This document shows positions 1-64,000 of a DNA stretch of 64,000 nt, one piece after another (position 1 is the first letter of the stretch; every line of letters starts with the position of its first letter). The notes under the pieces were generated by a model. That model was not told the DNA's origin. It did no database searches and was given only the letters and a program-made list of their open reading frames with translations. The translations under genes and the position numbers were made by a program. The stretch is taken from assembly GCF_002067275.1 (NCBI RefSeq), contig NZ_MVQX01000054.1, forward strand, positions 62,001 to 126,000, read 5' to 3'. Origin of the DNA: Methanomethylovorans sp. PtaU1.Bin093. Lineage in GTDB: Archaea > Halobacteriota > Methanosarcinia > Methanosarcinales > Methanosarcinaceae.

Positions 1-52
1 GAAGAGATTTGTGATCTAATAATGTTATTAAGTTATCATTCGTAGGTGTTTT

Positions 53-943
53 ATGACAAGTATAATGCAGGATGATATTCTGGAGAAATATCTTAAGGCA
101 GGCGAGATACTATCCAGGGTGAGAAGCGAAGCAAAGGATAGGGTCAAAGTGGGTGCAAGTCTGCTTGAAGTAGCGGAGTTCGTGGAAAACAGGACCATAG
201 AGCTCGGAGCCGATGGTTCAGCGTTCCCATGTAATATCTCACGGAATGATGAAGCTGCCCACGCCACACCAATGGCAGATGATGAGTCGGTTTTTGGAGA
301 AGATGTGGTGAAGCTGGATATCGGGGTTCACGTGGATGGCTATATTGCTGACTCTGCCATCACAGTGGATCTCACAGGCAAGCATGGGGATCTCGTCAAA
401 GCCTCAGAAGCTGCCCTTTATGCTGCTATAGATACTGTAAAAAGTGGGGTTAATACCGCACAGCTGGGTTCTGTGATCGAAGACACTATTGTAGATCTTG
501 GTTTCAGGCCAATAGTCAATCTGACAGGCCATGGGGTTGCCAGGTATATTGCCCATACTCATCCCAGCATACCCAACCGTCGTATTGATCACGGTTCTGT
601 GCTCACCGCCGGAGATGTGATAGCTATCGAACCCTTTGCTACTGATGGTGCGGGAAAAATAATAGATGGTTCATGGGCAGAGATATTCAGTGTCATAGGG
701 AACAAACCTGTGCGTCTGCCAGCTGCCCGTAATCTTCTGAAAGAGATAGAACCGTATCGGATGTTGCCATTCGCCAAGAGGTGGCTCAAGACCGAAAAAC
801 TTGACTTTGCTCTTATGCAGCTTGCTAAATCAGGTGTGATCACTTCTTATCCGGTACTCAAGGAAGTTGCGGGCGGTCTTGTATCCCAGGCAGAACATAC
901 GCTGATCGTTACAGAGGACGGTTGTCAGGTGACCACTCTTTAA
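53..943 (+). CDS. map: Methionine aminopeptidase, type II
   Basis: Removes the initiator methionine from new proteins in the cytoplasm using a two-metal centre. The 296-residue length fits archaeal type II enzymes. The metal ligands are recognisable: Asp89 and Asp100 eleven residues apart in a KLDIGVHVDG...IAD context, His160 in TGHG, Glu193 in AIEPF and Glu281 in the EHTLIV segment; His70 in the DEAAHATP motif is the usual substrate-contacting histidine. An AGGTG sits a few bases before the ATG at 53; an in-frame ATG at 65 is a possible alternative start. The stop overlaps the ATG of the next gene (TAATG), so the two are probably co-transcribed. Confidence 0.95.
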   Translation: MTSIMQDDILEKYLKAGEILSRVRSEAKDRVKVGASLLEVAEFVENRTIELGADGSAFPCNISRNDEAAHATPMADDESVFGEDVVKLDIGVHVDGYIADSAITVDLTGKHGDLVKASEAALYAAIDTVKSGVNTAQLGSVIEDTIVDLGFRPIVNLTGHGVARYIAHTHPSIPNRRIDHGSVLTAGDVIAIEPFATDGAGKIIDGSWAEIFSVIGNKPVRLPAARNLLKEIEPYRMLPFAKRWLKTEKLDFALMQLAKSGVITSYPVLKEVAGGLVSQAEHTLIVTEDGCQVTTL

Positions 944-1719
944 TGAGGGATAGGTTGAAAGCTCCACTTTTAGCATTTTCATTGTTTTTTTTGTTTATGA
1001 TACTTCCAGTGAACGCAACCTTCACCTGGGAAAACAATATTACTGTTGGATATGAAGAGGTCCAATGGATATATACGGAAACCTATGATGAAGCCAATTC
1101 TATCATCTACAAAGACTACGTCGATGTGTCGGTGGGTAACCGGGATGGCTTCATAAATGCCTGGGAGGTTCTTAAAACTGATGTGAATACCAGATCTGCC
1201 CTACAAAATTCTATCATTGAGCAGATGGATGTAATTGTGAATGGCTCTTCTGAAAACATCGTGCTAACAGATGTAAATTCTCGGATGTCCCCTGAATTGT
1301 TGGGTCCGGTAATGCAGGCAGAGGTTATTACGAATATCTACACGACCAATTACCGCGTTTTATATCCTTTTTTAGAAGCTGGGGACAGCAATATATGTTT
1401 CATTGGTGAAAAAAACACTCCTATAGTTATCAATATGCCTAAGGGGATATCTGTGAATTCTACTGAGGGTATCGATAATGTATCTGTCAGCAACAATGGA
1501 CAGGTTGTAAAGGTCGCGGGTAGTTTTGATTCAACTGGAAAAGCAACAGTTCATTTCCACTTGGAGGAGGCTGAAGATATCGTTGCCTCAGTCCCGGAAG
1601 TCACTGAAGAGGGTCTTTCAGGTGAAGGAAGGATATTGGGGGATGAGCCATATCATGATTTCTCTCTTGCTGGAAGGATATTCCCTTCTTTAAGGATATG
1701 CAATCCCGACAGTGCTTAA
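943..1719 (+). CDS. Secreted protein of unknown function
   Basis: I do not recognise the family. The start at 943 overlaps the map stop codon and is preceded by AGGTGA; a longer start at 922 would lie inside map. Residues 1-25 form a signal peptide (two basic residues, then a run of Leu/Phe/Ile, then PVNA). The mature part has several N-x-S/T sequons, in keeping with a glycosylated surface protein. A segment near residue 70 reads like half of an EF-hand (N-R-D-G-F-I-N-x-x-E) but lacks the first loop Asp. There is no C-terminal membrane segment or PGF-type tail, so it would be released or held by partners unless the 3' end has been altered. Confidence 0.7.
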   Translation: MRDRLKAPLLAFSLFFLFMILPVNATFTWENNITVGYEEVQWIYTETYDEANSIIYKDYVDVSVGNRDGFINAWEVLKTDVNTRSALQNSIIEQMDVIVNGSSENIVLTDVNSRMSPELLGPVMQAEVITNIYTTNYRVLYPFLEAGDSNICFIGEKNTPIVINMPKGISVNSTEGIDNVSVSNNGQVVKVAGSFDSTGKATVHFHLEEAEDIVASVPEVTEEGLSGEGRILGDEPYHDFSLAGRIFPSLRICNPDSA

Positions 1720-1771
1720 ATAAAGGATATACTCTTTATAATCCATTTAATTAATGTTGAGGCAATAGAAG

Positions 1772-2059
1772 ATGATGATCGAACAGATAAAACTAAAAAG
1801 AGGTATTGCTATAGGTCTGAACATTGAAATGCAGCATGCATCTTTGCTTGTGGTGAAAGCTGATTTGGGATTCGTGATGTGTGGTTATCTGGATATGGCC
1901 ACAGCTGAGAAGCTGGGAGATGTGGCTGCACGGGTTTCAGGGGTCAGCACATTTGAAGATGTTCTCGCTGCAGAGGTCAGGTCAGTAACCCCTAAAGCTA
2001 AAGAACTTGGCATTGCAGTGGGCATGAAGGCTGTGGATGCCTTGGAGCTAATGTTCTGA
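1772..2059 (+). CDS. DUF1805 (YunC-like) protein
   Basis: A 95-residue protein matching the DUF1805/YunC family in length and pattern: an N-terminal strand, a central segment reading VVKADLGFVMCGYLD, a helix with ATAEKLGDVAA and a C-terminal VGMKAVDAL helix. The family is widespread in Bacillus and methanogens and has no settled biochemical role. The gene has two adjacent ATG codons at 1772 and 1775; either could be used. It stands alone on the + strand between the map pair and the presenilin-type protease, with its own upstream AT-rich promoter stretch around 1720-1750. Confidence 0.75.
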   Translation: MMIEQIKLKRGIAIGLNIEMQHASLLVVKADLGFVMCGYLDMATAEKLGDVAARVSGVSTFEDVLAAEVRSVTPKAKELGIAVGMKAVDALELMF

Positions 2060-2180
2060 GCTTATACCAATATTCTTATTACTCTTTATTATCTCAACAT
2101 GTTAACACTTGCATAGGATTAAATACTCTTAATATATTCTTAAATTAAAAATATTTTTGATCTTAAGAGGGGATATTACT

Positions 2181-3092
2181 TTGAGTTCGGAAAAAGGTTT
2201 CTTAAAGACTTATGCTCCAATCTTTGCTATGGCCGGCATCATATTAGCTGTCCAGTTTCTATCTTTGTTGCTGGCACAACCTATGAATGCCGAAGGTATG
2301 CAGGCTTTTGAGGACCCCGACTCCACAGCCAATAGTTTGTACTACGTCGTGATCATCCTTGTGTTCACTTTCTTCCTGCTCGTAGCACTGAAGAAGAATA
2401 TGCAATGGGTCATTCAGCTTGTAATACTACTTGCAGTGGCTTCTACGGTATATTATGTGTTCATAGCTCTATTATCGCTGCTGACGGACTCGAGCACGGC
2501 AATAAATGCTGTTTCTTTGTTCATGGCAATAGTTCTTACTGTTCTGCTGTACAAGTTTCCGGAGTGGTATGTGATAAACACTATTGGCTTGATCATAGGA
2601 GCAGGTGCGAGCGCCATCTTCGGCATTTCCCTTTCAATCATCCCGGTACTTGTTCTGCTATCACTTCTCGCTATCTATGATGCTATCTCCGTCTACAAGA
2701 CAAAGCACATGATAGACCTTGCTGAAGGTGTTATGGACCTGCGGTTACCCATACTTTTCATTATTCCGAAGAAACTGAACTATTCCTTTATCAAGGACAC
2801 TTTTAAGAAAGAAGACGGCGAAGAAAGAGAAGCTTTTTTCATGGGTCTGGGTGATGCAGTAATGCCTACCATTCTGGTAGTTTCTGCTAATGTTTTCCTG
2901 GATTCACCTTTGAAATATATGGGCATTTCATATCCTTCCATAGGTGCCATGATCGGAACACTAATAGGATACGCTGCTCTTATGGTATTCGTAATGAAAG
3001 GGAAACCACAGGCAGGCTTGCCATTCCTTAACACAGGTGTTATACTTGGATACGTAGCAGGTGTACTGATCACAGGTGGTTCTTTCTATTAA
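2181..3092 (+). CDS. Presenilin-type (A22) intramembrane aspartic protease
   Basis: A polytopic membrane protein of the archaeal presenilin/signal peptide peptidase homologue family (DUF1119, A22), which cleaves substrates within the membrane. About nine hydrophobic segments are visible. The two catalytic aspartates lie in the expected motifs: YD in LAIYDAISVYKTKH (about residue 167) and GLGD in MGLGDAVMP (about residue 225), followed by a PAL-like turn, AGLPFLN, near the C-terminus. The start is best placed at TTG 2181, which has a good Shine-Dalgarno (AGAGGGGAT) eight bases upstream; a TTG at 2157 has none and would add eight residues. The family is well characterised structurally from Methanoculleus; its natural substrates in methanogens are unknown. 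Confidence 0.9.
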   Translation: MSSEKGFLKTYAPIFAMAGIILAVQFLSLLLAQPMNAEGMQAFEDPDSTANSLYYVVIILVFTFFLLVALKKNMQWVIQLVILLAVASTVYYVFIALLSLLTDSSTAINAVSLFMAIVLTVLLYKFPEWYVINTIGLIIGAGASAIFGISLSIIPVLVLLSLLAIYDAISVYKTKHMIDLAEGVMDLRLPILFIIPKKLNYSFIKDTFKKEDGEEREAFFMGLGDAVMPTILVVSANVFLDSPLKYMGISYPSIGAMIGTLIGYAALMVFVMKGKPQAGLPFLNTGVILGYVAGVLITGGSFY

Positions 3093-3108
3093 AAAATTTT
3101 AAGACCCA

Positions 3109-3582
3109 TCATCTCTGCTCTGGCAGTTCAGAATTAAAATTACAGAACATACAAGAGGGGTCCTTTCCTTCTTCAGTAGACGCAAACTCAGAATCTATGG
3201 CACGGGTACCCTCCGCAAGTATGGAAGCATTGGCTACGGTACTGCTGATAAGGATCGTATCGAATATCTCTTCCCTGCTCACCCCAAGTCTTTTAGCTGC
3301 CCTTATGTGGGTTTTAAGACAATGACCGCACTTGAGGGCAGAGGCAACAGCAATACTGATAAGTTCCACGGTCTTTGGGTCCATGCGCTTGAACTCACGC
3401 ATAATGCTGTTCGTATATATCATTCTGGAGATAAAGAGTTCAGGCATATCTTTAATGAAATTCACTATGTACGGGACCTCTCCATACTGTTTCTTCATGT
3501 CCTCCAGCATTTTTTCAACGATTTCTTCCGGTTTTTCGTCAAGAAGTTCTTTGATCTTTTCGATTTCCACGTTGCACCTCAC
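3109..3582 (-). CDS. Carboxymuconolactone decarboxylase (AhpD-like) family protein
   Basis: A 157-residue all-helical protein with the CMD/AhpD signature: a helix ending ASALKCGHC-LKTH, giving CxxC at Cys85/Cys88 and His92, the redox pair that in AhpD passes electrons to a peroxiredoxin. Two more cysteines form a CMFC motif at the C-terminus (Cys144/Cys147), beyond the usual CMD fold, and Cys3 is near the start. It is the last gene of the MCR-activation operon and its ATG overlaps the stop of mmp7, so it is translated with it. Family members act as peroxidase partners or thiol oxidoreductases; a redox role linked to MCR activation is an inference from position only. Confidence 0.85.
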   Translation of the reverse strand: MRCNVEIEKIKELLDEKPEEIVEKMLEDMKKQYGEVPYIVNFIKDMPELFISRMIYTNSIMREFKRMDPKTVELISIAVASALKCGHCLKTHIRAAKRLGVSREEIFDTILISSTVANASILAEGTRAIDSEFASTEEGKDPSCMFCNFNSELPEQR

Positions 3583-4514
3583 ATCTCTATGCCCACTTCA
3601 GATTTCCTTTTAACCTTCACAAGTATGTAGTTCTTCATTTTTGAGGGTGTAATAGTTGCAACATCTCTAAGGCGGATATTATCCTGCAATTCCATATCTT
3701 CAACCTTCTTATGGAAATCAGCATAAGGGAGTTTAATGCGCAGTCCATCTAATTGCAGTGTGAGCGGCGCAGGGGTATATACGCTTTCTATCTCAGGGAT
3801 CTGTTCCTGTACCTCTTTCATGATCCTTGCAGGCAGGACGGCAAGTGGGTCCCTGGCAATATCCTCTCTCATTTTTTCCACGATCATCCCCACTTTCTCA
3901 CTCATAACATCCAGGCCCTCCAGTTCATCACTGTGCCTTAGCCTGTGAGCGACCCTGCCGATGTTCCCTATGTACATATCGGCACCAGGCACTTCTTCAG
4001 TCTTTAGGTCCGGCCCTCCTGTGGCAACGATGGGTATCTTTATACCTTCAAAGAGTTTAGGTTTCTTATTGATTATACAATCCCGGAAGGTACCAAAAGA
4101 GAACAGGGCAATATCATGCTCATTTATTAGTCTTCTTTCATAATCTGCAGAAAGTGCAACTCTTCTTCCCATGCCTCTGGCAAGTCCTATCATTGTGGTG
4201 TTAGCGCCTCCACGCCTGAGGAATTCAGCTATATCACAGGCAGAATGCGGCAGATGATGAGACGCAAGCGTAGGTGAAACAACGGCTATTTCAGTTCCTG
4301 TAAGGGGAGCTCTGGATATCTTCCCAAGAAGATCTTTGGCAAGCTGCTCAATAAGGTGTACATCATCTCTGGGTACGAGCATCACAAGAGTAACCTCTGT
4401 GGCAGCCGGTGTTTTCTGGATGAGGTATCCTCCCAGGTCTTCCAACAGTTCCAATATAAGCGTATGCCTGTGTATTCCACCTTCATATATGTAAGGTTCA
4501 AGCACTGCTGCCAA
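3579..4514 (-). CDS. mmp7: Methanogenesis marker protein 7 (MCR activation complex)
   Basis: Methanogen-restricted protein of the marker 7 family, recognised by its length (311), its Cys-containing HSACDIAEFLRRGG and GTFRDCIIN segments, and its place in the conserved marker cluster. Purification and cryo-EM work on Methanococcus maripaludis placed Mmp7 in the ATP-dependent complex that reduces the nickel of coenzyme F430 in methyl-coenzyme M reductase, with Mmp17, Mmp3, McrC and component A2, and with complex iron-sulfur clusters forming an electron path. The two visible cysteines are candidate cluster ligands, which is inference. It begins four bases after mmp17 ends and overlaps the CMD gene by four. 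Confidence 0.88.
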   Translation of the reverse strand: MAAVLEPYIYEGGIHRHTLILELLEDLGGYLIQKTPAATEVTLVMLVPRDDVHLIEQLAKDLLGKISRAPLTGTEIAVVSPTLASHHLPHSACDIAEFLRRGGANTTMIGLARGMGRRVALSADYERRLINEHDIALFSFGTFRDCIINKKPKLFEGIKIPIVATGGPDLKTEEVPGADMYIGNIGRVAHRLRHSDELEGLDVMSEKVGMIVEKMREDIARDPLAVLPARIMKEVQEQIPEIESVYTPAPLTLQLDGLRIKLPYADFHKKVEDMELQDNIRLRDVATITPSKMKNYILVKVKRKSEVGIEM

Positions 4515-4518
4515 GAGC

Positions 4519-5112
4519 CTATCCTCCCTTTATCTTTTCAAGCATTTGGTGTCCTTGCTGCACCCATTCTGGTTTCATGGCATCTTCGGATGCTACGAAA
4601 ATAAATTCATTGCTGTTAAGTGAGTGATAACGTACCCTGAACCCTTCAGGAGTTCCTCTTATAGCCATTTCGACAAGCCTGGAAAGCAATGTACGTTTTG
4701 GGTCGAATATGGCCATTTCTTTTATGGTCTCTATCTCAGTGTCCATATTTTCCACGTTTACATTTATGGTCTTCCTGTCCTGTTGAATGACTTTTCCGCG
4801 TCCATATTTTACCCACAGTTTCTCCAACAGGTCAGGCAGGTACTTCTCATCTCGCAGGACTATCTGTATCTCATTCCTAGTGACAGCTCCAATGTTAACA
4901 TCTGCAAAGTCCGATGTTTTTACCAACGGCGGGCTACCTCTCAGAATGATGGCCATCTGGAATAGTGAGTATTCAGGCGTTATGATAGCATATATCCTGC
5001 CAATAGAGTTGGCAAGACCAAGCTCCGAAATGACATCTGAGAGTATTGATCTGTAAGCTTCGGCCTCTTCAGGTATTTTAGTTTCCACCTTGAATATCTC
5101 CAGAGGCTCCAT
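4519..5112 (-). CDS. mmp17: Methanogenesis marker protein 17 (MCR activation complex)
   Basis: A 197-residue protein of the marker 17 family, found only in methanogens and related MCR-bearing archaea, with characteristic segments near the N-terminus (TPEYSLFQMAIILRG) and C-terminus (RYHSLNSNEFIFVASED). In M. maripaludis Mmp17 is a subunit of the MCR activation complex. The sequence contains no cysteine at all, so it cannot by itself ligate an iron-sulfur cluster through Cys and is more likely a scaffold or docking subunit here; that is inference. It starts five bases after mmp15 ends and is followed after four bases by mmp7. Confidence 0.87.
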   Translation of the reverse strand: MEPLEIFKVETKIPEEAEAYRSILSDVISELGLANSIGRIYAIITPEYSLFQMAIILRGSPPLVKTSDFADVNIGAVTRNEIQIVLRDEKYLPDLLEKLWVKYGRGKVIQQDRKTINVNVENMDTEIETIKEMAIFDPKRTLLSRLVEMAIRGTPEGFRVRYHSLNSNEFIFVASEDAMKPEWVQQGHQMLEKIKGG

Positions 5113-5117
5113 ATTTC

Positions 5118-6359
5118 TTATCCCTCCACAAATCCCGATGCCAGCAATGCACTTCCCACAGCGCCTATGAGGTGGGAGTTCGGTGGCACAAGCACATCTA
5201 TTTTAAGCAGACTGCTCAAGGCTTTTGGAACGCCTTCTATCAGTGAAGAACCACCCACGAGGATCAGTGGCTCTTTTACATCCACTTCCTGCAATTGCTG
5301 CTCAAAGATCTGTTCCACCACACTATGGCATGCCGCAGCAGCTACATCTTCCGGTCTTGATCCTTTCGCCAGTGAGTTTACAAGTGACTGGATACCAAAG
5401 ACAATGCAGTAACTGTTCATATCGACCTTTTCCTGCATACCTTTTACAGCCAGTGCACCCAGTTCAGTAATATCGACACCAAGTCTCTTTGCTGTCATAT
5501 CCAGAAAACGCCCGGATGCACCTGCACAGATACCACCCATGGTGAACATGCCCGGAATCCCATCTTCCACTGATATGGCCTTGTTATCCATTCCACCAAT
5601 GTCTATAACGGTTGCAGAGCCCTTTTGCTTGTTTGCCAGGTACACCGCACCTTTGGAATTGACAGTGATCTCTTCCTGTACCAATTGCGCCTTAAAATGC
5701 TCTCCTACCAGGAACCTGCCATAGCCGGTGGTTCCAATAGCCTGGATATCTTCGGCCTTTACTCCAGCTTCTTCCAGTGCACGGTTGAAAGCTTCTGTGG
5801 CACTATCTATGACCTTTATAGTGGGCACCCAGCCTTGGCCAATGATCTTGTCATCTCTCATTATCACAGCTTTCGTGGTGGTCGAACCAGAATCTATACC
5901 CGCAGTAAGGCCAGTCTGTTTCTCTCGAGCCAGCAGATGTTTCCTTCTTGCGATGGTGGTAAGAGCTTCCATTCTTGTCATAAGGGTGGCTGCTGTTGTC
6001 CTTTCGGTGAATGAATAACTGATAACAGGAATGTTGGAATGCTTGTTTATATATCTCCTAACTTCGTTCCTTACAATAGCAGCTTCAGCACACCTGAAAC
6101 ATGATGTGATGAACACTCCATCCACATCTGCAATGCCTTCCACCACTGCCTGTGCTCTTGCCATCATCAGACGCAGATCAGGACTTGCAGCCTCTATCCC
6201 AAAATCCCTTCCTATAGTGTCAAGGGAAGCTATATCTATTTCCGGGAATACCAGTTTTGCATTGACACTGGAAGTCACTTTTTCCAGTTCACCCTGGACA
6301 CCTGCGTATTCCGAACCGCATGAGACCAGTGCCACTTTTACTTGCTTCTCCGTGCTCAT
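5118..6359 (-). CDS. mmp15: Methanogenesis marker protein 15, HgdC/BadF-type ATPase
   Basis: A 413-residue ASKHA-fold ATPase fused to an N-terminal domain. The C-terminal part (from about residue 150) has the HgdC phosphate motif [10 protein letters not shown], the second motif DIGGMDNK, and both cysteines that in 2-hydroxyacyl-CoA dehydratase activators hold a [4Fe-4S] cluster at the dimer interface: Cys278 in [12 protein letters not shown] and Cys318 in NSYCIVFG, 40 residues apart. The N-terminal domain carries CxxC at Cys87/Cys90 (SCFRCAEA). Family knowledge says such activators use ATP hydrolysis to push one very low-potential electron to a partner. A start at 6359 follows a strong GGAGGAGAG and overlaps the mmp5 stop. 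Role in MCR activation is inferred from family and operon. Confidence 0.92.
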
Positions 6360-6808
6360 GATCTCTCCTCCGTTGAAAGTGATCTCAGGAACTCGGCTAT
6401 CTTGTAGACAAACTCCTTACCTTCCTCTTCACTTCTGGGGTATTCTACTTCAAGGATAGGTATCTCTTTTTGGCGTATCAGATATTTGGTAAGCTCGTTC
6501 GTCCTGGCGCATCCCATGCACCCAAAGGCCATGGATGCCTCGTTCACGATGATGGCAGCTTCTGCTTCATCTATCATAGGTCCAACTATGGCCATCCTCC
6601 CCCTTACGCCTGCGGGCACCTCCACTGCTGCATACTTCAGACCCATTTTAGGCTCTTCAGCCGTTATGTTCAGAGGTGGAGAGTCCACTCCTACAGTATT
6701 TACTTTCTCTTTTATCTTTTCCATCATCGCAAGGGGCTTGTGGCCGAAGCGTTCTACAAGATCAGAAAGTATCAGGCTGTTGATAGGATAAATGATCACT
6801 TTTGCCAT
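6356..6808 (-). CDS. mmp5: Methanogenesis marker protein 5
   Basis: A 150-residue methanogen marker protein of unknown biochemistry. Its C-terminal half carries CxxC at Cys97/Cys100 in [12 protein letters not shown], followed by a helix, a hydrophobic strand around IPILEVEYP and a final helix. That order closely matches the N-terminal domain of the neighbouring Mmp15 (SCFRCAEA, then IPVISYSF and a helix) and resembles the end of the 2-hydroxyacyl-CoA dehydratase D-component, so I read Mmp5 as an HgdB-like fragment; this is inference by eye. It lies between mmp6 (nine-base gap) and mmp15 (four-base overlap). Confidence 0.87.
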
Positions 6809-6817
6809 TATATTGCC

Positions 6818-7249
6818 TCATAAATTAGATTCAATGATCTCCTTCAGCTTCTTTACTTCTATTTTTTCAGCACGGTGTATCTCGGCGGGTGGAACATGTT
6901 TATCATAAGCATCAAGTGCTTTTCCGATCATGGGTAGCATCTGGACTTCCTCTCTCAGGTAATGGAATCCTGGTCTGGGTCCGCCACCCCTTACAGACCG
7001 ACATCTTCTCTCATCCCCGGGGTGAAACCCACGCTCTTTCACAAAGATATGATTCCTGTCCATAGCTCTCAGTTCATCAACTACTCTATCCACAGCAGTC
7101 CTCGGACCAGTAACCATTGTTCCAAAACAAGTTTCTTTGATAGTTATGGATGTTTCTGATTCATATACTTTCATTGCGGCATCTATGGGCAGAACGCTGT
7201 CAGAACTTATTACCACAATTTTTGTGATAACATCTTCTTCATTATTCAT
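6818..7249 (-). CDS. mmp6: Methanogenesis marker protein 6
   Basis: A 143-residue methanogen marker protein without known biochemistry. The N-terminal half looks like a small alpha/beta domain (KIVVISSDSVLPID, then a segment with GTMVTGPR); the middle has an Arg/Gly-rich stretch, RRCRSVRGGGPRPG, and a positively charged C-terminal helix follows. Two isolated cysteines are present. The ATG at 7249 overlaps the stop of mmp3 by four bases and is preceded by GGAGGGG, so translation is coupled. Position between mmp3 and mmp5 in the MCR-activation operon is the only clue to its job. Confidence 0.87.
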   Translation of the reverse strand: MNNEEDVITKIVVISSDSVLPIDAAMKVYESETSITIKETCFGTMVTGPRTAVDRVVDELRAMDRNHIFVKERGFHPGDERRCRSVRGGGPRPGFHYLREEVQMLPMIGKALDAYDKHVPPAEIHRAEKIEVKKLKEIIESNL

Positions 7250-8811
7250 GGGTCCCCCTCCCTGTTACGTTCGATGACATAGATCTTATCTCCTTCTTTG
7301 AAGTTCCGGAGCTTTTCGATGTCAAGGATACGCCCAATGATATTTGTACTTATGAACTTCTCTCCGGTAGGTCCGAAAAGGTCATCGTCCTTCGTTTTGA
7401 CACCCACCATTCCCATACGCTTAGCCGCCTGGTTTGTAACACCTATCTCTCCGGACACAACCTTTTCCTTTGGTGTGTTCTCCGGCAGGATCTCCTTATA
7501 TCTCTCTGCAGGTTTTTCAGCTTTGAAAATATAGGTATTCTCATACATCATTATCAAAGGCATAATTCCTACGGGCCTGAACTGCAGGCCAATGGCATGT
7601 CTGAAAAAGTCCAGGGTTATGGGTGCAGCATTGTCATACAACTCTATGCTAACTATCTTTGAGTCATCAACTCCTGTAGCCCTGACAGTACCTTCCCGAA
7701 GTATCTCAATGGTAGTATCGGGCTCCTGGGCCACAATTAGCGCCTCATCAGCGATATCCCCTTCTCTTATAAGTTTCACACTATATGGAGATAATTCCTC
7801 TTCAGCCTCGCGGAAACTCTTGCCATGCAGCATTATCTGTGCTGGTGTGGTATGTATCAAAAGCCGGTGTCCGACTTCTGCCATGTTCACAAGTTCCATA
7901 CCCTGTTCCACGTGTCCGATCACCGAATGCAGAATGCTGGCTGTTCTGTCATCTGTGGAGATAAAAGCCTTTCCTGCTCCATATCCCACGGTGCGCAGGA
8001 ATACACTCCCTCTCATTCGCGGTTCATAGTTTTCATATACAGGAAGCTCTCCAAGAAGAGCATGATCTGATATAAAAGAGCTGGAGACCATATCTACTTT
8101 GAAACTTCCATTCCTTATAACTGCAAAAAAATGTTCTGCTCCGTGGGGTGATTCCGCCGACATTGCCACATCCAGAAATGTGAATACTTTTTCCCCATCC
8201 TCGAGAGGAACCGTAAGATCAGTAGTAAGAAGATGTTCACCTGTTTGCTTCCATGATATCACAGGCTTTATCTCAATTATCCTGTCTTTCTTTTCCAAGT
8301 TGTCCAATACACTTTTTCCACTTACTACTCTTCCAAAGGAACCTTCCAGGGGGGCCCCATATTCTGCAGAATGTCTATCCTTAGTTATTATTAAGTGCGT
8401 ATTATGAGGGTCTCCTCCACCCGCTGCAAAAAGAAGTTCATATTCTCTATATGTGCCTGCCTCTCTCTTGGGAACCATTTCACTTGCAAAGGGACCAAAT
8501 GCCACTGCATCCCGGCTGATCCATCGCAGAGGTATATCCCTGTACTCTCTGAACTTATCTGCCCACTGTTTCTTCGAAGATGAATGCTTTTCAAAGAGTT
8601 CGATAACGAATTCCCCGGAGGTGGTAATTATCCGATATTCCACTACGTTTTCTTCTTGTTCGATCTCAGACCTTTTCAGTATTCCTACTGAAACACCTTC
8701 TTTATAAGGTGGGTCAGATACCCGGATGGCATCCCCAAGAGTAGCTCTTTCAGGCAACTTTATTTCAATTCCGTTGACCTCTACGGTTATTTCGCCATCC
8801 ACATCTAACAC
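7246..8811 (-). CDS. mmp3: Methanogenesis marker protein 3 (MCR activation complex)
   Basis: A 521-residue protein of the marker 3 (UPF0288) family. It opens with a small ubiquitin-like segment (ITVEVNGIEIKLPERATLG) and contains a cyclophilin-like core: THLIITKDRHSAEYG with LEGSFGRVVSGKSVLDNL, and a second copy-like FFRHAIGLQFRPVG region. The only cysteines typical of cluster binding are absent. In M. maripaludis Mmp3 co-purifies with McrC, Mmp7, Mmp17 and component A2 in the complex that activates MCR. Here it follows atwA by 16 bases, so two members of that complex are encoded back to back. Confidence 0.9.
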   Translation of the reverse strand: MLDVDGEITVEVNGIEIKLPERATLGDAIRVSDPPYKEGVSVGILKRSEIEQEENVVEYRIITTSGEFVIELFEKHSSSKKQWADKFREYRDIPLRWISRDAVAFGPFASEMVPKREAGTYREYELLFAAGGGDPHNTHLIITKDRHSAEYGAPLEGSFGRVVSGKSVLDNLEKKDRIIEIKPVISWKQTGEHLLTTDLTVPLEDGEKVFTFLDVAMSAESPHGAEHFFAVIRNGSFKVDMVSSSFISDHALLGELPVYENYEPRMRGSVFLRTVGYGAGKAFISTDDRTASILHSVIGHVEQGMELVNMAEVGHRLLIHTTPAQIMLHGKSFREAEEELSPYSVKLIREGDIADEALIVAQEPDTTIEILREGTVRATGVDDSKIVSIELYDNAAPITLDFFRHAIGLQFRPVGIMPLIMMYENTYIFKAEKPAERYKEILPENTPKEKVVSGEIGVTNQAAKRMGMVGVKTKDDDLFGPTGEKFISTNIIGRILDIEKLRNFKEGDKIYVIERNREGDP

Positions 8812-8827
8812 CTCTTTGAATACTTCT

Positions 8828-10444
8828 CTATCGGTCCGCGTTAGCTTCGATCCTTTCGGTTTCGGTAAGCTGTGCGATCACTTTCCCTGGCTCCCCTATG
8901 TCCACCATCTCTCCATTTCTCATAAGGGCTACCCTGTCACATATCTCTTCCAGAAAGTCCATGTCATGGGATACGATCACAAATGTATTACCAAGTTCTT
9001 CCCTCGCTTTGAGAATGGACCTTGTGACATCTTTTTTAGTAATTGGGTCCATTGTACCTGTTGGTTCATCCATTACTATTATATTTGGCTCCTTCATTAA
9101 TATCTGGGCAAGTGCCACCCTGTGCCTCTCTCCTTCGCTAAGCTCGTCAGGCATCTTGGATAATATCGATCTTGCCTTTTCTTCTGTGAAACCGGTGCTT
9201 TTCAAAGTGATGATCGCCTTTCTTACTGCCAGTTCATAAGGCAGGTCAATACCGATAGACTCAGTAAGATTATCTATTATGTTGCGGTGGGTGTAAAGAC
9301 TGTATTCCTGGTGCAATATGCCCATGTATTGGAGTGCACGTCCCCTGCATTCCGGCCCAGGTTTTTTCATATCGATCCACTCATCTCCTACCCTCGTAAT
9401 AACTTCACCGCTGGTGGGCTGAACTATGCCCATGAGGATCTCTGAGGTCGTGGTCTTCCCCGCACCGCTGACTCCTGCAAGGCCGAATATCTCACTTTCT
9501 CTCACTTCAAAAGAGATATCATTAACTGCATTAACAACCCCTCTTGTAACTGATATGTACTTCTTTTTAAGGTTCTGGACCTTTATAATGGGGTCACCTA
9601 TGGCAAAGTCTTGTTTTTTCTCGAGTGCACATGCCATGCCGGTAAATTTCGTTGCCATTTCGCAGGGGTCACCCTCGGCGATTATGGCTCCCTCCTCCAG
9701 GATAATTGCCCTGTCAGCAATATCTTCCACCACTTCAGACCAATGAGAGGTTATGACCATCGTCATATTATAATCCTTAACAGCCCGCTCGATAACGTCA
9801 TGTACTATCTTTGCCGTCCTTGGATCAAGAGTGCCTGTAGGTTCATCGGCAAGGAGTAGCATAGGATTCCTTACAAGCTGGCGGGCCAACACAACTCTTT
9901 GCTTTTCTCCGCCGCTCAGGTCACGTGCTACATGCATCATCCTGTGCGACAGTTGAACTTTTTCCAGTAATTCCATGGCCTTTGAAGTCACGTCTTCATC
10001 CTGGTGTCCGATCTCAGTAAGTGAATTCACTACATTGGTTATGACCCTTTCATCACCATACAGTGCAAAAGTACGTTGGAGCATTATAGCTATTCTCTTC
10101 GTGATCTCCCTTCTCTTATGATCATGTATGGGCATCTCAACAAAATCAGCATCAAAAGGTAGCAATTTTTCTCCGGGACATACTGGACATCCACTTCCTA
10201 TTTTGCTTGGAGGTTCGATATGACCACATTTTTCACAGGTTGCAAGGTGATATATAACCTGTCCGCTGATACTTTCATATTCTTCTACGCCGCGAAGTAC
10301 GTGCATTAATACAGTTTTGCCTGCTCCGCTTCTTCCCAATATGCCGATGACCTCTCCTTCGTTAATAGTAAGGTTTATGTCCTTCAGAACTTTAAAGCCG
10401 TCAAAATCCACATTAAGGTTTTTTACCTCGATGAACGCTGCCAT
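8828..10444 (-). CDS. atwA: MCR system component A2, double ABC ATPase
   Basis: A soluble 538-residue ATPase with two ABC domains and no membrane part, the methyl-coenzyme M reductase component A2, which supplies the ATP-driven step in reducing F430 nickel to Ni(I). Domain 1 has Walker A GRSGAGKT (37-44), signature LSGGEKQR and Walker B LLLADEP; an inserted zinc-ribbon with Cys70, Cys73, Cys86 and Cys89 lies between them. Domain 2 has Walker A GVSGAGKT, a variant signature LSEGERHR and Walker B IIVMDEP. The start follows a perfect GGAGG. It is the first gene of the eight-gene operon and has the only sizeable upstream gap (232 bases). Confidence 0.95.
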
Positions 10445-10558
10445 TTATGTTCCTCCGTTTATGTACCGGCTGGAATTATTCTAGTTTATGACTACCAGTT
10501 CAAATTACTTAATGGTATTGTATGGTATGTACTAAACTGCTAACAACTTCTGCCGGAC

Positions 10559-10567
10559 ATTTATAAT
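10559..10567 (-). promoter_or_regulatory. Putative TATA box of the atwA-mmp operon
   Basis: On the minus strand the sequence ATTATAAAT lies in the 232-base gap upstream of atwA and fits the archaeal TATA consensus. It predicts transcription starting near 10537, giving a leader of roughly 90 bases before the atwA ATG. Other AT-rich stretches nearby (around 10610-10620) could serve instead. All downstream genes to 3109 are spaced by 16 bases or less, so this is the likely promoter of the whole MCR-activation operon. Confidence 0.4.
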
Positions 10568-10676
10568 TAGTTTTTGAATTCCCTTTTTGTAGAGTATCAT
10601 CTGCATTATATCAAACTATACATAAACGTAACGCATATTGTTTTCGCCGTTAACAATAAAAATCTGTCCCCTGATC

Positions 10677-11495
10677 TTACCTATGGTCAGAAGCATTCAA
10701 TGAGTCCACAATATCTATAACCTCTATGATATCTCTGATCAAATGATCAGCGGCTTCCAGTAATCTTTGTGGTCTTTTGTCCCCTTGCTGGGTAGTGACT
10801 ATCCCCACATCAGCAACCTCCAAGGCGCGAATATCGTTAACACCATCGCCTATCATCAGTACGATATCATATTTCTTTTTAAGGGCCAGTACAATATTAG
10901 CCTTCTCATCTGTAGTGGCTATATCGAAAACATTTGGAAGTGGAATGCAGAGTTTTTCAGCTACTCTCCTTAGTGAACGCATGGTGTCGCCAGATGCTAT
11001 GTATGTATCGATGCCCCTGCTATGCAAAAGCTCTATTGTTCTGGGCGCATTGGAGTATAATTTTCCTGCTGTGCTCAGTACGTATGGGATGAACCGCAAC
11101 TGTCCATCCACGATCAGACCTGTTGCAATATAGTAGCTTTCAGGGCAACTCCGGTGTGCAAAAGCCAGGACTTCTATCACATCTCCAACTACGACCTTTT
11201 GGTCGTTGATTATTTCCATTGCCTCCTCTGTGCTCATCGGTCCACTGGAACAACTGATGTCTATTTTTAATCCATTATCAGCTATGAACCTCCGAAGTTC
11301 TGTTTTTGGATCAGTGTCCTCAATGGCAACAGGTTCAGCATGCATTACCACAAGAGCTCTTTTGGGTCTCTCTGCTACCAGCATGATACTTTCGATGTTT
11401 TCAAGAATATTGCCCGTTGATGTCTCTTTTGCCACACGGTACATGCGTAGCAGTGTTCCAGCGCTATCAAATACCACTGCTATCTTCTTTTGCAT
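10677..11495 (-). CDS. Soluble P-type-ATPase-like HAD family protein
   Basis: A cytoplasmic HAD-superfamily protein resembling the catalytic part of P-type ATPases without membrane segments. Motif I reads VVFDSAGT, so the usual second Asp is Ala, as in phosphonatase-like DxAGT enzymes; motif II is IASGD, the motif III lysine is in DEKANIVLALKK, and motif IV is MIGDGVND followed by the P-type-like ALEVADVGI. The first catalytic Asp is intact, so phosphotransfer remains possible, though proton donation by the second Asp is lost. I prefer ATG 11495 (AAGGA upstream) over TTG 11552, which would add 19 residues of poor quality. Substrate unknown; it sits upstream of the MCR operon on the same strand. 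Confidence 0.75.
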   Translation of the reverse strand: MQKKIAVVFDSAGTLLRMYRVAKETSTGNILENIESIMLVAERPKRALVVMHAEPVAIEDTDPKTELRRFIADNGLKIDISCSSGPMSTEEAMEIINDQKVVVGDVIEVLAFAHRSCPESYYIATGLIVDGQLRFIPYVLSTAGKLYSNAPRTIELLHSRGIDTYIASGDTMRSLRRVAEKLCIPLPNVFDIATTDEKANIVLALKKKYDIVLMIGDGVNDIRALEVADVGIVTTQQGDKRPQRLLEAADHLIRDIIEVIDIVDSLNASDHR

Positions 11496-11587
11496 AGGGC
11501 CGGTTTGTCCTTCATCATATTTATCGTTATGCAGCTCATATTTATTGATCAATTAACTATTTGTATTGCGTAATGTATGTTGATATG

Positions 11588-12322
11588 ATGCTCATGATCC
11601 AAACATGTCCTGCTTTCATAGGGTCTTTATTTGTTGTCTGCTTTTTTACTTCAGTGGCAGTACATGGTGTTTATGCAATGGAGGACAATGCTTATCCTGC
11701 GCTTACTACAATACCTTGGGACCATTCCCCGATCACAGTATACATCGATAATGTTAATGTTCCAGAGCATTACAGTCCCACATATAAAGAACAGGTAGAA
11801 TATGCTATGGCATACTGGGAAAAGGGGGGAAATGGCCATCTGGCATACGAACCCGAATTCAGGCTGGTTGATTCTGAAAGTGAAGCTGACATCTATATTG
11901 TGTGGGTGGAGAATCTGGAAAAGGACGCGGGCGTCGAGAACGGTGTTGCAGGTTTTGCAAGGCCTTATGAGGTCAATGGGAAGTATATGCGAGTGAATAT
12001 CGTCCTGGAGGTGGGCAATTATGAAGGTCATGCATGGAAACAATATGGTGATGCCAACATGCGTGAACTGGCAAAGCACGAGCTGGGGCATGCTCTTGGT
12101 CTTGGCCACAGTACCGACAGGCGTGATATCATGTACCCCACCTATGATCAAAAGGACAACATCGACCCACTACTTGTAGAGAGGACCAGGCCTTTCATAT
12201 ATGCTGCTGTCATAGTCTCCGCAATTACAGTGTCATTATCTGTCATCAGCTGGTTACGATATCGTGGAAAAAGACGTTCTATCGAAGATAAGTTCCTGGG
12301 TGGCAAACATGGAAGATCTTGA
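11588..12322 (+). CDS. Membrane-anchored matrixin-type zinc metalloprotease
   Basis: An extracytoplasmic metzincin protease. The zinc site HELGHALGLGH is complete, with the family Met-turn downstream (DIMYP). A hydrophobic N-terminal segment (PAFIGSLFVVCFF) acts as signal peptide or anchor, and residues near the end form a second hydrophobic stretch (FIYAAVIVSAITVSLSVI) followed by basic residues, so the catalytic domain is likely displayed on the cell surface with a cytoplasmic tail. The start is uncertain among ATGs at 11561, 11588 and 11594. It overlaps the next gene by 14 bases. Confidence 0.85.
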   Translation: MLMIQTCPAFIGSLFVVCFFTSVAVHGVYAMEDNAYPALTTIPWDHSPITVYIDNVNVPEHYSPTYKEQVEYAMAYWEKGGNGHLAYEPEFRLVDSESEADIYIVWVENLEKDAGVENGVAGFARPYEVNGKYMRVNIVLEVGNYEGHAWKQYGDANMRELAKHELGHALGLGHSTDRRDIMYPTYDQKDNIDPLLVERTRPFIYAAVIVSAITVSLSVISWLRYRGKRRSIEDKFLGGKHGRS

Positions 12323-12671
12323 ACTCCTGTGTCGTGAAATGCTAAGATACCTTAAAGGTGAGCAAGTAGATTTCTCATGGTGTAAAGTTGATCTTTCCCA
12401 TTTATCCGATTTTGAGAAAGATGTGCTTGAGCAGACAAGACACATTCCCTACGGGCATACAATTACCTATGGAGAACTGGCTGCACTTATAGGCAGAAGA
12501 GGAGCTTCCAGAGCAGTAGGAAGTGCTTTATCAAAAAACCCATATCCTATAATCATTCCATGCCATAGGGTAGTGTCAAGTAAAGGCATGGGAGGATTTT
12601 GTGGAAGTAAGGATCATGAAAGTTTATCTTTGAAACGCAAACTACTGGAGCTTGAAGGAGTTAAAATATGA
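12309..12671 (+). CDS. ogt: Methylated-DNA--protein-cysteine methyltransferase
   Basis: Suicide repair protein that moves the alkyl group from O6-alkylguanine to its own cysteine. The acceptor motif IIPCHRVV is intact, as are the helix-turn-helix and arginine-finger region TYGELAALIGRRGASRAVG and the C-terminal GGFCGS loop region. At about 120 residues it is the minimal type with only a short N-terminal domain. ATG 12309 has GGTGG upstream and overlaps the end of the matrixin gene; a start at 12264 would lie deeper in that gene. It is followed by the AOR gene after 12 bases. Confidence 0.93.
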   Translation: MEDLELLCREMLRYLKGEQVDFSWCKVDLSHLSDFEKDVLEQTRHIPYGHTITYGELAALIGRRGASRAVGSALSKNPYPIIIPCHRVVSSKGMGGFCGSKDHESLSLKRKLLELEGVKI

Positions 12672-12683
12672 AGGTGAGGACGA

Positions 12684-14390
12684 ATGTTCGGCTGGACAGG
12701 AAGGACTATCGTTGTTGACCTTAGTTCTCATTCGGTCACTGAGTCAAGAACCGGTGTAAAACGATCCAGAGAATATCTGGGAGGCCGGGGTTTTGGTATA
12801 AAGCTGATGTATGAATTTGCTGACCCAGATGTGGATCCCTTATCACCTGACAATCCACTGGTGTTTGCTACAGGTCCGCTAACAGGGACTGCAGCTCCAA
12901 TGTCCGGACATTATTCAATTACCACGAAATCTCCACTTACTCATACTATTTTTGATTCCAATGCCGGAGGACACTTCGGAAAGGCAATGAAATATGCGGG
13001 TATAGATGCCCTGGTCATTACAGGAAGGTCCGATATCCCTCTGTATCTATCTATCTTTGATGAAGATGTAGAACTCATCTCTGCAGAACATCTTTGGGGA
13101 AAAGATACAAGGGAAACTGCTTTGGCTTTGAAGGAAAAGGGAAGTGTGGCATGCATAGGCAGGGCAGGTGAAAAAAAAGTACTCTTTGCAAACTTTGTGA
13201 GCGACAACCTTTATTCAAGTGGCCGGGGTGGTCATGGGGCTGTAGCCGGCTCCAAGAACCTGAAGGCCGTAGTGGTAAAAGGCACTAATGACCCTCTTAT
13301 AGCAGATCCGAAAGCATTTGAAAAGGCTATAGCCAGTGCACAGAGGTTACTACAAGCAAATCCAGTAACATCCAAAGGTTTATCTGTATATGGTACTTCC
13401 TTTATGGTCAATGTAATGGACCATCTTGATATCCTCCCTTCCATGAATTTCAGGGAACAGAATTTCCATTATGCTGAAAGCATCTCAGCAGAAAAACTCT
13501 CAGCGTCTTACAAAAGTAAGAAAACACCATGTGATAACTGTCCTCTTGGATGTAGAAGGTTGCTTGAAAACGGTAGTCCAATACCTGATTATGATGCTTT
13601 ATGGGCTTTTGGCCCAGCTGTGGGTAACACTGATCAGGAATCCATTGTAAAGGCTAATGAACTTTGTTATGTTAATGGTGTAGATCCTATATCATGTGGA
13701 GCTACTATTGCATCATATCTTGAAATATCGGGTGGGAAAATGGATCCTGCACAACTGTTGCAAACAGTTTCTGATATTTCACAGGGCATCAGTTCACTCA
13801 GTGAAGGTTCTTTATCCTATATGATCAAGCAGGGCGTAAAAGAACTTAGCATGAGTTCCAAAGGTCTGGAAATACCCGGCTATGATCCCAGGGGCATTCC
13901 AGGGTTTGCTCTTGCATATGCCACTTCAAACAGGGGGGCATGCCACATGAGTGCATTTATGGCAGGACCCGAGTTATTGGGTAAACCGGTGGGGCTTGAC
14001 AGATCTGTATTAAATGGCAAAGCTGGCTTTGTTAAGTTGTTCCAGGATCTTGCAGCAGTTATTGATTCTGTAGTCCTGTGCCCGTTTGTGAGTTTCGCTC
14101 TGAGCGAAGGAGAGATAGCTTCTTTGATCAGTGCTGCAACGGGAGTATCATATTCTTCTGAGGACTTGCTGAGGGTGGGTGAGAGGATATGGAACCTTGA
14201 ACGATCGTTCAACCTTGGGGCCGGTTTTACCTGTGATGACGATACCCTGCCCAGGAGAATGTTTTCAAATGGTGGCATTTCAGAAGGGGAATTTAAAAGA
14301 ACCATTGCTGAGTATTACCGATTCAGGGGATGGGACAGTCTGGGAGTTCCAACTACAGGCAAGCTTGCACAACTTGGGATAACATTTTAG
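12684..14390 (+). CDS. Aldehyde:ferredoxin oxidoreductase (tungstopterin enzyme)
   Basis: A cytoplasmic enzyme that oxidises aldehydes to acids and reduces ferredoxin. The N-terminal AOR domain is clear (FGWTGRTIVVDL, then YLGGRGFG and the MSGHYSITTKSP pterin-binding region). The [4Fe-4S] ligands are CxxCxxxC at about residues 283, 286 and 290 (CDNCPLGCRR) with the fourth in VVLCPFVSF near 466. The length (568) is slightly short of the usual 600-620. The start follows GGTGAGGA. No molybdopterin-synthesis gene is adjacent, although moaC lies 16 kb away; MoaC is needed for the cofactor. The aldehyde substrate cannot be told from sequence. Confidence 0.93.
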   Translation: MFGWTGRTIVVDLSSHSVTESRTGVKRSREYLGGRGFGIKLMYEFADPDVDPLSPDNPLVFATGPLTGTAAPMSGHYSITTKSPLTHTIFDSNAGGHFGKAMKYAGIDALVITGRSDIPLYLSIFDEDVELISAEHLWGKDTRETALALKEKGSVACIGRAGEKKVLFANFVSDNLYSSGRGGHGAVAGSKNLKAVVVKGTNDPLIADPKAFEKAIASAQRLLQANPVTSKGLSVYGTSFMVNVMDHLDILPSMNFREQNFHYAESISAEKLSASYKSKKTPCDNCPLGCRRLLENGSPIPDYDALWAFGPAVGNTDQESIVKANELCYVNGVDPISCGATIASYLEISGGKMDPAQLLQTVSDISQGISSLSEGSLSYMIKQGVKELSMSSKGLEIPGYDPRGIPGFALAYATSNRGACHMSAFMAGPELLGKPVGLDRSVLNGKAGFVKLFQDLAAVIDSVVLCPFVSFALSEGEIASLISAATGVSYSSEDLLRVGERIWNLERSFNLGAGFTCDDDTLPRRMFSNGGISEGEFKRTIAEYYRFRGWDSLGVPTTGKLAQLGITF

Positions 14391-14559
14391 TATGGTTCTC
14401 AGTTCATCAGTCGCAGTGGGTCATTTAAATAGTAATCTTTGTATTTTCTAGACTATATGCTTCTTATATAGATAACTTGATATATGGAATGGTAAATTAT
14501 TACCAGTCATATTCAATATTTGATCGCTTATTTAATAGACCGTTCCGGAGAATTCATAA

Positions 14560-14943
14560 ATGAAACAGCAAGTAGAGGTTAAAGAACTTAAAGAGGGTAA
14601 GTACGTTCTAATTGATGAAGAGCCCTGTGTCATTAAGAGCATTTCTAAATCCAAGCCAGGAAAGCATGGTTCAGCAAAAGCAAGGATCGATGCAATTGGA
14701 ATTTTCGATAATCAGAAAAGGTCCATTGTGGGACCTGTGTCTGACAAGATATATGTTCCCCTGGTTGAAAGAAAGAGCGCTCAGGTAATTGCCATAGCAG
14801 GCGATGTTGCCCAGCTTATGGACATGGGCGATTACTCGACCTTTGAGCTTCCTATAACTGAAGAATATAAGGAAAGAGTAAAGGAAGGGGAAGAGATCAC
14901 TTATCTTGTTGCCATGGGCAAGATGAGGATCGATATGAGGTAA
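14560..14943 (+). CDS. eif5A: Translation initiation/elongation factor 5A
   Basis: The archaeal homologue of eIF5A, which relieves ribosome stalling at proline-rich and other difficult sequences. The lysine to be made into hypusine or deoxyhypusine is Lys35 in the conserved KPGKHGSAK loop; an SH3-like N-terminal domain and OB-fold C-terminal domain follow with the normal total of 127 residues. CGGAG lies upstream of the ATG. A TATA-like TTTAATA at 14531 is so close that transcripts from it would be nearly leaderless; another candidate lies near 14465. Agmatinase follows after 56 bases, tying the factor to polyamine supply. Confidence 0.96.
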   Translation: MKQQVEVKELKEGKYVLIDEEPCVIKSISKSKPGKHGSAKARIDAIGIFDNQKRSIVGPVSDKIYVPLVERKSAQVIAIAGDVAQLMDMGDYSTFELPITEEYKERVKEGEEITYLVAMGKMRIDMR

Positions 14944-14999
14944 ACTTATACCTCATATATTTTCTACATGTATACAAATTTATACACTATTCTGGTTAA

Positions 15000-15869
15000 A
15001 TGTTCCACGATCTTTGTATGATGGATTCACTGTCAGATTATTCATCTGCCAGATATGTTCTCTTTGGTGTTCCCTTTGATGGTACATCTTCTTTCCGTGC
15101 TGGCAGCAGGTGGGCTCCTGATGCTATGCGCAAGGCATCTGCTAATTTTGAAACCTATAATTCATACTTCGACATAGATTTTGAGGATCTGCTGATCCAT
15201 GATGCAGGTAACTTCGAGCCTTACTCGGATGTTGAGAAGACACTCGAAGAGCTTTTCTTCGCAGTGGAACCGATCGTGAAGGATGGAAAGCTTCCAATAA
15301 TGATGGGTGGAGAACACTCTCTGACCTATCCCTGTGTGAAGGCATGTGCAAAGCATGCTGGCGAAGACATTGGCTTTGTGGTGATGGATGCTCATTTCGA
15401 TCTGCGTGATGAATATGGCGGTGTAAAATTCAATCATGCCTGTGTTTCCAGACATATTTTAAATGACATCACTGACAAGTATGTGACAATTGGTGTGCGC
15501 AGCGGTCCCAGGGAAGAATGGGAGTTTGCAAAAGATAATGGTGTCTGCTACTATACTTCTGACATTGTAAGAGAAAAAGGTGTTAAAACAGTTCTTGCAG
15601 AAGCACTTGAACACATTGACTGTGACAAGATATACCTGTCACTGGACATGGATGCCCTTGACCCATCTTTTGCCCCCGGTCTTGGAACACCTGAACCTTT
15701 CGGGCTGACAGATGTGGAAGTGCGGGACATTATCCGCATCCTTGCCCCTATGTCTATAGGTTTTGATGTAGTCGAGATATCTCCGGAGTACGATGGAGGT
15801 CAGACTGCTCTTCTGGGCACGAAATTACTTCGCGAGTTCATTGCAGCACACGCTGCAGCAAACAGATGA
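15000..15869 (+). CDS. speB: Agmatinase (ureohydrolase family)
   Basis: Hydrolyses agmatine to putrescine and urea with a binuclear manganese centre. All metal motifs are present: GGEHS near residue 103, DAHFDLR near 130 and SLDMDALDP near 217. The length of 289 residues fits archaeal agmatinases. ATG 15000 gives the full N-terminus; in-frame ATGs at 15018 and 15021 are alternatives. Its position directly after aIF5A matters because deoxyhypusine synthase needs spermidine, which derives from putrescine, so the pair may be jointly expressed. Other ureohydrolases (formiminoglutamase, guanidinobutyrase) cannot be wholly excluded. Confidence 0.9.
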   Translation: MFHDLCMMDSLSDYSSARYVLFGVPFDGTSSFRAGSRWAPDAMRKASANFETYNSYFDIDFEDLLIHDAGNFEPYSDVEKTLEELFFAVEPIVKDGKLPIMMGGEHSLTYPCVKACAKHAGEDIGFVVMDAHFDLRDEYGGVKFNHACVSRHILNDITDKYVTIGVRSGPREEWEFAKDNGVCYYTSDIVREKGVKTVLAEALEHIDCDKIYLSLDMDALDPSFAPGLGTPEPFGLTDVEVRDIIRILAPMSIGFDVVEISPEYDGGQTALLGTKLLREFIAAHAAANR

Positions 15870-15985
15870 GATCCAAATTTGATTTCAGTTGATAAGCACC
15901 TTCTTGCTTTCATCTGTTCATTTTGAGATTTTGGAATTTCCTTGGGGTTAAATATTTACTCTTCCCTGTCATAATTGAACAGATT

Positions 15986-16636
15986 ATGAACGAAGAAGTC
16001 GAAGTTGTATGTCCCTCTTGCTCACCACGTCATCCGGTGCTGCATGAGGTCCTTAAATCAGGTGTAAATCCTGTGGTAAAATGTTCAGAATGTGGCACAG
16101 TTCACCCTACGGTTATAGCAACTCCCAGGATCATTGATGTCAAGGTTATCGTGAGCAGAGGAGAATCTTCCTTTCCACTGCATACCCATCTGCAGGCTGA
16201 TGATATAATTCGTGTTGGCGATGAGATGTTCATAGATGACGAGTCTTCAGATGAGGTCTATCCGGTTGTAATAACAGCTATAGAATCTGGTCAAAAAAGG
16301 CCAGAAGCAGCCAAAGTCGCAGATATTGATTATCTATGGGGCAGGGCTATCGACGAGGTGTGCGTAAAGATAGCGATCCATGAAGGCACCACTACAAGAT
16401 CGGTGATCAAGCAGGTTCCCGGAGGTTACCAGTTCACCATTGGTTCGACTGAAAAGGCTGGGCCTGATGAGTTCAAGATCATAAAGATCAAGGAAAGAGA
16501 TGGCAGTTTCAGATCCCGTGATGGTATCGTCATAGAAGCCAAGAATATAAAGCGTATCTTTGCAAACCCTGTTCATAGAAGAGCATGGGGAAGTGGTACT
16601 TCGTGGAGTTCTCGAAGGAGAGAGCAGAGCTGGTAG
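15986..16636 (+). CDS. HVO_0476-family zinc finger protein
   Basis: An archaeal zinc-binding protein named after a Haloferax member; its function is not known. Two CxxC knuckles open the protein, VCPSC and CSECG, about 28 residues apart. The rest is a strand-rich domain with an [10 protein letters not shown] segment, followed by a very basic C-terminus ([15 protein letters not shown]). ATG 15986 places the first zinc knuckle at the N-terminus; the ATG at 15923 would prepend a hydrophobic stretch atypical of the family. Its 3' end overlaps pcm by 52 bases, so expression is linked to protein repair. Confidence 0.8.
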
Positions 16637-17271
16637 CTCGCCTGAAGGTTCATGGTATAAGTGAAAAGGTTCTCAGAGCAATGCTTAATGTGCCCAGACA
16701 TCTCTTTGTTCCATCTGTGCATATGTCAAGCGCTTATGTGGACTCACCACTTAATATCGGGTATGGTCAAACCATATCTGCTCCTCATATGGTAGCTATT
16801 ATGTGCGATCTGCTTGACCTTCAGGAAGGTCACAAAGTCCTGGAGGTGGGTGCAGGTTCGGGATATAATGCTGCAGTTATGGCTGAGATCATAGGTAATA
16901 CAGGTATAGTATATTCTACTGAAAGGATACCGGAGCTTGTCAGATCGTCGAAAAACAATCTAAAGGCAGCTGGCTATCGTAATGTAGAGGTTTTTCTTTC
17001 CGATGGATCTATAGGTCTGCCTGAACATGCGCCCTATGACAGGATATGCGTGACCGCATCAGCTCCTTCTATTCCTGAACCTCTGGTGCAGCAGCTAAGA
17101 TCAGGGGGGAGGATGGTTATTCCTGTAGGGGAGATGTTCCAGTCCCTCTACCTTGTTACAAAAGAGAATGATGGTACTGTGGTCACTAAAGAATGGGGTG
17201 GCGTAGTTTTTGTTCCCCTGATAGGGAAACATGGTTTTCATTTCGAGCAGAAACCTTACAGGCACCATTGA
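16585..17271 (+). CDS. pcm: Protein-L-isoaspartate O-methyltransferase
   Basis: Methylates isoaspartyl residues in aged proteins using S-adenosylmethionine, starting their repair. Motifs are standard: the [15 protein letters not shown] segment that contacts substrate, the SAM-binding motif [17 protein letters not shown] and the later RICVTASAP. The length of 228 is usual. The start at 16585 lies within the preceding zinc finger gene, which is unusual for overlap length but gives the expected N-terminus ([13 protein letters not shown]). Confidence 0.95.
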
Positions 17272-17392
17272 AGTTTCCATATTTAAATAGAGCTTCATTC
17301 ATATGATTGCACATTATAAGGAGAATTTTTGATTGCATATTTATATGATATGTATCATATAATAGTTGATAATGTAGGAAAGTGTTCCAGTC

Positions 17393-17848
17393 ATGGCAAA
17401 TGAGGAAGGAGTCAGGGAAGTATTTGTGAAGGGTATTTTTCTAGTAAATATGCTGGGTGGTACATCTCCTGCGGTATTGCTGGAGGATGAGGATGGTTTA
17501 GTAATGCCCATTCACATAGGCCAGGCTGAAGCATTGTCGATTGATACGGTGATGCGTAATGAGACCCTTCCACGTCCTATGACCCATGACCTTCTGGTAG
17601 CTATTCTTGAGCGCATGGAAGTTGAAATTGACAGTGTGTTCATTGATGATAAGATAGATAATGTCTATTACGCCCGCCTGGTGCTCAATGATGGAGGAAA
17701 GCATATGGAATTTGATGCCCGTCCCAGTGATTGTATCGCCATAGCCCTAAGGACAGGTGCTAGCATCATGATATCCGAGGACTTGATCATCAATGATGCT
17801 GTCAGCAAGGACCTGCTCAAAGGGGCACGTTCTCTTTCCCTTTACTGA
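17393..17848 (+). CDS. Bifunctional nuclease (BFN/DUF151) domain protein
   Basis: A 151-residue protein with the BFN (DUF151) fold. Recognisable parts are the IHIGQAEALSIDTVM segment, RPMTHDLL and the diagnostic RPSDCIAIALR near the C-terminus. Plant and bacterial relatives have been reported with nuclease activity or as stress regulators; the archaeal role is not established. It has its own upstream region of about 120 bases with AT-rich promoter-like sequence (17280-17370) and is followed after 47 bases by a DUF1614 membrane protein. Confidence 0.88.
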   Translation: MANEEGVREVFVKGIFLVNMLGGTSPAVLLEDEDGLVMPIHIGQAEALSIDTVMRNETLPRPMTHDLLVAILERMEVEIDSVFIDDKIDNVYYARLVLNDGGKHMEFDARPSDCIAIALRTGASIMISEDLIINDAVSKDLLKGARSLSLY

Positions 17849-17895
17849 TAAAAAAGTTTAGAAAAACTTATATGGTGTCCAGTTGATGCTTCTAT

Positions 17896-18603
17896 ATGAG
17901 GCACAGGATATTCTACAATCCTTTCACAATGGTCTTTACCTTTGTGCTGTTGCTTCTGTTATCGGTAGTCGTATCATTTCTCTTTTTCGGGCTTGTAAGT
18001 TCAGCTTTTGCAAAATTGGGTTTTTCGTGGGGTGATGCATTCCTGCTTCTTTTCCTCTGTCTGATCGGCAGCAACATCAATGTCCCTCTTACGACCCTGG
18101 AAACTGAGGTGCATATCTCTAACGATAATTTCGTCAGGGCCTTTGGTGTAAAATACCGCGTGCCTTTCAAGGATAGTTTTATCAGGAAGACCACAGTGGC
18201 TGTTAACATAGGAGGGGCAGTGATACCTATCCTCGTATCAGTCTACCTTCTTTATATATATCCAGGAGCGATAACCTATTCGCTGTATGGGATGATCATC
18301 GTAGCAGCAATTACTAAAATGGTAGCACGTCCTGTAAAAGGTGTGGGTATAGTGACACCTGCACTGGTACCCCCACTGGTCGCAGCATTAAGTTCCATAC
18401 TAATAATCTATCATTTTCCGGCGGATCATGAGTTCATATTCATAATTGCATACACTGGCGGCACCCTTGGCACATTGGTCGGTGCGGATCTCCTCAACCT
18501 GCGCGGTATTACAAAGATAGGTGCGCCGGTGGTGAGTATAGGCGGGGCCGGCACTTTTGATGGTGTTTTCCTTGCCGGTGTTATAGCTGTACTCCTGGTG
18601 TGA
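17896..18603 (+). CDS. DUF1614 family membrane protein
   Basis: A polytopic membrane protein of unknown function with about seven hydrophobic segments. It matches DUF1614: an N-terminal pair of membrane spans, a conserved CLIGSNINVPL turn with Asn and Pro residues inside the membrane region, a short soluble loop (KYRVPF), and a Gly-rich C-terminus with IGGAGTFDGVFLAGV. The Gly/Asp-rich final segment suggests a transport or channel function, which is inference. It precedes hisF by 43 bases and may share its transcript. Confidence 0.8.
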   Translation: MRHRIFYNPFTMVFTFVLLLLLSVVVSFLFFGLVSSAFAKLGFSWGDAFLLLFLCLIGSNINVPLTTLETEVHISNDNFVRAFGVKYRVPFKDSFIRKTTVAVNIGGAVIPILVSVYLLYIYPGAITYSLYGMIIVAAITKMVARPVKGVGIVTPALVPPLVAALSSILIIYHFPADHEFIFIIAYTGGTLGTLVGADLLNLRGITKIGAPVVSIGGAGTFDGVFLAGVIAVLLV

Positions 18604-18646
18604 GGATTCATAACCTATTAATACGAGTTTTCCATGAGTATTCATC

Positions 18647-19468
18647 ATGCTCACAAAAAGGATCATACCCTGTCTTGACGTGACACTTGATGAAGCCGGA
18701 GGCACCGTGGTCAAAGGCATTGAGTTCGTTGACCTGAGGAAAGCAGGCGACCCTGTGGAACTTGCCAAGCGCTACAACGAACAGGGTGCCGATGAACTTG
18801 TATTTCTTGATATTACAGCTTCCCATGAGGGTAGAGGCACCATGGTCAATGTCATAGAAAGGACCGCTGATGAGGTTTTCATTCCCCTTACTGTGGGAGG
18901 TGGTATCAATTCAATAGAGGACATCCGGCAGATCCTAAGAGCGGGTGCTGATAAGGTTTCTATCAACACTGCGGCAGTGAAAGACCCGGACCTCATCCGG
19001 CAATCATCGCAGATATTTGGTTCTCAGTGCATTGTGACAGCTATTGATTGCAAACGCAATCTGGATGTTGAGAACAATCAGGATAAGATTATTTTGGAGC
19101 TTGAAGACGGTACGCAGGCATGGTACGAAGTTGTCATCTATGGAGGTCGTAAACCAACTGGCATCGATGCAGTACAGTGGGCAAAAAAAGTAGAGGAACT
19201 TGGTTCAGGTGAGATCCTGTTGACAAGCATGGATAGGGATGGTACATACGATGGATTCGATATTCCAATCACCAGAAAGCTCTCCGAGGAACTGGATATA
19301 CCTGTGATAGCTTCTGGTGGAGTGGGCAACCCGCAGCACATATATGAAGGCTTCATTAAAGGTAAGGCCGATGCTGCACTTGCAGCAAGTATCTTCCACT
19401 TTGGGGAATATACTGTGCAGGATGTTAAAGCATACCTCAGGGAAAGGAATATCCCTGTCAGGCTGTAA
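18647..19468 (+). CDS. hisF: Imidazole glycerol phosphate synthase subunit HisF
   Basis: Cyclase subunit of histidine and purine-linked metabolism: closes the imidazole ring using ammonia from HisH, releasing AICAR. The (beta/alpha)8 barrel is complete with the catalytic Asp in KRIIPCLDV (Asp11) and Asp in the SMDRDGT loop (Asp130-type position), plus the phosphate-binding VGGGI and IASGGVG loops. At 273 residues it matches archaeal enzymes. HisH is not in the window. The MazG gene follows directly. Confidence 0.97.
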
Positions 19469-19481
19469 TTCGGGTGGTGTT

Positions 19482-19772
19482 ATTCTGGAGATCAAGGAAT
19501 TCCAGCAGTTCATGTCCGATCTGTACGGACACAACGATAGAAGGCGTGGTGCCATTGCCACCATGTTATGGCTTGTGGAAGAAGTTGGCGAACTCGCGGA
19601 AGCTGTGCGCAGACACGATACAGAGAACATTAAGGAAGAGCTTGCGGATTGTTTTGCCTGGGTGGGTGCCCTGGCAAACCTCTACAATGTGGATATTGAA
19701 ACAGCTTTCCTCGAAAAGTATCCGCTTGCATGTCCCACATGCGGCAAAAATCCCTGTGTCTGCACGGATTGA
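19482..19772 (+). CDS. MazG-type nucleotide pyrophosphohydrolase
   Basis: A small MazG/HisE-fold protein that would hydrolyse nucleoside triphosphates to monophosphate and pyrophosphate. The EExxE...ExxD metal motif is seen in LVEEVGELAEA and EELADCFAW. The C-terminus adds a cysteine cluster (CPTCGKNPCVC) that could bind a metal ion. No ATG/GTG/TTG lies at the expected start: the frame gives ATT at 19482 and CTG at 19485, just after GGGTGGTG, 13 bases past the hisF stop. The next ATG, at 19512, would remove ten residues of the first helix. I take ATT 19482 as provisional. Confidence 0.8.
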   Translation: MLEIKEFQQFMSDLYGHNDRRRGAIATMLWLVEEVGELAEAVRRHDTENIKEELADCFAWVGALANLYNVDIETAFLEKYPLACPTCGKNPCVCTD

Positions 19773-19787
19773 TAATCAATAGGCAGA

Positions 19788-20684
19788 TCAGATGTAGGGT
19801 TCACAATGGATGTAAAGGATAGCTTCTTTACCGTACTTCTCACGTAACCTGTTCTCTATTTCAGTGCAGATATCGTGGGCTTCTATAAGACTTAGTCCCT
19901 TATCTACCTGTATGTGGACATCAGTGGCAATATTATTGCCTATCTTTCTTGTTTTGAGCTTGTGGAAGTCTTTAACGCCTTCGGTAGAAACAATGACATG
20001 CTGTATATCTTCAATGATCTCTTTTTCAAGAGCAGCTTCCGTAAGTTCATTGGCATTCCTGTAAGTGATCTCCAGTGCCACTTTGAATATGAAAAAGCTC
20101 AATACGATTGCTGCTATCGGGTCAAGGACTACCCATTTGCCCCCCAAGGCTATTGCACCGCCGATACCTAGCATTGTTCCCACAGAAGAGAATGCGTCTG
20201 ACCGATGATGCCATGCGTTTGCTTCCATAGCATCACTTTTTATCTTTCTGGCATAATTTAAGGTATATCTGTACAGCAATTCCTTTGTAACGATAGAAAC
20301 CACCGCAGCAATAAAGGCTATAAGTCCTGGTTGTTGCAGGTTTCCGCCATTAATTACAACATGTATCTTTCCCAGGCCACTCAGAAATATCTCCAAGCCT
20401 ATGATAAAAAGTACAATGCCCACAAAAGCCGCGCATAGTGTTTCTATCTTGCCGTGGCCATACTGGTGGTTATGATCGGCAGGTTTCCCTGCAGCTTTTA
20501 GCCCTACTATCACCACAATATCAGTTACAAAGTCAGAAAAGGAGTGGACCGCATCTGCTATCATTGCTGCACTGTTCCCTAAAATTCCAGCAATGAACTT
20601 AAAAATGGTCAGGATGATGTTTACTATCATCCCATTTGCAGTCACTTTTACAGCGGTTTCACTTCTTTCTTTTCCAGTGTGCAT
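19788..20684 (-). CDS. Cation diffusion facilitator family transporter
   Basis: A membrane exporter of divalent metals (Zn, Co, Fe or Mn) by proton exchange. Six hydrophobic segments are visible, with the intramembrane metal site HSFSDFVTD near segment 2 and a second HxxxD-type site in WHHRSDAFSS on segment 5, then a cytoplasmic domain ending IYIHCEPY. ATG 20684 is preferred because AAGGAG lies eleven bases upstream; the frame stays open to a GTG at 20834, which would add 50 charged residues not typical of the family. It converges on the mazG gene. Confidence 0.93.
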   Translation of the reverse strand: MHTGKERSETAVKVTANGMIVNIILTIFKFIAGILGNSAAMIADAVHSFSDFVTDIVVIVGLKAAGKPADHNHQYGHGKIETLCAAFVGIVLFIIGLEIFLSGLGKIHVVINGGNLQQPGLIAFIAAVVSIVTKELLYRYTLNYARKIKSDAMEANAWHHRSDAFSSVGTMLGIGGAIALGGKWVVLDPIAAIVLSFFIFKVALEITYRNANELTEAALEKEIIEDIQHVIVSTEGVKDFHKLKTRKIGNNIATDVHIQVDKGLSLIEAHDICTEIENRLREKYGKEAILYIHCEPYI

Positions 20685-20951
20685 GCGATTCGATGCTCCT
20701 TTGGATAAATTAATGACTATTGTCTCTCTATTTAACTCTTTGTGTATTTTTTGAGTACCATATTCTTTTTTAATACCCTCCACTCTTTTTTGTGTCCTTA
20801 CTTTATTAATCATTTTAAAATATGTTTTGAGCACCTATCTTTTCAACTTTGATCTATGACCGTTGATCAGATCACTAATCTACTTTTTCACATTTCAGAA
20901 CAATTTAAATAGATCTAACACAGAATTATCTATGTGTAAAGGGGGTGCGTT

Positions 20952-21926
20952 ATGGTCAACAATATCAGGATATATTGTGTAGCCATTTTCCTGCTGACAT
21001 TAACAATCTATTCTAGTGGCTGTATCAAGAATTTCGAAAAAGAGTCGAATATTATAATAACGGATACTGAATTGTCCGTAGACAAAGTGACAAGTTCTTT
21101 TGTAGATATCAACGTGACGACTTATATTCTTCATACAAGCGGAGTTCAAAAAAATGATACTTCACTGCAATTGAAGGTATTTGATAGTAATACGGACTTT
21201 TTGAAGTCAAAGAAAGCTATAGAGGTAGGACCCATAAAAGAAGGTGAAACATCTTCAGTTTCTCAATCTATCAGATTGCCTAGAGAAGGCACATACAGGG
21301 TGGAGTTTGTGCTGTCTGATGGCAATAAAACAAAATCCACGGCGGAGATATATTTGAGTGGGCTTGAAAAATTGAAGACTGACGTACAGGAAATAGGTAT
21401 AGGTATAGATAGTATAGATTTCCTGGTTCGGAAGGTCGTAGGCAACAACGTTGTGATCGAATCTGATGTTTATATTACAAATTCAGGTTCTAATGTGAGT
21501 CAAGACTACAAGATGCTGGTGAAAGCCCGCGAAATGGATGCACGCCTTATAGCGGACAAGGTCTGGACCACCACTGGGCTAATAGGTCCGGAAGAAACAG
21601 TTGTAAGAAGTGTAAACCTTACAGTGCCTGATAACTACAATTATGTTGTAGAGATCCTCGTCTGGAAGGATAATGTCCTTGTGAAGCGTGGAGAAGATTA
21701 CGTCCAGTTGAATCCTCAAAAGGTCATCGATAAGAACATGACAGTTGAGTCTAAGGACATCGTAACAAGCGATTTTGTAGTAGAGGAACCAGTAATGCCA
21801 GGCGAAACACCTGCATATGAAACACCTTATGAAGAACCAGAAATGGGTACACCAGGATTTGGTTCAGTCCTTGCAATAATATCTCTAATTGCGGCATTGT
21901 TCATATTCAGGAGGAGATCTGTATGA
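20952..21926 (+). CDS. Surface lipoprotein with PGF-CTERM tail (DUF7490-like)
   Basis: An exported protein with a lipobox-like signal peptide (YSSGC near residue 24), a strand-rich body of Ig-like character with many N-x-S/T sequons, and a C-terminal PGF-CTERM sorting signal (TPGFGSVLAII, hydrophobic span, RRR). Such tails are processed by archaeosortase, which fixes proteins to the surface lipid; having both a lipobox and PGF-CTERM would anchor the protein twice. The linker before the tail is rich in Pro, Glu and Thr. A TATA-like AATTTAAATAG lies near 20900. It overlaps the next small membrane gene by four bases (ATGA). Confidence 0.82.
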   Translation: MVNNIRIYCVAIFLLTLTIYSSGCIKNFEKESNIIITDTELSVDKVTSSFVDINVTTYILHTSGVQKNDTSLQLKVFDSNTDFLKSKKAIEVGPIKEGETSSVSQSIRLPREGTYRVEFVLSDGNKTKSTAEIYLSGLEKLKTDVQEIGIGIDSIDFLVRKVVGNNVVIESDVYITNSGSNVSQDYKMLVKAREMDARLIADKVWTTTGLIGPEETVVRSVNLTVPDNYNYVVEILVWKDNVLVKRGEDYVQLNPQKVIDKNMTVESKDIVTSDFVVEEPVMPGETPAYETPYEEPEMGTPGFGSVLAIISLIAALFIFRRRSV

Positions 21927-22219
21927 GTGGTGAACTAAAAGAAACCGGAAATATGGGGCAGGTGCAATCTCCTGTACCAGTAAAGGCGAAAGAGAAAAAA
22001 GAACCAACAATGGAGGACTATTTCAGGGGTGGTCTATTTGTATTAGTAGTCCTCTTGCTTGCAATTTCTTCTCTCCAGTTCGTCGGCTCGGTAAATCAGG
22101 TAATCTACACATGGTTCGAGTCTGAATATATTCCCATCATCAGGGCTGTGTTTAATCTTGCAATGGTAGTTTTCTGTTTATATGTGATAAAATACTACCT
22201 GCTGAAAAAGAAGGCATAG
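21923..22219 (+). CDS. Small two-span membrane protein
   Basis: A 98-residue protein with a charged, Pro/Lys-rich N-terminus of about 35 residues, then two hydrophobic segments (FVLVVLLLAISSLQFVG and VFNLAMVVFCLYVI) and a short basic tail. I do not recognise the family with certainty. Its ATG overlaps the stop of the lipoprotein gene, so it is translationally coupled and probably works with it at the membrane. Confidence 0.75.
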   Translation: MSGELKETGNMGQVQSPVPVKAKEKKEPTMEDYFRGGLFVLVVLLLAISSLQFVGSVNQVIYTWFESEYIPIIRAVFNLAMVVFCLYVIKYYLLKKKA

Positions 22220-22310
22220 ACTTCCTTGGATATATATTCCCGAACATTGGCCGAAAACTTCAAGGTATTCCGGCCATCTTTTATATATCGTGACATCATC
22301 AGAACGCCTA

Positions 22311-24758
22311 ATGTCCCATATCCCTGAACTGCTGGCCCCTGCCGGTGATATGCTATCTCTTAAGGCAGCTGTGGAAAACGGTGCAGACGCTGTGTATCTG
22401 GGTGTTAAGAAGCTCAGTGCCAGAGCTTATGCTTCTAATTTTTCTATCGATGAGCTGGAGCAAGCTATCGATCATGCTCACCTCAGGGGTGTGAAGGTAT
22501 ATGTTACAGTGAATACTCTTATAAAAGATGCTGAATTTGCTGAGGCTGCCAGGACACTGCAGAGCATTGCCGCATATGGAGCAGATGCCGTAATAGTGCA
22601 GGACATTGGCTTGCTATCATTTTTACGTGAATTTCTTCCGGAACTTCCTGTACATGCAAGTACGCAGATGACAGTACATAACACTGAAAGTATACGTCTA
22701 CTTGAAGAACTGGGTGTAAAAAGGATCGTGCTCGCAAGAGAACTTTCACTTGGAGCCATCCGTTCCATCCGTGATCATACGCAGGCAGAGCTTGAGGTAT
22801 TCATTCATGGTGCCCTATGTATCTGTTACTCCGGACAATGTCTGTTCAGCAGCATGATAGGCGGAAGAAGCGGTAACAGAGGGTACTGTGCACAGCCCTG
22901 TCGCAAGCAGTATTCTCTGAAGAAGAATGGACAAGAGGTCAATGTTAGGGGTAATTTCCTGCTAAGTCCAAAGGATCTTAATACTGCTGAGATCCTGCCC
23001 CAAATCATAGAAGCGGGTGTTTCATCCCTTAAGATCGAAGGAAGGATGAAACGTCCTGAATATGTGGCAGGTGTGGTAAGTATCTATAGGCGGCTTCTGG
23101 AGCGGTATGCAACAGATCCCGCAGGTTATTTCGTATCCGAGGAAGAACTGATAACACTTGAACAGCTTTTTAATAGAGGTTTCACCCATGCATATCTTTC
23201 GGGAAAACCACGTCTTGAGCTAATGGACCACGACGTGCCTTATAACCGAGGGGTTCTGGTGGGGACTGTAATTGGTCGTTCTAGGGGAGGTTATGCAAGC
23301 CTTAAATTATCAGGCTCTCTGAATGTTGGTGATGGGATTGGTTTTTCATCCGAAGGAACGGGTGAGAATGTGACCAGGATATTCTGTGAGGGCAGGCCGA
23401 TCACTTCTGCTGGTAAAGGCATGGTTGTAGATCTGCTTCTTTCCAACCCTGTATCTGCAGGTACGCAGGTATACAGGACTTCAGATATCTCACTTCTTAA
23501 GTATATGGAAAGGTCTTTCACTTCTCAAACGCCTGTACGCAAAGTGCCGGTGAGGCTTAAACTTACTGCTGTAAAAGGCAAACATCTGGAAATGTCTTTG
23601 GAGGACAGCGATAACAATGTGGTAAGGATGGCTTCAGAATATATTGTCCAGACATCCCAGAAAAGCCCGACAACTAAAAGAGATATTGAAAAACAGCTCT
23701 TAAAGCTTGGGGCTACTGTTTTCTATCCGGTCTCACTGGAATTCAGGTCAGACCCCGATATTTTCATTCCTATCAAGGAACTGAACAATATCCGTAACAG
23801 TGCCGTTCAGGAAATGGAAAAGACAAGGACCAGAAAATGGAAACGTACATTTGAAGAATTTATTTTTTCACCTCCTCCTTACCGTGAGGAAAAAACAGGA
23901 AAACCTTTGCTGTCTGTCAGTGTGAATACTCTGGATGGCTTATTGTGTGCAGTAGATGAAGGTGCAGATATAATCTACTTTGGAGATGAGGACTTCCGCA
24001 GCCATACGAAAGACACACTTAAAGAAGCATATGATATTACATCTAGGGCAGGCTGCAGGATATATCTTACAACACCATCTATTGTCTGGGATAAGGAAAT
24101 GGATGAATTGTATTTACTTATTTGGGAGGCACTGAAAATTGGTTTCTGTGGGGTGCTTGCTGGCAACCTTGGTATTCTCAGAGCAGTTCAACAGTTGGGT
24201 TGTAATATTATTATAGACTATTCTCTGAACGTATTCAACCACATATCATTTTCATTTTTCTATAGTGCAGGTGCTGAAGTTGTTACCTTATCTCCGGAAC
24301 TTACGTTGGAGCAGGTTTCATCACTGAGCAGATATGGAACTGTGGAATGCATGGTTCATGGAGATCTCAAGCTCATGGTTATGGAGAATTGCATCGTTGG
24401 AAGTTTGCTGGGTGGGGAAAATGATGCATGCTGTATGCCCTGCAGGGATGATCAGTTTGCAATCAAGGATGAGAAAGGTTTTGAATTTCCGTTATTTATG
24501 GATGAAAACTGCAGGACCCACATTTTCAATTCCAGGGAATTATGTTTGCTGGATGATATTTCCAGCTTTATCAAAGCAGATATACTCAGATTCAGGATAG
24601 ACGCAAGGTATATGGATGCGCAGAAAGTGCGGTTAGTAGTAGCTGCATACAAAAAATGTATAGATCAATGTATTTCCGAGCAGGGCATCTCCCATCTTTC
24701 CTGTAGGGACGTATCTGACAAATACACTAAAGGACATTATTTCAGAGGCGTATTATGA
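22311..24758 (+). CDS. Peptidase U32 family protein, two-module archaeal type
   Basis: A large protein of the U32 family, now known in bacteria (RlhA, TrhP, UbiU/UbiV) as iron-sulfur enzymes for RNA or quinone hydroxylation rather than true peptidases. The N-terminal U32 barrel is clear ([10 protein letters not shown], then the four-Cys set in CICYSGQC and GYCAQPCR, about residues 170-200), followed by a DUF3656-like middle, and a second, diverged U32-like barrel in the last third with its own cysteines (CMVHGD...CCMPCRDD). ATG 22311 is preferred; GTG at 22290 would add seven residues. It overlaps the downstream DNPH1-like gene by four bases. Confidence 0.88.
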
Positions 24759-25177
24759 AGGTATTCCTTTCAGGCTCTATCCGGGGTGGAAGAGAACTTT
24801 TGTCAGTTTATCAATATCTTTGCTCATTTATTGTTTCTAAAGGGCATGAAGTACTTAGCGAGCATGTAGCCGACCCCCAGCTTGAGAATGGGGAATCTGC
24901 CATGACAGAGCAGGAGATCTTTGCCAGGGATATGGCTCTCTTAGAGCACAGTTCATGCCTTATTGCAGAGGTAAGTCTTCCTTCTACAGGCGTTGGCTAT
25001 GAGATATGCAGTGCAGTCCAAAGGCATGTTCCGGTATTGTGCCTTTACAGGTCCGGATCAAATGTGTCGGCTATGGTCCTAGGTAATCCCCATGTTGTCC
25101 TGTGGCAGTATTCCACACTGGAGGAACTTGATGCCAAAGTGTTGACCTTCCTTATTTCGCTGCAGGCAGAAATATAG
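24755..25177 (+). CDS. DNPH1 (Rcl)-like 2'-deoxynucleoside 5'-phosphate N-hydrolase
   Basis: A nucleoside 2-deoxyribosyltransferase-fold protein that most resembles human/rat Rcl (DNPH1), an enzyme that splits the glycosidic bond of deoxynucleoside monophosphates, including 5-hydroxymethyl-dUMP. The signature SGSIRGGR (6-13), the ARDM Asp59 and the nucleophile Glu83 in STGVGYEI are all kept, as is the EHVAD and AEVS framework. It could be a nucleotide-pool cleaning enzyme; the substrate is inferred from family. It is coupled to the U32 gene by an ATGA overlap. Confidence 0.85.
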
Positions 25178-25217
25178 GGATAATTGTTAAATATTTATTC
25201 TGCTATATATTGCCTAC

Positions 25218-25463
25218 ATGGCTACAGAGATCATAATCGTTCTGGCTGCAATAGTAATTGCATACCTGCTTTATAAAGTCCTGAAGACTGTAAAGAACAT
25301 GGTGGTCAATACTATCATGGGATTGCTGGTACTTGTTATAGCCAACACTGTTCTCGGGCTGGGAATAGCTTACTCATGGGTAGTGGTCCTTACCTGTGCC
25401 ATTGCAGGTGTCGTTGGTGCCATCCTTGTGATCCTGCTGCATTACGTGGGCATCTTCTTCTGA
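25218..25463 (+). CDS. BofA family membrane protein
   Basis: An 81-residue, almost wholly hydrophobic protein with two to three membrane spans, matching the pro-sigmaK processing inhibitor BofA family, which in Bacillus holds an intramembrane protease inactive. The archaeal version shows the typical NTVLGLGI segment and Gly-rich spans. Function in archaea is unknown. A TATA-like stretch at 25185-25205 precedes it. It converges with the methyltransferase gene end to end. Confidence 0.8.
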   Translation: MATEIIIVLAAIVIAYLLYKVLKTVKNMVVNTIMGLLVLVIANTVLGLGIAYSWVVVLTCAIAGVVGAILVILLHYVGIFF

Positions 25464-26135
25464 TCATACGCGCATAACGGCACTGATCATGTGCCGGATA
25501 TATTTCTTTCCTCTGTAGTTCTTTTCCAGCAGATTGTCTTTAAATTCAAGGAATTCGAATCCTTTGAAAAGTGTCCTTATTTCTTCGGGAGTGAAGTAGT
25601 GGTAAAGGATTCCATTCTGGCGCATAAAACTGTGTTCTTCTACTTCCTCTCCCCCATATCTCATATCCTGAGAACCAAAGACCTCTAGGAATACCAACCC
25701 ATTGCATCTTAAAACTCTTCTTATCTCGCTGACTGCAGCATATCTCCCTGCTTCAGTGAGATGCTGCACTACTCCCAGACAGATCACGGCATCAAAAGTT
25801 TCCCCCTTAAAGGGCAAGTGTGTAAGACTTGCAGTAGCATAATCAGCTTTTCTATCCTGCTTTTTCAGGTACTCCCTAGCTCTGTGCAAAGCCCCGGATG
25901 AAATATCCATACCTGTTGTGCTGTAGCAGGCAGATAGTGGAAATAGATGTCTTCCACATCCGCACCCCACATCCAGTACTTCGCTTCCAGGAGGAAGCAG
26001 TTCTGTTATATAGGATATGGAGCCGGCACAGCCCCATTGCAAATGCCTGTACTCCTTCTCCCACGCAAGAATATCTTCTTTCTCTATCAATTCTTCATGG
26101 CCTGTAACTTGCAGCTTCACTGAATCTCTTTGCAA
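25464..26135 (-). CDS. Class I SAM-dependent methyltransferase
   Basis: A Methyltransf_11/25-type enzyme with motif [17 protein letters not shown], motif II around [10 protein letters not shown] and the CLGVVQHL segment after the catalytic-region strand. The substrate cannot be told. The start at 26135 lies 41 bases inside the 3' end of the lysyl-tRNA synthetase gene, so the two are co-transcribed; no shorter start keeps the N-terminal helix ([14 protein letters not shown]). Length 223. Confidence 0.9.
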
Positions 26136-27687
26136 GGAAGTCCTTTTCCATTGATGATAGGAACCATCCTGCCTTTGGGCCCGATTGCTGTCCCAGCACG
26201 GCCAGATAGATGGCTTTGAACATCTCAGTTGTTCTCACTTCCAGTTCATCAGCACCAATCCCCATTATACGGGCCATCCTGGCATTAAGGGAAGAACTCT
26301 TATCCTGGGAGGAATAGACAAGGTTGTGGTAATCTTCCCCGCTCAATTCCTTTGCAGCATCTATCTCCTCGGATAATGCCTGGAGGAAAGCTCTCTGTAT
26401 ATCGTTCAAGGTTGCAGCCTGTACCGGCATTTCTTCCTTCACGCTGAACTTCACCATGTCAGGAGCATACATTTCAAGCCACTTTCCGACGTTCTCTGCA
26501 AGTTCCAGTATACATTTCTCATTTTTCGTGCTGTATCCCGATCTCTCCACTATCTTCATCACTCTGTCAAGATCACCGTGAGCTACCTGGTAAATAGTGA
26601 TCATATGCTTGAACGGGATGTCAGTGTGGCAGATACCTGCTGCATGTGACAGTTCTTTCAGTCGCTTATCATAGCCGGATCCTTCCGTGTTAGCACTCAG
26701 CTTTTCGTATTCGTCTACCAGGTTGAGCAGGGGCAGGGAAGGATCAAAGCGAATATGCTTCTCAGGTTTTGTTCTTATGATCAAGTATCTCAATATTTCG
26801 GGTGGGAGGACTTCCAGCATATCGGAAATTGCTACTACCACTCCGCTTGAGGAAGACATTGCGCCTTTTGTACCCAGCATGATCCATTCATATACTACCG
26901 GATAGGGTGCTTTGTATCCATATATTTCCTCACTTATGGCTTTGCCAGTATCGTAGGACCCACCTTTGGAAGCATGGTCCTTCCCGAAAGGCTCAACTGT
27001 AACTCCCAGCACACCCCAGCGGGCAGGCCAGTCCACCCGCCACGTAAGTTTCCCTCCTCCTGTCATTGATACGGTTCCGCAATCTCCGCAGGAGCAAGCA
27101 TAATTAACTGTCTCTGCTTCAATATCAAATCCAGTGACTTTAGTGGTCGTAAGCCGGCCGCATTTGCTACAGATCGGATTAAAAGGACTCCAGTCAGCTG
27201 TGACCTCTTTTCCAGAGTGTTCCTGCAGGATACGTGCTATTTTTTCTCTGTTGAGGAGAGCTGTTTTGATGCTTTCCACATACATTCCCTTTTTATACAT
27301 CTCATCAGCCCGGTATATTTTAGGATGGATGCCTAAGCGATCCAGGGCTTTGTAGAACGGTTTGAGAAAATGTTCAGCATAACTGGTACATTCACCGCAT
27401 GGGCAGGGAATTTCTGAAATAGGCTTTCCCACATGAGGTGCAAAGCTTTCGTCCAGGAAAGGATATACTTTCCTCAGAGGATCGTAAGTGTCCGCAACAT
27501 AGATAATTTCTGCATCTGCTCCCTGATCCAGCAGAGCACGGTAAGTTGCGTCTGCCGTAACCACTTCTCTCATGTTCCCGATGTGGATATGTCCTGAGGG
27601 AGTGATGCCAGTTGCTACCAAATGCTTTTTTCCGCTTTCAAGGATCTCCTCTGCCATGACATCTGCCCAATGCGTTATCTCTGCCAT
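26095..27687 (-). CDS. lysK: Lysyl-tRNA synthetase, class I
   Basis: Charges tRNA-Lys. It is the class I (Rossmann-fold) form restricted to archaea and a few bacteria. The HIGH motif appears as HIHIGN (about residues 33-38) and the KMSKS equivalent as AMSSSSG (about 285), typical of this family. Zinc-type cysteine pairs are present (CPCGEC, CSKCG, CSCGDC), the last two in the anticodon-proximal insert. Length 530 is as expected. The gene is divergent from a small unknown gene; a 141-base gap carries its promoter. Methanosarcina species also have a class II enzyme; none is seen here. Confidence 0.97.
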
Positions 27688-27843
27688 ATTAGTTCACCAA
27701 ATTCATAATAATGATGCATTATGAAATTATATACTATTATTTTAGAGCTGTGGTGTGAAGGTATTTTTCTTCTCACATAAGAAAAAATGTTCGCACAAGT
27801 ACGAATCGAAAGAGTTAATTAGTAGTATATGCTCTTTTCCTCA

Positions 27844-28101
27844 ATGACTCGTATCACACCTAAAGGAGAAAGGAACAGTCTTTCAGTTATGAGGGATATA
27901 TTCATGCTGTATCGGATGCGCGACCCAGCAGGTGATGAACTTGCCTCTCTTATTGAAATGCTGGGCACTCATGGTGCCATTGCATTTGCTCCGGTTCTTT
28001 ATGATGAAGGTGATCATCCGGAAGCCGATGAAACAGACGCAAATGCTACCCAAGCTGTGCTTGTATTCACTGGTGAACTCCAAAGTTCAGAAGCTCAGTG
28101 A
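27844..28101 (+). CDS. Small unknown protein, acidic C-terminus
   Basis: An 85-residue open frame starting ATG ACT CGT. I do not recognise it. It has a helical N-terminal half (MRDIFMLYRMRD, ELASLIEMLG), a hydrophobic AIAFAPVLY strand and a very acidic tail (DEGDHPEADETDAN). Codon use and an upstream intergenic region with an AT-rich promoter-like stretch support a gene; the 3' end overlaps the convergent CDIN1-like gene by 35 bases, which argues for some caution. An 8-bp perfect hairpin lies upstream at 27764-27786. Confidence 0.5.
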   Translation: MTRITPKGERNSLSVMRDIFMLYRMRDPAGDELASLIEMLGTHGAIAFAPVLYDEGDHPEADETDANATQAVLVFTGELQSSEAQ

Positions 28102-28846
28102 CCTCTTTTTCGAATTCTTCAAAGAACAGGTAGCATTTTATTATATGTCCATTGCTTTCAAGCGTGTCCAGGAACCCATACCAATATACTACTAATCCAC
28201 GGCCGGACATCTGTTCGTAATGGGAAAACTGTTTTTTCGTGTAGTGTTTGTGTTCCTGCTCATCCCCGAACATTGCCTTGCTCTCTATCCAGGATATTTT
28301 CATGTTATCTATTGTTATAGGTTCAGGCAAAAGGAAGTCTGGGGTCTTGGTCATATTCTGCTCTCTTAATTGTTCCTCGGTCAGGAAATCTATTTTATGA
28401 GCCTTTAGCCACCGGGAGATGATCTCCTCTCCAAGTCTGCCTTTTTCCAGCTGGAGATCGTGTGCACGTGGAGAAAAAAAATGATCTTTATCCAGGGCCT
28501 CTATGATCTCTTGGCTTAAACGTCTGTTTTGAAGTCTGGCCGGGGAATTAAAAGCCATTTTTTTAGGTATGTCCAGTTCTTTCAGTATCAGGGAAGCCAT
28601 CAACGTGGCAGGTATCTTTTTAGTTTTGGACATATCGAGTATCGTTTTCCCTCTGTTCCATTGTTCCAGTTGTGCCGGTCCACTTCTTTTCAAATTGCCG
28701 AAATTTGATTTGACCTTAGAAACTGTTTTTTGGGATAATATCGTATATGCAATACCCGGATGGATGCCGAACGTCTTTGCCACAGGCCCTATGTCCGTTA
28801 TGTCCTCCAGCAATTCGTATATCTTTTCATACTTGCTCTTTTCCAT
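28067..28846 (-). CDS. CDIN1 (C15orf41)-like TPD-domain nuclease
   Basis: A 259-residue homologue of the family of human CDIN1, mutated in congenital dyserythropoietic anaemia type I and predicted to be a PD-(D/E)xK nuclease related to Holliday junction resolvases. The N-terminal half holds two helix-turn-helix-like segments (GPVAKTFGI and KKIPATLMAS); the C-terminal TPD domain has KGRLGEE near 135-141, TPDFLL (168-173) and WIESKAMFGD (186-195), which supply the Glu, Asp and Glu-x-Lys of the active site. Its ATG lies 20 bases inside the preceding DNA glycosylase gene, linking it to base repair. Activity is inferred. Confidence 0.85.
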   Translation of the reverse strand: MEKSKYEKIYELLEDITDIGPVAKTFGIHPGIAYTILSQKTVSKVKSNFGNLKRSGPAQLEQWNRGKTILDMSKTKKIPATLMASLILKELDIPKKMAFNSPARLQNRRLSQEIIEALDKDHFFSPRAHDLQLEKGRLGEEIISRWLKAHKIDFLTEEQLREQNMTKTPDFLLPEPITIDNMKISWIESKAMFGDEQEHKHYTKKQFSHYEQMSGRGLVVYWYGFLDTLESNGHIIKCYLFFEEFEKEVTELLNFGVHQ

Positions 28847-29480
28847 GCATTGTTCCTTTCCTGTGGCCCTTTATCAGTATACATTCCTCACAGCGTTTTT
28901 TTCCACAATATGATTTCCCATATTCAACGATAAGTGCATGGTACTCTTTGAACATGGTGACGTCCTGTGGGAGTGCACTTTCAAATAATTTCTGTAGCTT
29001 TCCATAATTGCCTTCCACGCCTATGCAGCTCATAATGCGTGTAGTGTACGCATCTATAACAAATTTAGGTTTATCAGCAGCATACAGTAGGATGCTATCT
29101 GCAGTTTCATTACCAACGCCATTCAGAGATAACAATATTTTACGTAACTGGTCAATAGGAAGGTTGAACAGTTCGTACATATCGTTCTCTATCAGGAACT
29201 GTGCTGCATTTCTCAGCCTGGCGGCCTTCTGTCGATAGAATCCACAGCATCTTATCATTTCTTCCAGTTCGATGATATCTGCTTTGGCAAGATCATATGG
29301 TTCAAGCAGTCCTGCCTGCCTGAGGTTGCCTATGGCCCTTTCTACGTTGGACCATTTTGTCTGCTGGGTCAGAAAAGCCCCTACAATTACCTCAAAGCGC
29401 GTTTCTGCGGGCCACCACTTCTGGGGTCCGAATTCTTCCAGAAGTATCCTATATATCTCTTTAAGGTCACTTTCTTCCAT
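28827..29480 (-). CDS. HhH-GPD DNA glycosylase (endonuclease III superfamily)
   Basis: A 217-residue base excision glycosylase. The helix-hairpin-helix is LNGVGNETADSILLYA (about 119-134) and the catalytic Asp is Asp143 in FVIDAYTTR. The Lys that gives endonuclease III its lyase activity is Glu125 here, so it is probably a monofunctional glycosylase, resembling the MagIII type. The C-terminal iron-sulfur-like cysteines are reduced: C-x4-C-x2-C (SYCGKKRCEECI) with no fourth Cys after it. The gene is followed by an overlapping CDIN1-like nuclease and preceded by a Cys-rich protein gene. Confidence 0.88.
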   Translation of the reverse strand: MEESDLKEIYRILLEEFGPQKWWPAETRFEVIVGAFLTQQTKWSNVERAIGNLRQAGLLEPYDLAKADIIELEEMIRCCGFYRQKAARLRNAAQFLIENDMYELFNLPIDQLRKILLSLNGVGNETADSILLYAADKPKFVIDAYTTRIMSCIGVEGNYGKLQKLFESALPQDVTMFKEYHALIVEYGKSYCGKKRCEECILIKGHRKGTMHGKEQV

Positions 29481-29552
29481 TTCTGAAGGTAACAGAGAAA
29501 GATCATCTCCAAAGTCCTTTCCTTTAGAAGTTTGTATCCATCATTTTTTTTA

Positions 29553-29909
29553 TTATTCTCGTTCTTTTTTGAACTTATCTTGTGTTTCTATAACAGTTGT
29601 ATTCTTGTTGCTTACAGTTACCTTCTCAAAAGGTTCGCTTGTCTGCACATCTGCTGCAATGTTCTTAGGATCATTTTCGGATCCTTTTTCAGGCATCTCT
29701 GGGATGCCTATATCTCTTCCTAATTTTATTTTCGTATTCTCTATGTATGTATCCAGGACCACTCTTTCAGAAAGGGTCTTTTTGTGGGAACTTCCGTATC
29801 CAATAATGCAATTAGCTTCTTTGGTGCGCCAATCCACATGATGGAGATGACATTGTTTTCCTTTGCAATTTGATTTTCCATCAAGTGGACACTTCGCAGG
29901 TATTCCCAT
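29553..29909 (-). CDS. Small protein with Cys/His-rich N-terminus
   Basis: A 118-residue protein I do not recognise. The first 40 residues hold four cysteines and three histidines (KCPLDGKSNC, GKQCHLHHVDW, then ANCIIGYGSSH), a likely metal site; the remainder is polar and probably unstructured, with many Lys, Glu and Thr. It lies 24 bases after prs and before the glycosylase gene on the same strand, so it likely belongs to that transcript. Confidence 0.7.
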   Translation of the reverse strand: MGIPAKCPLDGKSNCKGKQCHLHHVDWRTKEANCIIGYGSSHKKTLSERVVLDTYIENTKIKLGRDIGIPEMPEKGSENDPKNIAADVQTSEPFEKVTVSNKNTTVIETQDKFKKERE

Positions 29910-29933
29910 AATGATCGCCGATGATAATTGAGG

Positions 29934-30782
29934 TTAGAAATTCTTTATGGAAGCAGCAATAAGGGGCGCAACGCTCACCGAGCTCTGCGCTTTCTCCAGT
30001 GTATCCGTAGCTATGATATCACGCACACCTGCATTAAATAGGCGCAACACCGCATTCTTTGCCAGCACTGGATGTACGCATGCAAGGTACACATCGCTTG
30101 CCCCCTGGCTCTTGAGGAGTTTTATAGATTCTGCCATCGTACCGCCTGTGGCGATCATATCGTCTACCAGGACAACATCCCTGCCACAGACATCCATATT
30201 CTTCGTTTTGATGGTCACGGTGTCCCCAGAGAGCCTGGTCTTTTCAAGATGATCGTACTGAATACCCACTCCATTTGCAGTATTTTCGGCCAGGCTCATG
30301 GCGCCTATATCAGGAGCAACTATCAACGGATCTTTCAGATGGAGAGAGCTGATATGTTTTCCAATGACATCTGATGCATCCAGGTCAAAAGCATCAGAAC
30401 TGAAATAATCCAGTATACTTGGCTTGTGGATATTTACAGTAAATATTCTGTCGGCAGATACGCTTCTAGCTACAGCTCTTGCACTGATGGGCTCTCCGGA
30501 TTTGAACTTCCTATCCTGGCGTGCATATCCCATATAGGGAATAACCACATTTACTACCTGTGCATTTTCACAGGCATCTATCATAAGCAGCAGTGCCATG
30601 AGGTCAGAATCTGTCGCAGTGCTCTGTATAATGGTCACTTCGTCCATAGGCTCTTCCATTATGCGGGTATAGATCTCCCCATCGGGAAAACGGTTGAACT
30701 CACAAAGAGTTGGTTCAATGTTCATCTCTCTTGCCACACGGGTAGCAAGCGCCTGTGATGCTGGCCCTCCTATTATTTTCAA
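29934..30782 (-). CDS. prs: Ribose-phosphate pyrophosphokinase
   Basis: Makes PRPP from ribose 5-phosphate and ATP for nucleotide, histidine and tetrahydromethanopterin-related synthesis. The PRPP loop VVLVDDMIATGGTM, the ATP-binding RQDRKF region and the FPDGEIYTR N-terminal flag are present; 282 residues is the short archaeal form without the allosteric extension. It heads a likely operon with a Cys-rich protein, a DNA glycosylase and a CDIN1-like nuclease. Two histidine genes (hisF, hisE) that use PRPP-derived intermediates are elsewhere in the window. Confidence 0.96.
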   Translation of the reverse strand: MKIIGGPASQALATRVAREMNIEPTLCEFNRFPDGEIYTRIMEEPMDEVTIIQSTATDSDLMALLLMIDACENAQVVNVVIPYMGYARQDRKFKSGEPISARAVARSVSADRIFTVNIHKPSILDYFSSDAFDLDASDVIGKHISSLHLKDPLIVAPDIGAMSLAENTANGVGIQYDHLEKTRLSGDTVTIKTKNMDVCGRDVVLVDDMIATGGTMAESIKLLKSQGASDVYLACVHPVLAKNAVLRLFNAGVRDIIATDTLEKAQSSVSVAPLIAASIKNF

Positions 30783-30849
30783 TTTAAGTACCTCATGAAA
30801 TTGTTTACTTGATCTCAGATATGATTTTTCTACTCTACTATGTCTTATG

Positions 30850-31341
30850 TTAATTAGTTTTGGTTCCCTTTATCTTTTCGAGCACACTTATGTTCTTTAT
30901 GGAAGTGTTGGGATAATTACCCGTGTCATCTTTTTCTGCAGATTTAACCATGTCCCACACTGTTAGGAGTGCAATAGAAACACCTGTTAGTGCTTCCATT
31001 TCTACTCCAGTTCTGCCAACGGACCGGACCTCTACAGTGGCAACTATTGCTCCTTCCCGGAATGAAAAGTTTACATCGACACTTGTTATAGGTATCTGAT
31101 GGCACATCGGTATCATTTCAGCAGTTCTTTTTACACCAAGTATAGCTGCTGTCCTGGCAGTTGCCAATACATTACCCTTTTCTATTGTGCCATTTTTAAT
31201 TCTCTCTATAGTTCGGTCGGAGAGTAAGATCTCTCCGACGGCTGTTGCACGCCTGTCAACAATATCTTTGCTACTGATATCCACCATTATGGCTCTGTCA
31301 TCTTTCAGATGGCTTAATTTTTTCTCCAAGGGAACCACCAT
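30850..31341 (-). CDS. moaC: Cyclic pyranopterin monophosphate synthase MoaC
   Basis: Second step of molybdopterin/tungstopterin synthesis, forming cyclic pyranopterin monophosphate. The active-site motifs are intact: MCHQIPIT, the Lys in LGVKRTAEMIPM and GVEMEALTGVSIALLTVWDM. ATG 31341 is preferred to the TTG just before it. It follows a 61-residue gene and nnr on the same strand with gaps of only a few bases. The product is needed by the tungstoenzyme AOR at 12684 and by formylmethanofuran dehydrogenase. Confidence 0.95.
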   Translation of the reverse strand: MVVPLEKKLSHLKDDRAIMVDISSKDIVDRRATAVGEILLSDRTIERIKNGTIEKGNVLATARTAAILGVKRTAEMIPMCHQIPITSVDVNFSFREGAIVATVEVRSVGRTGVEMEALTGVSIALLTVWDMVKSAEKDDTGNYPNTSIKNISVLEKIKGTKTN

Positions 31342-31345
31342 CAAT

Positions 31346-31531
31346 TCAGTCTATGCGCAGGTTTTGCCTTTGCCGATAGTCCTCAATTGTATTCTCTAAT
31401 TTTTTTATGAGATCTTTAGCTTCATCAACTGTCAACTTGAGTATTTCCTCGTCTTCTACGTGGGTAATTATTATTCTGACATTTTTTCTCTCAATATCAA
31501 CGCTGATCTTCCTATTCTCATCTTTTGTCAT
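31346..31531 (-). CDS. Small charged protein between nnr and moaC
   Basis: A 61-residue protein with an N-terminal strand-rich half (ISVDIERKNVRIIITHV) and a C-terminal charged helix (VDEAKDLIKKLENTIEDYRQ), possibly a small dimeric helix-strand fold. I do not recognise it. Its place, four bases after the nnr stop and four before moaC, and its sensible composition support a real gene. Confidence 0.7.
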   Translation of the reverse strand: MTKDENRKISVDIERKNVRIIITHVEDEEILKLTVDEAKDLIKKLENTIEDYRQRQNLRID

Positions 31532-31535
31532 AAAC

Positions 31536-33008
31536 TCACTCCCTCATCACATCAGTTATCCTTTCGATTATATCTGTAGCTAGTAACCCATATCCTTTAT
31601 CATTGAATGCAAGGTCTCCTGCAGCTCCATTTATATAAGCTGCACAGGCGGCAGCTTTGATTGGTGAGTTGGCGGCTAAAAGTGCACCTGTGATACCCGC
31701 AAGCACATCTCCTGTACCACCCACGCTCATTCCTGCATTACCGGTCCGATTAAGCATGACTTTCTTTCCATCGGAAATAATATCCACTTTTCCTTTGAGA
31801 AGAGTAACTACATTTTTTTCTTTAGAAAATGTCATTACTTCTTCTATCCTCTTGTTCATGTCCACTGAAGTTTCAACTTTCCTTATCCTTGAAAACTCTC
31901 TGGCATGGGGTGTGATCACTATTTCGGAAGCAATGCCTTTTGCCTCCTCGAAAGCAGGCAATGCATCTGCGTCAAGTACTATTTTTTTGCATAAAGGGAT
32001 TATCCTGCGTGCAGTTTTTTCCACTCCGTCCTCATTCCCAAGCCCCATGCCCATAACAATTACATCGTGCTTGCAAGCAAGTTCTGTGATCAGGGGTAGA
32101 TCATCAATGCACAATCTTTGACCTGATAGACAACGTACAATAAGATCAGGAGAGAATGATGCAATGGTGCTGGCCACATTGGATGGGGCTGCCACTGTTA
32201 CGATGTCAGCTCCTGTTCTGAGCGCTGCGAGGGCCGCCAGGGCCGGAGCTCCCGAATAAGCCCCTCCTCCTATTATGAGGATTCTGCCAGCTTGTCCCTT
32301 ATGGGAATCAGGCTTCCTTATATTCAGGTTTCTCAGGTTCCCTATACCTATAAATCTTTCAGCATGGGAACAAATACCTATGCCTTCTACCTTTACTTCG
32401 CCGGTGTAATGGGATGCTGGAAGCCTGTTCAATTCTTCTTTCATTTTATGGAAAGTTATTGTCAGGTCCGCTTTGACACATTTTGGCACTTCGCTCTTTG
32501 TGTCCATTGTCCCTGAAGGCACGTCAATTGATATCACATATTTTCCTGAAGAATTTATAAGTTCTATTGCCGAAGCTTCTGGTTCTTTAATATTGCCTGT
32601 CACACCAGTTCCAAGTATTCCATCAACTATGATTTCGGCATTATTGATCGATCTGGATAGTTTCTCATCTCCAGGATATGTTATTTCGTTTATGCTGTTG
32701 ATGTTACAATGTCTAAGCAGCAGAAAGTTCTTCCTTGCTTCTTCAGTGCGTATGGAGGCTGCATTTCCTAAAAGTATGACCTCTACCTGGAACTGTGGGA
32801 ACTGGCAAAGGTGGCGTGCGGCCACAAAAGCATCGCCTCCGTTATTCCCTCTGCCCGCGATCAGCAATATTTTTCCTCCGGAAAAACGACTACTTATCTC
32901 TTTTGATACCGAAGAACCTGCGTTTTCCATGAGCTGGATGGGTAAAAGACCAAGCTGAGAGCAATTTGCATCAATAGCTTTCATTTCTTCCCAGTTAATA
33001 GAATCCAT
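31536..33008 (-). CDS. nnr: Bifunctional NAD(P)H-hydrate epimerase / ADP-dependent dehydratase
   Basis: Repairs hydrated NADH and NADPH. The N-terminal YjeF_N epimerase domain (about 1-210) has GRGNNGGDAFVAARHL and the Asp of VDGILGTG; the C-terminal YjeF_C/carbohydrate-kinase-like domain has GGGAYSGAPALAA, VMGMGLG and the NRTGNAGMSVGGTGDVLAG nucleotide motif. The fusion is standard in archaea and many bacteria. It is the first gene of the nnr-61aa-moaC operon, with the promoter in the 134-base gap divergent from the RCK-DHH gene. Confidence 0.95.
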   Translation of the reverse strand: MDSINWEEMKAIDANCSQLGLLPIQLMENAGSSVSKEISSRFSGGKILLIAGRGNNGGDAFVAARHLCQFPQFQVEVILLGNAASIRTEEARKNFLLLRHCNINSINEITYPGDEKLSRSINNAEIIVDGILGTGVTGNIKEPEASAIELINSSGKYVISIDVPSGTMDTKSEVPKCVKADLTITFHKMKEELNRLPASHYTGEVKVEGIGICSHAERFIGIGNLRNLNIRKPDSHKGQAGRILIIGGGAYSGAPALAALAALRTGADIVTVAAPSNVASTIASFSPDLIVRCLSGQRLCIDDLPLITELACKHDVIVMGMGLGNEDGVEKTARRIIPLCKKIVLDADALPAFEEAKGIASEIVITPHAREFSRIRKVETSVDMNKRIEEVMTFSKEKNVVTLLKGKVDIISDGKKVMLNRTGNAGMSVGGTGDVLAGITGALLAANSPIKAAACAAYINGAAGDLAFNDKGYGLLATDIIERITDVMRE

Positions 33009-33142
33009 AGTTATCTTTTAATCCATTGTTTTACATTCTATTTATTCATTGATATTTCCCGAATCCAGTAATTGACCGAAGATCATGGTTTGACTGGGAC
33101 GAAGATTATGGAGGTCGTTCTATTAACGCCAGCACCAAAGAG

Positions 33143-34594
33143 ATGAATGCCATGGACAAGTCTAAGATAAAACCGCTTTATCTGGTCCTAGGCAGCGGTA
33201 GTTTAGGTTTCGCTCTTGTAAAAGAGCTCAAGGAACGTGATAAAGAACTATTTATTGTAGATAAGGATCCTCAAAAGGTTGAAACCTTAAGGGAAGAAGC
33301 CTATGATGCTATTGTAGGTGACATCAGTGACCCTGTGGTTTTGGAAAAGATCAACACAAAAAACCTAGCAGCTATAATGATCCTGAGTTCTGATCCACTG
33401 GCTAATAAAGCTGCGCTGGCGAATATAAGGAAAAAAGTTTCACCAGATGTTTATTGTGTAGCACGGGCCTCGGATGCCATCAATATGCAGGAAATGGAAA
33501 CACTTGGGGCCGATCTTGTGATAATTCCTCCTAAAGTTGTGGCAAAATCCCTTGCAAGGTCTTTGGAAAGAGCCGAGTCCATGTTAAGAGGGAACAAACT
33601 TGTGCAGTGGTTCAATGGGCTGAGGGGCAAGACCCTTGCAATAGTCGTGCACAATAATCCGGACCCTGATTCGATCTCCGGTGCTCTTGCTCTTCAGGAG
33701 ATCGCCAAGAGTTTTGATGTGGTTTCAGACATTCTCTACAGTGGGGAGATAGGTCATCAGGAGAACAAGGCATTTGTGAATTTGTTGGGTATAGATCTTT
33801 TCAAGATGGAAGATCGCGATATCTCAAATTACGATAAGATCGCTCTTGTAGACTGTGCAGTCCCGGGTTCAAATAATAAATTGCAGCCTGGTATCCATTT
33901 AGGTGCTGTCTTTGACCACCATCAGGTTGGCGATGCACATATCGATGCAGAGTTCATAGATATACGTCCGAACGTGGGTGCTTCGGCAACAATTCTTACA
34001 AAATATCTTCAGGAATTGAATATAGACATTGACAAGAAACTTGCAACTGCTTTGCTATATGGTATTCGAACCGATACCCTGGACTTTAAAAGGAATACAG
34101 ATTCTTCCGATCTTTCTGCAGCATCATATCTGTATCCTCTTTCGGAGCATGACATCCTTGATCAGCTTGAGCGTCCTTCCATGTCCACAGAAACCCTTGA
34201 TGTGTTGGGTGAGGCCATTTTAAACAGGCAGGTATATAGCGGTTATCTCATTTCGAATGTTGGCAGTATCAGGGACAGGGATACATTGCCCCAGGCAGCA
34301 GATTATCTGCTGAACCTTGAAGGAATATCAACCACTCTCGTCTTTGGTGTATCGGAGGACACTATTTTCATTTCAGGCAGAAGCAACGATATACGTGTGA
34401 ATCTGGGGGATGTTATGAAAAAGGCATTTGGTGAAGGTTCCGCTGGTGGTCATTCCAATGCTGCAGCTGCACAGATCCCTCTAGGTGTGTTCAGTGTTGC
34501 AAAAGACAGGCAGACTTTGCTTAAGCTTGTTAACGAATCGGTTGTTAAAAGGTTCCTTAACGCTGTAGGTGTGGAGGAATCGAACAAGAAATAG
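33143..34594 (+). CDS. RCK (TrkA-N) - DHH - DHHA1 fusion phosphoesterase
   Basis: A 483-residue protein with an N-terminal Rossmann/RCK domain (VLGSGSLGFALVKEL, acidic IVDKD for NAD or nucleotide ribose binding) followed by a DHH phosphoesterase (NNPDPDSISGALAL, LVDCAVPG, DHHQVGDAH) and DHHA1 (GGHSNAAAAQI). DHH enzymes cleave cyclic di-AMP, pApA, nanoRNA or polyphosphate; the RCK domain links it to potassium or nucleotide sensing. A cyclic di-AMP phosphodiesterase role is plausible but unproven. Starts at 33143 and 33152 are both possible. Confidence 0.88.
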   Translation: MNAMDKSKIKPLYLVLGSGSLGFALVKELKERDKELFIVDKDPQKVETLREEAYDAIVGDISDPVVLEKINTKNLAAIMILSSDPLANKAALANIRKKVSPDVYCVARASDAINMQEMETLGADLVIIPPKVVAKSLARSLERAESMLRGNKLVQWFNGLRGKTLAIVVHNNPDPDSISGALALQEIAKSFDVVSDILYSGEIGHQENKAFVNLLGIDLFKMEDRDISNYDKIALVDCAVPGSNNKLQPGIHLGAVFDHHQVGDAHIDAEFIDIRPNVGASATILTKYLQELNIDIDKKLATALLYGIRTDTLDFKRNTDSSDLSAASYLYPLSEHDILDQLERPSMSTETLDVLGEAILNRQVYSGYLISNVGSIRDRDTLPQAADYLLNLEGISTTLVFGVSEDTIFISGRSNDIRVNLGDVMKKAFGEGSAGGHSNAAAAQIPLGVFSVAKDRQTLLKLVNESVVKRFLNAVGVEESNKK

Positions 34595-35071
34595 TCTGTT
34601 GAAACTCAATTTCTTTCTTGTTCTACCTTCTTTTCTTTATTTTTTTGTCGTTGTCCATTGTAGTCATTTGTTGTTACGCAAATATTACTATATACTTTCA
34701 TTGTACCTATCAGATGTGTCCATAGAACAGTTAGCTGATATGTTTCTTACTTTTTCATACTTATTCATGCAAACTTATTTTATTCTAAATGCAGTGTGCT
34801 TATGTATGAATATGTATGAACATGTAGATACTATCATTTCATATTTGTATGAATAGATATTGATCGGGATTTTTCGTCGCCGTCGATTTGATCAACATCT
34901 CTTCCCTTGAAGTCTTGTTCAATTTATGAATAACTATTTTGTATGTTATCTATTTTATATCATAATCTATTCTTTATATTTATGTTTTCATATATTATAT
35001 ATTAGTTATTCAACTATACACTTTAATTAGCCCGATATCTTGATTACTCATATTATAGCTATAGAATCTCA
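34595..35071. other. AT-rich 477-base intergenic region with a GC island
   Basis: No convincing gene. The stretch is strongly AT-rich with T tracts just after the RCK-DHH stop (34615-34650), which may end its transcript, and several TATA-like stretches between 34960 and 35060 that could drive the YkgJ-type gene. A short GC-richer island at 34860-34895 is bracketed by TTGATC and GATCAA and could be a small hairpin or part of an unannotated RNA. A 95-codon open frame here (34569-34856) looks like a by-product of low-complexity sequence. Confidence 0.6.
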
Positions 35072-35794
35072 ATGCCATTTTCAGAGCAATACAGAGATCT
35101 TCTTATCCAAGGTGCCAGAAAGGAACTGTATCGGGCAACCGAACTGAAAGTTGGATATGTTGCCTCAATGCTAAGAGAAATAGGATTCTCATGCACTCAA
35201 TGCGGGAGCTGTTGCAGAGGTGATCATAGCGATAACCGCGTAATGCTCCTGCAGCAGGATATTTTGCGTATATCTAAATACAGTGTTTTATCTGCTACAG
35301 AATTTTCATTGCCTTTTGTCCCGGATGAAGTTGAGAATGCTCTAAAAGGAAATTCTGATCTCTCAGATCTGGTCCCATTCACTGATAGTGATGGAAATAT
35401 TCACAGTTTTGGCTGGATGCTCAGGCGTAAAAAAAATGGCGATTGCATTTTTCTTGAAGCTGCAGATCTATCCTCCAGGTGCTTGATCTATGATCTCCGG
35501 CCTGCCCTATGTCAGACATATCCTTTTTACATGGAAGATTGCAAGCTTCATACCTCAGAATGTAAGGGTTTGGGGTCAGACATATCCTATGCTGATAGTC
35601 TGAAACTTGCAAGGCTGGTGCTCGATAGGTATATACGTGAACTTGAAGAGCGTATTCTGGTATATCAGCACTACGAACATTTTGAGCATGTGGGCACAAA
35701 TATTGACTATTCTCTGGAAAGGTTCAAAAAGGGGCATGTATTCTATATAGTGCATGACAGTGAAGGGACCCATCGCAGACGTGAGCGTATGTGA
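35072..35794 (+). CDS. YkgJ-family cysteine cluster protein
   Basis: A putative metal-binding protein with the YkgJ/FliB pattern: CTQCGSCCRG near residue 41-50, then CIFLE, CLIYDLRPALCQTYPF and CKLH/CKG near 125-165. These eight cysteines are thought to bind an iron-sulfur or zinc centre. Members include flagellin lysine N-methylases in Salmonella and proteins of unknown function in archaea. The 240-residue length and Tyr-rich C-terminus are within the family range. It stands alone between two AT-rich gaps. Confidence 0.87.
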   Translation: MPFSEQYRDLLIQGARKELYRATELKVGYVASMLREIGFSCTQCGSCCRGDHSDNRVMLLQQDILRISKYSVLSATEFSLPFVPDEVENALKGNSDLSDLVPFTDSDGNIHSFGWMLRRKKNGDCIFLEAADLSSRCLIYDLRPALCQTYPFYMEDCKLHTSECKGLGSDISYADSLKLARLVLDRYIRELEERILVYQHYEHFEHVGTNIDYSLERFKKGHVFYIVHDSEGTHRRRERM

Positions 35795-35845
35795 GTCCCA
35801 TATAGATCGCTTTATTTATAATGAAAAATTAGAATGTTGATCACC

Positions 35846-37132
35846 ATGTCTGAGAACATCAACTATCCAATGACTATTGCTGAGAAGATCTTCTCTAAAG
35901 CATCAGGAAAAGCCGTGAAGGCTGGGGAATTCGTACTTGCAAATATCGATCGTGCAATGACGCATGATATCACGGGTCCTCTTGCAATAGATGGTTTTTA
36001 CGAGATCATGGCAAGTAAGCAAGAGAAAAAAGTGTGGGACCCCAGCAAGATAGTGATCATTTTTGATCATCAGGTGCCGGCAGATTCTCTAAATGCCGCA
36101 GCAAACCACATAAAACTTAGGAGGTTCTCCCAGGAGCAAGGTATACTGAACTATGATGTGTATGAAGGTATATGCCATCAGATCATGCCCGAAAAAGGAC
36201 ATGTAAGGCCCGGGGATCTTGTAGTTGGTTCGGATTCTCATACATGCGCATATGGGGCAATCGGTGCTTTTTCCACCGGTATAGGCTCAACGGACATGGC
36301 AGCGGTCTTTGCTACGGGCAAGTTGTGGTTCAAAGTGCCCGAGACCATCAGGTTCGAAGTGGAAGGCAAGTTGCCAAAAATGGTCTATTCTAAAGACCTC
36401 ATTCTGCACCTTATTGGGGATGTAGGTGTGGAAGGAGCACGTTACCAGGCTGCAGAGTATGCCGGATCGACTATCCACAATATGTCGATCTCTGAGAGGA
36501 TGACCATTTCCAATATGGCTATAGAGATGGGTGGAAAGGCCGGTATAATAGAAGCCGATGAAATAACTGCAGCTTACCTTGAGCAGCGCATTCCAGATTA
36601 TAAATTTGACCCATACTGGAAACCCGATGAAGGTGCAAAATATACTGAGATCAGGAAATATGATATCTCTAAGCTCGAACCACAGGTGGCCTGTCCCCAC
36701 AACGTTGACAACGTGAAGCCGGTTACAGAAGTGGAAGGTACGAAACTTGATCAGATATTTGTGGGTTCCTGTACTAACGGTAGATTTGAAGATATTGAAA
36801 TAGTAGCAAAGATCATGGGTGATGAGCCTGTTGCCAAAGGCGTCAGACTGCTTATCATTCCTGCTTCCAGGACAGAATACCTGAAAGTCCTCAAAGCTGG
36901 TTATGTAGAGCAGTTCATGGAGGCAGGCGCCATTGTGGAGGCTCCGTGCTGTGGTCCATGTATGGGGGGCTCTTTTGGATTGCTGGGCGATGGGGAGGTA
37001 GGGCTTGCAACATCCAACCGTAACTTCAAGGGCAGGGAAGGAAGCCCGGCTTCATTTGTCTACCTGAGCTCTCCAGCAACTGCTGCCGCATCAGCTCTTA
37101 CAGGTGAGATCACTGATCCGAGGAAGATCTGA
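35846..37132 (+). CDS. 3-isopropylmalate dehydratase / homoaconitase large subunit
   Basis: Aconitase-family large subunit of about 428 residues. The [4Fe-4S] ligands are VGSCTNGR, then CCGPCMGG (three cysteines in total used), and substrate residues [10 protein letters not shown] are present. Methanogens carry two such enzymes, LeuCD for leucine and HacAB for homocitrate conversion in coenzyme B synthesis. The specificity loop that separates them lies in the small subunit, which is not in this window, so the two cannot be told apart here. ATG 35846 is preferred; ATG 35834 adds four residues. Confidence 0.9.
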
Positions 37133-37182
37133 AGCAATGAGACCAAAAGAGATAAATACATTTCTTCAGTGATAATTTGGCT

Positions 37183-37237
37183 AAGACGTTGGTTCTACCA
37201 ATACCCGTCATATTGGATGGATATATTCCAACGTCTT
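37183..37237. repeat. Nested inverted repeat, possible structured RNA or terminator
   Basis: A 10-bp perfect inverted repeat (AAGACGTTGG at 37183-37192 and CCAACGTCTT at 37228-37237) encloses a second perfect 6-bp repeat (CCAATA 37198-37203 and TATTGG 37211-37216). As RNA this makes a two-stage hairpin with internal loop. It lies 50 bases after the aconitase-family gene and 95 bases before hisE. There is no following T run of note, so it may be a hisE leader element, a processing signal or the trace of a small mobile repeat. Confidence 0.6.
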
Positions 37238-37331
37238 CACATTAAATTCTCTTTTTGATCAACAGGGAAAACTCTTTAGATAAAGACCGCTTCATTGCAT
37301 TTGCTTCGTGTTCTTTGTTCTGAGGTGAACT

Positions 37332-37631
37332 ATGTCCGATGCTGATCTGTCTGTCCTTAATGAAGTTTATGATGTTATCTATGACCGCAAGTCGAATCCT
37401 GTGGAAGGCTCGTATGTCTGTTCCTTGCTCAATCATAGGAAAGGCATCAATAAGATACTTGAGAAGGTCGGAGAAGAGGCGATTGAAACGATCTTAGCAG
37501 TTAAAGAAAAAGAAAAAGGCCAGATCGTATCCGAATCGTCAGATCTCATATTCCACTTGTTGGTTATGTTTGCTGCACTTGATATCTCTCTGGAGGACAT
37601 TGCCCAGGAAATGAGAAAGAGAAGAAAATGA
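37332..37631 (+). CDS. hisE: Phosphoribosyl-ATP pyrophosphatase
   Basis: Second step of histidine synthesis: removes pyrophosphate from phosphoribosyl-ATP. A 99-residue MazG-like helical protein with the metal motif [10 protein letters not shown] and the matching [10 protein letters not shown]. Archaea often keep HisE separate from HisI, as here. It is a lone gene; hisF is 18 kb away, so histidine genes are scattered. AGGTGA precedes the ATG. Confidence 0.95.
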
Positions 37632-37681
37632 TCTCTATTTACAACCTTTATGACCCTTTCTTCTCTGTGCTATCATCTATA

Positions 37682-38557
37682 TCAGTATACTGCAAGTTCA
37701 TGCAGTACATCTGTCTTTGAAAGGACGCTTTTTGGAACGCCATCATAGGTTACTATAATGAATCCCACACCATGGGCATTGAACAGCTTAACGGCATCTA
37801 TCAGGGAAGCTTCTGAATCAATAGTTACCAGATCCATTGCCATTATGTCTTTAACTTTTGCATCCATGCTTCCCTTTGCAAGGGCTTGCCCAATGTCCTT
37901 AAAGGTAATTACTCCTACTATGCTCCCATTGTCTTCTACGGGAGCACCATGTATATTACTCTGTGAGAGCATCGCAGCAGCATCTTTTATACTGGTATTC
38001 AAATTAACTGCGATGAAGTTCTTGCTGGAATAGTATCTCACGGGCTTTTTAGGCAGAGATATCATCTCATTTATTGAAAACACAAGTGTGTTCTCGGTAT
38101 CGTCCCTTCCCACTATCTCTCCCCGCACTATAAGTCTATTGACCGGAGTTGGTCCCATCTGTACAAGGTCCCCCTGTTCAAAAGTTCTTATGTTGCCAAG
38201 CACCTTTATCATTCCATGACAAAGGTCCGGGTGACGTACGGTGGTAAAACTGATCTCTGCTACAGTTGCCCCTTCTACCACTTCTCCATTCCTGTAGATG
38301 GGCACCATCGCTTCATTCTCCATAGCAGTGACATTTAATGCCTCGTAAGCCTCTCCGGTTGCTTTATAGCCACCTTTGGGACCAGGTACACCCTCCACAA
38401 GTTCAAGCACTTTCAAGGATTGCATCTGGTTTCTGACCGTGCCCGGATTCCTGTTGATTATTTCTGCTATTTCTTCACCTTTTATAGCGCGGTCCTTTTC
38501 CCTCTGGAGGTTGATCAAAGCAATAAGTATGTCTTTTTGGATAGGTGTGAGCTCCAT
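37682..38557 (-). CDS. HTH domain and tandem CBS-domain transcription regulator
   Basis: A 291-residue archaeal regulator. Residues 1-70 form a winged helix (TPIQKDILIAL, GEEIAEIINRNPGTVRNQM), the middle (about 75-165) is a conserved archaeal domain of unknown role, and two CBS motifs follow (SIKDAAAMLSQSNIHGAPV and SLIDAVKLFNAHGVGFIIV), which commonly bind adenosine nucleotides or SAM. ATG 38557 is chosen because GGTGATC sits directly upstream; the frame is open to 38665. It may sense energy charge and control nearby genes; the divergent GTPase gene starts 152 bases away. Confidence 0.88.
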   Translation of the reverse strand: MELTPIQKDILIALINLQREKDRAIKGEEIAEIINRNPGTVRNQMQSLKVLELVEGVPGPKGGYKATGEAYEALNVTAMENEAMVPIYRNGEVVEGATVAEISFTTVRHPDLCHGMIKVLGNIRTFEQGDLVQMGPTPVNRLIVRGEIVGRDDTENTLVFSINEMISLPKKPVRYYSSKNFIAVNLNTSIKDAAAMLSQSNIHGAPVEDNGSIVGVITFKDIGQALAKGSMDAKVKDIMAMDLVTIDSEASLIDAVKLFNAHGVGFIIVTYDGVPKSVLSKTDVLHELAVY

Positions 38558-38709
38558 GTGATCACCATTCGCCTCTTGTAAAATTAAAATATAGTACTCC
38601 ACCCATATATATATAATTGAGTATTTTTTATCAATGTTAATTATATTCTCCCCGCAGAACAACAATTATATACGTCATATACCTTGAACGTCATACAGGT
38701 AAAGAAACA

Positions 38710-39693
38710 ATGATATTCGAAAAGATTCCTACTATCCGTACTTCTGATGAACTAATAGATAAAGCCTTCAGAAGAGGTGTAAGGGCAGCAACTGGGAAAA
38801 AATCAAGTAGCAGGGCAAGCTTCCTTGAGTCCCAGGAATCTATGCTGCTAACCTCAGCTAATATATTGACCGATAATCTGGCCAATATCAGCAAAAAATT
38901 CCCGAACTTTGATGAGCTGTCTGGTTTTTATTATGAATTGGCAGATATACTTGTAGGGGTGGACAGATTACGTACTTCCCTTTCCAGAGTCGCGTGGACA
39001 AGTGAAAAGATACATGATCTCACCAGGGAATATGTAGGTCGGATGCGTGGTAGCCCTACGCCGGAAAACTTACGCAAACAATGTTTCGGACGCATAGGAT
39101 CATTGATGGATTCCATAAGTAAAGACCTTTTACTCTTAAATGAAGCCCGTAATATCCTGCGCAAACTCCCGGATGTCCATGAAGAGCCAACCATCGTTGT
39201 GGCGGGTTATCCTAATACTGGTAAGTCCAGTTTTGTAACAGCAGCAACGAAAGCAACTCCAGAGGTTGCTTCTTATCCATTTACTACTAAAGGGGTATCC
39301 ATAGGCCACTTTTCTCGAGATGATCAAAGATATCAGGTCATTGATACACCTGGTCTTCTTGATAGGCCAATGTCCGAGAGGAACGATATTGAACTGCAGG
39401 CGATCACTGCTTTAAAACATCTGGATGCAGTGGTGCTTTTTCTTATTGATGCAAGTGAGAATTGTGGTTATACCATTGAGGAGCAAAAAAATCTGTTGCA
39501 GGAAGTCAGAAGTCAATTCGATCTGCCGATACTTGTTGTATCTAATAAATCTGATCTTCCTCATTTCCAGGATCTCGATGTTACAGACATGTCCATGTCC
39601 ACAGCTACGGGAGAAGGCATCGAAGAAGTACTATCTACCCTTGTGGAAATGATCAAAGAAAAAAAGAATGATAGGATCAGCGTTCAAACTTAA
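38710..39693 (+). CDS. NOG1-type (OBG family) GTPase
   Basis: An archaeal GTPase related to Nog1, needed in eukaryotes for 60S ribosome assembly. An N-terminal helical NOG1 domain of about 155 residues precedes the G domain: G1 GYPNTGKSS, G3 DTPGLLD, G4 NKSD and a G5-like STATGEG. The length (327) is that of archaeal members, which lack the long eukaryotic C-terminal tail. It converges with the aminotransferase gene, overlapping by four bases at the stops. Confidence 0.92.
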   Translation: MIFEKIPTIRTSDELIDKAFRRGVRAATGKKSSSRASFLESQESMLLTSANILTDNLANISKKFPNFDELSGFYYELADILVGVDRLRTSLSRVAWTSEKIHDLTREYVGRMRGSPTPENLRKQCFGRIGSLMDSISKDLLLLNEARNILRKLPDVHEEPTIVVAGYPNTGKSSFVTAATKATPEVASYPFTTKGVSIGHFSRDDQRYQVIDTPGLLDRPMSERNDIELQAITALKHLDAVVLFLIDASENCGYTIEEQKNLLQEVRSQFDLPILVVSNKSDLPHFQDLDVTDMSMSTATGEGIEEVLSTLVEMIKEKKNDRISVQT

Positions 39694-40805
39694 GTGATCA
39701 CTTTTTCCATTATTTCCAATGCTTTGTGGATGCTCGGCATGGATGATGCATAGGATATCCTTATATGTCCATCGCCTCCTTCTCCAAAAGCGGTGCCTGG
39801 CACCACAACCACTCCATTGGCTATGAGATCACCGGCTACTTTAGTGCAATCATCCACTTCAGGGAATGCATAAAAAGCTCCTTTTGGAACCACGCATTTA
39901 AGTCCCATGGATCGTAGTCCGTCCATCAATACGTTTCTGCGCCTCAGGAACTCTTCTCTCATAAGTGCCACTGAATCCTGGGGTCCGGATATGGCTGCAA
40001 AAGCTGCTTTCTGTGCAATGGAATTTGCACATGCCTGCACGTACTGGTGAACTTTTAGCATCTGTTCCACATATTCTTCCTTGGCTGCCACATATCCTAT
40101 TCTCCATCCGGTCATTGCATAGGTTTTGGAAACAGCGTTTACAGTTATCACATTATCTGTAAATTGGGCAGGACTAACATGTTCTCCTTCGTAGATAAAA
40201 TGCTCATAAACTTCATCAGAGATGATGGTAATATTTTTATCGTCTGCTATCTCTGCAAAGGTCTTCATGTCCTTCTTGCTTTGTACTGCACCGGTGGGGT
40301 TCGCAGGAGAATTGATTATCATTGCCTTTGTTTTCGGGCTAAGTTTTTCGATAATCGTTTCAGGGCGGATGGTAAGTTCATCGTCCAGAGGGATACTGGA
40401 TACTTTACCCCCCATCATGTTAACCAAGGCATTATAGGAAACAAATCCAGGATCTGCTATCATCACTTCATCGCCAGGGTCCACAAGAGAGGCAATGGCA
40501 AGTTCAAGAGCTTCTGAGGCTCCGGAAGTGATAATGATCTCTGAAGGATCAACTTCAAAGGAATTTTCTTTTTTGAACTTCCTGCTCAATACCTCTCGAA
40601 GTTCTATAATTCCAGGGCCAGCTGTATATGCGGTGAATCCCGAGTTTATGGCATCGATAGCTGCCTGCTTGATGTGTTGTGGTGTATCAAAATCAGGCTG
40701 TCCAAGTCCAAGATTTATTGCATCTGAACCCGCAGCTTCGAACATCTTCCTGATCCCCGATATATTCATACCGAGGACCCTGTCAGCAAACTTTGACCCG
40801 GACAT
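39690..40805 (-). CDS. PLP-dependent aminotransferase, class I/II
   Basis: An aspartate-aminotransferase-fold enzyme with GLGQPDFDTP near the N-terminus, the PLP-phosphate SGASEAL, NPANPTG-like NSPANPTGA, SDEVYEHF, the Schiff-base lysine in NAVSKTYAMTGWRIGY and the C-terminal RISYASS with the substrate-carboxylate Arg. Substrate could be aspartate, aromatic or branched amino acids. It is the last gene of a run with phi, an unknown gene, DUF2073 and an Era-like GTPase on the same strand, 13 bases after phi. Confidence 0.93.
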   Translation of the reverse strand: MSGSKFADRVLGMNISGIRKMFEAAGSDAINLGLGQPDFDTPQHIKQAAIDAINSGFTAYTAGPGIIELREVLSRKFKKENSFEVDPSEIIITSGASEALELAIASLVDPGDEVMIADPGFVSYNALVNMMGGKVSSIPLDDELTIRPETIIEKLSPKTKAMIINSPANPTGAVQSKKDMKTFAEIADDKNITIISDEVYEHFIYEGEHVSPAQFTDNVITVNAVSKTYAMTGWRIGYVAAKEEYVEQMLKVHQYVQACANSIAQKAAFAAISGPQDSVALMREEFLRRRNVLMDGLRSMGLKCVVPKGAFYAFPEVDDCTKVAGDLIANGVVVVPGTAFGEGGDGHIRISYASSMPSIHKALEIMEKVIT

Positions 40806-40818
40806 ATCTTATCATCCT

Positions 40819-41433
40819 TTATTCCAATTTATTATGCCTTGATTTGAGGTCCTCCTCAGAAGCACCTGTGATATTGATCAGTTCTGCTATCACACCATCA
40901 AGAAAAACAGTTGCAGACGTTTCAAAAGATGTGCCAAGTGGTGTAAGATATGTGTACTCTCCTCTAAGATGCCTTTCAACATATTCACCTGCATCTTCTT
41001 TTGTTCTTCCCGCAATCTTTACCACGGTATCGGATATTTTCCCTAATCCGGAATCCTCGTTAGAAGTGATGGTTATGAGTTTAGCGCCTATCTCCTTTGT
41101 GATCATTCCCAGGTTTGCCACAGAACGTGTCTGTCCAGAGCCGGATATAGCAACGACTGCATCTTCTTTTGTCACAGCAGGTGTTGTTGACTCTCCTACT
41201 ACATAAGCTGTGAATCCCAGGTGCATAAGCCTCATGGCAAAAGCCCTTCCAACAAGTCCCGATCTTCCAGCCCCCATTACAAATACTGCTCGTGCATTAA
41301 TAATATGCTCAAGCATTTCTTTGATGCTTTTACTATCAAGTTCAGCAACTACCTTTTGAAGGTGTTTTGCCATCAGCTCCATTGATGAAATCAAATACTT
41401 GCATTCGGTTACTTCTAATCTTTTTTGTATCAT
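40819..41433 (-). CDS. hxlB: 6-phospho-3-hexuloisomerase
   Basis: A SIS-domain sugar isomerase that interconverts hexulose 6-phosphate and fructose 6-phosphate; in methanogens the reverse ribulose monophosphate path supplies ribose 5-phosphate for PRPP. The SIS core has FVMGAGRSGLVGRAFA, VVAISGSGQTRSV and the C-terminal TSFETSATVFLDGV. Many methanogens encode the partner synthase as a fusion with Fae elsewhere; no synthase gene is in this window. It starts 20 bases after an unknown gene. Confidence 0.92.
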   Translation of the reverse strand: MIQKRLEVTECKYLISSMELMAKHLQKVVAELDSKSIKEMLEHIINARAVFVMGAGRSGLVGRAFAMRLMHLGFTAYVVGESTTPAVTKEDAVVAISGSGQTRSVANLGMITKEIGAKLITITSNEDSGLGKISDTVVKIAGRTKEDAGEYVERHLRGEYTYLTPLGTSFETSATVFLDGVIAELINITGASEEDLKSRHNKLE

Positions 41434-41453
41434 TGTCTCACTTGCCTTCGCGC

Positions 41454-41981
41454 TTAGAAATTTGATGTGCTCCTGCTCTCATCCTTATAGGTTATATTTT
41501 TCAGTTTCCATTGCTCGATAGTGCCCAGCTCCTGATACAATCTCATAATATTTGCATAATCACCAGTCCAGTATATATCGATGAGCACATTTTTTTCCCT
41601 AAGTTCTTTAAATATGGAATCTGCCAAGTATATAAGGGCATTATTGCTTAAGAAAGGAACATTAAATGTTGCCCTGTAACCTCTCTTGAACTTAGCATAA
41701 GATATCAGTACAAACCCATAGCTTTCGTACAGAGTGATATCATCAAAGCTACAAGTTATCTCCTTTTCATGAACTGCTAACTTGTCAACATTGGATATAC
41801 AGGTGAGAACTTTCCATATTACTGTTGCAGGCACGGTTCTGCCAAACCATACTGATATTTTTCCATAGCTACACACCACATTAACGTCATCTCTACCCAT
41901 CTCCATGGTGCAAAGGTATTGAGTAGGCGATATTATTACCCCAGTATAGTCAGCAGGTTCCATCTTACTCACAGTCTGCAC
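41454..41981 (-). CDS. Unknown 175-residue protein
   Basis: I do not recognise this gene. It reads as an alpha/beta protein rich in aromatic residues and strands (VWFGRTVPATVIWKVL, ITLYESYGFVLISYAKF, YWTGDYANIMRLYQEL) with no signal peptide or membrane span. It lies 12 bases after the DUF2073 gene and 20 before phi on the same strand, so it belongs to that operon. A start at the codon for Met7 (41963) is also possible. Confidence 0.75.
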   Translation of the reverse strand: MQTVSKMEPADYTGVIISPTQYLCTMEMGRDDVNVVCSYGKISVWFGRTVPATVIWKVLTCISNVDKLAVHEKEITCSFDDITLYESYGFVLISYAKFKRGYRATFNVPFLSNNALIYLADSIFKELREKNVLIDIYWTGDYANIMRLYQELGTIEQWKLKNITYKDESRSTSNF

Positions 41982-41993
41982 ATGGTATCACAC

Positions 41994-42362
41994 TCATTTA
42001 TGAGCTGATAGGAGTGCACTTATCATATTTCTATCCTTTTTCAGGGTTTTAAGCTGGTCTGCAGGCCCCACAACTGTAAGCCTTGTGCGAACAGTGTGTT
42101 TCTTAAGTATTTTTCCAAATATTGAAGTATCATCTTTTGAGGGGTAACTCTCCATCTCTATTCCTGAGAACCCGTCTGGATCGATCAGGGTCATGGTCAT
42201 CTCTATGAGGCTTGCCTCTTCTTCGGGTGTAAGACCTTTTTCCAGAACAAGGATCTTGCCGCTTCTAACCTCATCGATAATGAATCTTACCTTTTCAACA
42301 GGAGCCATCTCAGCAAGTTTTTCTTCGGATATGAGGTCCATCTGGATTCCCTGCATTTTCAT
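41994..42362 (-). CDS. DUF2073 protein, partner of Era-like GTPase
   Basis: A 122-residue archaeal protein of the DUF2073 family (KVRFIIDEVRSGKILVLEKGLTPEEEASLI, FSGIEMES, RTRLTVVGPADQLK segments). In euryarchaea it is commonly next to an Era-like GTPase gene, as here, which points to a joint role, possibly in ribosome or RNA metabolism. The ATG at 42362 shares its A with the TGA stop of the GTPase gene; a GTG at 42365 is an alternative. No zinc-ribbon DUF2072 gene, often the third partner, is adjacent. Confidence 0.85.
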   Translation of the reverse strand: MKMQGIQMDLISEEKLAEMAPVEKVRFIIDEVRSGKILVLEKGLTPEEEASLIEMTMTLIDPDGFSGIEMESYPSKDDTSIFGKILKKHTVRTRLTVVGPADQLKTLKKDRNMISALLSAHK

Positions 42363-42997
42363 CACCCAAACCTTTTTGCAATCTCTTCATATAGTGTATC
42401 TATATTCTTTCCTTCAAGCGCAGATATAGCTACCATGGGGTGCTGAGGGAAAGCATCTCTAATAGTGGAAGGTGACGATTCAGGAAGATCGATCTTATTG
42501 GCAGCTATCAAAAGAGGTAACTTCCTTGCTTCCATGTTGCCTATGACTGTGACGTTAACCTGTGTGTATGGATCTTCAGTAGCATCCATTACAAGTATCA
42601 CTCCATCAAGATTGTCAAGCCATTTGACAGCTTCAATGACCCCTTCAGTTGCTTCTTTTGCCCTCCTTTTTGCTTCATTCTCTTCCATTCCATGCTCCAT
42701 AAACTCATGAAAATCTATTTTTGTAGCAAGACCAGGTGTGTCAATTATGTCGAGGGTTATAGAATGTCCGTTTGCTTTAATTGTCACACCTTCGCGACGT
42801 CTTGCACGACGGGTCTCATGTGCTATGTGGGATACAGAACCCATTGCATCACCTGTCCAGTCGCGCAGAATACGATTTGCAAGTGTAGTCTTTCCTGCAT
42901 TAGGCGGACCATAGATGCCTATGCGTGCGTTCTTTTTTCTAAAGAGCTTTTTAAAAAAATCAGAGAAGTTCTGCTTGAATGATGTAATTACGCCCAT
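42362..42997 (-). CDS. Era-like GTPase
   Basis: A small GTPase of 211 residues with a positively charged N-terminal helix (FSDFFKKLFRKKNA) that may bind membrane or RNA. The G motifs are G1 GPPNAGKTT, G3 DTPGLA, G4 NKID and G5 ISALEG; the usual G2 Thr is in the HETRRARRREGVT stretch. It lacks the KH RNA-binding domain of bacterial Era. Its stop overlaps the DUF2073 start, in line with the common archaeal gene pair. Confidence 0.9.
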   Translation of the reverse strand: MGVITSFKQNFSDFFKKLFRKKNARIGIYGPPNAGKTTLANRILRDWTGDAMGSVSHIAHETRRARRREGVTIKANGHSITLDIIDTPGLATKIDFHEFMEHGMEENEAKRRAKEATEGVIEAVKWLDNLDGVILVMDATEDPYTQVNVTVIGNMEARKLPLLIAANKIDLPESSPSTIRDAFPQHPMVAISALEGKNIDTLYEEIAKRFG

Positions 42998-43103
42998 TTA
43001 TTCCCTCCTGGAAATCCAGCTCATGAAACGTGAAATGTTATTTTTCTATAATAATCCTTTGATTTATAATAGTTATGTATACTTCTATCTCTTTTCCTAT
43101 TTC

Positions 43104-44111
43104 TTATCCATGTGTGGCAGACATTGCAGAGTTGATAGCTATCTCAGCGATGTTAGCTCCGTAATCCCCTGTCCTCTCTATACTGTCCATTACAATACCC
43201 AATGCCACTATTGCTTCATGGGATTCTATCTTCAAAATGTACTGGTCAAGCCTATTTATTTTTGGTTTGAGGGCATGTTCTCTTTCTATAACTTTATTGG
43301 CAAGTTCAGCATCATGGTTGTACAGGGATTCCACGGCATCTTCAACTATCTGACGGTTTGCCTCACTAGCTTTTTCTATCATTTCCATTATATTGTCCGG
43401 AATCGCATAGTTCATATGCATCGCCATATTTGCTATCTTCTGTGCATGGTCTGCAATACGCTCAAGCGGCCCTGCTGCCATGCGAAGGTCATGGTATTCG
43501 TCTATTGATGTTTCAGAAGTGTCTGGAAGCTTGGTACCTTTGAGCACTGCGCGGAATTGTTTTGCTGTCAGAAGGAATAGCCTGTCGACATCATCATCCC
43601 TTTGTATAACGTCAAGTGCCAGGTCTTTGTCATTGGTCTTAAGTGCTCTGATAGCATCTTTTTGCATGGAGTTTGATAACAGGAACATCCTTCTAACACT
43701 TTTTTTGATCGATATCTCGTTAGGATTGAGCAGATCCTTTATAACAACTTTTTTTCCGGTTTCCTCTATTATTTCTGGTCCTATCAGTTTATAACACATC
43801 TCTCTTATGATGTTCTTCTGTTCAGCCAGCATTTTCTCTGATTTTATTTCTATTATGTCTGCACCTACGAGATAGGCTGCTATAATATCTCTTATCAGGA
43901 TCTCGCCCATGCGATCAGTGACATCAAGCTGTGTCTTCCTTATTGGCGGAGTATCCTGGATAGGGTCTATCACGAGCTTACCGTCAGGTTGTGGTGAAAG
44001 TGAGAGGCGGCTTCCAGTCCTTATACCCACTTTGTCTGCCCATTGTTTTGGCAATGAAACTATATAGGTTGAACCACCAGTTTGTTGCACTTTTCTGATC
44101 TCTATGGCCAT
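43104..44111 (-). CDS. AbrB-PhoU fusion, phosphate uptake regulator
   Basis: A 335-residue protein with an N-terminal AbrB/SpoVT swapped-hairpin DNA-binding domain (IRKVQQTGGSTYIVSLPKQW, GIRTGSRLSLSP) and a C-terminal double PhoU helical repeat (SMQKDAIRAL, MAAGPLERIADHAQKIA, MDSIERTGDYGANIAE with the acidic metal motif). Archaea use such fusions as transcription regulators of phosphate genes. A separate PhoU without AbrB is in the pst operon of this window (61392), so the two have distinct roles. The start codon faces a divergent gene over a 106-base AT-rich gap. Confidence 0.92.
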   Translation of the reverse strand: MAIEIRKVQQTGGSTYIVSLPKQWADKVGIRTGSRLSLSPQPDGKLVIDPIQDTPPIRKTQLDVTDRMGEILIRDIIAAYLVGADIIEIKSEKMLAEQKNIIREMCYKLIGPEIIEETGKKVVIKDLLNPNEISIKKSVRRMFLLSNSMQKDAIRALKTNDKDLALDVIQRDDDVDRLFLLTAKQFRAVLKGTKLPDTSETSIDEYHDLRMAAGPLERIADHAQKIANMAMHMNYAIPDNIMEMIEKASEANRQIVEDAVESLYNHDAELANKVIEREHALKPKINRLDQYILKIESHEAIVALGIVMDSIERTGDYGANIAEIAINSAMSATHG

Positions 44112-44217
44112 CCCTCTTTTTTGTAAGATTTATAGGATATATAGAAATTAGGTTTGTATATATACATTTGTTCAGCACAAGCAAATTAATATATATTTAA
44201 ATGTATTATTTTAATTC

Positions 44218-44694
44218 ATGAACCACCTACCCATAAACCCTTCAGAACTTGTTCTTCTTAGAAAGATCATGCCTATCATCTGCATCATTGTTCCATGGGA
44301 GTTCTATTTCTATAGTACAGGTTGGGGCATCAAATTCTCATTTTTCTATGCTAATTTTGACATGGCCTATGGTACCCTTCTTGTTAATGTAGTGGAGCAG
44401 TTATCGATGTTGTCTTATGGTGGCTTTGCTCCTTCTTTTCGTACTATCTCCTGGTTTTTCGGGGCATTGATCTGTGCGGTAGTATCTATCAATGAGCTTT
44501 TCAGGGAGGATCTTTTGAAAACTCTCAGTGTACACACATCTGGTTATCTTCTCCTATTGTGTTCAGCATTTAACATATTAGGTTCTTTTGCAGTTTGGAG
44601 CAGTTCTTTCAGGGCCATACCAGTAGCTTTCTTGTTCCTCCTGTTTACAGCTTATATCTACATTTATAACAGCCAAAGGGGGTGCATCGAATAA
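44218..44694 (+). CDS. Unknown four-span membrane protein
   Basis: A 158-residue integral membrane protein with four hydrophobic segments (IMPIICIIVPWEFYFY, WFFGALICAVVSI, SGYLLLLCSAFNILG and AIPVAFLFLLFTAYIYIY) and short loops. No family recognised. It is divergent from the AbrB-PhoU gene and ends just before the metallo-beta-lactamase-like gene region on the same strand. Confidence 0.7.
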   Translation: MNHLPINPSELVLLRKIMPIICIIVPWEFYFYSTGWGIKFSFFYANFDMAYGTLLVNVVEQLSMLSYGGFAPSFRTISWFFGALICAVVSINELFREDLLKTLSVHTSGYLLLLCSAFNILGSFAVWSSSFRAIPVAFLFLLFTAYIYIYNSQRGCIE

Positions 44695-44784
44695 ACATTG
44701 ATTTATCCGGCAGCTATTCCCACTGTGCCAGCCGACATATTAATAGGTACTAAAACACCTTTGTCATTACTCATTGGTGAAGGT

Positions 44785-45462
44785 ATGAATGTGAATAGCA
44801 AGATCATAGACGGTGTAGAGATCACTTGGCTCGGGAATGCTTGTTTCAGGCTTCGTGGGGAAAATGTAACTATATATTTGGACCCATATGGTTTACCAGG
44901 CAATCTTCCTCTTGAAGATATGGCAGATATCATCCTTCTTACCAGCGAGCATCCTCGAAGCTTTGATCCGGACTCCATACGTATTGTAAGGAACAGCAAC
45001 ACTACCACGCTGTTACCGGAAAATATGAACCTTCAATTCAGAGGTGATGCGCGACGTGTTGAAGCAGGTGATTACCTGATCGATGATCTCTGCATCAAAG
45101 GTATCTCCATAGAGGTAGTGCCATCTTATAAGCCGGGTGATTCCGGTCCCACAGAAGTGGGTGTTGGATATGTCATAACCATTGGTGGTAAAAGAATATA
45201 TTATGCAGGTTTTACAGGTTTGATCCCTGAAATGCAGTCAATTTCAGCGGATATTGTTATGTTTCCGATCGGTGACTGTACTATGAATGCAGAACAAGCC
45301 GCAGAAGCCGTGATCATGATCTCTCCCCAAATCTTCATTCCTGTATACTATGAATGCACGGACATTCCGGATACTAATAGAGCTGCTGATATACGGACTT
45401 TCAGAGAAAACGTATCTAGAAAAGCTCCTCATGTAGAATTGTTGTTTCCAGAAGATCTCTAA
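44785..45462 (+). CDS. Degenerate UlaG-like metallo-beta-lactamase fold protein
   Basis: The overall pattern is that of a UlaG/YtnP-like MBL-fold hydrolase: GVEITWLGNACFRL at the N-terminus, then IYLDPYG, and KRIYYAGFTG later. The metal ligands are lost: the HxHxDH loop reads TSEHPRS, and the Asp of the usual GDT is Phe (AGFT). Only one His of the motif remains. The reading frame is intact and follows GGTGA, so it is likely an expressed pseudoenzyme, perhaps a structural or regulatory partner. ATG 44785 is preferred over a TTG at 44698. Nine bases later comes the RNase P subunit gene. Confidence 0.85.
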   Translation: MNVNSKIIDGVEITWLGNACFRLRGENVTIYLDPYGLPGNLPLEDMADIILLTSEHPRSFDPDSIRIVRNSNTTTLLPENMNLQFRGDARRVEAGDYLIDDLCIKGISIEVVPSYKPGDSGPTEVGVGYVITIGGKRIYYAGFTGLIPEMQSISADIVMFPIGDCTMNAEQAAEAVIMISPQIFIPVYYECTDIPDTNRAADIRTFRENVSRKAPHVELLFPEDL

Positions 45463-45470
45463 GGTATAAT

Positions 45471-45821
45471 ATGTCCCGTTTTAAAAAAAAAGGTAAGAAC
45501 CTTGCAAAGGATCTGGCCATGGAACGTATTCAAAGGCTCTTTGAATTGGCAGATGCTGAGTACAGTTCGAACTCAGCCAGAAGCGATGCATATGTTTCAC
45601 TTGCAAGAAAGATCGGAATGCGTTATCTTGTGAGGTTTCCTCGGGAGTTGAAGGTACGATATTGTAAAAAATGCGAAAGTTATCTTGTTCCTGGTAATAA
45701 TTGCAGGATACGTCTCAAAGGAAGATATATGGCGATAACCTGTCTAAAATGCGGTGATGTAAAGCGTTATATCTATCATCCTACAATGGCTTCAGAGCCT
45801 TCAGCCGATGAACAGGTTTAA
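45471..45821 (+). CDS. rnp4: Ribonuclease P protein component 4 (Rpp21/Rpr2)
   Basis: Zinc-ribbon subunit of archaeal RNase P that helps the catalytic RNA process tRNA 5' ends. A basic N-terminus, a helical part (RIQRLFELADAEYSSN, AYVSLARKIGMRY) and four zinc cysteines, YCKKCESYL then NNCRIR and TCLKCGDVK, are present at the usual 116 residues. It follows the MBL-like gene by eight bases and overlaps a convergent small gene by 21. Confidence 0.94.
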   Translation: MSRFKKKGKNLAKDLAMERIQRLFELADAEYSSNSARSDAYVSLARKIGMRYLVRFPRELKVRYCKKCESYLVPGNNCRIRLKGRYMAITCLKCGDVKRYIYHPTMASEPSADEQV

Positions 45822-46043
45822 CAAATGTACGATCAGATAGGCAGTAATGAATATTATAAGGCCCATAATAGTGTATAAAAAGATATTTCTATATACCACC
45901 TCTTTTTCTGATCCAGGATAAATACCCATTCCTCCTCCTTTACAACTCTTTGAGCCGCATCCGCCACATCCTGTAGAAGGGGCATTAGATATTGTCTTTC
46001 TTTCTTTTCGGACCATAGGAAGAATGACCTTTTTTTCTGCCAT
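45801..46043 (-). CDS. Small Cys/Gly-rich single-span membrane protein
   Basis: An 80-residue protein with a basic N-terminus, a Gly/Cys cluster (TGCGGCGSKSCKGGGMG) and one C-terminal membrane span (IFLYTIMGLIIFITAYLIVHLL), so a tail-anchored topology with a cytoplasmic metal-binding segment is likely. It is not recognisably SecG/Sec61 beta. ATG 46043 has GGATGAG upstream; ATG 46055 adds four residues. It lies just downstream of tRNA-Ser on the same strand, so it might be read from the RNA genes' transcript. Confidence 0.65.
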   Translation of the reverse strand: MAEKKVILPMVRKERKTISNAPSTGCGGCGSKSCKGGGMGIYPGSEKEVVYRNIFLYTIMGLIIFITAYLIVHLLNLFIG

Positions 46044-46078
46044 ATTCTCATCCATAAGGTATATGTCATAAAATTAAG

Positions 46079-46163
46079 CGACGAGAGGGGGATTCGAACC
46101 CCCGAAGTGCGTAGCACCACAGGATTAGCAATCCTGCGCCATACCGGGCTTGGCTATCTCGTC
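46079..46163 (-). tRNA. tRNA-Ser (GCT anticodon)
   Basis: An 85-base gene on the minus strand forms a full class II cloverleaf: 7-bp acceptor stem GACGAGA/TCTCGTC, D arm with GCCAAGCCCGG, anticodon stem CAGGA/TCCTG with loop TTGCTAA holding GCT, a long variable arm and a T arm with GGTTCGAATCC; the unpaired 3' base is G. The CCA end is not encoded. The long variable arm identifies serine. It follows SRP RNA by 70 bases; a TATA-like GTTAAATAC near 46210 may be its own promoter. Confidence 0.95.
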
Positions 46164-46233
46164 ATGAAAAATGAAAGCTTTCCCCAACTTCCGTTCCTAA
46201 TGTTATCTATGTATTTAACGCTTTTCCATAAAG

Positions 46234-46548
46234 TGGCAAGCACGCCTCAGGTCGCTGTCATTCACATACGCAAATGATCTGCAGTCTCGCCTCCACCCCG
46301 CAACCCTGCAAGCGACGGTTGTTCATGGTTGGTCTGCTCCCTTCCGGGCCTGAACTGGTCCCCACGATCAAGATATAAGAACATGTTCTCCAACAAGCCC
46401 TTAAATCAACATCATCCAAGCAGGACGGAGTTTCTCAGTTGAAACCTCAGGTTTGAGGATGATCCAGACATCTTCCATCGGCTTCGTCCCCCGCATATCG
46501 GCGATTTCGGGTTATAGATGACGCCGGACTATCCGGACTAGCCTGCCA
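46234..46548 (-). ncRNA. Signal recognition particle (7S) RNA
   Basis: About 315 bases read on the minus strand. The universally conserved helix-8 loop region is present as GTTCAGGCCCGGAAGGGAGC (around 46330-46355), and the 5' end (TGGCAGGCT) pairs with the 3' end (GCTTGCCA) to form archaeal helix 1. The Alu-domain GTCCGG motifs are near the 5' end. The size and long internal helices fit archaeal 7S RNA, which guides nascent secretory and membrane proteins with SRP19 and SRP54. Exact ends are estimates to within a few bases. Confidence 0.93.
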
Positions 46549-46570
46549 AGGACTAATAATGTGTATGTAC

Positions 46571-46577
46571 TAATAAA
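46571..46577 (-). promoter_or_regulatory. TATA box of SRP RNA
   Basis: The minus strand reads TTTATTA centred 26 bases upstream of the predicted SRP RNA 5' end at 46548, the normal archaeal TATA-to-start distance. Confidence 0.6.
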
Positions 46578-46688
46578 CCTATTCCCTCCTTGACATTAAA
46601 AATGATAGGATTAGTTTAAATCAGAATATCTACATAAAAGTAAACGTACTAAAGCCTAGGGTGCCAAAAATAAAAAAGGGGTTGAACA

Positions 46689-46928
46689 ATGGAAGAACTT
46701 ATCGGATTTGTTACTGGTAATAATAATAGGAAGAAGTTGCTGTCTGTTCTCGGATCAAAAAAAGAGATGGATGCAGACCGCATAGCAAAGACAATGCATG
46801 TTTTCCGTCCATCTGTGGACAAGATCATTGAAGAAATGATGGAAAAGGAACTCCTGGAGAGGCAGGGAGATAATTACAGGCTGACAGAACTGGGTATAAC
46901 AGTAGAGCGGACGATCCAGAACATATAA
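46689..46928 (+). CDS. Small winged-helix DNA-binding protein
   Basis: A 79-residue winged-helix protein: KKLLSVLGSKKEMDADRIAK, then the recognition-helix-like HVFRPSVDKIIEEMMEKELLE and a wing with NYRLTELGITVE. No sensor domain. It is an archaeal transcription factor-like protein of the ArsR/MarR-type fold, exact family not assigned. GGGG lies just upstream of the ATG. It faces tail to tail with the KaiC-like gene. Confidence 0.8.
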   Translation: MEELIGFVTGNNNRKKLLSVLGSKKEMDADRIAKTMHVFRPSVDKIIEEMMEKELLERQGDNYRLTELGITVERTIQNI

Positions 46929-46954
46929 AAGAACATATAAATCTAGTTTTGTTT

Positions 46955-48328
46955 TTACAATAGGGTATCAGATCTTATTTTGATACCCTTTTCCGTGATC
47001 GCGTATTCAGTCGGATTGAGCCTGTGCTGAGTGCCCTTGCTCTTTGAAACGCACATATATCTTCTTCCTCCTTCTGAATTCCTTAGTATGATGATGTTGT
47101 CCATCAGGAATTCTGCATCCATTCTCGTATTTTCCGTAATGGTACTGGAAGATCTAGGTGTGGTGAATACTGATGCGACATTTCTCTTCTTCAGGTACTT
47201 GAGCAGTGAATAAAGGTATCCCCTTAATTGTAACTGGTCAGGCAGCATCATTTCAAGATTGAATATACCGTCAAAGAACAATCTTTTGGCATTCATTCCC
47301 ATAATATATTCCTTTATCAGGGTTTCGTGCTCCTCGGGCCACATGCTGTCAGGGTCTGCAGATATGACCTTCAATTCCCCGTCATCAATATGTTGCTCCA
47401 TTTCCCATCCATGCTTTTTTGCTTCATTGACCAGTGAATTGTGCAAACATTCAAAGCTGACTATGACACAAGGTTCTTTTCTATTCAGTCCTTCTGAGAT
47501 GAATTGCAGGCCAAAAGTGGTTTTTCCGGTTCCTGGTTTGCCAGTGACCAAAGTACTGCTGTTGCTGAACAATCCTCCTTCTAATATTCTATCTAATCCC
47601 GGGACCCCGGAACTTATCTTCTCGGGTAAAGTATTCGCAGATTCTTTGTTATGAGAGGAAGATATCATGCTGAATCCTTCAGAACTCATAGTGTAGCGAT
47701 ATTTTCGGTATATACTCTCCGTATTCTTTTGAGGATCTATTCCCCTGAGTTTTAAAACCTCCAGAAAGTTACCTGTTCTTAAACCATTGTCTTCTCTTGA
47801 AAGGTATATTATGCCATCAACAAGGTGGCTCACAACTGAGTCATGCAGTTCTTCCTTAAGCATTTCCCCTGTCAGGACCACAAGTGCTTTCCATTCCTGA
47901 ATCATGGAATCAAGTGTATAGAAGAACCTTCGTTTCTCAGGTTCTATGAACCCAAAACCAAGAGGTGTTACAGGGTCAAGGACTACTCTATCTGGTTTTG
48001 TAGATCCTACTATATTTCCAATATCTATCAACGTGCTTAAAGGATCTTTTTCAGATATGGAACGGTTTATGGGATGAATATGGATCCGATCATCAAAGAA
48101 GTTCATTCTGGAATAATACATCTTCAGTTTTTCAGGAGATTCTGTTGTGAATGGTATATATAATGTTTTTTCGCCATTTTTTGCAGCATGGGAAAGGATC
48201 TGCAGGCAAAAGCTTGTCTTGCCTACACCTGTAGTTCCCGCTAATAATATAGTTGATGGCGATTTCAGAGTGCCGATGATCTCGTCAACTCCCCGGATAC
48301 CAAATAAAAGTTCTTTCAGCTCATCCAT
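46955..48328 (-). CDS. Two-domain KaiC-like RecA-superfamily ATPase
   Basis: A 457-residue protein with two RecA/KaiC domains. Domain 1 (about 1-215) has Walker A AGTTGVGKTS; domain 2 (about 225-457) has GKPGTGKTTFGLQF. The catalytic Glu pair after Walker B strands is present in domain 2 (IVSFEC) and weaker in domain 1 (IPFTTES), so domain 2 may be the active ATPase. Such archaeal KaiC homologues are linked to signalling and motility but are not clock proteins. ATG 48328 is preferred over an upstream TTG. It is divergent from the glycosylation genes. Confidence 0.88.
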   Translation of the reverse strand: MDELKELLFGIRGVDEIIGTLKSPSTILLAGTTGVGKTSFCLQILSHAAKNGEKTLYIPFTTESPEKLKMYYSRMNFFDDRIHIHPINRSISEKDPLSTLIDIGNIVGSTKPDRVVLDPVTPLGFGFIEPEKRRFFYTLDSMIQEWKALVVLTGEMLKEELHDSVVSHLVDGIIYLSREDNGLRTGNFLEVLKLRGIDPQKNTESIYRKYRYTMSSEGFSMISSSHNKESANTLPEKISSGVPGLDRILEGGLFSNSSTLVTGKPGTGKTTFGLQFISEGLNRKEPCVIVSFECLHNSLVNEAKKHGWEMEQHIDDGELKVISADPDSMWPEEHETLIKEYIMGMNAKRLFFDGIFNLEMMLPDQLQLRGYLYSLLKYLKKRNVASVFTTPRSSSTITENTRMDAEFLMDNIIILRNSEGGRRYMCVSKSKGTQHRLNPTEYAITEKGIKIRSDTLL

Positions 48329-48469
48329 TCTGTATACCAATACGTATAGACTAATACTTATATCTTCTTAATAATTTCATAGTTCTAAATATAAACAGCT
48401 GAATAAAAATCCCATTTTATAGCTCGATGATATGATAAATATATGTAATGGTAAGTAATATGAGAATGC

Positions 48470-49600
48470 ATGCCAATGGTTTCCATTGTAATGCCCTCCA
48501 TGAACGAGGAATCCACTATAAGGACATGCATACTGAAAGCTATGTCCTTTTTCGAGACCAGGGGTCTTGAAGGTGAGATCATCGTGGTGGACAATTCCAC
48601 GGATCGAACTGCAGAAATAGCCAGATCTATGGGTGCAGTGGTCATACCTTCAGTAAAAGGCTATGGGAATGCATATCTTAAGGGGCTTGCAAGGGCAACT
48701 GGGGACTATATAGCCATAGCAGATGCAGATAACACTTATGATCTCAATGAATTGCCCATGTTCTTCGATATCCTTATGAACGGAGAGGCAGATTTCGTAA
48801 TCGGCAGCAGGTTACGAGGTAACATAAAAAAAGGAGCAATGCCATGGTTGCACCAATATATAGGTAATCCCTTCCTCACATGGCTGTTAAATGTTCTCTT
48901 TGGCACAAGTATTTCAGATGCTCACTGTGGAATGCGGGCTTTTACACGAGAGGCCCTTGAAAAGATGAACCTTAAGAGCCATGGCATGGAGTTAGCTTCA
49001 GAGATGGTCATCGAAGCCGCAGATAAAGGCCTGCGTATAAAGGAAGTTCCAATCTCATATGATTTAAGGGATTCCCCTTCCAAGCTCAGGTCCTTACACG
49101 ATGGCTGGAGGCATATTAGGTTCATGATGCTCTACCGCCCAGTTTCTTTCCTGCTGGTGCCTGGTACGTTTGTTTTTTTAGTAGGGGCAGCCTTATTGTT
49201 CACGTTGCCACGTATGGGCAATGTGGCTGAGACCAGGCTTCATTCATTCATATTGGCAAGTATGCTGACAGTGATAGGTAGTCAGCTTTTTGCAACTGGC
49301 CTTTATCTGGGTGCCTATGGATACATAAATGGGTTATATGTGAAGGAGAGTTCTTTCATAAAAAAGATCATGGACTATCATTCACTTGAAGAGGAACTAT
49401 TTGCAGGCATGGTTTTTTTGCTCGCAGGCATATTCATTGGCTTAAAAGTGGTTTTCTCATGGGTAAGTTCAGGCTATGGTTCTCTTTTTCAGATCCAAAC
49501 AGCAGTATTTGCCATGGTATTTGGTTCCATAGGTTTGCAAATGATCTTTACAGCCATATTTCTGAGCGTGCTTATGCTTGGAATGGACACCGATAGGTGA
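48470..49600 (+). CDS. Family 2 glycosyltransferase with membrane C-terminus (DPM1/GtrB-like)
   Basis: Probably moves a sugar from a nucleotide sugar to dolichyl phosphate on the cytoplasmic membrane face. The GT2 domain (1-230) has VSIVMPSMNEE, VVDNSTD, the DAD metal-binding motif in IADADNTYD and the catalytic-region SDAHCGMRAF; at least four membrane spans follow (about 225-370). It begins the surface glycosylation block and overlaps nothing; the next gene starts four bases after its stop. Confidence 0.88.
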   Translation: MPMVSIVMPSMNEESTIRTCILKAMSFFETRGLEGEIIVVDNSTDRTAEIARSMGAVVIPSVKGYGNAYLKGLARATGDYIAIADADNTYDLNELPMFFDILMNGEADFVIGSRLRGNIKKGAMPWLHQYIGNPFLTWLLNVLFGTSISDAHCGMRAFTREALEKMNLKSHGMELASEMVIEAADKGLRIKEVPISYDLRDSPSKLRSLHDGWRHIRFMMLYRPVSFLLVPGTFVFLVGAALLFTLPRMGNVAETRLHSFILASMLTVIGSQLFATGLYLGAYGYINGLYVKESSFIKKIMDYHSLEEELFAGMVFLLAGIFIGLKVVFSWVSSGYGSLFQIQTAVFAMVFGSIGLQMIFTAIFLSVLMLGMDTDR

Positions 49601-49604
49601 CATT

Positions 49605-50753
49605 ATGAGGATCGCCTTTGTATATGATGCAGTTTATCCATGGGTGAAAGGTGGGGCTGAAAAGAGAATATATGAACTGGGCATTCGTTTCATAGCAAAA
49701 GGGCATGAAGTGCACCTCTTTGGGATCAAATGGTGGGAAGGGGCAGATGTTATTGAACACGATGGCATGTTCCTACATGGTGTCTGCAAATCAAGGGAGC
49801 TCTATGTGGAAGGAAGAAGGTCCATCAGTGCAGCACTGGTCTATTCCATAAAACTGTTCTCACATCTAAGACGTGAGAAATTCGATCTTATTGATGTAAG
49901 TGTATTTCCTTATTTTTCATGTTTTACAGTAAGGCTTGTTTCTATTTTAAATAAAGGCCATGTAGTATACACCTGGCATGAGGTCTGGGGTGATTACTGG
50001 TACTACTACATGGGCAAAGCAGGTTTTTTTGGAAAAATGATCGAAAAGGCAGTATCAAAAATATCTGGAAATAATATTGCAGTTTCGGAATGGACTAAAC
50101 AAAGGCTCGAAGAGCTGGGGGTTTCTGAGGAAAAGATATCTGTTATCCCAAATGGTATTGATCTCCAAGCGATATCCGAAATACAGGCAGAAGGTGGTAA
50201 TCTCCCGGAGGGAATAGATGAGAAATTTTATGATGTAATTTTTGCCGGGAGGCTTATCAAAGATAAAAATGTCGATTTTCTACTTAGAGCCGTGTCTCTT
50301 CTAAAAATAGATTATCCTGGCCTCATTTGCTGCATCGTGGGAGATGGCCCGGAGAAAACAGAACTTGTGGATCTCTCAAACAGAATAGGGATTTACACAA
50401 ATGTTGAATTTGTAGGTTTTCAGGATTATAGTTCTCTTATCGGAAAAATAAAAGCTTCAAAGGTTTTCGTACTTCCTTCTTCGAGGGAGGGTTTTGGGAT
50501 GGTCGTAATAGAGGCATTTGCATGTGGGATTCCCGTAATAACTGTAAAGGAGAAGTATAATGCAGCACAAGGGTTGGTTGAAGATGGACTTGATGGATTT
50601 GTTGTAGCTTTAGATGAGAGAGAGATTGCTCAGGCAGTGGGAAAAATTATTGAGGATGCCCAATGTCGTAAAAATATGTCGAAGGCTGCTTTTCAGAAAT
50701 CTGAAGGTTATGATTGGAATGAGGCTTTATCTAAATTTGAAAAATATTTGTGA
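49605..50753 (+). CDS. Family 4 glycosyltransferase
   Basis: A GT-B fold retaining glycosyltransferase of about 382 residues. The N-terminal domain begins IAFVYDAVYPWVKGG (acceptor site), and the C-terminal donor domain has NGID, FAGRLIKDKNV, FVLPSSREGFGMVVIEAFACGIPV with the conserved E-x7-E motif. Likely adds a sugar to the lipid-linked glycan. ATG 49605 follows GGTGA at the end of the GT2 gene. Confidence 0.9.
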   Translation: MRIAFVYDAVYPWVKGGAEKRIYELGIRFIAKGHEVHLFGIKWWEGADVIEHDGMFLHGVCKSRELYVEGRRSISAALVYSIKLFSHLRREKFDLIDVSVFPYFSCFTVRLVSILNKGHVVYTWHEVWGDYWYYYMGKAGFFGKMIEKAVSKISGNNIAVSEWTKQRLEELGVSEEKISVIPNGIDLQAISEIQAEGGNLPEGIDEKFYDVIFAGRLIKDKNVDFLLRAVSLLKIDYPGLICCIVGDGPEKTELVDLSNRIGIYTNVEFVGFQDYSSLIGKIKASKVFVLPSSREGFGMVVIEAFACGIPVITVKEKYNAAQGLVEDGLDGFVVALDEREIAQAVGKIIEDAQCRKNMSKAAFQKSEGYDWNEALSKFEKYL

Positions 50754-50761
50754 GGCATCGA

Positions 50762-51838
50762 ATGAAAGTCGCTATATTTCATGATTACATCGGAGCGATC
50801 GGTGGGGGGGAAAAACTGGTTCTCACACTTGCAGAAGGACTAGGAGCAGATGTAATTACCACAGATGTGGATATGGATTCCGTAACTAAAATGGGCTTTG
50901 AGAACGTCAACATCATAAGTCTTGGAAAAACATTGAAAGTACCGCCTCTCAAACAGATAGTTGCTTCTTTTAAGTTTGCAAGGTGTGATTTTTCCAAAAA
51001 CTATGATTTCTTTATCTTTTCAGGCAATTGGGCATTCTTTGCAGCGAAAAAGCACAAACCAAATGTTTACTATTGTCATACTCCAACAAGAGCCTTTTAT
51101 GATCTTTATGAAGTATATCGTAAAAATCAGTCTGTGTTCTATTCACTGCCATTTGTCATCTGGGTACGTATACACAGAAAGATCTCGGAGTACTATCTTA
51201 CCCATGTATCTAGGATCGTGACAAATTCCATGAATACTCAAAAACGGATACAAAAGTATTTTTGCAGGGATTCAGTTATTATCTATCCACCGGTCGATAC
51301 TTCAAGGTTCGAGTATAAAGAATATGGGGATTTCTGGCTTTCTGTGAACAGGCTGTATCCTGAAAAGAGGGTAGAACTGCAGATAAACGCTTTCAGGGAA
51401 ATGCCGGATCTAAAATTGATCATCGTGGGAGGCTATGCGACAGGGGATCATGCATCGGGATATGCAGCCAGTCTGATGACCGGACTTCCAGAAAATGTTA
51501 TATTGATGGGTAGTGTTTCAGAGGAAAAACTACTTGAATTATATGCTACGTGTAAAGGGCATATTACAACAGCACTTGATGAAGATTTTGGTATGACACC
51601 TGTAGAAGCCATGGCATCCGGCAAACCAACGGTTGCGGTAAAAGAAGGGGGATACCTTGAAACTGTGTTAGATGGAGTTACAGGTTTGTTAGTGGAGCCA
51701 GAAGTATCCTCTATTATTAAGGCTATCAAAGAAGTGTCTTCAGATCCTCAACGATATCGGGAAGCATGTATCTATAGAGCTAAGGAATTTGATGTATCTG
51801 TAATGCTTCAGAAAATGCGGGCAATGCTGAACCCGTGA
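50762..51838 (+). CDS. Family 4 glycosyltransferase (second)
   Basis: A GT-B enzyme of about 358 residues: IFHDYIGAIGGGEKLVL at the N-terminus, YYCHTPTRAFYDLY, a PPVDTSRF linker, SVNRLYPEKRVEL and the donor motif TTALDEDFGMTPVEAMASGKPTVA with E-x7-E. It resembles mannosyltransferases of the WbaZ type, but the sugar is uncertain. ATG 50762 begins nine bases after the previous stop; an earlier start at 50750 overlaps it. Confidence 0.88.
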   Translation: MKVAIFHDYIGAIGGGEKLVLTLAEGLGADVITTDVDMDSVTKMGFENVNIISLGKTLKVPPLKQIVASFKFARCDFSKNYDFFIFSGNWAFFAAKKHKPNVYYCHTPTRAFYDLYEVYRKNQSVFYSLPFVIWVRIHRKISEYYLTHVSRIVTNSMNTQKRIQKYFCRDSVIIYPPVDTSRFEYKEYGDFWLSVNRLYPEKRVELQINAFREMPDLKLIIVGGYATGDHASGYAASLMTGLPENVILMGSVSEEKLLELYATCKGHITTALDEDFGMTPVEAMASGKPTVAVKEGGYLETVLDGVTGLLVEPEVSSIIKAIKEVSSDPQRYREACIYRAKEFDVSVMLQKMRAMLNP

Positions 51839-51887
51839 AATATATATGTTTCAATAATTAATCAACGTGAATCAAAGGGATGAAAGG

Positions 51888-54218
51888 ATGAGTACGATCG
51901 ATTCTCTCTCTGTCAGGACTAAAATATTGTTAGTGATGCTTTTTGCATCGCTTATACGTTTGTTCCCATTATCTTTTCTCTTGTCGGATGGCAGGGTAAC
52001 TTTTGTTAGTTATGACTCCTATTATCACATGCGAAATATTCTCTATACTACACAACATTTTCCGGGATATATCCTGTCTGATTCATACATCAACTATCCA
52101 TTGGGATTTGATATCAGTTGGCCCCCTCTATACGATCTGCTAATATCTCTGGTGGCTTTGGTAGTTGGGTTGGGTAGTCCGAGTGATAGTACAATTGAAC
52201 TGGTCGCTGCACTTTTTCCAGTTGTTATCGGAACTCTTTCCTTGGTGCCTTTGTATTTTGCAGCTTCAGCTCTTTTCGGCCGCAGGGTTGGTCTTTACAG
52301 TATAGTTGTGTTTGCAGTAATGCCCATTCATCTTATGGTCTCTATGTTCGGGGCCACAGATCATCACGTTGCTGAGATATTATTATCAACTACAGCTTTT
52401 ACATTGTTTATTTTCTCCCTTAAAGAAGGTGCAGATCCTGATGTCTGCAGGAAATTAACAAAAAGCGATCTTATGGCATGTATTGGATCCCGTTCAGCGA
52501 TCTATGCTATAGGGGCAGGTATCACACTTGCTGTTTCTGTGCTCACATGGACGGGCTCACCTATATTCATAGGTCTTTTTGCATTATATGTGCCAGTGCA
52601 ACTGGCTCTTGATCTTAAAGTTAAAAGGAACTCAGGGTACCTGTTGTCCAGTTCGTGCATAATGTATCTGGCTGCTCTTGTGTTTGTTATACCTTTTGTG
52701 GCGATCATAGTAAGGGAAGGATATGAGTTAAGTGCAGCTTTTGTTTCCTGGTTCCATGTGCTATACATATTTTCAATGCTCTGTTTTACATTGATGTGCT
52801 GGGTTGTAGCTCACGTTATAGGTAACAGGGGTCAATGGTGGCATTATCTATTGGTCATCCTTGTCCTAATTGCCGCTGTTATCATCGGCACCAAGTCAAT
52901 GATGCCTACCTTCTTCTCAAACATCGTTTCAGGCATTGGTTACCTGTTAGGATTTGATGAAACCATCAGTACTATCAATGAAGCTTTACCTCTGTTTTGG
53001 GATCAGTACGGAGATTTCACTTTGAGTTCTGTATGGCGTGGCTTTGGTCTGTTCTTCCTGTCAGCCCTTGCATCTCTTCTGCTGATCTTGCGACAGGGGT
53101 TTCCATCAAAAAAACCCACTATCGCCTTTTTTGTTGTATGGTCGGTCATTGTCTTTTTCCTGGCTCTATCTCAAAGACGCTTTATGTATCTGTTATCTAT
53201 CAATGTAGCAGTTCTCTCAGGTTATTTTATGGGGCAGCTGCACTCATGGTTGATGCCAGAAGCAGTCAAAGAGCATGGGGGGAAGCGCAAAAAGGTTCAG
53301 ACAAACCCTGGCAAGATGCCATTGCTGTTGATACTTGGAATGTTGTTACTACCCGGTGTTTTGATATCTGTGGCTGCAGTGTCAAATCCATCTGTTATGC
53401 CTTCTGACTGGCAGGAAACACTGGACTGGGTCAAGGATCACACTCCTGTGACCTCTTACTATAATGACCCATTCCAGACTCCTGAATATGGGGTGCTAAG
53501 CTGGTGGGACTTTGGTAATTGGATCATTTACAGATCCCAAAGGCCAGTGGTCACCAATAACTTCCAACCGGCTGTGAAGGAAACAGCTGTCTTTTTCCTG
53601 TCACAGAATGGAACAGAAGCCTCAGATATACTTGACGAGAGGAATGTAAAATATATACTGACAGATATCTCAATGGTCAAGGGTAAATTCTTTAGTATTG
53701 CTAAACTTGCTGGTGAAGACTATAATAGTTTCTTTGATGAAGAAACCCTCACTAAAGGCTCATCTACGGTAACAAAAAAGGTAGAGAATGAGAAGTTCAA
53801 AAATTCCATGCTTGTCAAGCTCCATGTTTATGATGGCAGTGGCTCCGGAAATTATCGGTTGTTATACGAATCCAATACAACCGTTACCAAGGATCCCGAA
53901 GTTAAATATGTTAAGGTTTTCGAGTATGTTCAAGGGGTGTCAATAACAGGCAAGGCCCAACCCGGCGAAAAGGTTTATGGTGCAACCACTCTTGTCAGCA
54001 ACAGAGATAGGCAATTTGATTATTACAATTCTGCAGTCGCTGATGAGAATGGTACTTATAACCTGGTCCTAGCTTACCCAACTCAGGATGGCACTTCTTC
54101 AACATATGCTATTTTGCCGTACACTATCATTGGTGAGAAGAGCAGGTCTTCAAAACAGATCGATGTTACAGAGAGTGCCGTCCAGACTGGAGAAGTTTTG
54201 CTGTTAGACCTTGTGTAG
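51888..54218 (+). CDS. aglB: Oligosaccharyltransferase AglB (STT3)
   Basis: Transfers the lipid-linked glycan to Asn in N-x-S/T sequons outside the membrane. About 776 residues: 13 or so membrane spans, then a globular domain. Catalytic parts are present: the first DxD-like SYDSYYHMR, the second GATDHHV, TIxE (TINE), the diagnostic WWDFGNW in the C-terminal domain and the MI-type motif D-x2-M-x3-K-x3-I (DISMVKGKFFSI). ATG 51888 has AAGG upstream; GTG 51867 is an alternative. It closes the block of glycosyltransferases and lies 1.4 kb before the S-layer gene, its likely main substrate. Confidence 0.95.
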   Translation: MSTIDSLSVRTKILLVMLFASLIRLFPLSFLLSDGRVTFVSYDSYYHMRNILYTTQHFPGYILSDSYINYPLGFDISWPPLYDLLISLVALVVGLGSPSDSTIELVAALFPVVIGTLSLVPLYFAASALFGRRVGLYSIVVFAVMPIHLMVSMFGATDHHVAEILLSTTAFTLFIFSLKEGADPDVCRKLTKSDLMACIGSRSAIYAIGAGITLAVSVLTWTGSPIFIGLFALYVPVQLALDLKVKRNSGYLLSSSCIMYLAALVFVIPFVAIIVREGYELSAAFVSWFHVLYIFSMLCFTLMCWVVAHVIGNRGQWWHYLLVILVLIAAVIIGTKSMMPTFFSNIVSGIGYLLGFDETISTINEALPLFWDQYGDFTLSSVWRGFGLFFLSALASLLLILRQGFPSKKPTIAFFVVWSVIVFFLALSQRRFMYLLSINVAVLSGYFMGQLHSWLMPEAVKEHGGKRKKVQTNPGKMPLLLILGMLLLPGVLISVAAVSNPSVMPSDWQETLDWVKDHTPVTSYYNDPFQTPEYGVLSWWDFGNWIIYRSQRPVVTNNFQPAVKETAVFFLSQNGTEASDILDERNVKYILTDISMVKGKFFSIAKLAGEDYNSFFDEETLTKGSSTVTKKVENEKFKNSMLVKLHVYDGSGSGNYRLLYESNTTVTKDPEVKYVKVFEYVQGVSITGKAQPGEKVYGATTLVSNRDRQFDYYNSAVADENGTYNLVLAYPTQDGTSSTYAILPYTIIGEKSRSSKQIDVTESAVQTGEVLLLDLV

Positions 54219-54310
54219 GTTTAACACTTTCCTCTTTTGGCCTGGGTTAGTACTATATATAAAAAAAGCATTATATTAATGGAGTTTCTGACGGAACTTC
54301 AGGTGATATA

Positions 54311-54454
54311 ATGCTTTACAGATGTCGACTGTGTGAAGGAAAGATGAATAGATGGAGGTATCCTGCCATTAAAAGACAGGACAATTTCGGAAGACAATTA
54401 GTTATCTACAAGTGTGTTGAGTGCGGTAACGAAGAAACTTATCCTGAAATTTAA
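54311..54454 (+). CDS. Small zinc ribbon protein
   Basis: A 47-residue gene of two CxxC knuckles, MLYRCRLCEG and YKCVECGNEE, spaced about 30 residues, so a complete zinc ribbon with little else. AGGTGAT lies just upstream of the ATG and a TATATATAA stretch near 54252 gives a promoter. It is between aglB and a KaiC-like gene with which it converges (stops two bases apart). Function unknown; comparable small zinc ribbons in archaea can be RNA polymerase or ribosome-linked. Confidence 0.75.
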   Translation: MLYRCRLCEGKMNRWRYPAIKRQDNFGRQLVIYKCVECGNEETYPEI

Positions 54455-54456
54455 CT

Positions 54457-55236
54457 TCAGAACATTGAATAAACTTCTTCATGTGGATGGATCACAAAAC
54501 CATCAGGTGTGATCTCATACGGGTGTATCTTTTTACTGTGGTCCGATCCACGCATCTTATATATTTCCAGACTGCGCATGCGGACATTCTCATGCCTCTT
54601 ATAATACAACACAATGGTTCCATCGGTAACGAAGTTCTCAACTCCGAACCTTGAGGGACTTGATTCGTCAATTACTTCACAGGTCATCATGGAAGTGAGC
54701 CCAATTACTTCCAGGGTGGTACTGAGCTTGAGTAATTCCACACGGATCTTTGCATGATCTTGCAGGTAGAAGCTTATGGATGTCGTAGAATCTACAAGTG
54801 CTCTTTGCGCATTGATCTCTTCCTGGGTGGTAATGATCTGGTCCATCAGGGAACGAATATCAAAAGGCCGGATATCCACATATTTCTCCTGAGAAGGTAT
54901 ACCGATCTTTGTAGAACAGGCATCTATTATAGCAAGTTTGTTCTCTTCTTCCAATTCCTCAAGGTTCCATCCAAACTTCAGTACGTTCTCTCTTATCTGC
55001 TCTGGTCTCTCCTCTGTCGCTACTATAATCCCGTTCTCACCGTATTTAGTAATACCATTATAGATGAACTGGATGGAGAAATTTGTCTTTCCGGCTCCGG
55101 ATGTCCCTGAAACCAGATATGTTCTGTCCCTTATGAGCCCTCCGCCACAGAGTTCATCAAAACCCGGTATGCCGGTTCTCACTCTGTTGGGCCCCTCTTC
55201 CATCTTGATCTCTTCAGATATAGCGCCATCAAACAT
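54457..55236 (-). CDS. Single-domain KaiC-like ATPase
   Basis: A 259-residue RecA/KaiC-family ATPase with GIPGFDELCGGGLI, Walker A SGTSGAGKTN (43-52) and IVATEERPEQIRENVLKFG containing the catalytic Glu pair, plus a Walker B-like RALVDSTTS. A KaiC-family C-terminal RGSDHSKK segment is present. ATG 55236 has GAGGCG upstream; the open frame extends to 55386 but that part is unlike the family. It faces the S-layer gene divergently across 435 bases. Confidence 0.87.
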   Translation of the reverse strand: MFDGAISEEIKMEEGPNRVRTGIPGFDELCGGGLIRDRTYLVSGTSGAGKTNFSIQFIYNGITKYGENGIIVATEERPEQIRENVLKFGWNLEELEEENKLAIIDACSTKIGIPSQEKYVDIRPFDIRSLMDQIITTQEEINAQRALVDSTTSISFYLQDHAKIRVELLKLSTTLEVIGLTSMMTCEVIDESSPSRFGVENFVTDGTIVLYYKRHENVRMRSLEIYKMRGSDHSKKIHPYEITPDGFVIHPHEEVYSMF

Positions 55237-55492
55237 CTTGTGTTTCGCCTCGTTTTGTATTAATCCTTGGTATTTATAATATATCTGAGAAGATATAAAT
55301 GTATTGAGGTAATAATCATGATAATGAGCTATAGCATAATTACATTTTAATCTATTCGACGATCTATTAAATGCACTTTCTTGCATGTCGTTCTTTTAGA
55401 GGGTACATATGATGGAGTTCGACATTTCCCGTTAAATACATCGATACTTGTCATTGCTACGTGAAAAATAACCTCTTTGAGACCACAAAAGA
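55237..55492. other. Intergenic region between KaiC-like and S-layer genes
   Basis: No gene seen in these 256 bases. It should hold the promoter of the minus-strand KaiC-like gene (TATA-like AT-rich stretches around 55275-55310) and upstream activator sequence for the highly expressed S-layer gene. The open frame extension of the KaiC-like gene into 55237-55386 is Asn/Tyr-rich and judged non-coding. Confidence 0.5.
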
Positions 55493-55500
55493 TTTAAAAG
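55493..55500 (+). promoter_or_regulatory. TATA box of the S-layer gene
   Basis: TTTAAAAG preceded by purine-rich ACAAAAGA (BRE-like) fits the archaeal promoter. It predicts a transcript start near 55521, thus a leader of about 150 bases before the S-layer ATG at 55672, unusually long for an archaeon. Confidence 0.6.
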
Positions 55501-55523
55501 GGAAATTATCTAATAGGCTCTTG

Positions 55524-55645
55524 TAATCCAATATGACGGGATTAAGAGGGTGATGATGAGAACTTCGTCAATGGGCGAACATGGCGTTCCCCTGATGAAG
55601 GTCTGAGGGCGCATAAGCGTTCTAATCCAATGATCCTCACTCTTA
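55524..55645 (+). promoter_or_regulatory. Structured 5' leader RNA of the S-layer gene, switch-like
   Basis: The leader can form several strong helices: hairpin A, CTTCGTCA (55563-55570) with TGATGAAG (55593-55600), continued inward by GGG/CCC and GAAC/GTTC around loop ATGGC; hairpin B, GGGCGC (55607-55612) with GCGTTC (55617-55622) around ATAA. GGATTA (55539-55544) can pair either with TAATCC at 55524-55529 or with TAATCC at 55623-55628; the second closes A and B in a three-way junction. GAGGGT/ATCCTC (55546/55633) is a further competing pair. A strong Shine-Dalgarno GGAGG (55661-55665) follows. Structure is from inspection; function is inferred. Confidence 0.6.
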
Positions 55646-55671
55646 GATATACAAACTAACGGAGGAAAATA

Positions 55672-57624
55672 ATGAGTAAATTCGCAGCAGTAACAATTGC
55701 TACACTTATGCTGATGGCAGTATTCGTCTCAGCGGCCAGTGCAGCAACTTCTGTAAACACCGTGGAGATAAGAAGCCCGGTGTTCAGCGGCAGCAGTTTA
55801 AGCACAATCCCTGTGAATTTTGACTATACTGAATTCGCAGGATTCTATTATGATATCGACGACGACATTGGTTCCGAGAGCCTGAGAATCGATAATACAA
55901 AGGCTAGCGGAAGGACCATCCAAGAGGATGGACTTATTTACGAAACAACCATCCAGCAGATCGGTTATGCATATGATGGCTGGAATGGGGAATTCCCCAA
56001 GATGGGCTTCCTTGCACAGGAATATGTGCCAGTCAACAACCAGCCTGACGTTCTGTCCAAGCTCCTGCTTGACAGTGATGACAAGTACACTCTGAGGGTC
56101 GGTCAAAGTCTTGACCTTGGCGAGGGCTACACGCTCACACCAAAGCAGATAGATGTCGAAGGTGACAAAGTCTGGCTCGAGCTGAGCAAGGACGGCGAAT
56201 ACCTTGATGACCAGGTCATTACAGTAACTGGTACTGATGTCGAGAACAGCACCTGGAACTACGAAGAGGACGATGTAGGCGGCGAGGATGATGTAGTCAT
56301 CATGAGAGCCCACGTTAACGAAGTATTCCAGGGTCAGGTCGACAGCCTTGCAGTTATCGAGGGTCTGTGGCTCATCTCCAACGAACCAATGGAGATCGAG
56401 ACTGATGACACATTCGATGCACTCGAGGTTACTACAATAGGCAGCGATTTCCTTACACTGACAAACAAGAATTCCATAGCTCTTACCAAGAACAAGGATA
56501 TTGTCCTTGCAGGTGATCTGAAGATCAAGACCGCTGATTCAAACGATCTGGTTTTCTACTTCTATAAGGAGATCACCGCACCAGGAACCTATCAGGTAAG
56601 GGGTTCAGTTGCAACAGGCAGCGCTAACTGGGATTACAGCTCATTCGCAGGCTTCTACTATGACCTGGATTCAAACCTGGCATCTGAAGAAATGGATGTC
56701 ACTGTGACCGGTACCAGGTCAATCTCACAGGATGATCTTGTATACACTACCACTATCCAGAACGTAGACTACGAGTATGATGGATGGGTTGGAACCTATC
56801 CAAAGATGGGCTTCCTCGCAGAAGAGTATGTACCAGTCAACGATCAGCCAGATGTACTCTCCAAGCTCCTGCTTGACAGTAATGACAAGTACACTCTGAG
56901 GGTCGGTCAGACGCTTGACCTTGGCGAGGGCTACACGCTTACACCAAAGCAGATCGATGTCGAGGGCGACAAGGTCTGGCTCGAGCTGAGCAAGGACGGC
57001 GAATACCTTGATGACCAGGTCATTACAGTAACTGGTACTGATGTTGCGAACAGCACCTGGGACTACGAAGAGGATGATGTAGGCGGCGAGGATGATGTAG
57101 TCATCATGAGAGCCCACGTCAACGAAGTGTTCCAGGGTCAGGTCGACAGCCTTGCAGTTATCGAGGGTCTGTGGCTCATCTCCAACGAACCAATGGAGAT
57201 CGAGACTGACGATACCTTCGATGCACTCGAGGTCACAACAATCGGTGACGACTTCCTTACACTGACAAACAAGGATGACCTTACACTGTCCAAGAATAAG
57301 GAAATCAAGATCGCTGGCAACATGTTCTTCAAGGTTGCAGATGCAAATGAACTCCGCTACTACCCATACGCTGAGTATGTCATAGGCGGCAATGTAACTG
57401 AGCCAACCGAGCCAACAACTCCAACCGAGCCAACCGAGCCAACAACTCCAACCACTCCAACCGAGCCAACAACTCCAACCACTCCAGGTGTTAACGAGAC
57501 TCCAACCACTCCAGGTGTCAACGAGACTCCAACCACACCACCAACTGAGGACACTCCAGGCTTTGAGGCAATCTTCGCAGTTGCTGGTCTCCTGGCAGTT
57601 GCATACCTTGTCAGAAGGAACTAA
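55672..57624 (+). CDS. Major S-layer protein, two-domain, PGF-CTERM
   Basis: The cell-surface lattice protein typical of Methanosarcinales. A signal peptide (cleavage after VSAASA, near residue 25) leads to two tandem S-layer duplication domains (DUF1608-like; about 30-300 and 300-570) that repeat with a period of 268 residues and are nearly identical for about 150 residues. N-x-S/T sequons such as ENSTW and ANSTW are candidate AglB sites. A Thr/Pro/Glu-rich stalk follows, then the PGF-CTERM signal (TPGFEAIFAVAG, hydrophobic span, RRN). GGAGG precedes the ATG. The gene is a strong candidate for the most abundant protein of the cell surface. Confidence 0.95.
   Translation: MSKFAAVTIATLMLMAVFVSAASAATSVNTVEIRSPVFSGSSLSTIPVNFDYTEFAGFYYDIDDDIGSESLRIDNTKASGRTIQEDGLIYETTIQQIGYAYDGWNGEFPKMGFLAQEYVPVNNQPDVLSKLLLDSDDKYTLRVGQSLDLGEGYTLTPKQIDVEGDKVWLELSKDGEYLDDQVITVTGTDVENSTWNYEEDDVGGEDDVVIMRAHVNEVFQGQVDSLAVIEGLWLISNEPMEIETDDTFDALEVTTIGSDFLTLTNKNSIALTKNKDIVLAGDLKIKTADSNDLVFYFYKEITAPGTYQVRGSVATGSANWDYSSFAGFYYDLDSNLASEEMDVTVTGTRSISQDDLVYTTTIQNVDYEYDGWVGTYPKMGFLAEEYVPVNDQPDVLSKLLLDSNDKYTLRVGQTLDLGEGYTLTPKQIDVEGDKVWLELSKDGEYLDDQVITVTGTDVANSTWDYEEDDVGGEDDVVIMRAHVNEVFQGQVDSLAVIEGLWLISNEPMEIETDDTFDALEVTTIGDDFLTLTNKDDLTLSKNKEIKIAGNMFFKVADANELRYYPYAEYVIGGNVTEPTEPTTPTEPTEPTTPTTPTEPTTPTTPGVNETPTTPGVNETPTTPPTEDTPGFEAIFAVAGLLAVAYLVRRN
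56000..57273 (+). repeat. Internal tandem DNA duplication within the S-layer gene
   Basis: Two copies of about 470 bases, 56000-56469 and 56804-57273, lie exactly 804 bases apart. They include long identical runs, for example about 70 bases around 56170-56240 and 56974-57044, even at third codon positions. The repeat codes for the matching half of each S-layer domain; flanking parts of the domains are much more diverged. Confidence 0.85.
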
Positions 57625-57637
57625 GTAAGCTAAAATG

Positions 57638-57672
57638 AGAAGGGATTAAACCCTTCTTATATCTCTTTTTTT
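57638..57672 (+). terminator. Hairpin and T-tract terminator after S-layer gene
   Basis: AGAAGGG (57638-57644) and CCCTTCT (57651-57657) form a perfect 7-bp stem with loop ATTAAA, followed by TATATCTC and a run of seven T. It lies 14 bases past the stop codon, a suitable stop for a highly expressed monocistronic gene. Confidence 0.75.
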
Positions 57673-57771
57673 ATGAATTTCCTATAGGTGTCTATATCCT
57701 CGTTGATCGGACATCAGTTTAATAATTAATGAAGCTTCTATTATCGGACTATTACATCCCGAGGTAATACC

Positions 57772-58338
57772 ATGAAGAAACAGTTAAGTTTAGTGTTGAT
57801 ATTTGTAGTATTGTTCATGGGTTTCTCAGGCTGCATCTTCAAAGGGAATGAGAACATTACTACTCCCTCAAGTGGCCAGGTTGCCCCAATGGAAAATGTT
57901 TCTGAACTTGTGGTACTTAAGAATATTCCTTCAGGTTATTCATTCATCGATATCATGCCACCTTCGGAAACGTTGAATGGTGAATTTTCAAATGTTGAAA
58001 ATGTCGTAGAGGCTGCTATTGGTAGCTACCAAGCTAATGAGAGTGCACGTGTGCAGTATCATGTTACAGCAGTAAAATTTTCAGATGCTGTATCTGCAGA
58101 ATCTTTCCTTACTAATTATAAGACCACCTTTAAAGTACTCTCAAACAATGAGACTTTCCAGCAGGTTGAATTCAATGGACATGAAGCTACACAGGTTTTG
58201 AGTTATTCTGTTGATGGGGGTAAAAACGTTCCAAGATACAAGTATTTCTGGAATAACGAGAACTTTGTCTTCATCATTGAAGGGAACTCTGAAGATCCTG
58301 CTGTAGGGCTTGATTTTGCAAAGGCAATAGGGTACTGA
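57772..58338 (+). CDS. Putative surface lipoprotein of unknown family
   Basis: A 188-residue exported protein. The N-terminus is a lipoprotein-like signal (KKQLSLVLIFVVLFMGFSGC, lipobox Cys near residue 21) followed by an Asn/Ser/Thr linker with sequons. The mature domain is an alpha/beta fold (YSFIDIMPPSE, YHVTAVKFSD, KTTFKVLSN, FVFIIEGNS) I cannot name. It has no PGF-CTERM tail, so lipid at the Cys would be its anchor. A single gene between the S-layer gene and tRNA-Met. Confidence 0.75.
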   Translation: MKKQLSLVLIFVVLFMGFSGCIFKGNENITTPSSGQVAPMENVSELVVLKNIPSGYSFIDIMPPSETLNGEFSNVENVVEAAIGSYQANESARVQYHVTAVKFSDAVSAESFLTNYKTTFKVLSNNETFQQVEFNGHEATQVLSYSVDGGKNVPRYKYFWNNENFVFIIEGNSEDPAVGLDFAKAIGY

Positions 58339-58387
58339 CAGCGTCATGTACAATTTCTTTTTTTATATGCGATTCCAATCGATACGC

Positions 58388-58395
58388 TTTAATAT
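58388..58395 (+). promoter_or_regulatory. TATA box of tRNA-Met
   Basis: TTTAATAT is centred about 33 bases before the tRNA 5' end, so transcription would begin a few bases upstream of the mature end, as is common for archaeal tRNA genes. Confidence 0.45.
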
Positions 58396-58423
58396 GAAAA
58401 TACCCTTCTAGATGCTACGCTAT

Positions 58424-58533
58424 GCCCGGATAGCCTAGTCGGTTGGGGCGCCAGACTCATAGGGAAAATTAACGAGTGCGTCCATATCTCCTGAGATATC
58501 TGGAGGTCGCGTGTTCGAGTCACGCTCCGGGCA
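58424..58533 (+). tRNA. tRNA-Met (CAT), with 36-base intron
   Basis: The exons form a cloverleaf with 7-bp acceptor stem GCCCGGA/TCCGGGC, D arm AGCCTAGTCGG, anticodon stem CCAGA/TCTGG with loop CTCATAA, and T arm GTGTTCGAGTCAC. The CAT anticodon is split from its stem by an intron at 58462-58497, at the standard site after position 37; CTCA and TGAG around the junction can form the bulge-helix-bulge used by the archaeal splicing endonuclease. Elongator Met is the likely identity since archaeal tRNA-Met often holds this intron; a CAT-type isoleucine tRNA is the alternative. TATA-like TTTAATAT is at 58388. Confidence 0.9.
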
Positions 58534-58679
58534 CTAATTTTAAATTCAATTCATCATTTTCGTCAGCACATTTTTCATGTATTCTGCAAGTTACTTCAAT
58601 TCTTTTATTCAATTTTTTCTCAATTCTCTCCCTCTGCCATCGCGCAAAACATATATGCTGTCAGCAGGTACATAGCCTC

Positions 58680-61391
58680 ATGAACTTTCAGATCCTGGAT
58701 GCGGACTATGTAACCGAAGGTACTGTTCCTGTTGTGCGCCTCTTCGGCAGAGCTGAGGACGGTAAAAGTACCTGCTGTTATGTGCCGGGATTTGAACCTT
58801 ATTTTTATGTGAATGCTTCCGGTGAGCTTGACCTGATCTGCAAGCTCATAAAGGAACGTTTTGACGTGGTCAAGAATGTCGAGATCGTTCAGCGGTTTGA
58901 GCCAGTGGGGTATCAGAAGTTCAAAAAGCCTATGATACAGGTCACGACCTATGAGCCAAGGCATGTTCCTGAGATCCGCGACGAAATACTGCAGATCTCC
59001 GGAGTAAAAGAGGTATACGAGACCGATATACTTTTCAGGAACCGCTTTTTGATAGACAGGGGACTGCATGGCATGGGCTGGGTCTCAGTTTCCCCCTCTC
59101 AGGAAGCCCATCCAGGGGGTAAGATATATTGTGACATAGTCTGCTCGGACAGGCAGCCTGTAGAGGTGGATAAGCTTCCTAATGCTCCTCTTAAGTTCCT
59201 TTCCTTTGATATCGAATGCCTGCCAATAGGCGGCTCCATGCCCTCTCCGGACGAATCTCCTGTGATCATGATCAGTCTTACATTTGCCCCAGCCTACAAA
59301 GGGCACAATACTATAGTGCTTGTGGCAAAGCCTGTATCAGGTGCGGGTTCTGATGTAGAGTCGCTACAGAACGAAGAGTTCATGTTCAAGCGGTTCTTTG
59401 AGATTTTAAGGGACTATGATCCCGATATACTAATTGGTTACAACATCAACGATTTCGACATTCCTTACATTAGTGACCGGATCAAGTTCCTTGCAGACTC
59501 TGGAACTACTATAGACTCTGGTTCAGGGCGCGACGGGAGACCAATGAGTTACCGGAAGATAGGAACAATGACCCTTATCTCACTGGCAGGAAGGGTTGTG
59601 GTCGATGTCCTCCCTCTCATCCGCAGCCAGTTCAGTTTAAAGAGGTATACCTTACGCAATGTAGCCAAAGAACTGCTGGACAGGGAAAAGCTTGACGTGG
59701 CACCCTCAGAAATGGAAGACCACTGGAATGATGAAGGCGAAAAACTTCTCAAGTTCATAGATTATGCAAGGCGCGACTCCGAACTTGCCATGGAGCTGGT
59801 TATGAAACTCCAGTTACTTGACAGGTACATAGCCATCTCCAGAGTAAGCGGTTCCCTTTTACAGGAAGTCATTGATGGAGGTCAGACATCTATGGTAGAG
59901 AACCTTCTGCTGCGTGAATGCCGCATTAGGGATCGTGTGATACCTCCCAAACCCGATGATAATCTTGTCTATGCCAGGAACAAGAACAGCGAGGGCTTGA
60001 AAGGAGGTGAAGTGCTGGAGCCTAAAAAAGGCCTTCTTGAGAACGTAGTGATACTCGACTACAAGTCTCTCTATCCCACTATAATGATGGCTCACAATCT
60101 TTGCTATACAACGGTTGTTGAGAAAGATATTCCTGGGGAAGGCGAAACCATTACTCCACCCTCTGGTGGGAGATTTGTAACAGCAAATGTTTCAAAAGGG
60201 ATCATGCCCACTATCCTGGAAAATCTGCTCAACCGAAGGATAGAGACAAAGAAACGCATGAAAGGTATATCCAATGAGGATGAATATAGGGCTCTCGATG
60301 CCACCCAGTTTGCTCTGAAAATATTGCTGAATAGCTTTTATGGCTATGCAGGATATACCCGTGCACGTCTGTACAGTCTTACCCTTGCAAATGCCGTCAC
60401 GAGTTTTGGAAGGGAGAATATTATCACCACACGTTCACTTATAGAGGATACTATACGTACCATCTACCTCAAGGATGGTAATTCCTATCTGAAAAGTGAG
60501 ATATCACCTGGTCCTCTGAACAAGGATGTTTTCCTCTCCGTGGTTTATGGGGATACTGATAGTGTCTTTGTGCAATGCACAGGAAAAAATGAGATATCAC
60601 TTGAAGATGCAGAGCTTGTAGGTAAGAAGATCTCAGGCATAGTTTCGGCTTCCTTGCCAGATCCAATGGAACTGGAGTTCGAGTCCATAGCAAAACGTGC
60701 TCTTTTCATAGCAAAGAAAAGGTATGCTATCTGGGTATTTGAGCGGTCTGGTGATGGATGGAAAGATGGTATAAAGGTCAAAGGCATGGAAACAGTCCGC
60801 AGGGACTGGTGTGAACTTACATCCAAGACCCTGAACAGAGTACTCGAACTAGTGCTTAAGGAAGGTGAAGTAGAGGCAGCAGTGATGCATGTGAGAAAAG
60901 TAGTAGATTCTATACGTAACCTTGATGTCACAAAGGACAAGGATATCATAGATGATCTGATCATGACGCGCATGTACTCAAAAAGGCGTGAACACTATAA
61001 GAACAAACAGCCTCATATTACCGTTGCTGAGAAGATGGAACAGAGAACCGGTTCTCTTCCACCTGTGGGTGAACGCATACCTTTTGTCATCACTGCAGGT
61101 AAAGATCTATTCGTGAACCGTGCAGAAGACCCGGAATATGTCCGCGAGAATAATGTACCTCTTGATGTTGACTATTATATCAAGAAACAGATCCTTCCGC
61201 CGGTGGAGAGGATCCTGGGAGTATTCGGTGTAGACCTTTCAAACCTTGACTATGATTCGAAACAGACAGGCCTGTCAGATTTTACAGCAGGTCCCTCTGA
61301 AAAAAAGATAGGGGGGTCAGTGTCGAGGAAATCGGATCACGAGGGGCAATCGCCAAACAGCGGTTCCCAAAGTTCCCTCTTTGATTTCTGA
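58680..61391 (+). CDS. polB: DNA polymerase, family B
   Basis: Replicative or repair DNA polymerase of 903 residues. Exonuclease motifs FDIEC (about 175), NINDFDIPY (about 253) and YARRDSEL, then polymerase motifs DYKSLYPTIM (A), NSFYGY (B) and YGDTDSVFV (C), are all intact. The C-terminus ends in a PCNA-interacting peptide, QSSLFDF. The frame remains open to 58476, but that stretch overlaps tRNA-Met; ATG 58680 gives the normal N-terminus (MNFQILDADY). No intein is present in the polymerase motifs. Confidence 0.97.
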   Translation: MNFQILDADYVTEGTVPVVRLFGRAEDGKSTCCYVPGFEPYFYVNASGELDLICKLIKERFDVVKNVEIVQRFEPVGYQKFKKPMIQVTTYEPRHVPEIRDEILQISGVKEVYETDILFRNRFLIDRGLHGMGWVSVSPSQEAHPGGKIYCDIVCSDRQPVEVDKLPNAPLKFLSFDIECLPIGGSMPSPDESPVIMISLTFAPAYKGHNTIVLVAKPVSGAGSDVESLQNEEFMFKRFFEILRDYDPDILIGYNINDFDIPYISDRIKFLADSGTTIDSGSGRDGRPMSYRKIGTMTLISLAGRVVVDVLPLIRSQFSLKRYTLRNVAKELLDREKLDVAPSEMEDHWNDEGEKLLKFIDYARRDSELAMELVMKLQLLDRYIAISRVSGSLLQEVIDGGQTSMVENLLLRECRIRDRVIPPKPDDNLVYARNKNSEGLKGGEVLEPKKGLLENVVILDYKSLYPTIMMAHNLCYTTVVEKDIPGEGETITPPSGGRFVTANVSKGIMPTILENLLNRRIETKKRMKGISNEDEYRALDATQFALKILLNSFYGYAGYTRARLYSLTLANAVTSFGRENIITTRSLIEDTIRTIYLKDGNSYLKSEISPGPLNKDVFLSVVYGDTDSVFVQCTGKNEISLEDAELVGKKISGIVSASLPDPMELEFESIAKRALFIAKKRYAIWVFERSGDGWKDGIKVKGMETVRRDWCELTSKTLNRVLELVLKEGEVEAAVMHVRKVVDSIRNLDVTKDKDIIDDLIMTRMYSKRREHYKNKQPHITVAEKMEQRTGSLPPVGERIPFVITAGKDLFVNRAEDPEYVRENNVPLDVDYYIKKQILPPVERILGVFGVDLSNLDYDSKQTGLSDFTAGPSEKKIGGSVSRKSDHEGQSPNSGSQSSLFDF

Positions 61392-62051
61392 TCAGTTCAG
61401 CTTTACTCTTTCGGCTGTTGCCATATACACTATACTTTGACATAAATTGCATACATGGTCGCCGATACGTTCCATGTATCTCAGGACAAACAACAGGTGT
61501 GAAGCATCACTGATAATGGTGTTGTTATTGTTCATTATCTCGATGTATTGTTTCTCATTTTCAAAGAAAAGTTTGTCTAATTTGTCATCTTCTTCTGCAA
61601 TTCTTTTAGCAAGCTCGGCATCTGAATTCTGAAAAGCTACGATTGTGTCCTCCAGCATTTTCTCCGCTATACTTCCCATAGCGGATATTCTTGACAGTAG
61701 TGGCTCTATATCGGCAATTTCTCCTTCCACCTCTAAAGTCACCCATGCAATGTTACTGGCAAGGTCACTTAATCTCTCCAGATCAATAGCCATTGTAAGG
61801 CATGAAGTTATAAGTCTCATATCTCCAGCCATGGGTTGCTGAAGAGTTATAAGATCTGATACACATTTATCTATCATCATCTCGTGCTCGTCTACGATAT
61901 CGTCCATTGAAATAGTTTCCTCGGCAAGTGCTTTGTCCAGTTTTTTGAGAGATAAAGTAGCTTTTTTGACCATGTCCAGTGAGGTTACAGCCATTTCTAT
62001 TGTGTTAGCTTTTAATATCTCCAGGTTTCTCTGGTATTTTTCTCTTGACAT
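61392..62051 (-). CDS. phoU: Phosphate signalling complex protein PhoU
   Basis: A 219-residue helical protein with two PhoU repeats; each has the metal motif, DLERLSDLASNIAW and MERIGDHVCNLCQS. It inhibits phosphate uptake and links PstSCAB to signalling. ATG 62051 follows GGTGA and the N-terminus MSREKYQRNLE is usual; the ORF extends to 62063. It is the last gene of the pst operon, immediately after pstB. A separate AbrB-PhoU regulator is at 43104. Confidence 0.95.
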   Translation of the reverse strand: MSREKYQRNLEILKANTIEMAVTSLDMVKKATLSLKKLDKALAEETISMDDIVDEHEMMIDKCVSDLITLQQPMAGDMRLITSCLTMAIDLERLSDLASNIAWVTLEVEGEIADIEPLLSRISAMGSIAEKMLEDTIVAFQNSDAELAKRIAEEDDKLDKLFFENEKQYIEIMNNNNTIISDASHLLFVLRYMERIGDHVCNLCQSIVYMATAERVKLN

Positions 62052-62055
62052 GTCT

Positions 62056-62829
62056 TCACCCAAACCTTCCCGTTATGTAATCTTCCGTCTGCTTCATTCT
62101 CGGATTTTCAAATATCTGATCCGTTTTACCATATTCTATCAGATCCCCTAGGAGGAAGAAAGCAGTGTAATCTGATATCCGTGCAGCTTGCTGCATATTA
62201 TGTGTGACTATCACTATGGTATATTTTTGTTTGAGTTCCATTATAAGCTCTTCGATCTTGGAAGTGGATATCGGGTCAAGTGCACTGCAGGGTTCATCAA
62301 ACAATATTACTTCCGGTTTAACGGCCAGTGTTCTTGCGATACAAAGTCTCTGTTGTTGTCCCCCGCTCAGATCCAGGGCAGATGTTGTCAGCCTATCGGC
62401 AACTTCTTCCCACAGCGCTCCTGACTTGAGTGCCTCTTCTACTATGCCATAGATATCTTTTTTAGCAGCACCATGGATCTTGGGTCCATACGCAATGTTA
62501 TCATGGATGGACATGGGGAAAGGATTTGGTTTTTGAAAGACCATGCCCACTCTTTTTCTAAGTTCTACAACATCCACATCTTTGGCATAGATATCTTTAT
62601 TATCTATCTTGATCAGTCCATCTATTCTGCAATTTTTAACAAGATCGTTCATCCTGTTTATACATCTCAAAAAAGTGGATTTCCCACATCCAGAAGGGCC
62701 TATGAAGGCTGTCACACTGTTCTTAGGTATATCGATAGAAATATCGCGAAGTGCCTGCTTATCTCCATACCATAGATTAAGTCCTCTTACTTCTATCTCG
62801 GTCTGGTTTCCGTTATTAGATCCTGACAT
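62056..62829 (-). CDS. pstB: Phosphate ABC transporter ATP-binding protein PstB
   Basis: ATPase subunit of the high-affinity phosphate importer. Walker [10 protein letters not shown], signature [16 protein letters not shown] and Walker [14 protein letters not shown] are complete; 257 residues is usual. It lies 15 bases after pstA and overlaps or abuts phoU. Confidence 0.97.
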
Positions 62830-62844
62830 CTGCTTACCTCTTTA

Positions 62845-63702
62845 TTAATTTCTGAGTTTTCTTCTATAATGTCTCCGTATCATGACAGCTATCATGTTGA
62901 AACTAAGGACTATGGTCAGCAGTACCAGTGCAGTACCATATTGTATAGGCCTTGTTTGAGCGATATTAGTACCAGCAGTGGCAATTACATATAAATGATA
63001 AGGAAGTGCCATGAATTGGGAATATATTGAATCTGGGAGTCTTGGAAGAAAATATGCAGCTCCTGTTAACAATATAGGTGCTGTCTCTCCTGCAACTCTA
63101 CCCACTGCAAGGATAGTGCCTGTTATCATCCCTGGGATAGCAGGAGGGAGTACGACCTGTCTGATAGTCTGCCATTTAGTGACCCCAAGTGCCAGTGAAG
63201 CATAACGGTACTCCTCAGGTACAGTGATGAGGGCTTCCTGGCTTGCTCTGATTATGATCGGCAGAGCCATTAGTGCAAGGGTCAACGCTGAAGCGATCAA
63301 TGAGGCGCCATATCCCAGGTACTTCACAAACATCGCAAGTCCGAAAAGGCCAAATACAACGGATGGCGTTCCTGCAAGGTTGATGATAGCCATTTCTATG
63401 ATCCATTTGGTTCTGCCTGGTTGTGCATACTCGTTCAGATATATTGCTGCTAATATTCCTAGCGGTAAAGCAACTCCCATCGATCCGATTATCAGATAAA
63501 TTGTTCCGAGTATCGCAGGATATATACCTCCTTCTGTCATTCTGTTCCTGGGCATCTCTGTGAGAAAATCGATGCTGAGGATACTATATCCATTTATGGT
63601 TATTTGCAGAAGTATGATCACTACTATAATTGCTACGAGTACAGCACTAATCCTGAGCGCAGTAAATGCAATCTTTTGATCTCTTTGCGCTTTTTTTGTC
63701 AT
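62845..63702 (-). CDS. pstA: Phosphate ABC transporter permease PstA
   Basis: Inner-membrane permease subunit with six hydrophobic spans and the EAA-type loop in the ASLALGVTKWQTIRQVVLPPAIPGM region. Length 285. Its ATG overlaps the pstC stop (ATGA). Confidence 0.96.
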   Translation of the reverse strand: MTKKAQRDQKIAFTALRISAVLVAIIVVIILLQITINGYSILSIDFLTEMPRNRMTEGGIYPAILGTIYLIIGSMGVALPLGILAAIYLNEYAQPGRTKWIIEMAIINLAGTPSVVFGLFGLAMFVKYLGYGASLIASALTLALMALPIIIRASQEALITVPEEYRYASLALGVTKWQTIRQVVLPPAIPGMITGTILAVGRVAGETAPILLTGAAYFLPRLPDSIYSQFMALPYHLYVIATAGTNIAQTRPIQYGTALVLLTIVLSFNMIAVMIRRHYRRKLRN

Positions 63703-64000
63703 TGCCCTGACCCCAGGTTAAATCTATACTTTCTTTTTATATATTCGGCAATAATGTTTGTGATAAAAGTTGTTATAAATAGTACAGAGCCTATAGCGAA
63801 GAGCGCATAGAAATGCTCACTTCCTTGGGGTACTTCACCCATTTCCAACGCAACAGTGGCTGTCATTGTTCTCACTGGTGCAAAAAGTCCCTCTGGGAAC
63901 CCTGGTATAACTGCAGTGTTACCTGTAACCATCAGTACTGTCATTGTTTCCCCAATGGCTCTTCCTATGCCAAGCATTACAGCAGCTGATATTCCTGACA
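63699..64000 (-). CDS. pstC: Phosphate ABC transporter permease PstC, partial
   Basis: C-terminal part of PstC, cut by the window's right edge, so its start is not visible. The residues run SGISAAVMLGIGRAIGETM then PEGLFAPVRTMTATVALEMGEVP and a last membrane span with an RKYRF tail. The frame is open through base 64000. The pstS phosphate-binding gene would be expected further right. Confidence 0.93.
   Translation of the reverse strand, partial: SGISAAVMLGIGRAIGETMTVLMVTGNTAVIPGFPEGLFAPVRTMTATVALEMGEVPQGSEHFYALFAIGSVLFITTFITNIIAEYIKRKYRFNLGSGQ

Follow-up and report, generated by a model that had tools for sequence, protein, structure and literature searches.

The leader of the principal S-layer gene of Methanosarcinales is a previously unnamed RNA element that marks this gene. 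The window, the whole stretch of 64,000 nucleotides analysed here, belongs to a Methanomethylovorans-like genome and contains one copy of the leader, and comparison of its sequence across lineages points to a structured cis-acting RNA with compensatory changes in two of its helices, P2 and P4. S-layer proteins are among the most abundant proteins of Methanosarcinales and, to our knowledge, few structured mRNA leaders have been described in Archaea. The original prediction of a structured, conserved, cis-acting S-layer leader is borne out by folding beyond shuffle level and by the covariation of P2 and P4, and the length of about 150 nt that it derived from the TATA box holds if transcription starts at G55523 (a leader of ~149 nt). 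Its statement that no named RNA family covers this region also stands, as Rfam 15 returned nothing above the gathering threshold for the window leader or for the leaders of ten other lineages. The features of the leader and its gene in the window are as follows.

55481-55499, + strand: promoter box GACCACAAAAGATTTAAAA (BRE + TATA), near-invariant among leaders of the order; the TATA-like ATTTAAAA occupies 55492-55499
55523, + strand: predicted transcription start, the G of a conserved pyrimidine-purine step immediately 5′ of P1, placed by promoter geometry
55524-55544, + strand: P1 hairpin, near-invariant, with TAATCC at 55524-55529, loop AATATGACG and GGATTA at 55539-55544
55546-55553, + strand: 5′ strand of P2, GAGGGUGA, the junction-closing helix, identified by folding, alignment pairing and covariation
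55555-55557 with 55633-55635, + strand: inner extension of P2 (GAU with AUC), from folding; clade specific
55559-55604, + strand: P3 hairpin, with a 5′ half (CUUCGUCAAUGGGCGAA) whose sequence the family conserves
55606-55623, + strand: P4 hairpin, with strong covariation among genera
55623-55628, + strand: downstream TAATCC copy, unconserved and outside the common structure
55637-55644, + strand: 3′ strand of P2, UCACUCUU, which differs among lineages but keeps its complementarity
55661-55665, + strand: ribosome binding site (RBS) GGAGG, 16 nt 3′ of P2
55672-57624, + strand: S-layer gene with ATG at 55672, encoding a signal peptide, two PF07752/DUF1608 stretches (PF07752, E 6e-156) and a PGF-CTERM anchor

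P2 is followed by an A-rich stretch with the strong RBS.

The window leader folds at -46 kcal/mol (z = -2.88 against dinucleotide shuffles). In single-sequence folding, 31 of 32 representative leaders fold better than the shuffle mean, with a median z of -2.7 for the leader and -3.0 for the P3 segment. Pairing was scored on a covariance-model alignment (A4) of 93 leaders, 91 of them distinct, which was fitted to the structure and is hence biased towards it. Among these 91 distinct leaders, the named structure has 85.6% paired cells (76.4 when shuffled), changes on both sides of a pair in 178 cells (59.8 when shuffled) and a covariation score of 0.210, compared to 0.095 when shuffled and 0.093 for its best slid version. 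In A4, both-side changes occur in all eight pairs of P4 and in three pairs of P2. The eight core pairs of P2 also form in 16 or 17 of 17 leaders in a sequence-only MAFFT alignment, which together with single-sequence folding provides two checks that are independent of the structure bias of A4. Both P2 strands have changed in Methanosarcina (GAGGGAA with UUCUUCUU) and pairing is kept. The strength of the P2 duplex exceeds shuffles at p ≤0.05 in 15.6% of leaders, a test of little power. Misalignment in plain MAFFT alignments caused RNAalifold to miss P3 and much of P4. P1 is near-invariant: an inner pair is broken in 9 of 91 leaders, the two outer pairs are broken in 19 and 31, and its core has no compensatory changes in A4; covariation therefore neither backs nor contradicts P1 pairing. 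Conserved sequence is found mainly in the P1 loop and on the 5′ side of P2 and P3; the 3′ strands vary yet still pair. An extended form of P1 using the 5′ CUCUU is unconserved beyond the genus. In one leader (L068, G006 contig C12), the 5′ arm of P1 is present as a tandem duplicate (GTAATCTAATGTAATCTAATTTGAAGGGAT).

The leader is widespread in the order. A blastn search with the 221-bp leader gave matches in 41 of 60 related genomes, spanning five families. A GTDB-wide pattern scan for promoter and P1 recovered 51 loci from Methanosarcina, Methanolobus, Methanomethylovorans, Methanococcoides, Methanosalsum, Methanoperedens, GoM-Arc1, Argoarchaeum and further MAGs, all archaeal and of this order except for one contig labelled Sumerlaeota. 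That contig (PWGE01000152.1, locus L108), filed under a Candidatus Sumerlaeota bacterium MAG, bears an archaeal S-layer gene with its leader and is probably mis-binned. A covariance model (R1, built from alignment A3) matches 110 of 186 genomes of the order, in Methanosarcinaceae and in Methanoperedens-, GoM-Arc1- and Argoarchaeum-type lineages. Nearly always there is one leader per genome, though the genomes encode several S-layer paralogues, and in M. acetivorans and M. barkeri it sits on the single major paralogue, the one whose transcript has been mapped (PMC3361143). Several Methanosarcina have a second S-layer paralogue with a diverged leader (GTAAACCAATTTTCGGGATGAGG; L165-L169) that is similar in its 3′ half. 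The genomic association is consistent: every leader with a readable downstream ORF precedes an exported surface protein with a signal peptide, and the remaining leaders lie at contig ends, in one masked record or in two tandem orphan copies. The two tandem orphans have promoter and P1 intact and no S-layer ORF behind them (L248, L075, L076 (G045 contig C8), L100 (QMVM01000208.1)).

In a 295-genome sample of the phylum, R1 found the leader in the order itself and in two small genomes of another class only, and a third such genome was found later. In these three genomes (G238, G243 and G208; loci L202, L203, L249, L250 and L253), the leader has the same promoter box, a P1 variant (UAACCC/GGGAUUA), P2 and a strong RBS. 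The downstream protein has a signal peptide, a Thr-rich stalk and a PGF-CTERM, and is without PF07752. G238 and G243 have no PF07752 protein at all, with M. acetivorans positive as the control. The leader is thus kept before an S-layer-like protein outside PF07752, indicating that it tracks the role of the protein and not the protein family, and autogenous control by the S-layer protein is thereby disfavoured. Its presence in the other class may reflect either transfer or an ancestral leader whose coding region was replaced.

The 5′ end of the transcript can be placed by promoter geometry. Of 117 leaders, 108 have a pyrimidine-purine step immediately before the P1 arm, at an offset of 40-44 from GACC. 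Where other genes use this promoter box, their start codon lies at an offset of 40-43, indicating that transcription begins at or upstream of that point. These genes look leaderless and stand behind GACCACAAAAGATTTA or its one-mismatch form (L244 in G005, L245 in G003, L242 in G043 and L247 in G039), and comprise a class I methyltransferase-like gene and acylphosphatase-like genes. By this geometry, +1 in the window would be G55523, with P1 running from +2. Rohlin et al. (2012) mapped the slmA1 5′ ends of M. acetivorans and M. barkeri to 159 and 154 nt upstream of the ATG (PMC3361143). In the M. acetivorans and the presumed M. barkeri genome, both distances lead to the final C of TAATCC, ~6 nt downstream of the predicted start. 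Given that the sizing ladder in that study was unrelated DNA (PMC3361143), a mapping error of ~6 nt is plausible, and by promoter geometry the published Methanosarcina ends may plausibly be off by this amount. The original prediction had set 55540 as the position 3′ of which a mapped start should not lie; the published ends, equivalent to 55529, are indeed upstream of it but fall inside the P1 arm.

What the leader does is best explained by a constitutive role, to which we give about an even chance, in which it would stabilise the mRNA and keep it translatable for the most abundant transcript. Stabilisation was the alternative offered in the original prediction, and it is the one favoured here. 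In this mechanism, the 5′-terminal P1 and the compact junction closed by P2 would shield the mRNA from 5′-end-dependent decay, presumably by exonucleases, while the RBS would stay clear of stable structure, and one gene could thereby supply the most abundant protein. The constitutive-looking architecture, the unsequestered RBS, the 5′-terminal hairpin and the restriction to the most expressed paralogue together fit such a stabilising leader. Expression of slmA1 exceeds that of mcrA and pta by 2-10 fold (PMC3361143), and long mtaA and mtaC 5′ UTRs are cited in PMC5378194 as contributing to transcript stability in a cold-adaptive methanogen. Other observations speak against a stabilising role. 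In the P1 loop and the P2 and P3 5′ strands, sequence conservation exceeds what a plain stabilising hairpin needs, which suggests a sequence-specific partner. In addition, the mapped Methanosarcina 5′ end, if exact, would lose most of the P1 5′ arm, and the RBS is predicted to be paired in some Methanosarcina-type leaders (L008, L107).

The same conservation pattern is the basis for a tentative second explanation, well short of an even chance, in which a protein acting in trans or a ligand, other than the S-layer protein, binds the P1 loop and the P2 and P3 5′ strands and tunes translation or stability to the demands of growth or secretion. Conservation is focused on exactly these segments, whereas the 3′ strands change freely but pair, and Methanosarcina S-layer expression is reported to vary with growth mode (PMC12369344). 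However, the leaders have no conserved expression platform, neither the alternative helix of the original prediction nor RBS sequestration. A sensor that matches archaeal S-layer synthesis to demand via a dedicated trans factor or ligand is similarly doubtful. If true, it would be an order-wide regulatory RNA dedicated to the cell envelope, kept in another class despite a different S-layer protein family, and the first archaeal regulatory RNA of this kind that we know of.

It is unlikely that the conserved block acts as DNA, be it a core promoter, a downstream promoter element or an operator, and not as RNA. In favour of a DNA element, conservation is highest in the promoter box and in the inverted repeat of P1, the published 5′ ends lie inside the P1 region and the P1 core is without compensatory changes. 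P2, P3 and P4, however, lie ~23-121 nt past the predicted start and are held by pairing and not by sequence, and the same box occurs at other genes without the downstream block. 

The 5′ strand of P2 in the window resembles a Shine-Dalgarno sequence followed by AUG (55546-55556). As a near-complement of the 16S 3′ end, this strand (GGAGGGUGAU) could serve as an upstream ribosome standby site that is masked and unmasked by P2, which we consider very unlikely. Nearly all lineages have GAGGG, and the P2 3′ strand of one family reads AUCACC, like the 16S 3′ end, but the GGUGA part is lost in Methanosarcina and P2 pairing explains the conservation equally well. An upstream ORF from the AUG in GGGUGAUGA has similar first codons in Methanosarcinaceae by eye, but its length, stop and frame are unconserved and all codon positions vary. 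A short leader peptide in Methanosarcina (MVKPLKC) is lost in M. acetivorans, which has ACG for ATG.

It is highly improbable that the leader doubles as the source of a small RNA acting in trans. The orphan leaders in two related MAG records would fit such a product and the conserved 5′ strands could pair with targets, but orphans are uncommon and may be duplicates undergoing decay, and nearly all copies stand directly before an S-layer gene.

The original prediction had also proposed a two-way switch, in which GGATTA at 55539-55544 pairs with either TAATCC copy (55524-55529 or 55623-55628) and thereby opens or closes a three-way junction, with the logic of a riboswitch or thermosensor. The letters are present in the window as described, and in two congeners with TGATCC the pairing is still available via G-U. 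A three-way junction with two stable hairpins (P3 and P4) is also retained, but its closing helix is P2 (55546-55553/55637-55644) and not the pairing of GGATTA with 55623. Among aligned leaders, the latter helix is at shuffle level in both covariation (0.065 versus 0.067) and paired cells (65.8% versus 66.0%), so that covariation analysis, the proposed check, supports P2 and P4 by two-sided changes but not this helix. All six of its pairs form in 4 of 91 distinct leaders, compared to 48 of 91 for the upstream hairpin P1. For the window, a GGATTA partner of equal or greater strength arises in ~10% of shuffles, which is within chance. When any downstream partner of the GGATTA arm was sought without an alignment, the median chance rank was 0.5 across 109 leaders. 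The downstream copy reads TAATCC, TGATCC, TAATCT or TGATAC within the genus and is absent in other genera. It is unconserved and shows no compensatory change. In addition, P2, which is conserved, crosses the pairing of GGATTA with 55623, and as nested helices they exclude each other. Given these comparisons, alternating pairing of GGATTA with the two TAATCC copies is extremely improbable.

RBS pairing is not above shuffles and no partner of the RBS is common among the leaders, and RBS sequestration as a conserved feature was rejected. Some pairing suggested in Methanolobus for transcripts extended by 2 nt at the 5′ end and by 5 nt into the coding region was largely gone with the transcript start at the predicted position. 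The S-layer leader is therefore like riboswitches and RNA thermometers in being a structured 5′ UTR upstream of the RBS, but differs from them in having neither a conserved alternative pairing of the proposed kind, as for a riboswitch, nor a conserved helix that sequesters the RBS, as for a thermometer.

Long structured leaders before S-layer genes are known from Lactobacillus slpA and Thermus slpA, where they have been proposed to give high and stable expression. These leaders are bacterial and have no known homology to the archaeal leader. The Thermus leader is a case of autogenous binding, which is disfavoured for the archaeal leader given that it is kept when the protein family changes. 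Within Archaea, the slmA1 5′ UTR of M. acetivorans and M. barkeri is the same element: upstream of the major S-layer gene, both promoter and leader are conserved (PMC3361143). Rohlin et al. compared three Methanosarcina species, described the 5′ UTR as conserved with several possible RNA structures and called its role unknown (PMC3361143). Our analysis adds the order-wide extent, the covarying architecture, the usual single copy per genome and the context of a non-homologous S-layer protein. The RNA family, its order-wide range, its covariation, its near one-per-genome dedication and its non-homologous context appear to be new, as none was found in the literature searched. The mtaA and mtaC 5′ UTRs share with it a long leader on a highly expressed methanogen gene in the same archaeal family, but no relation in sequence or structure to the S-layer leader, which is conserved across the order, has come to light. 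Archaeal leaders bound by L7Ae at k-turns, as described in PMC5539422 and PMC6298567, may resemble it in UGAUGA- and CUGA-like stretches near the junction. By eye, P3 has UGAUGA and YUGA, candidates for a tandem G-A k-turn motif, on its two sides in several genera; other families lack these stretches, and the C/D-like pair is unconserved outside one family. A box C/D sRNA (UGAUGA, CUGA) was rejected, as Rfam sR39 scores 14.1 bits against a cut-off of 50 and the D-like box is unconserved.

In uncultured methanogens and in anaerobic methane oxidisers, the leader should serve as a sequence mark of the principal S-layer gene. For methanogen genetics it offers a strong, naturally occurring expression cassette, and for work on post-transcriptional control in Archaea an RNA that can be tested. 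Elsewhere in the window, Rfam places an archaeal SRP RNA followed by a tRNA at 46079-46548 on the - strand.
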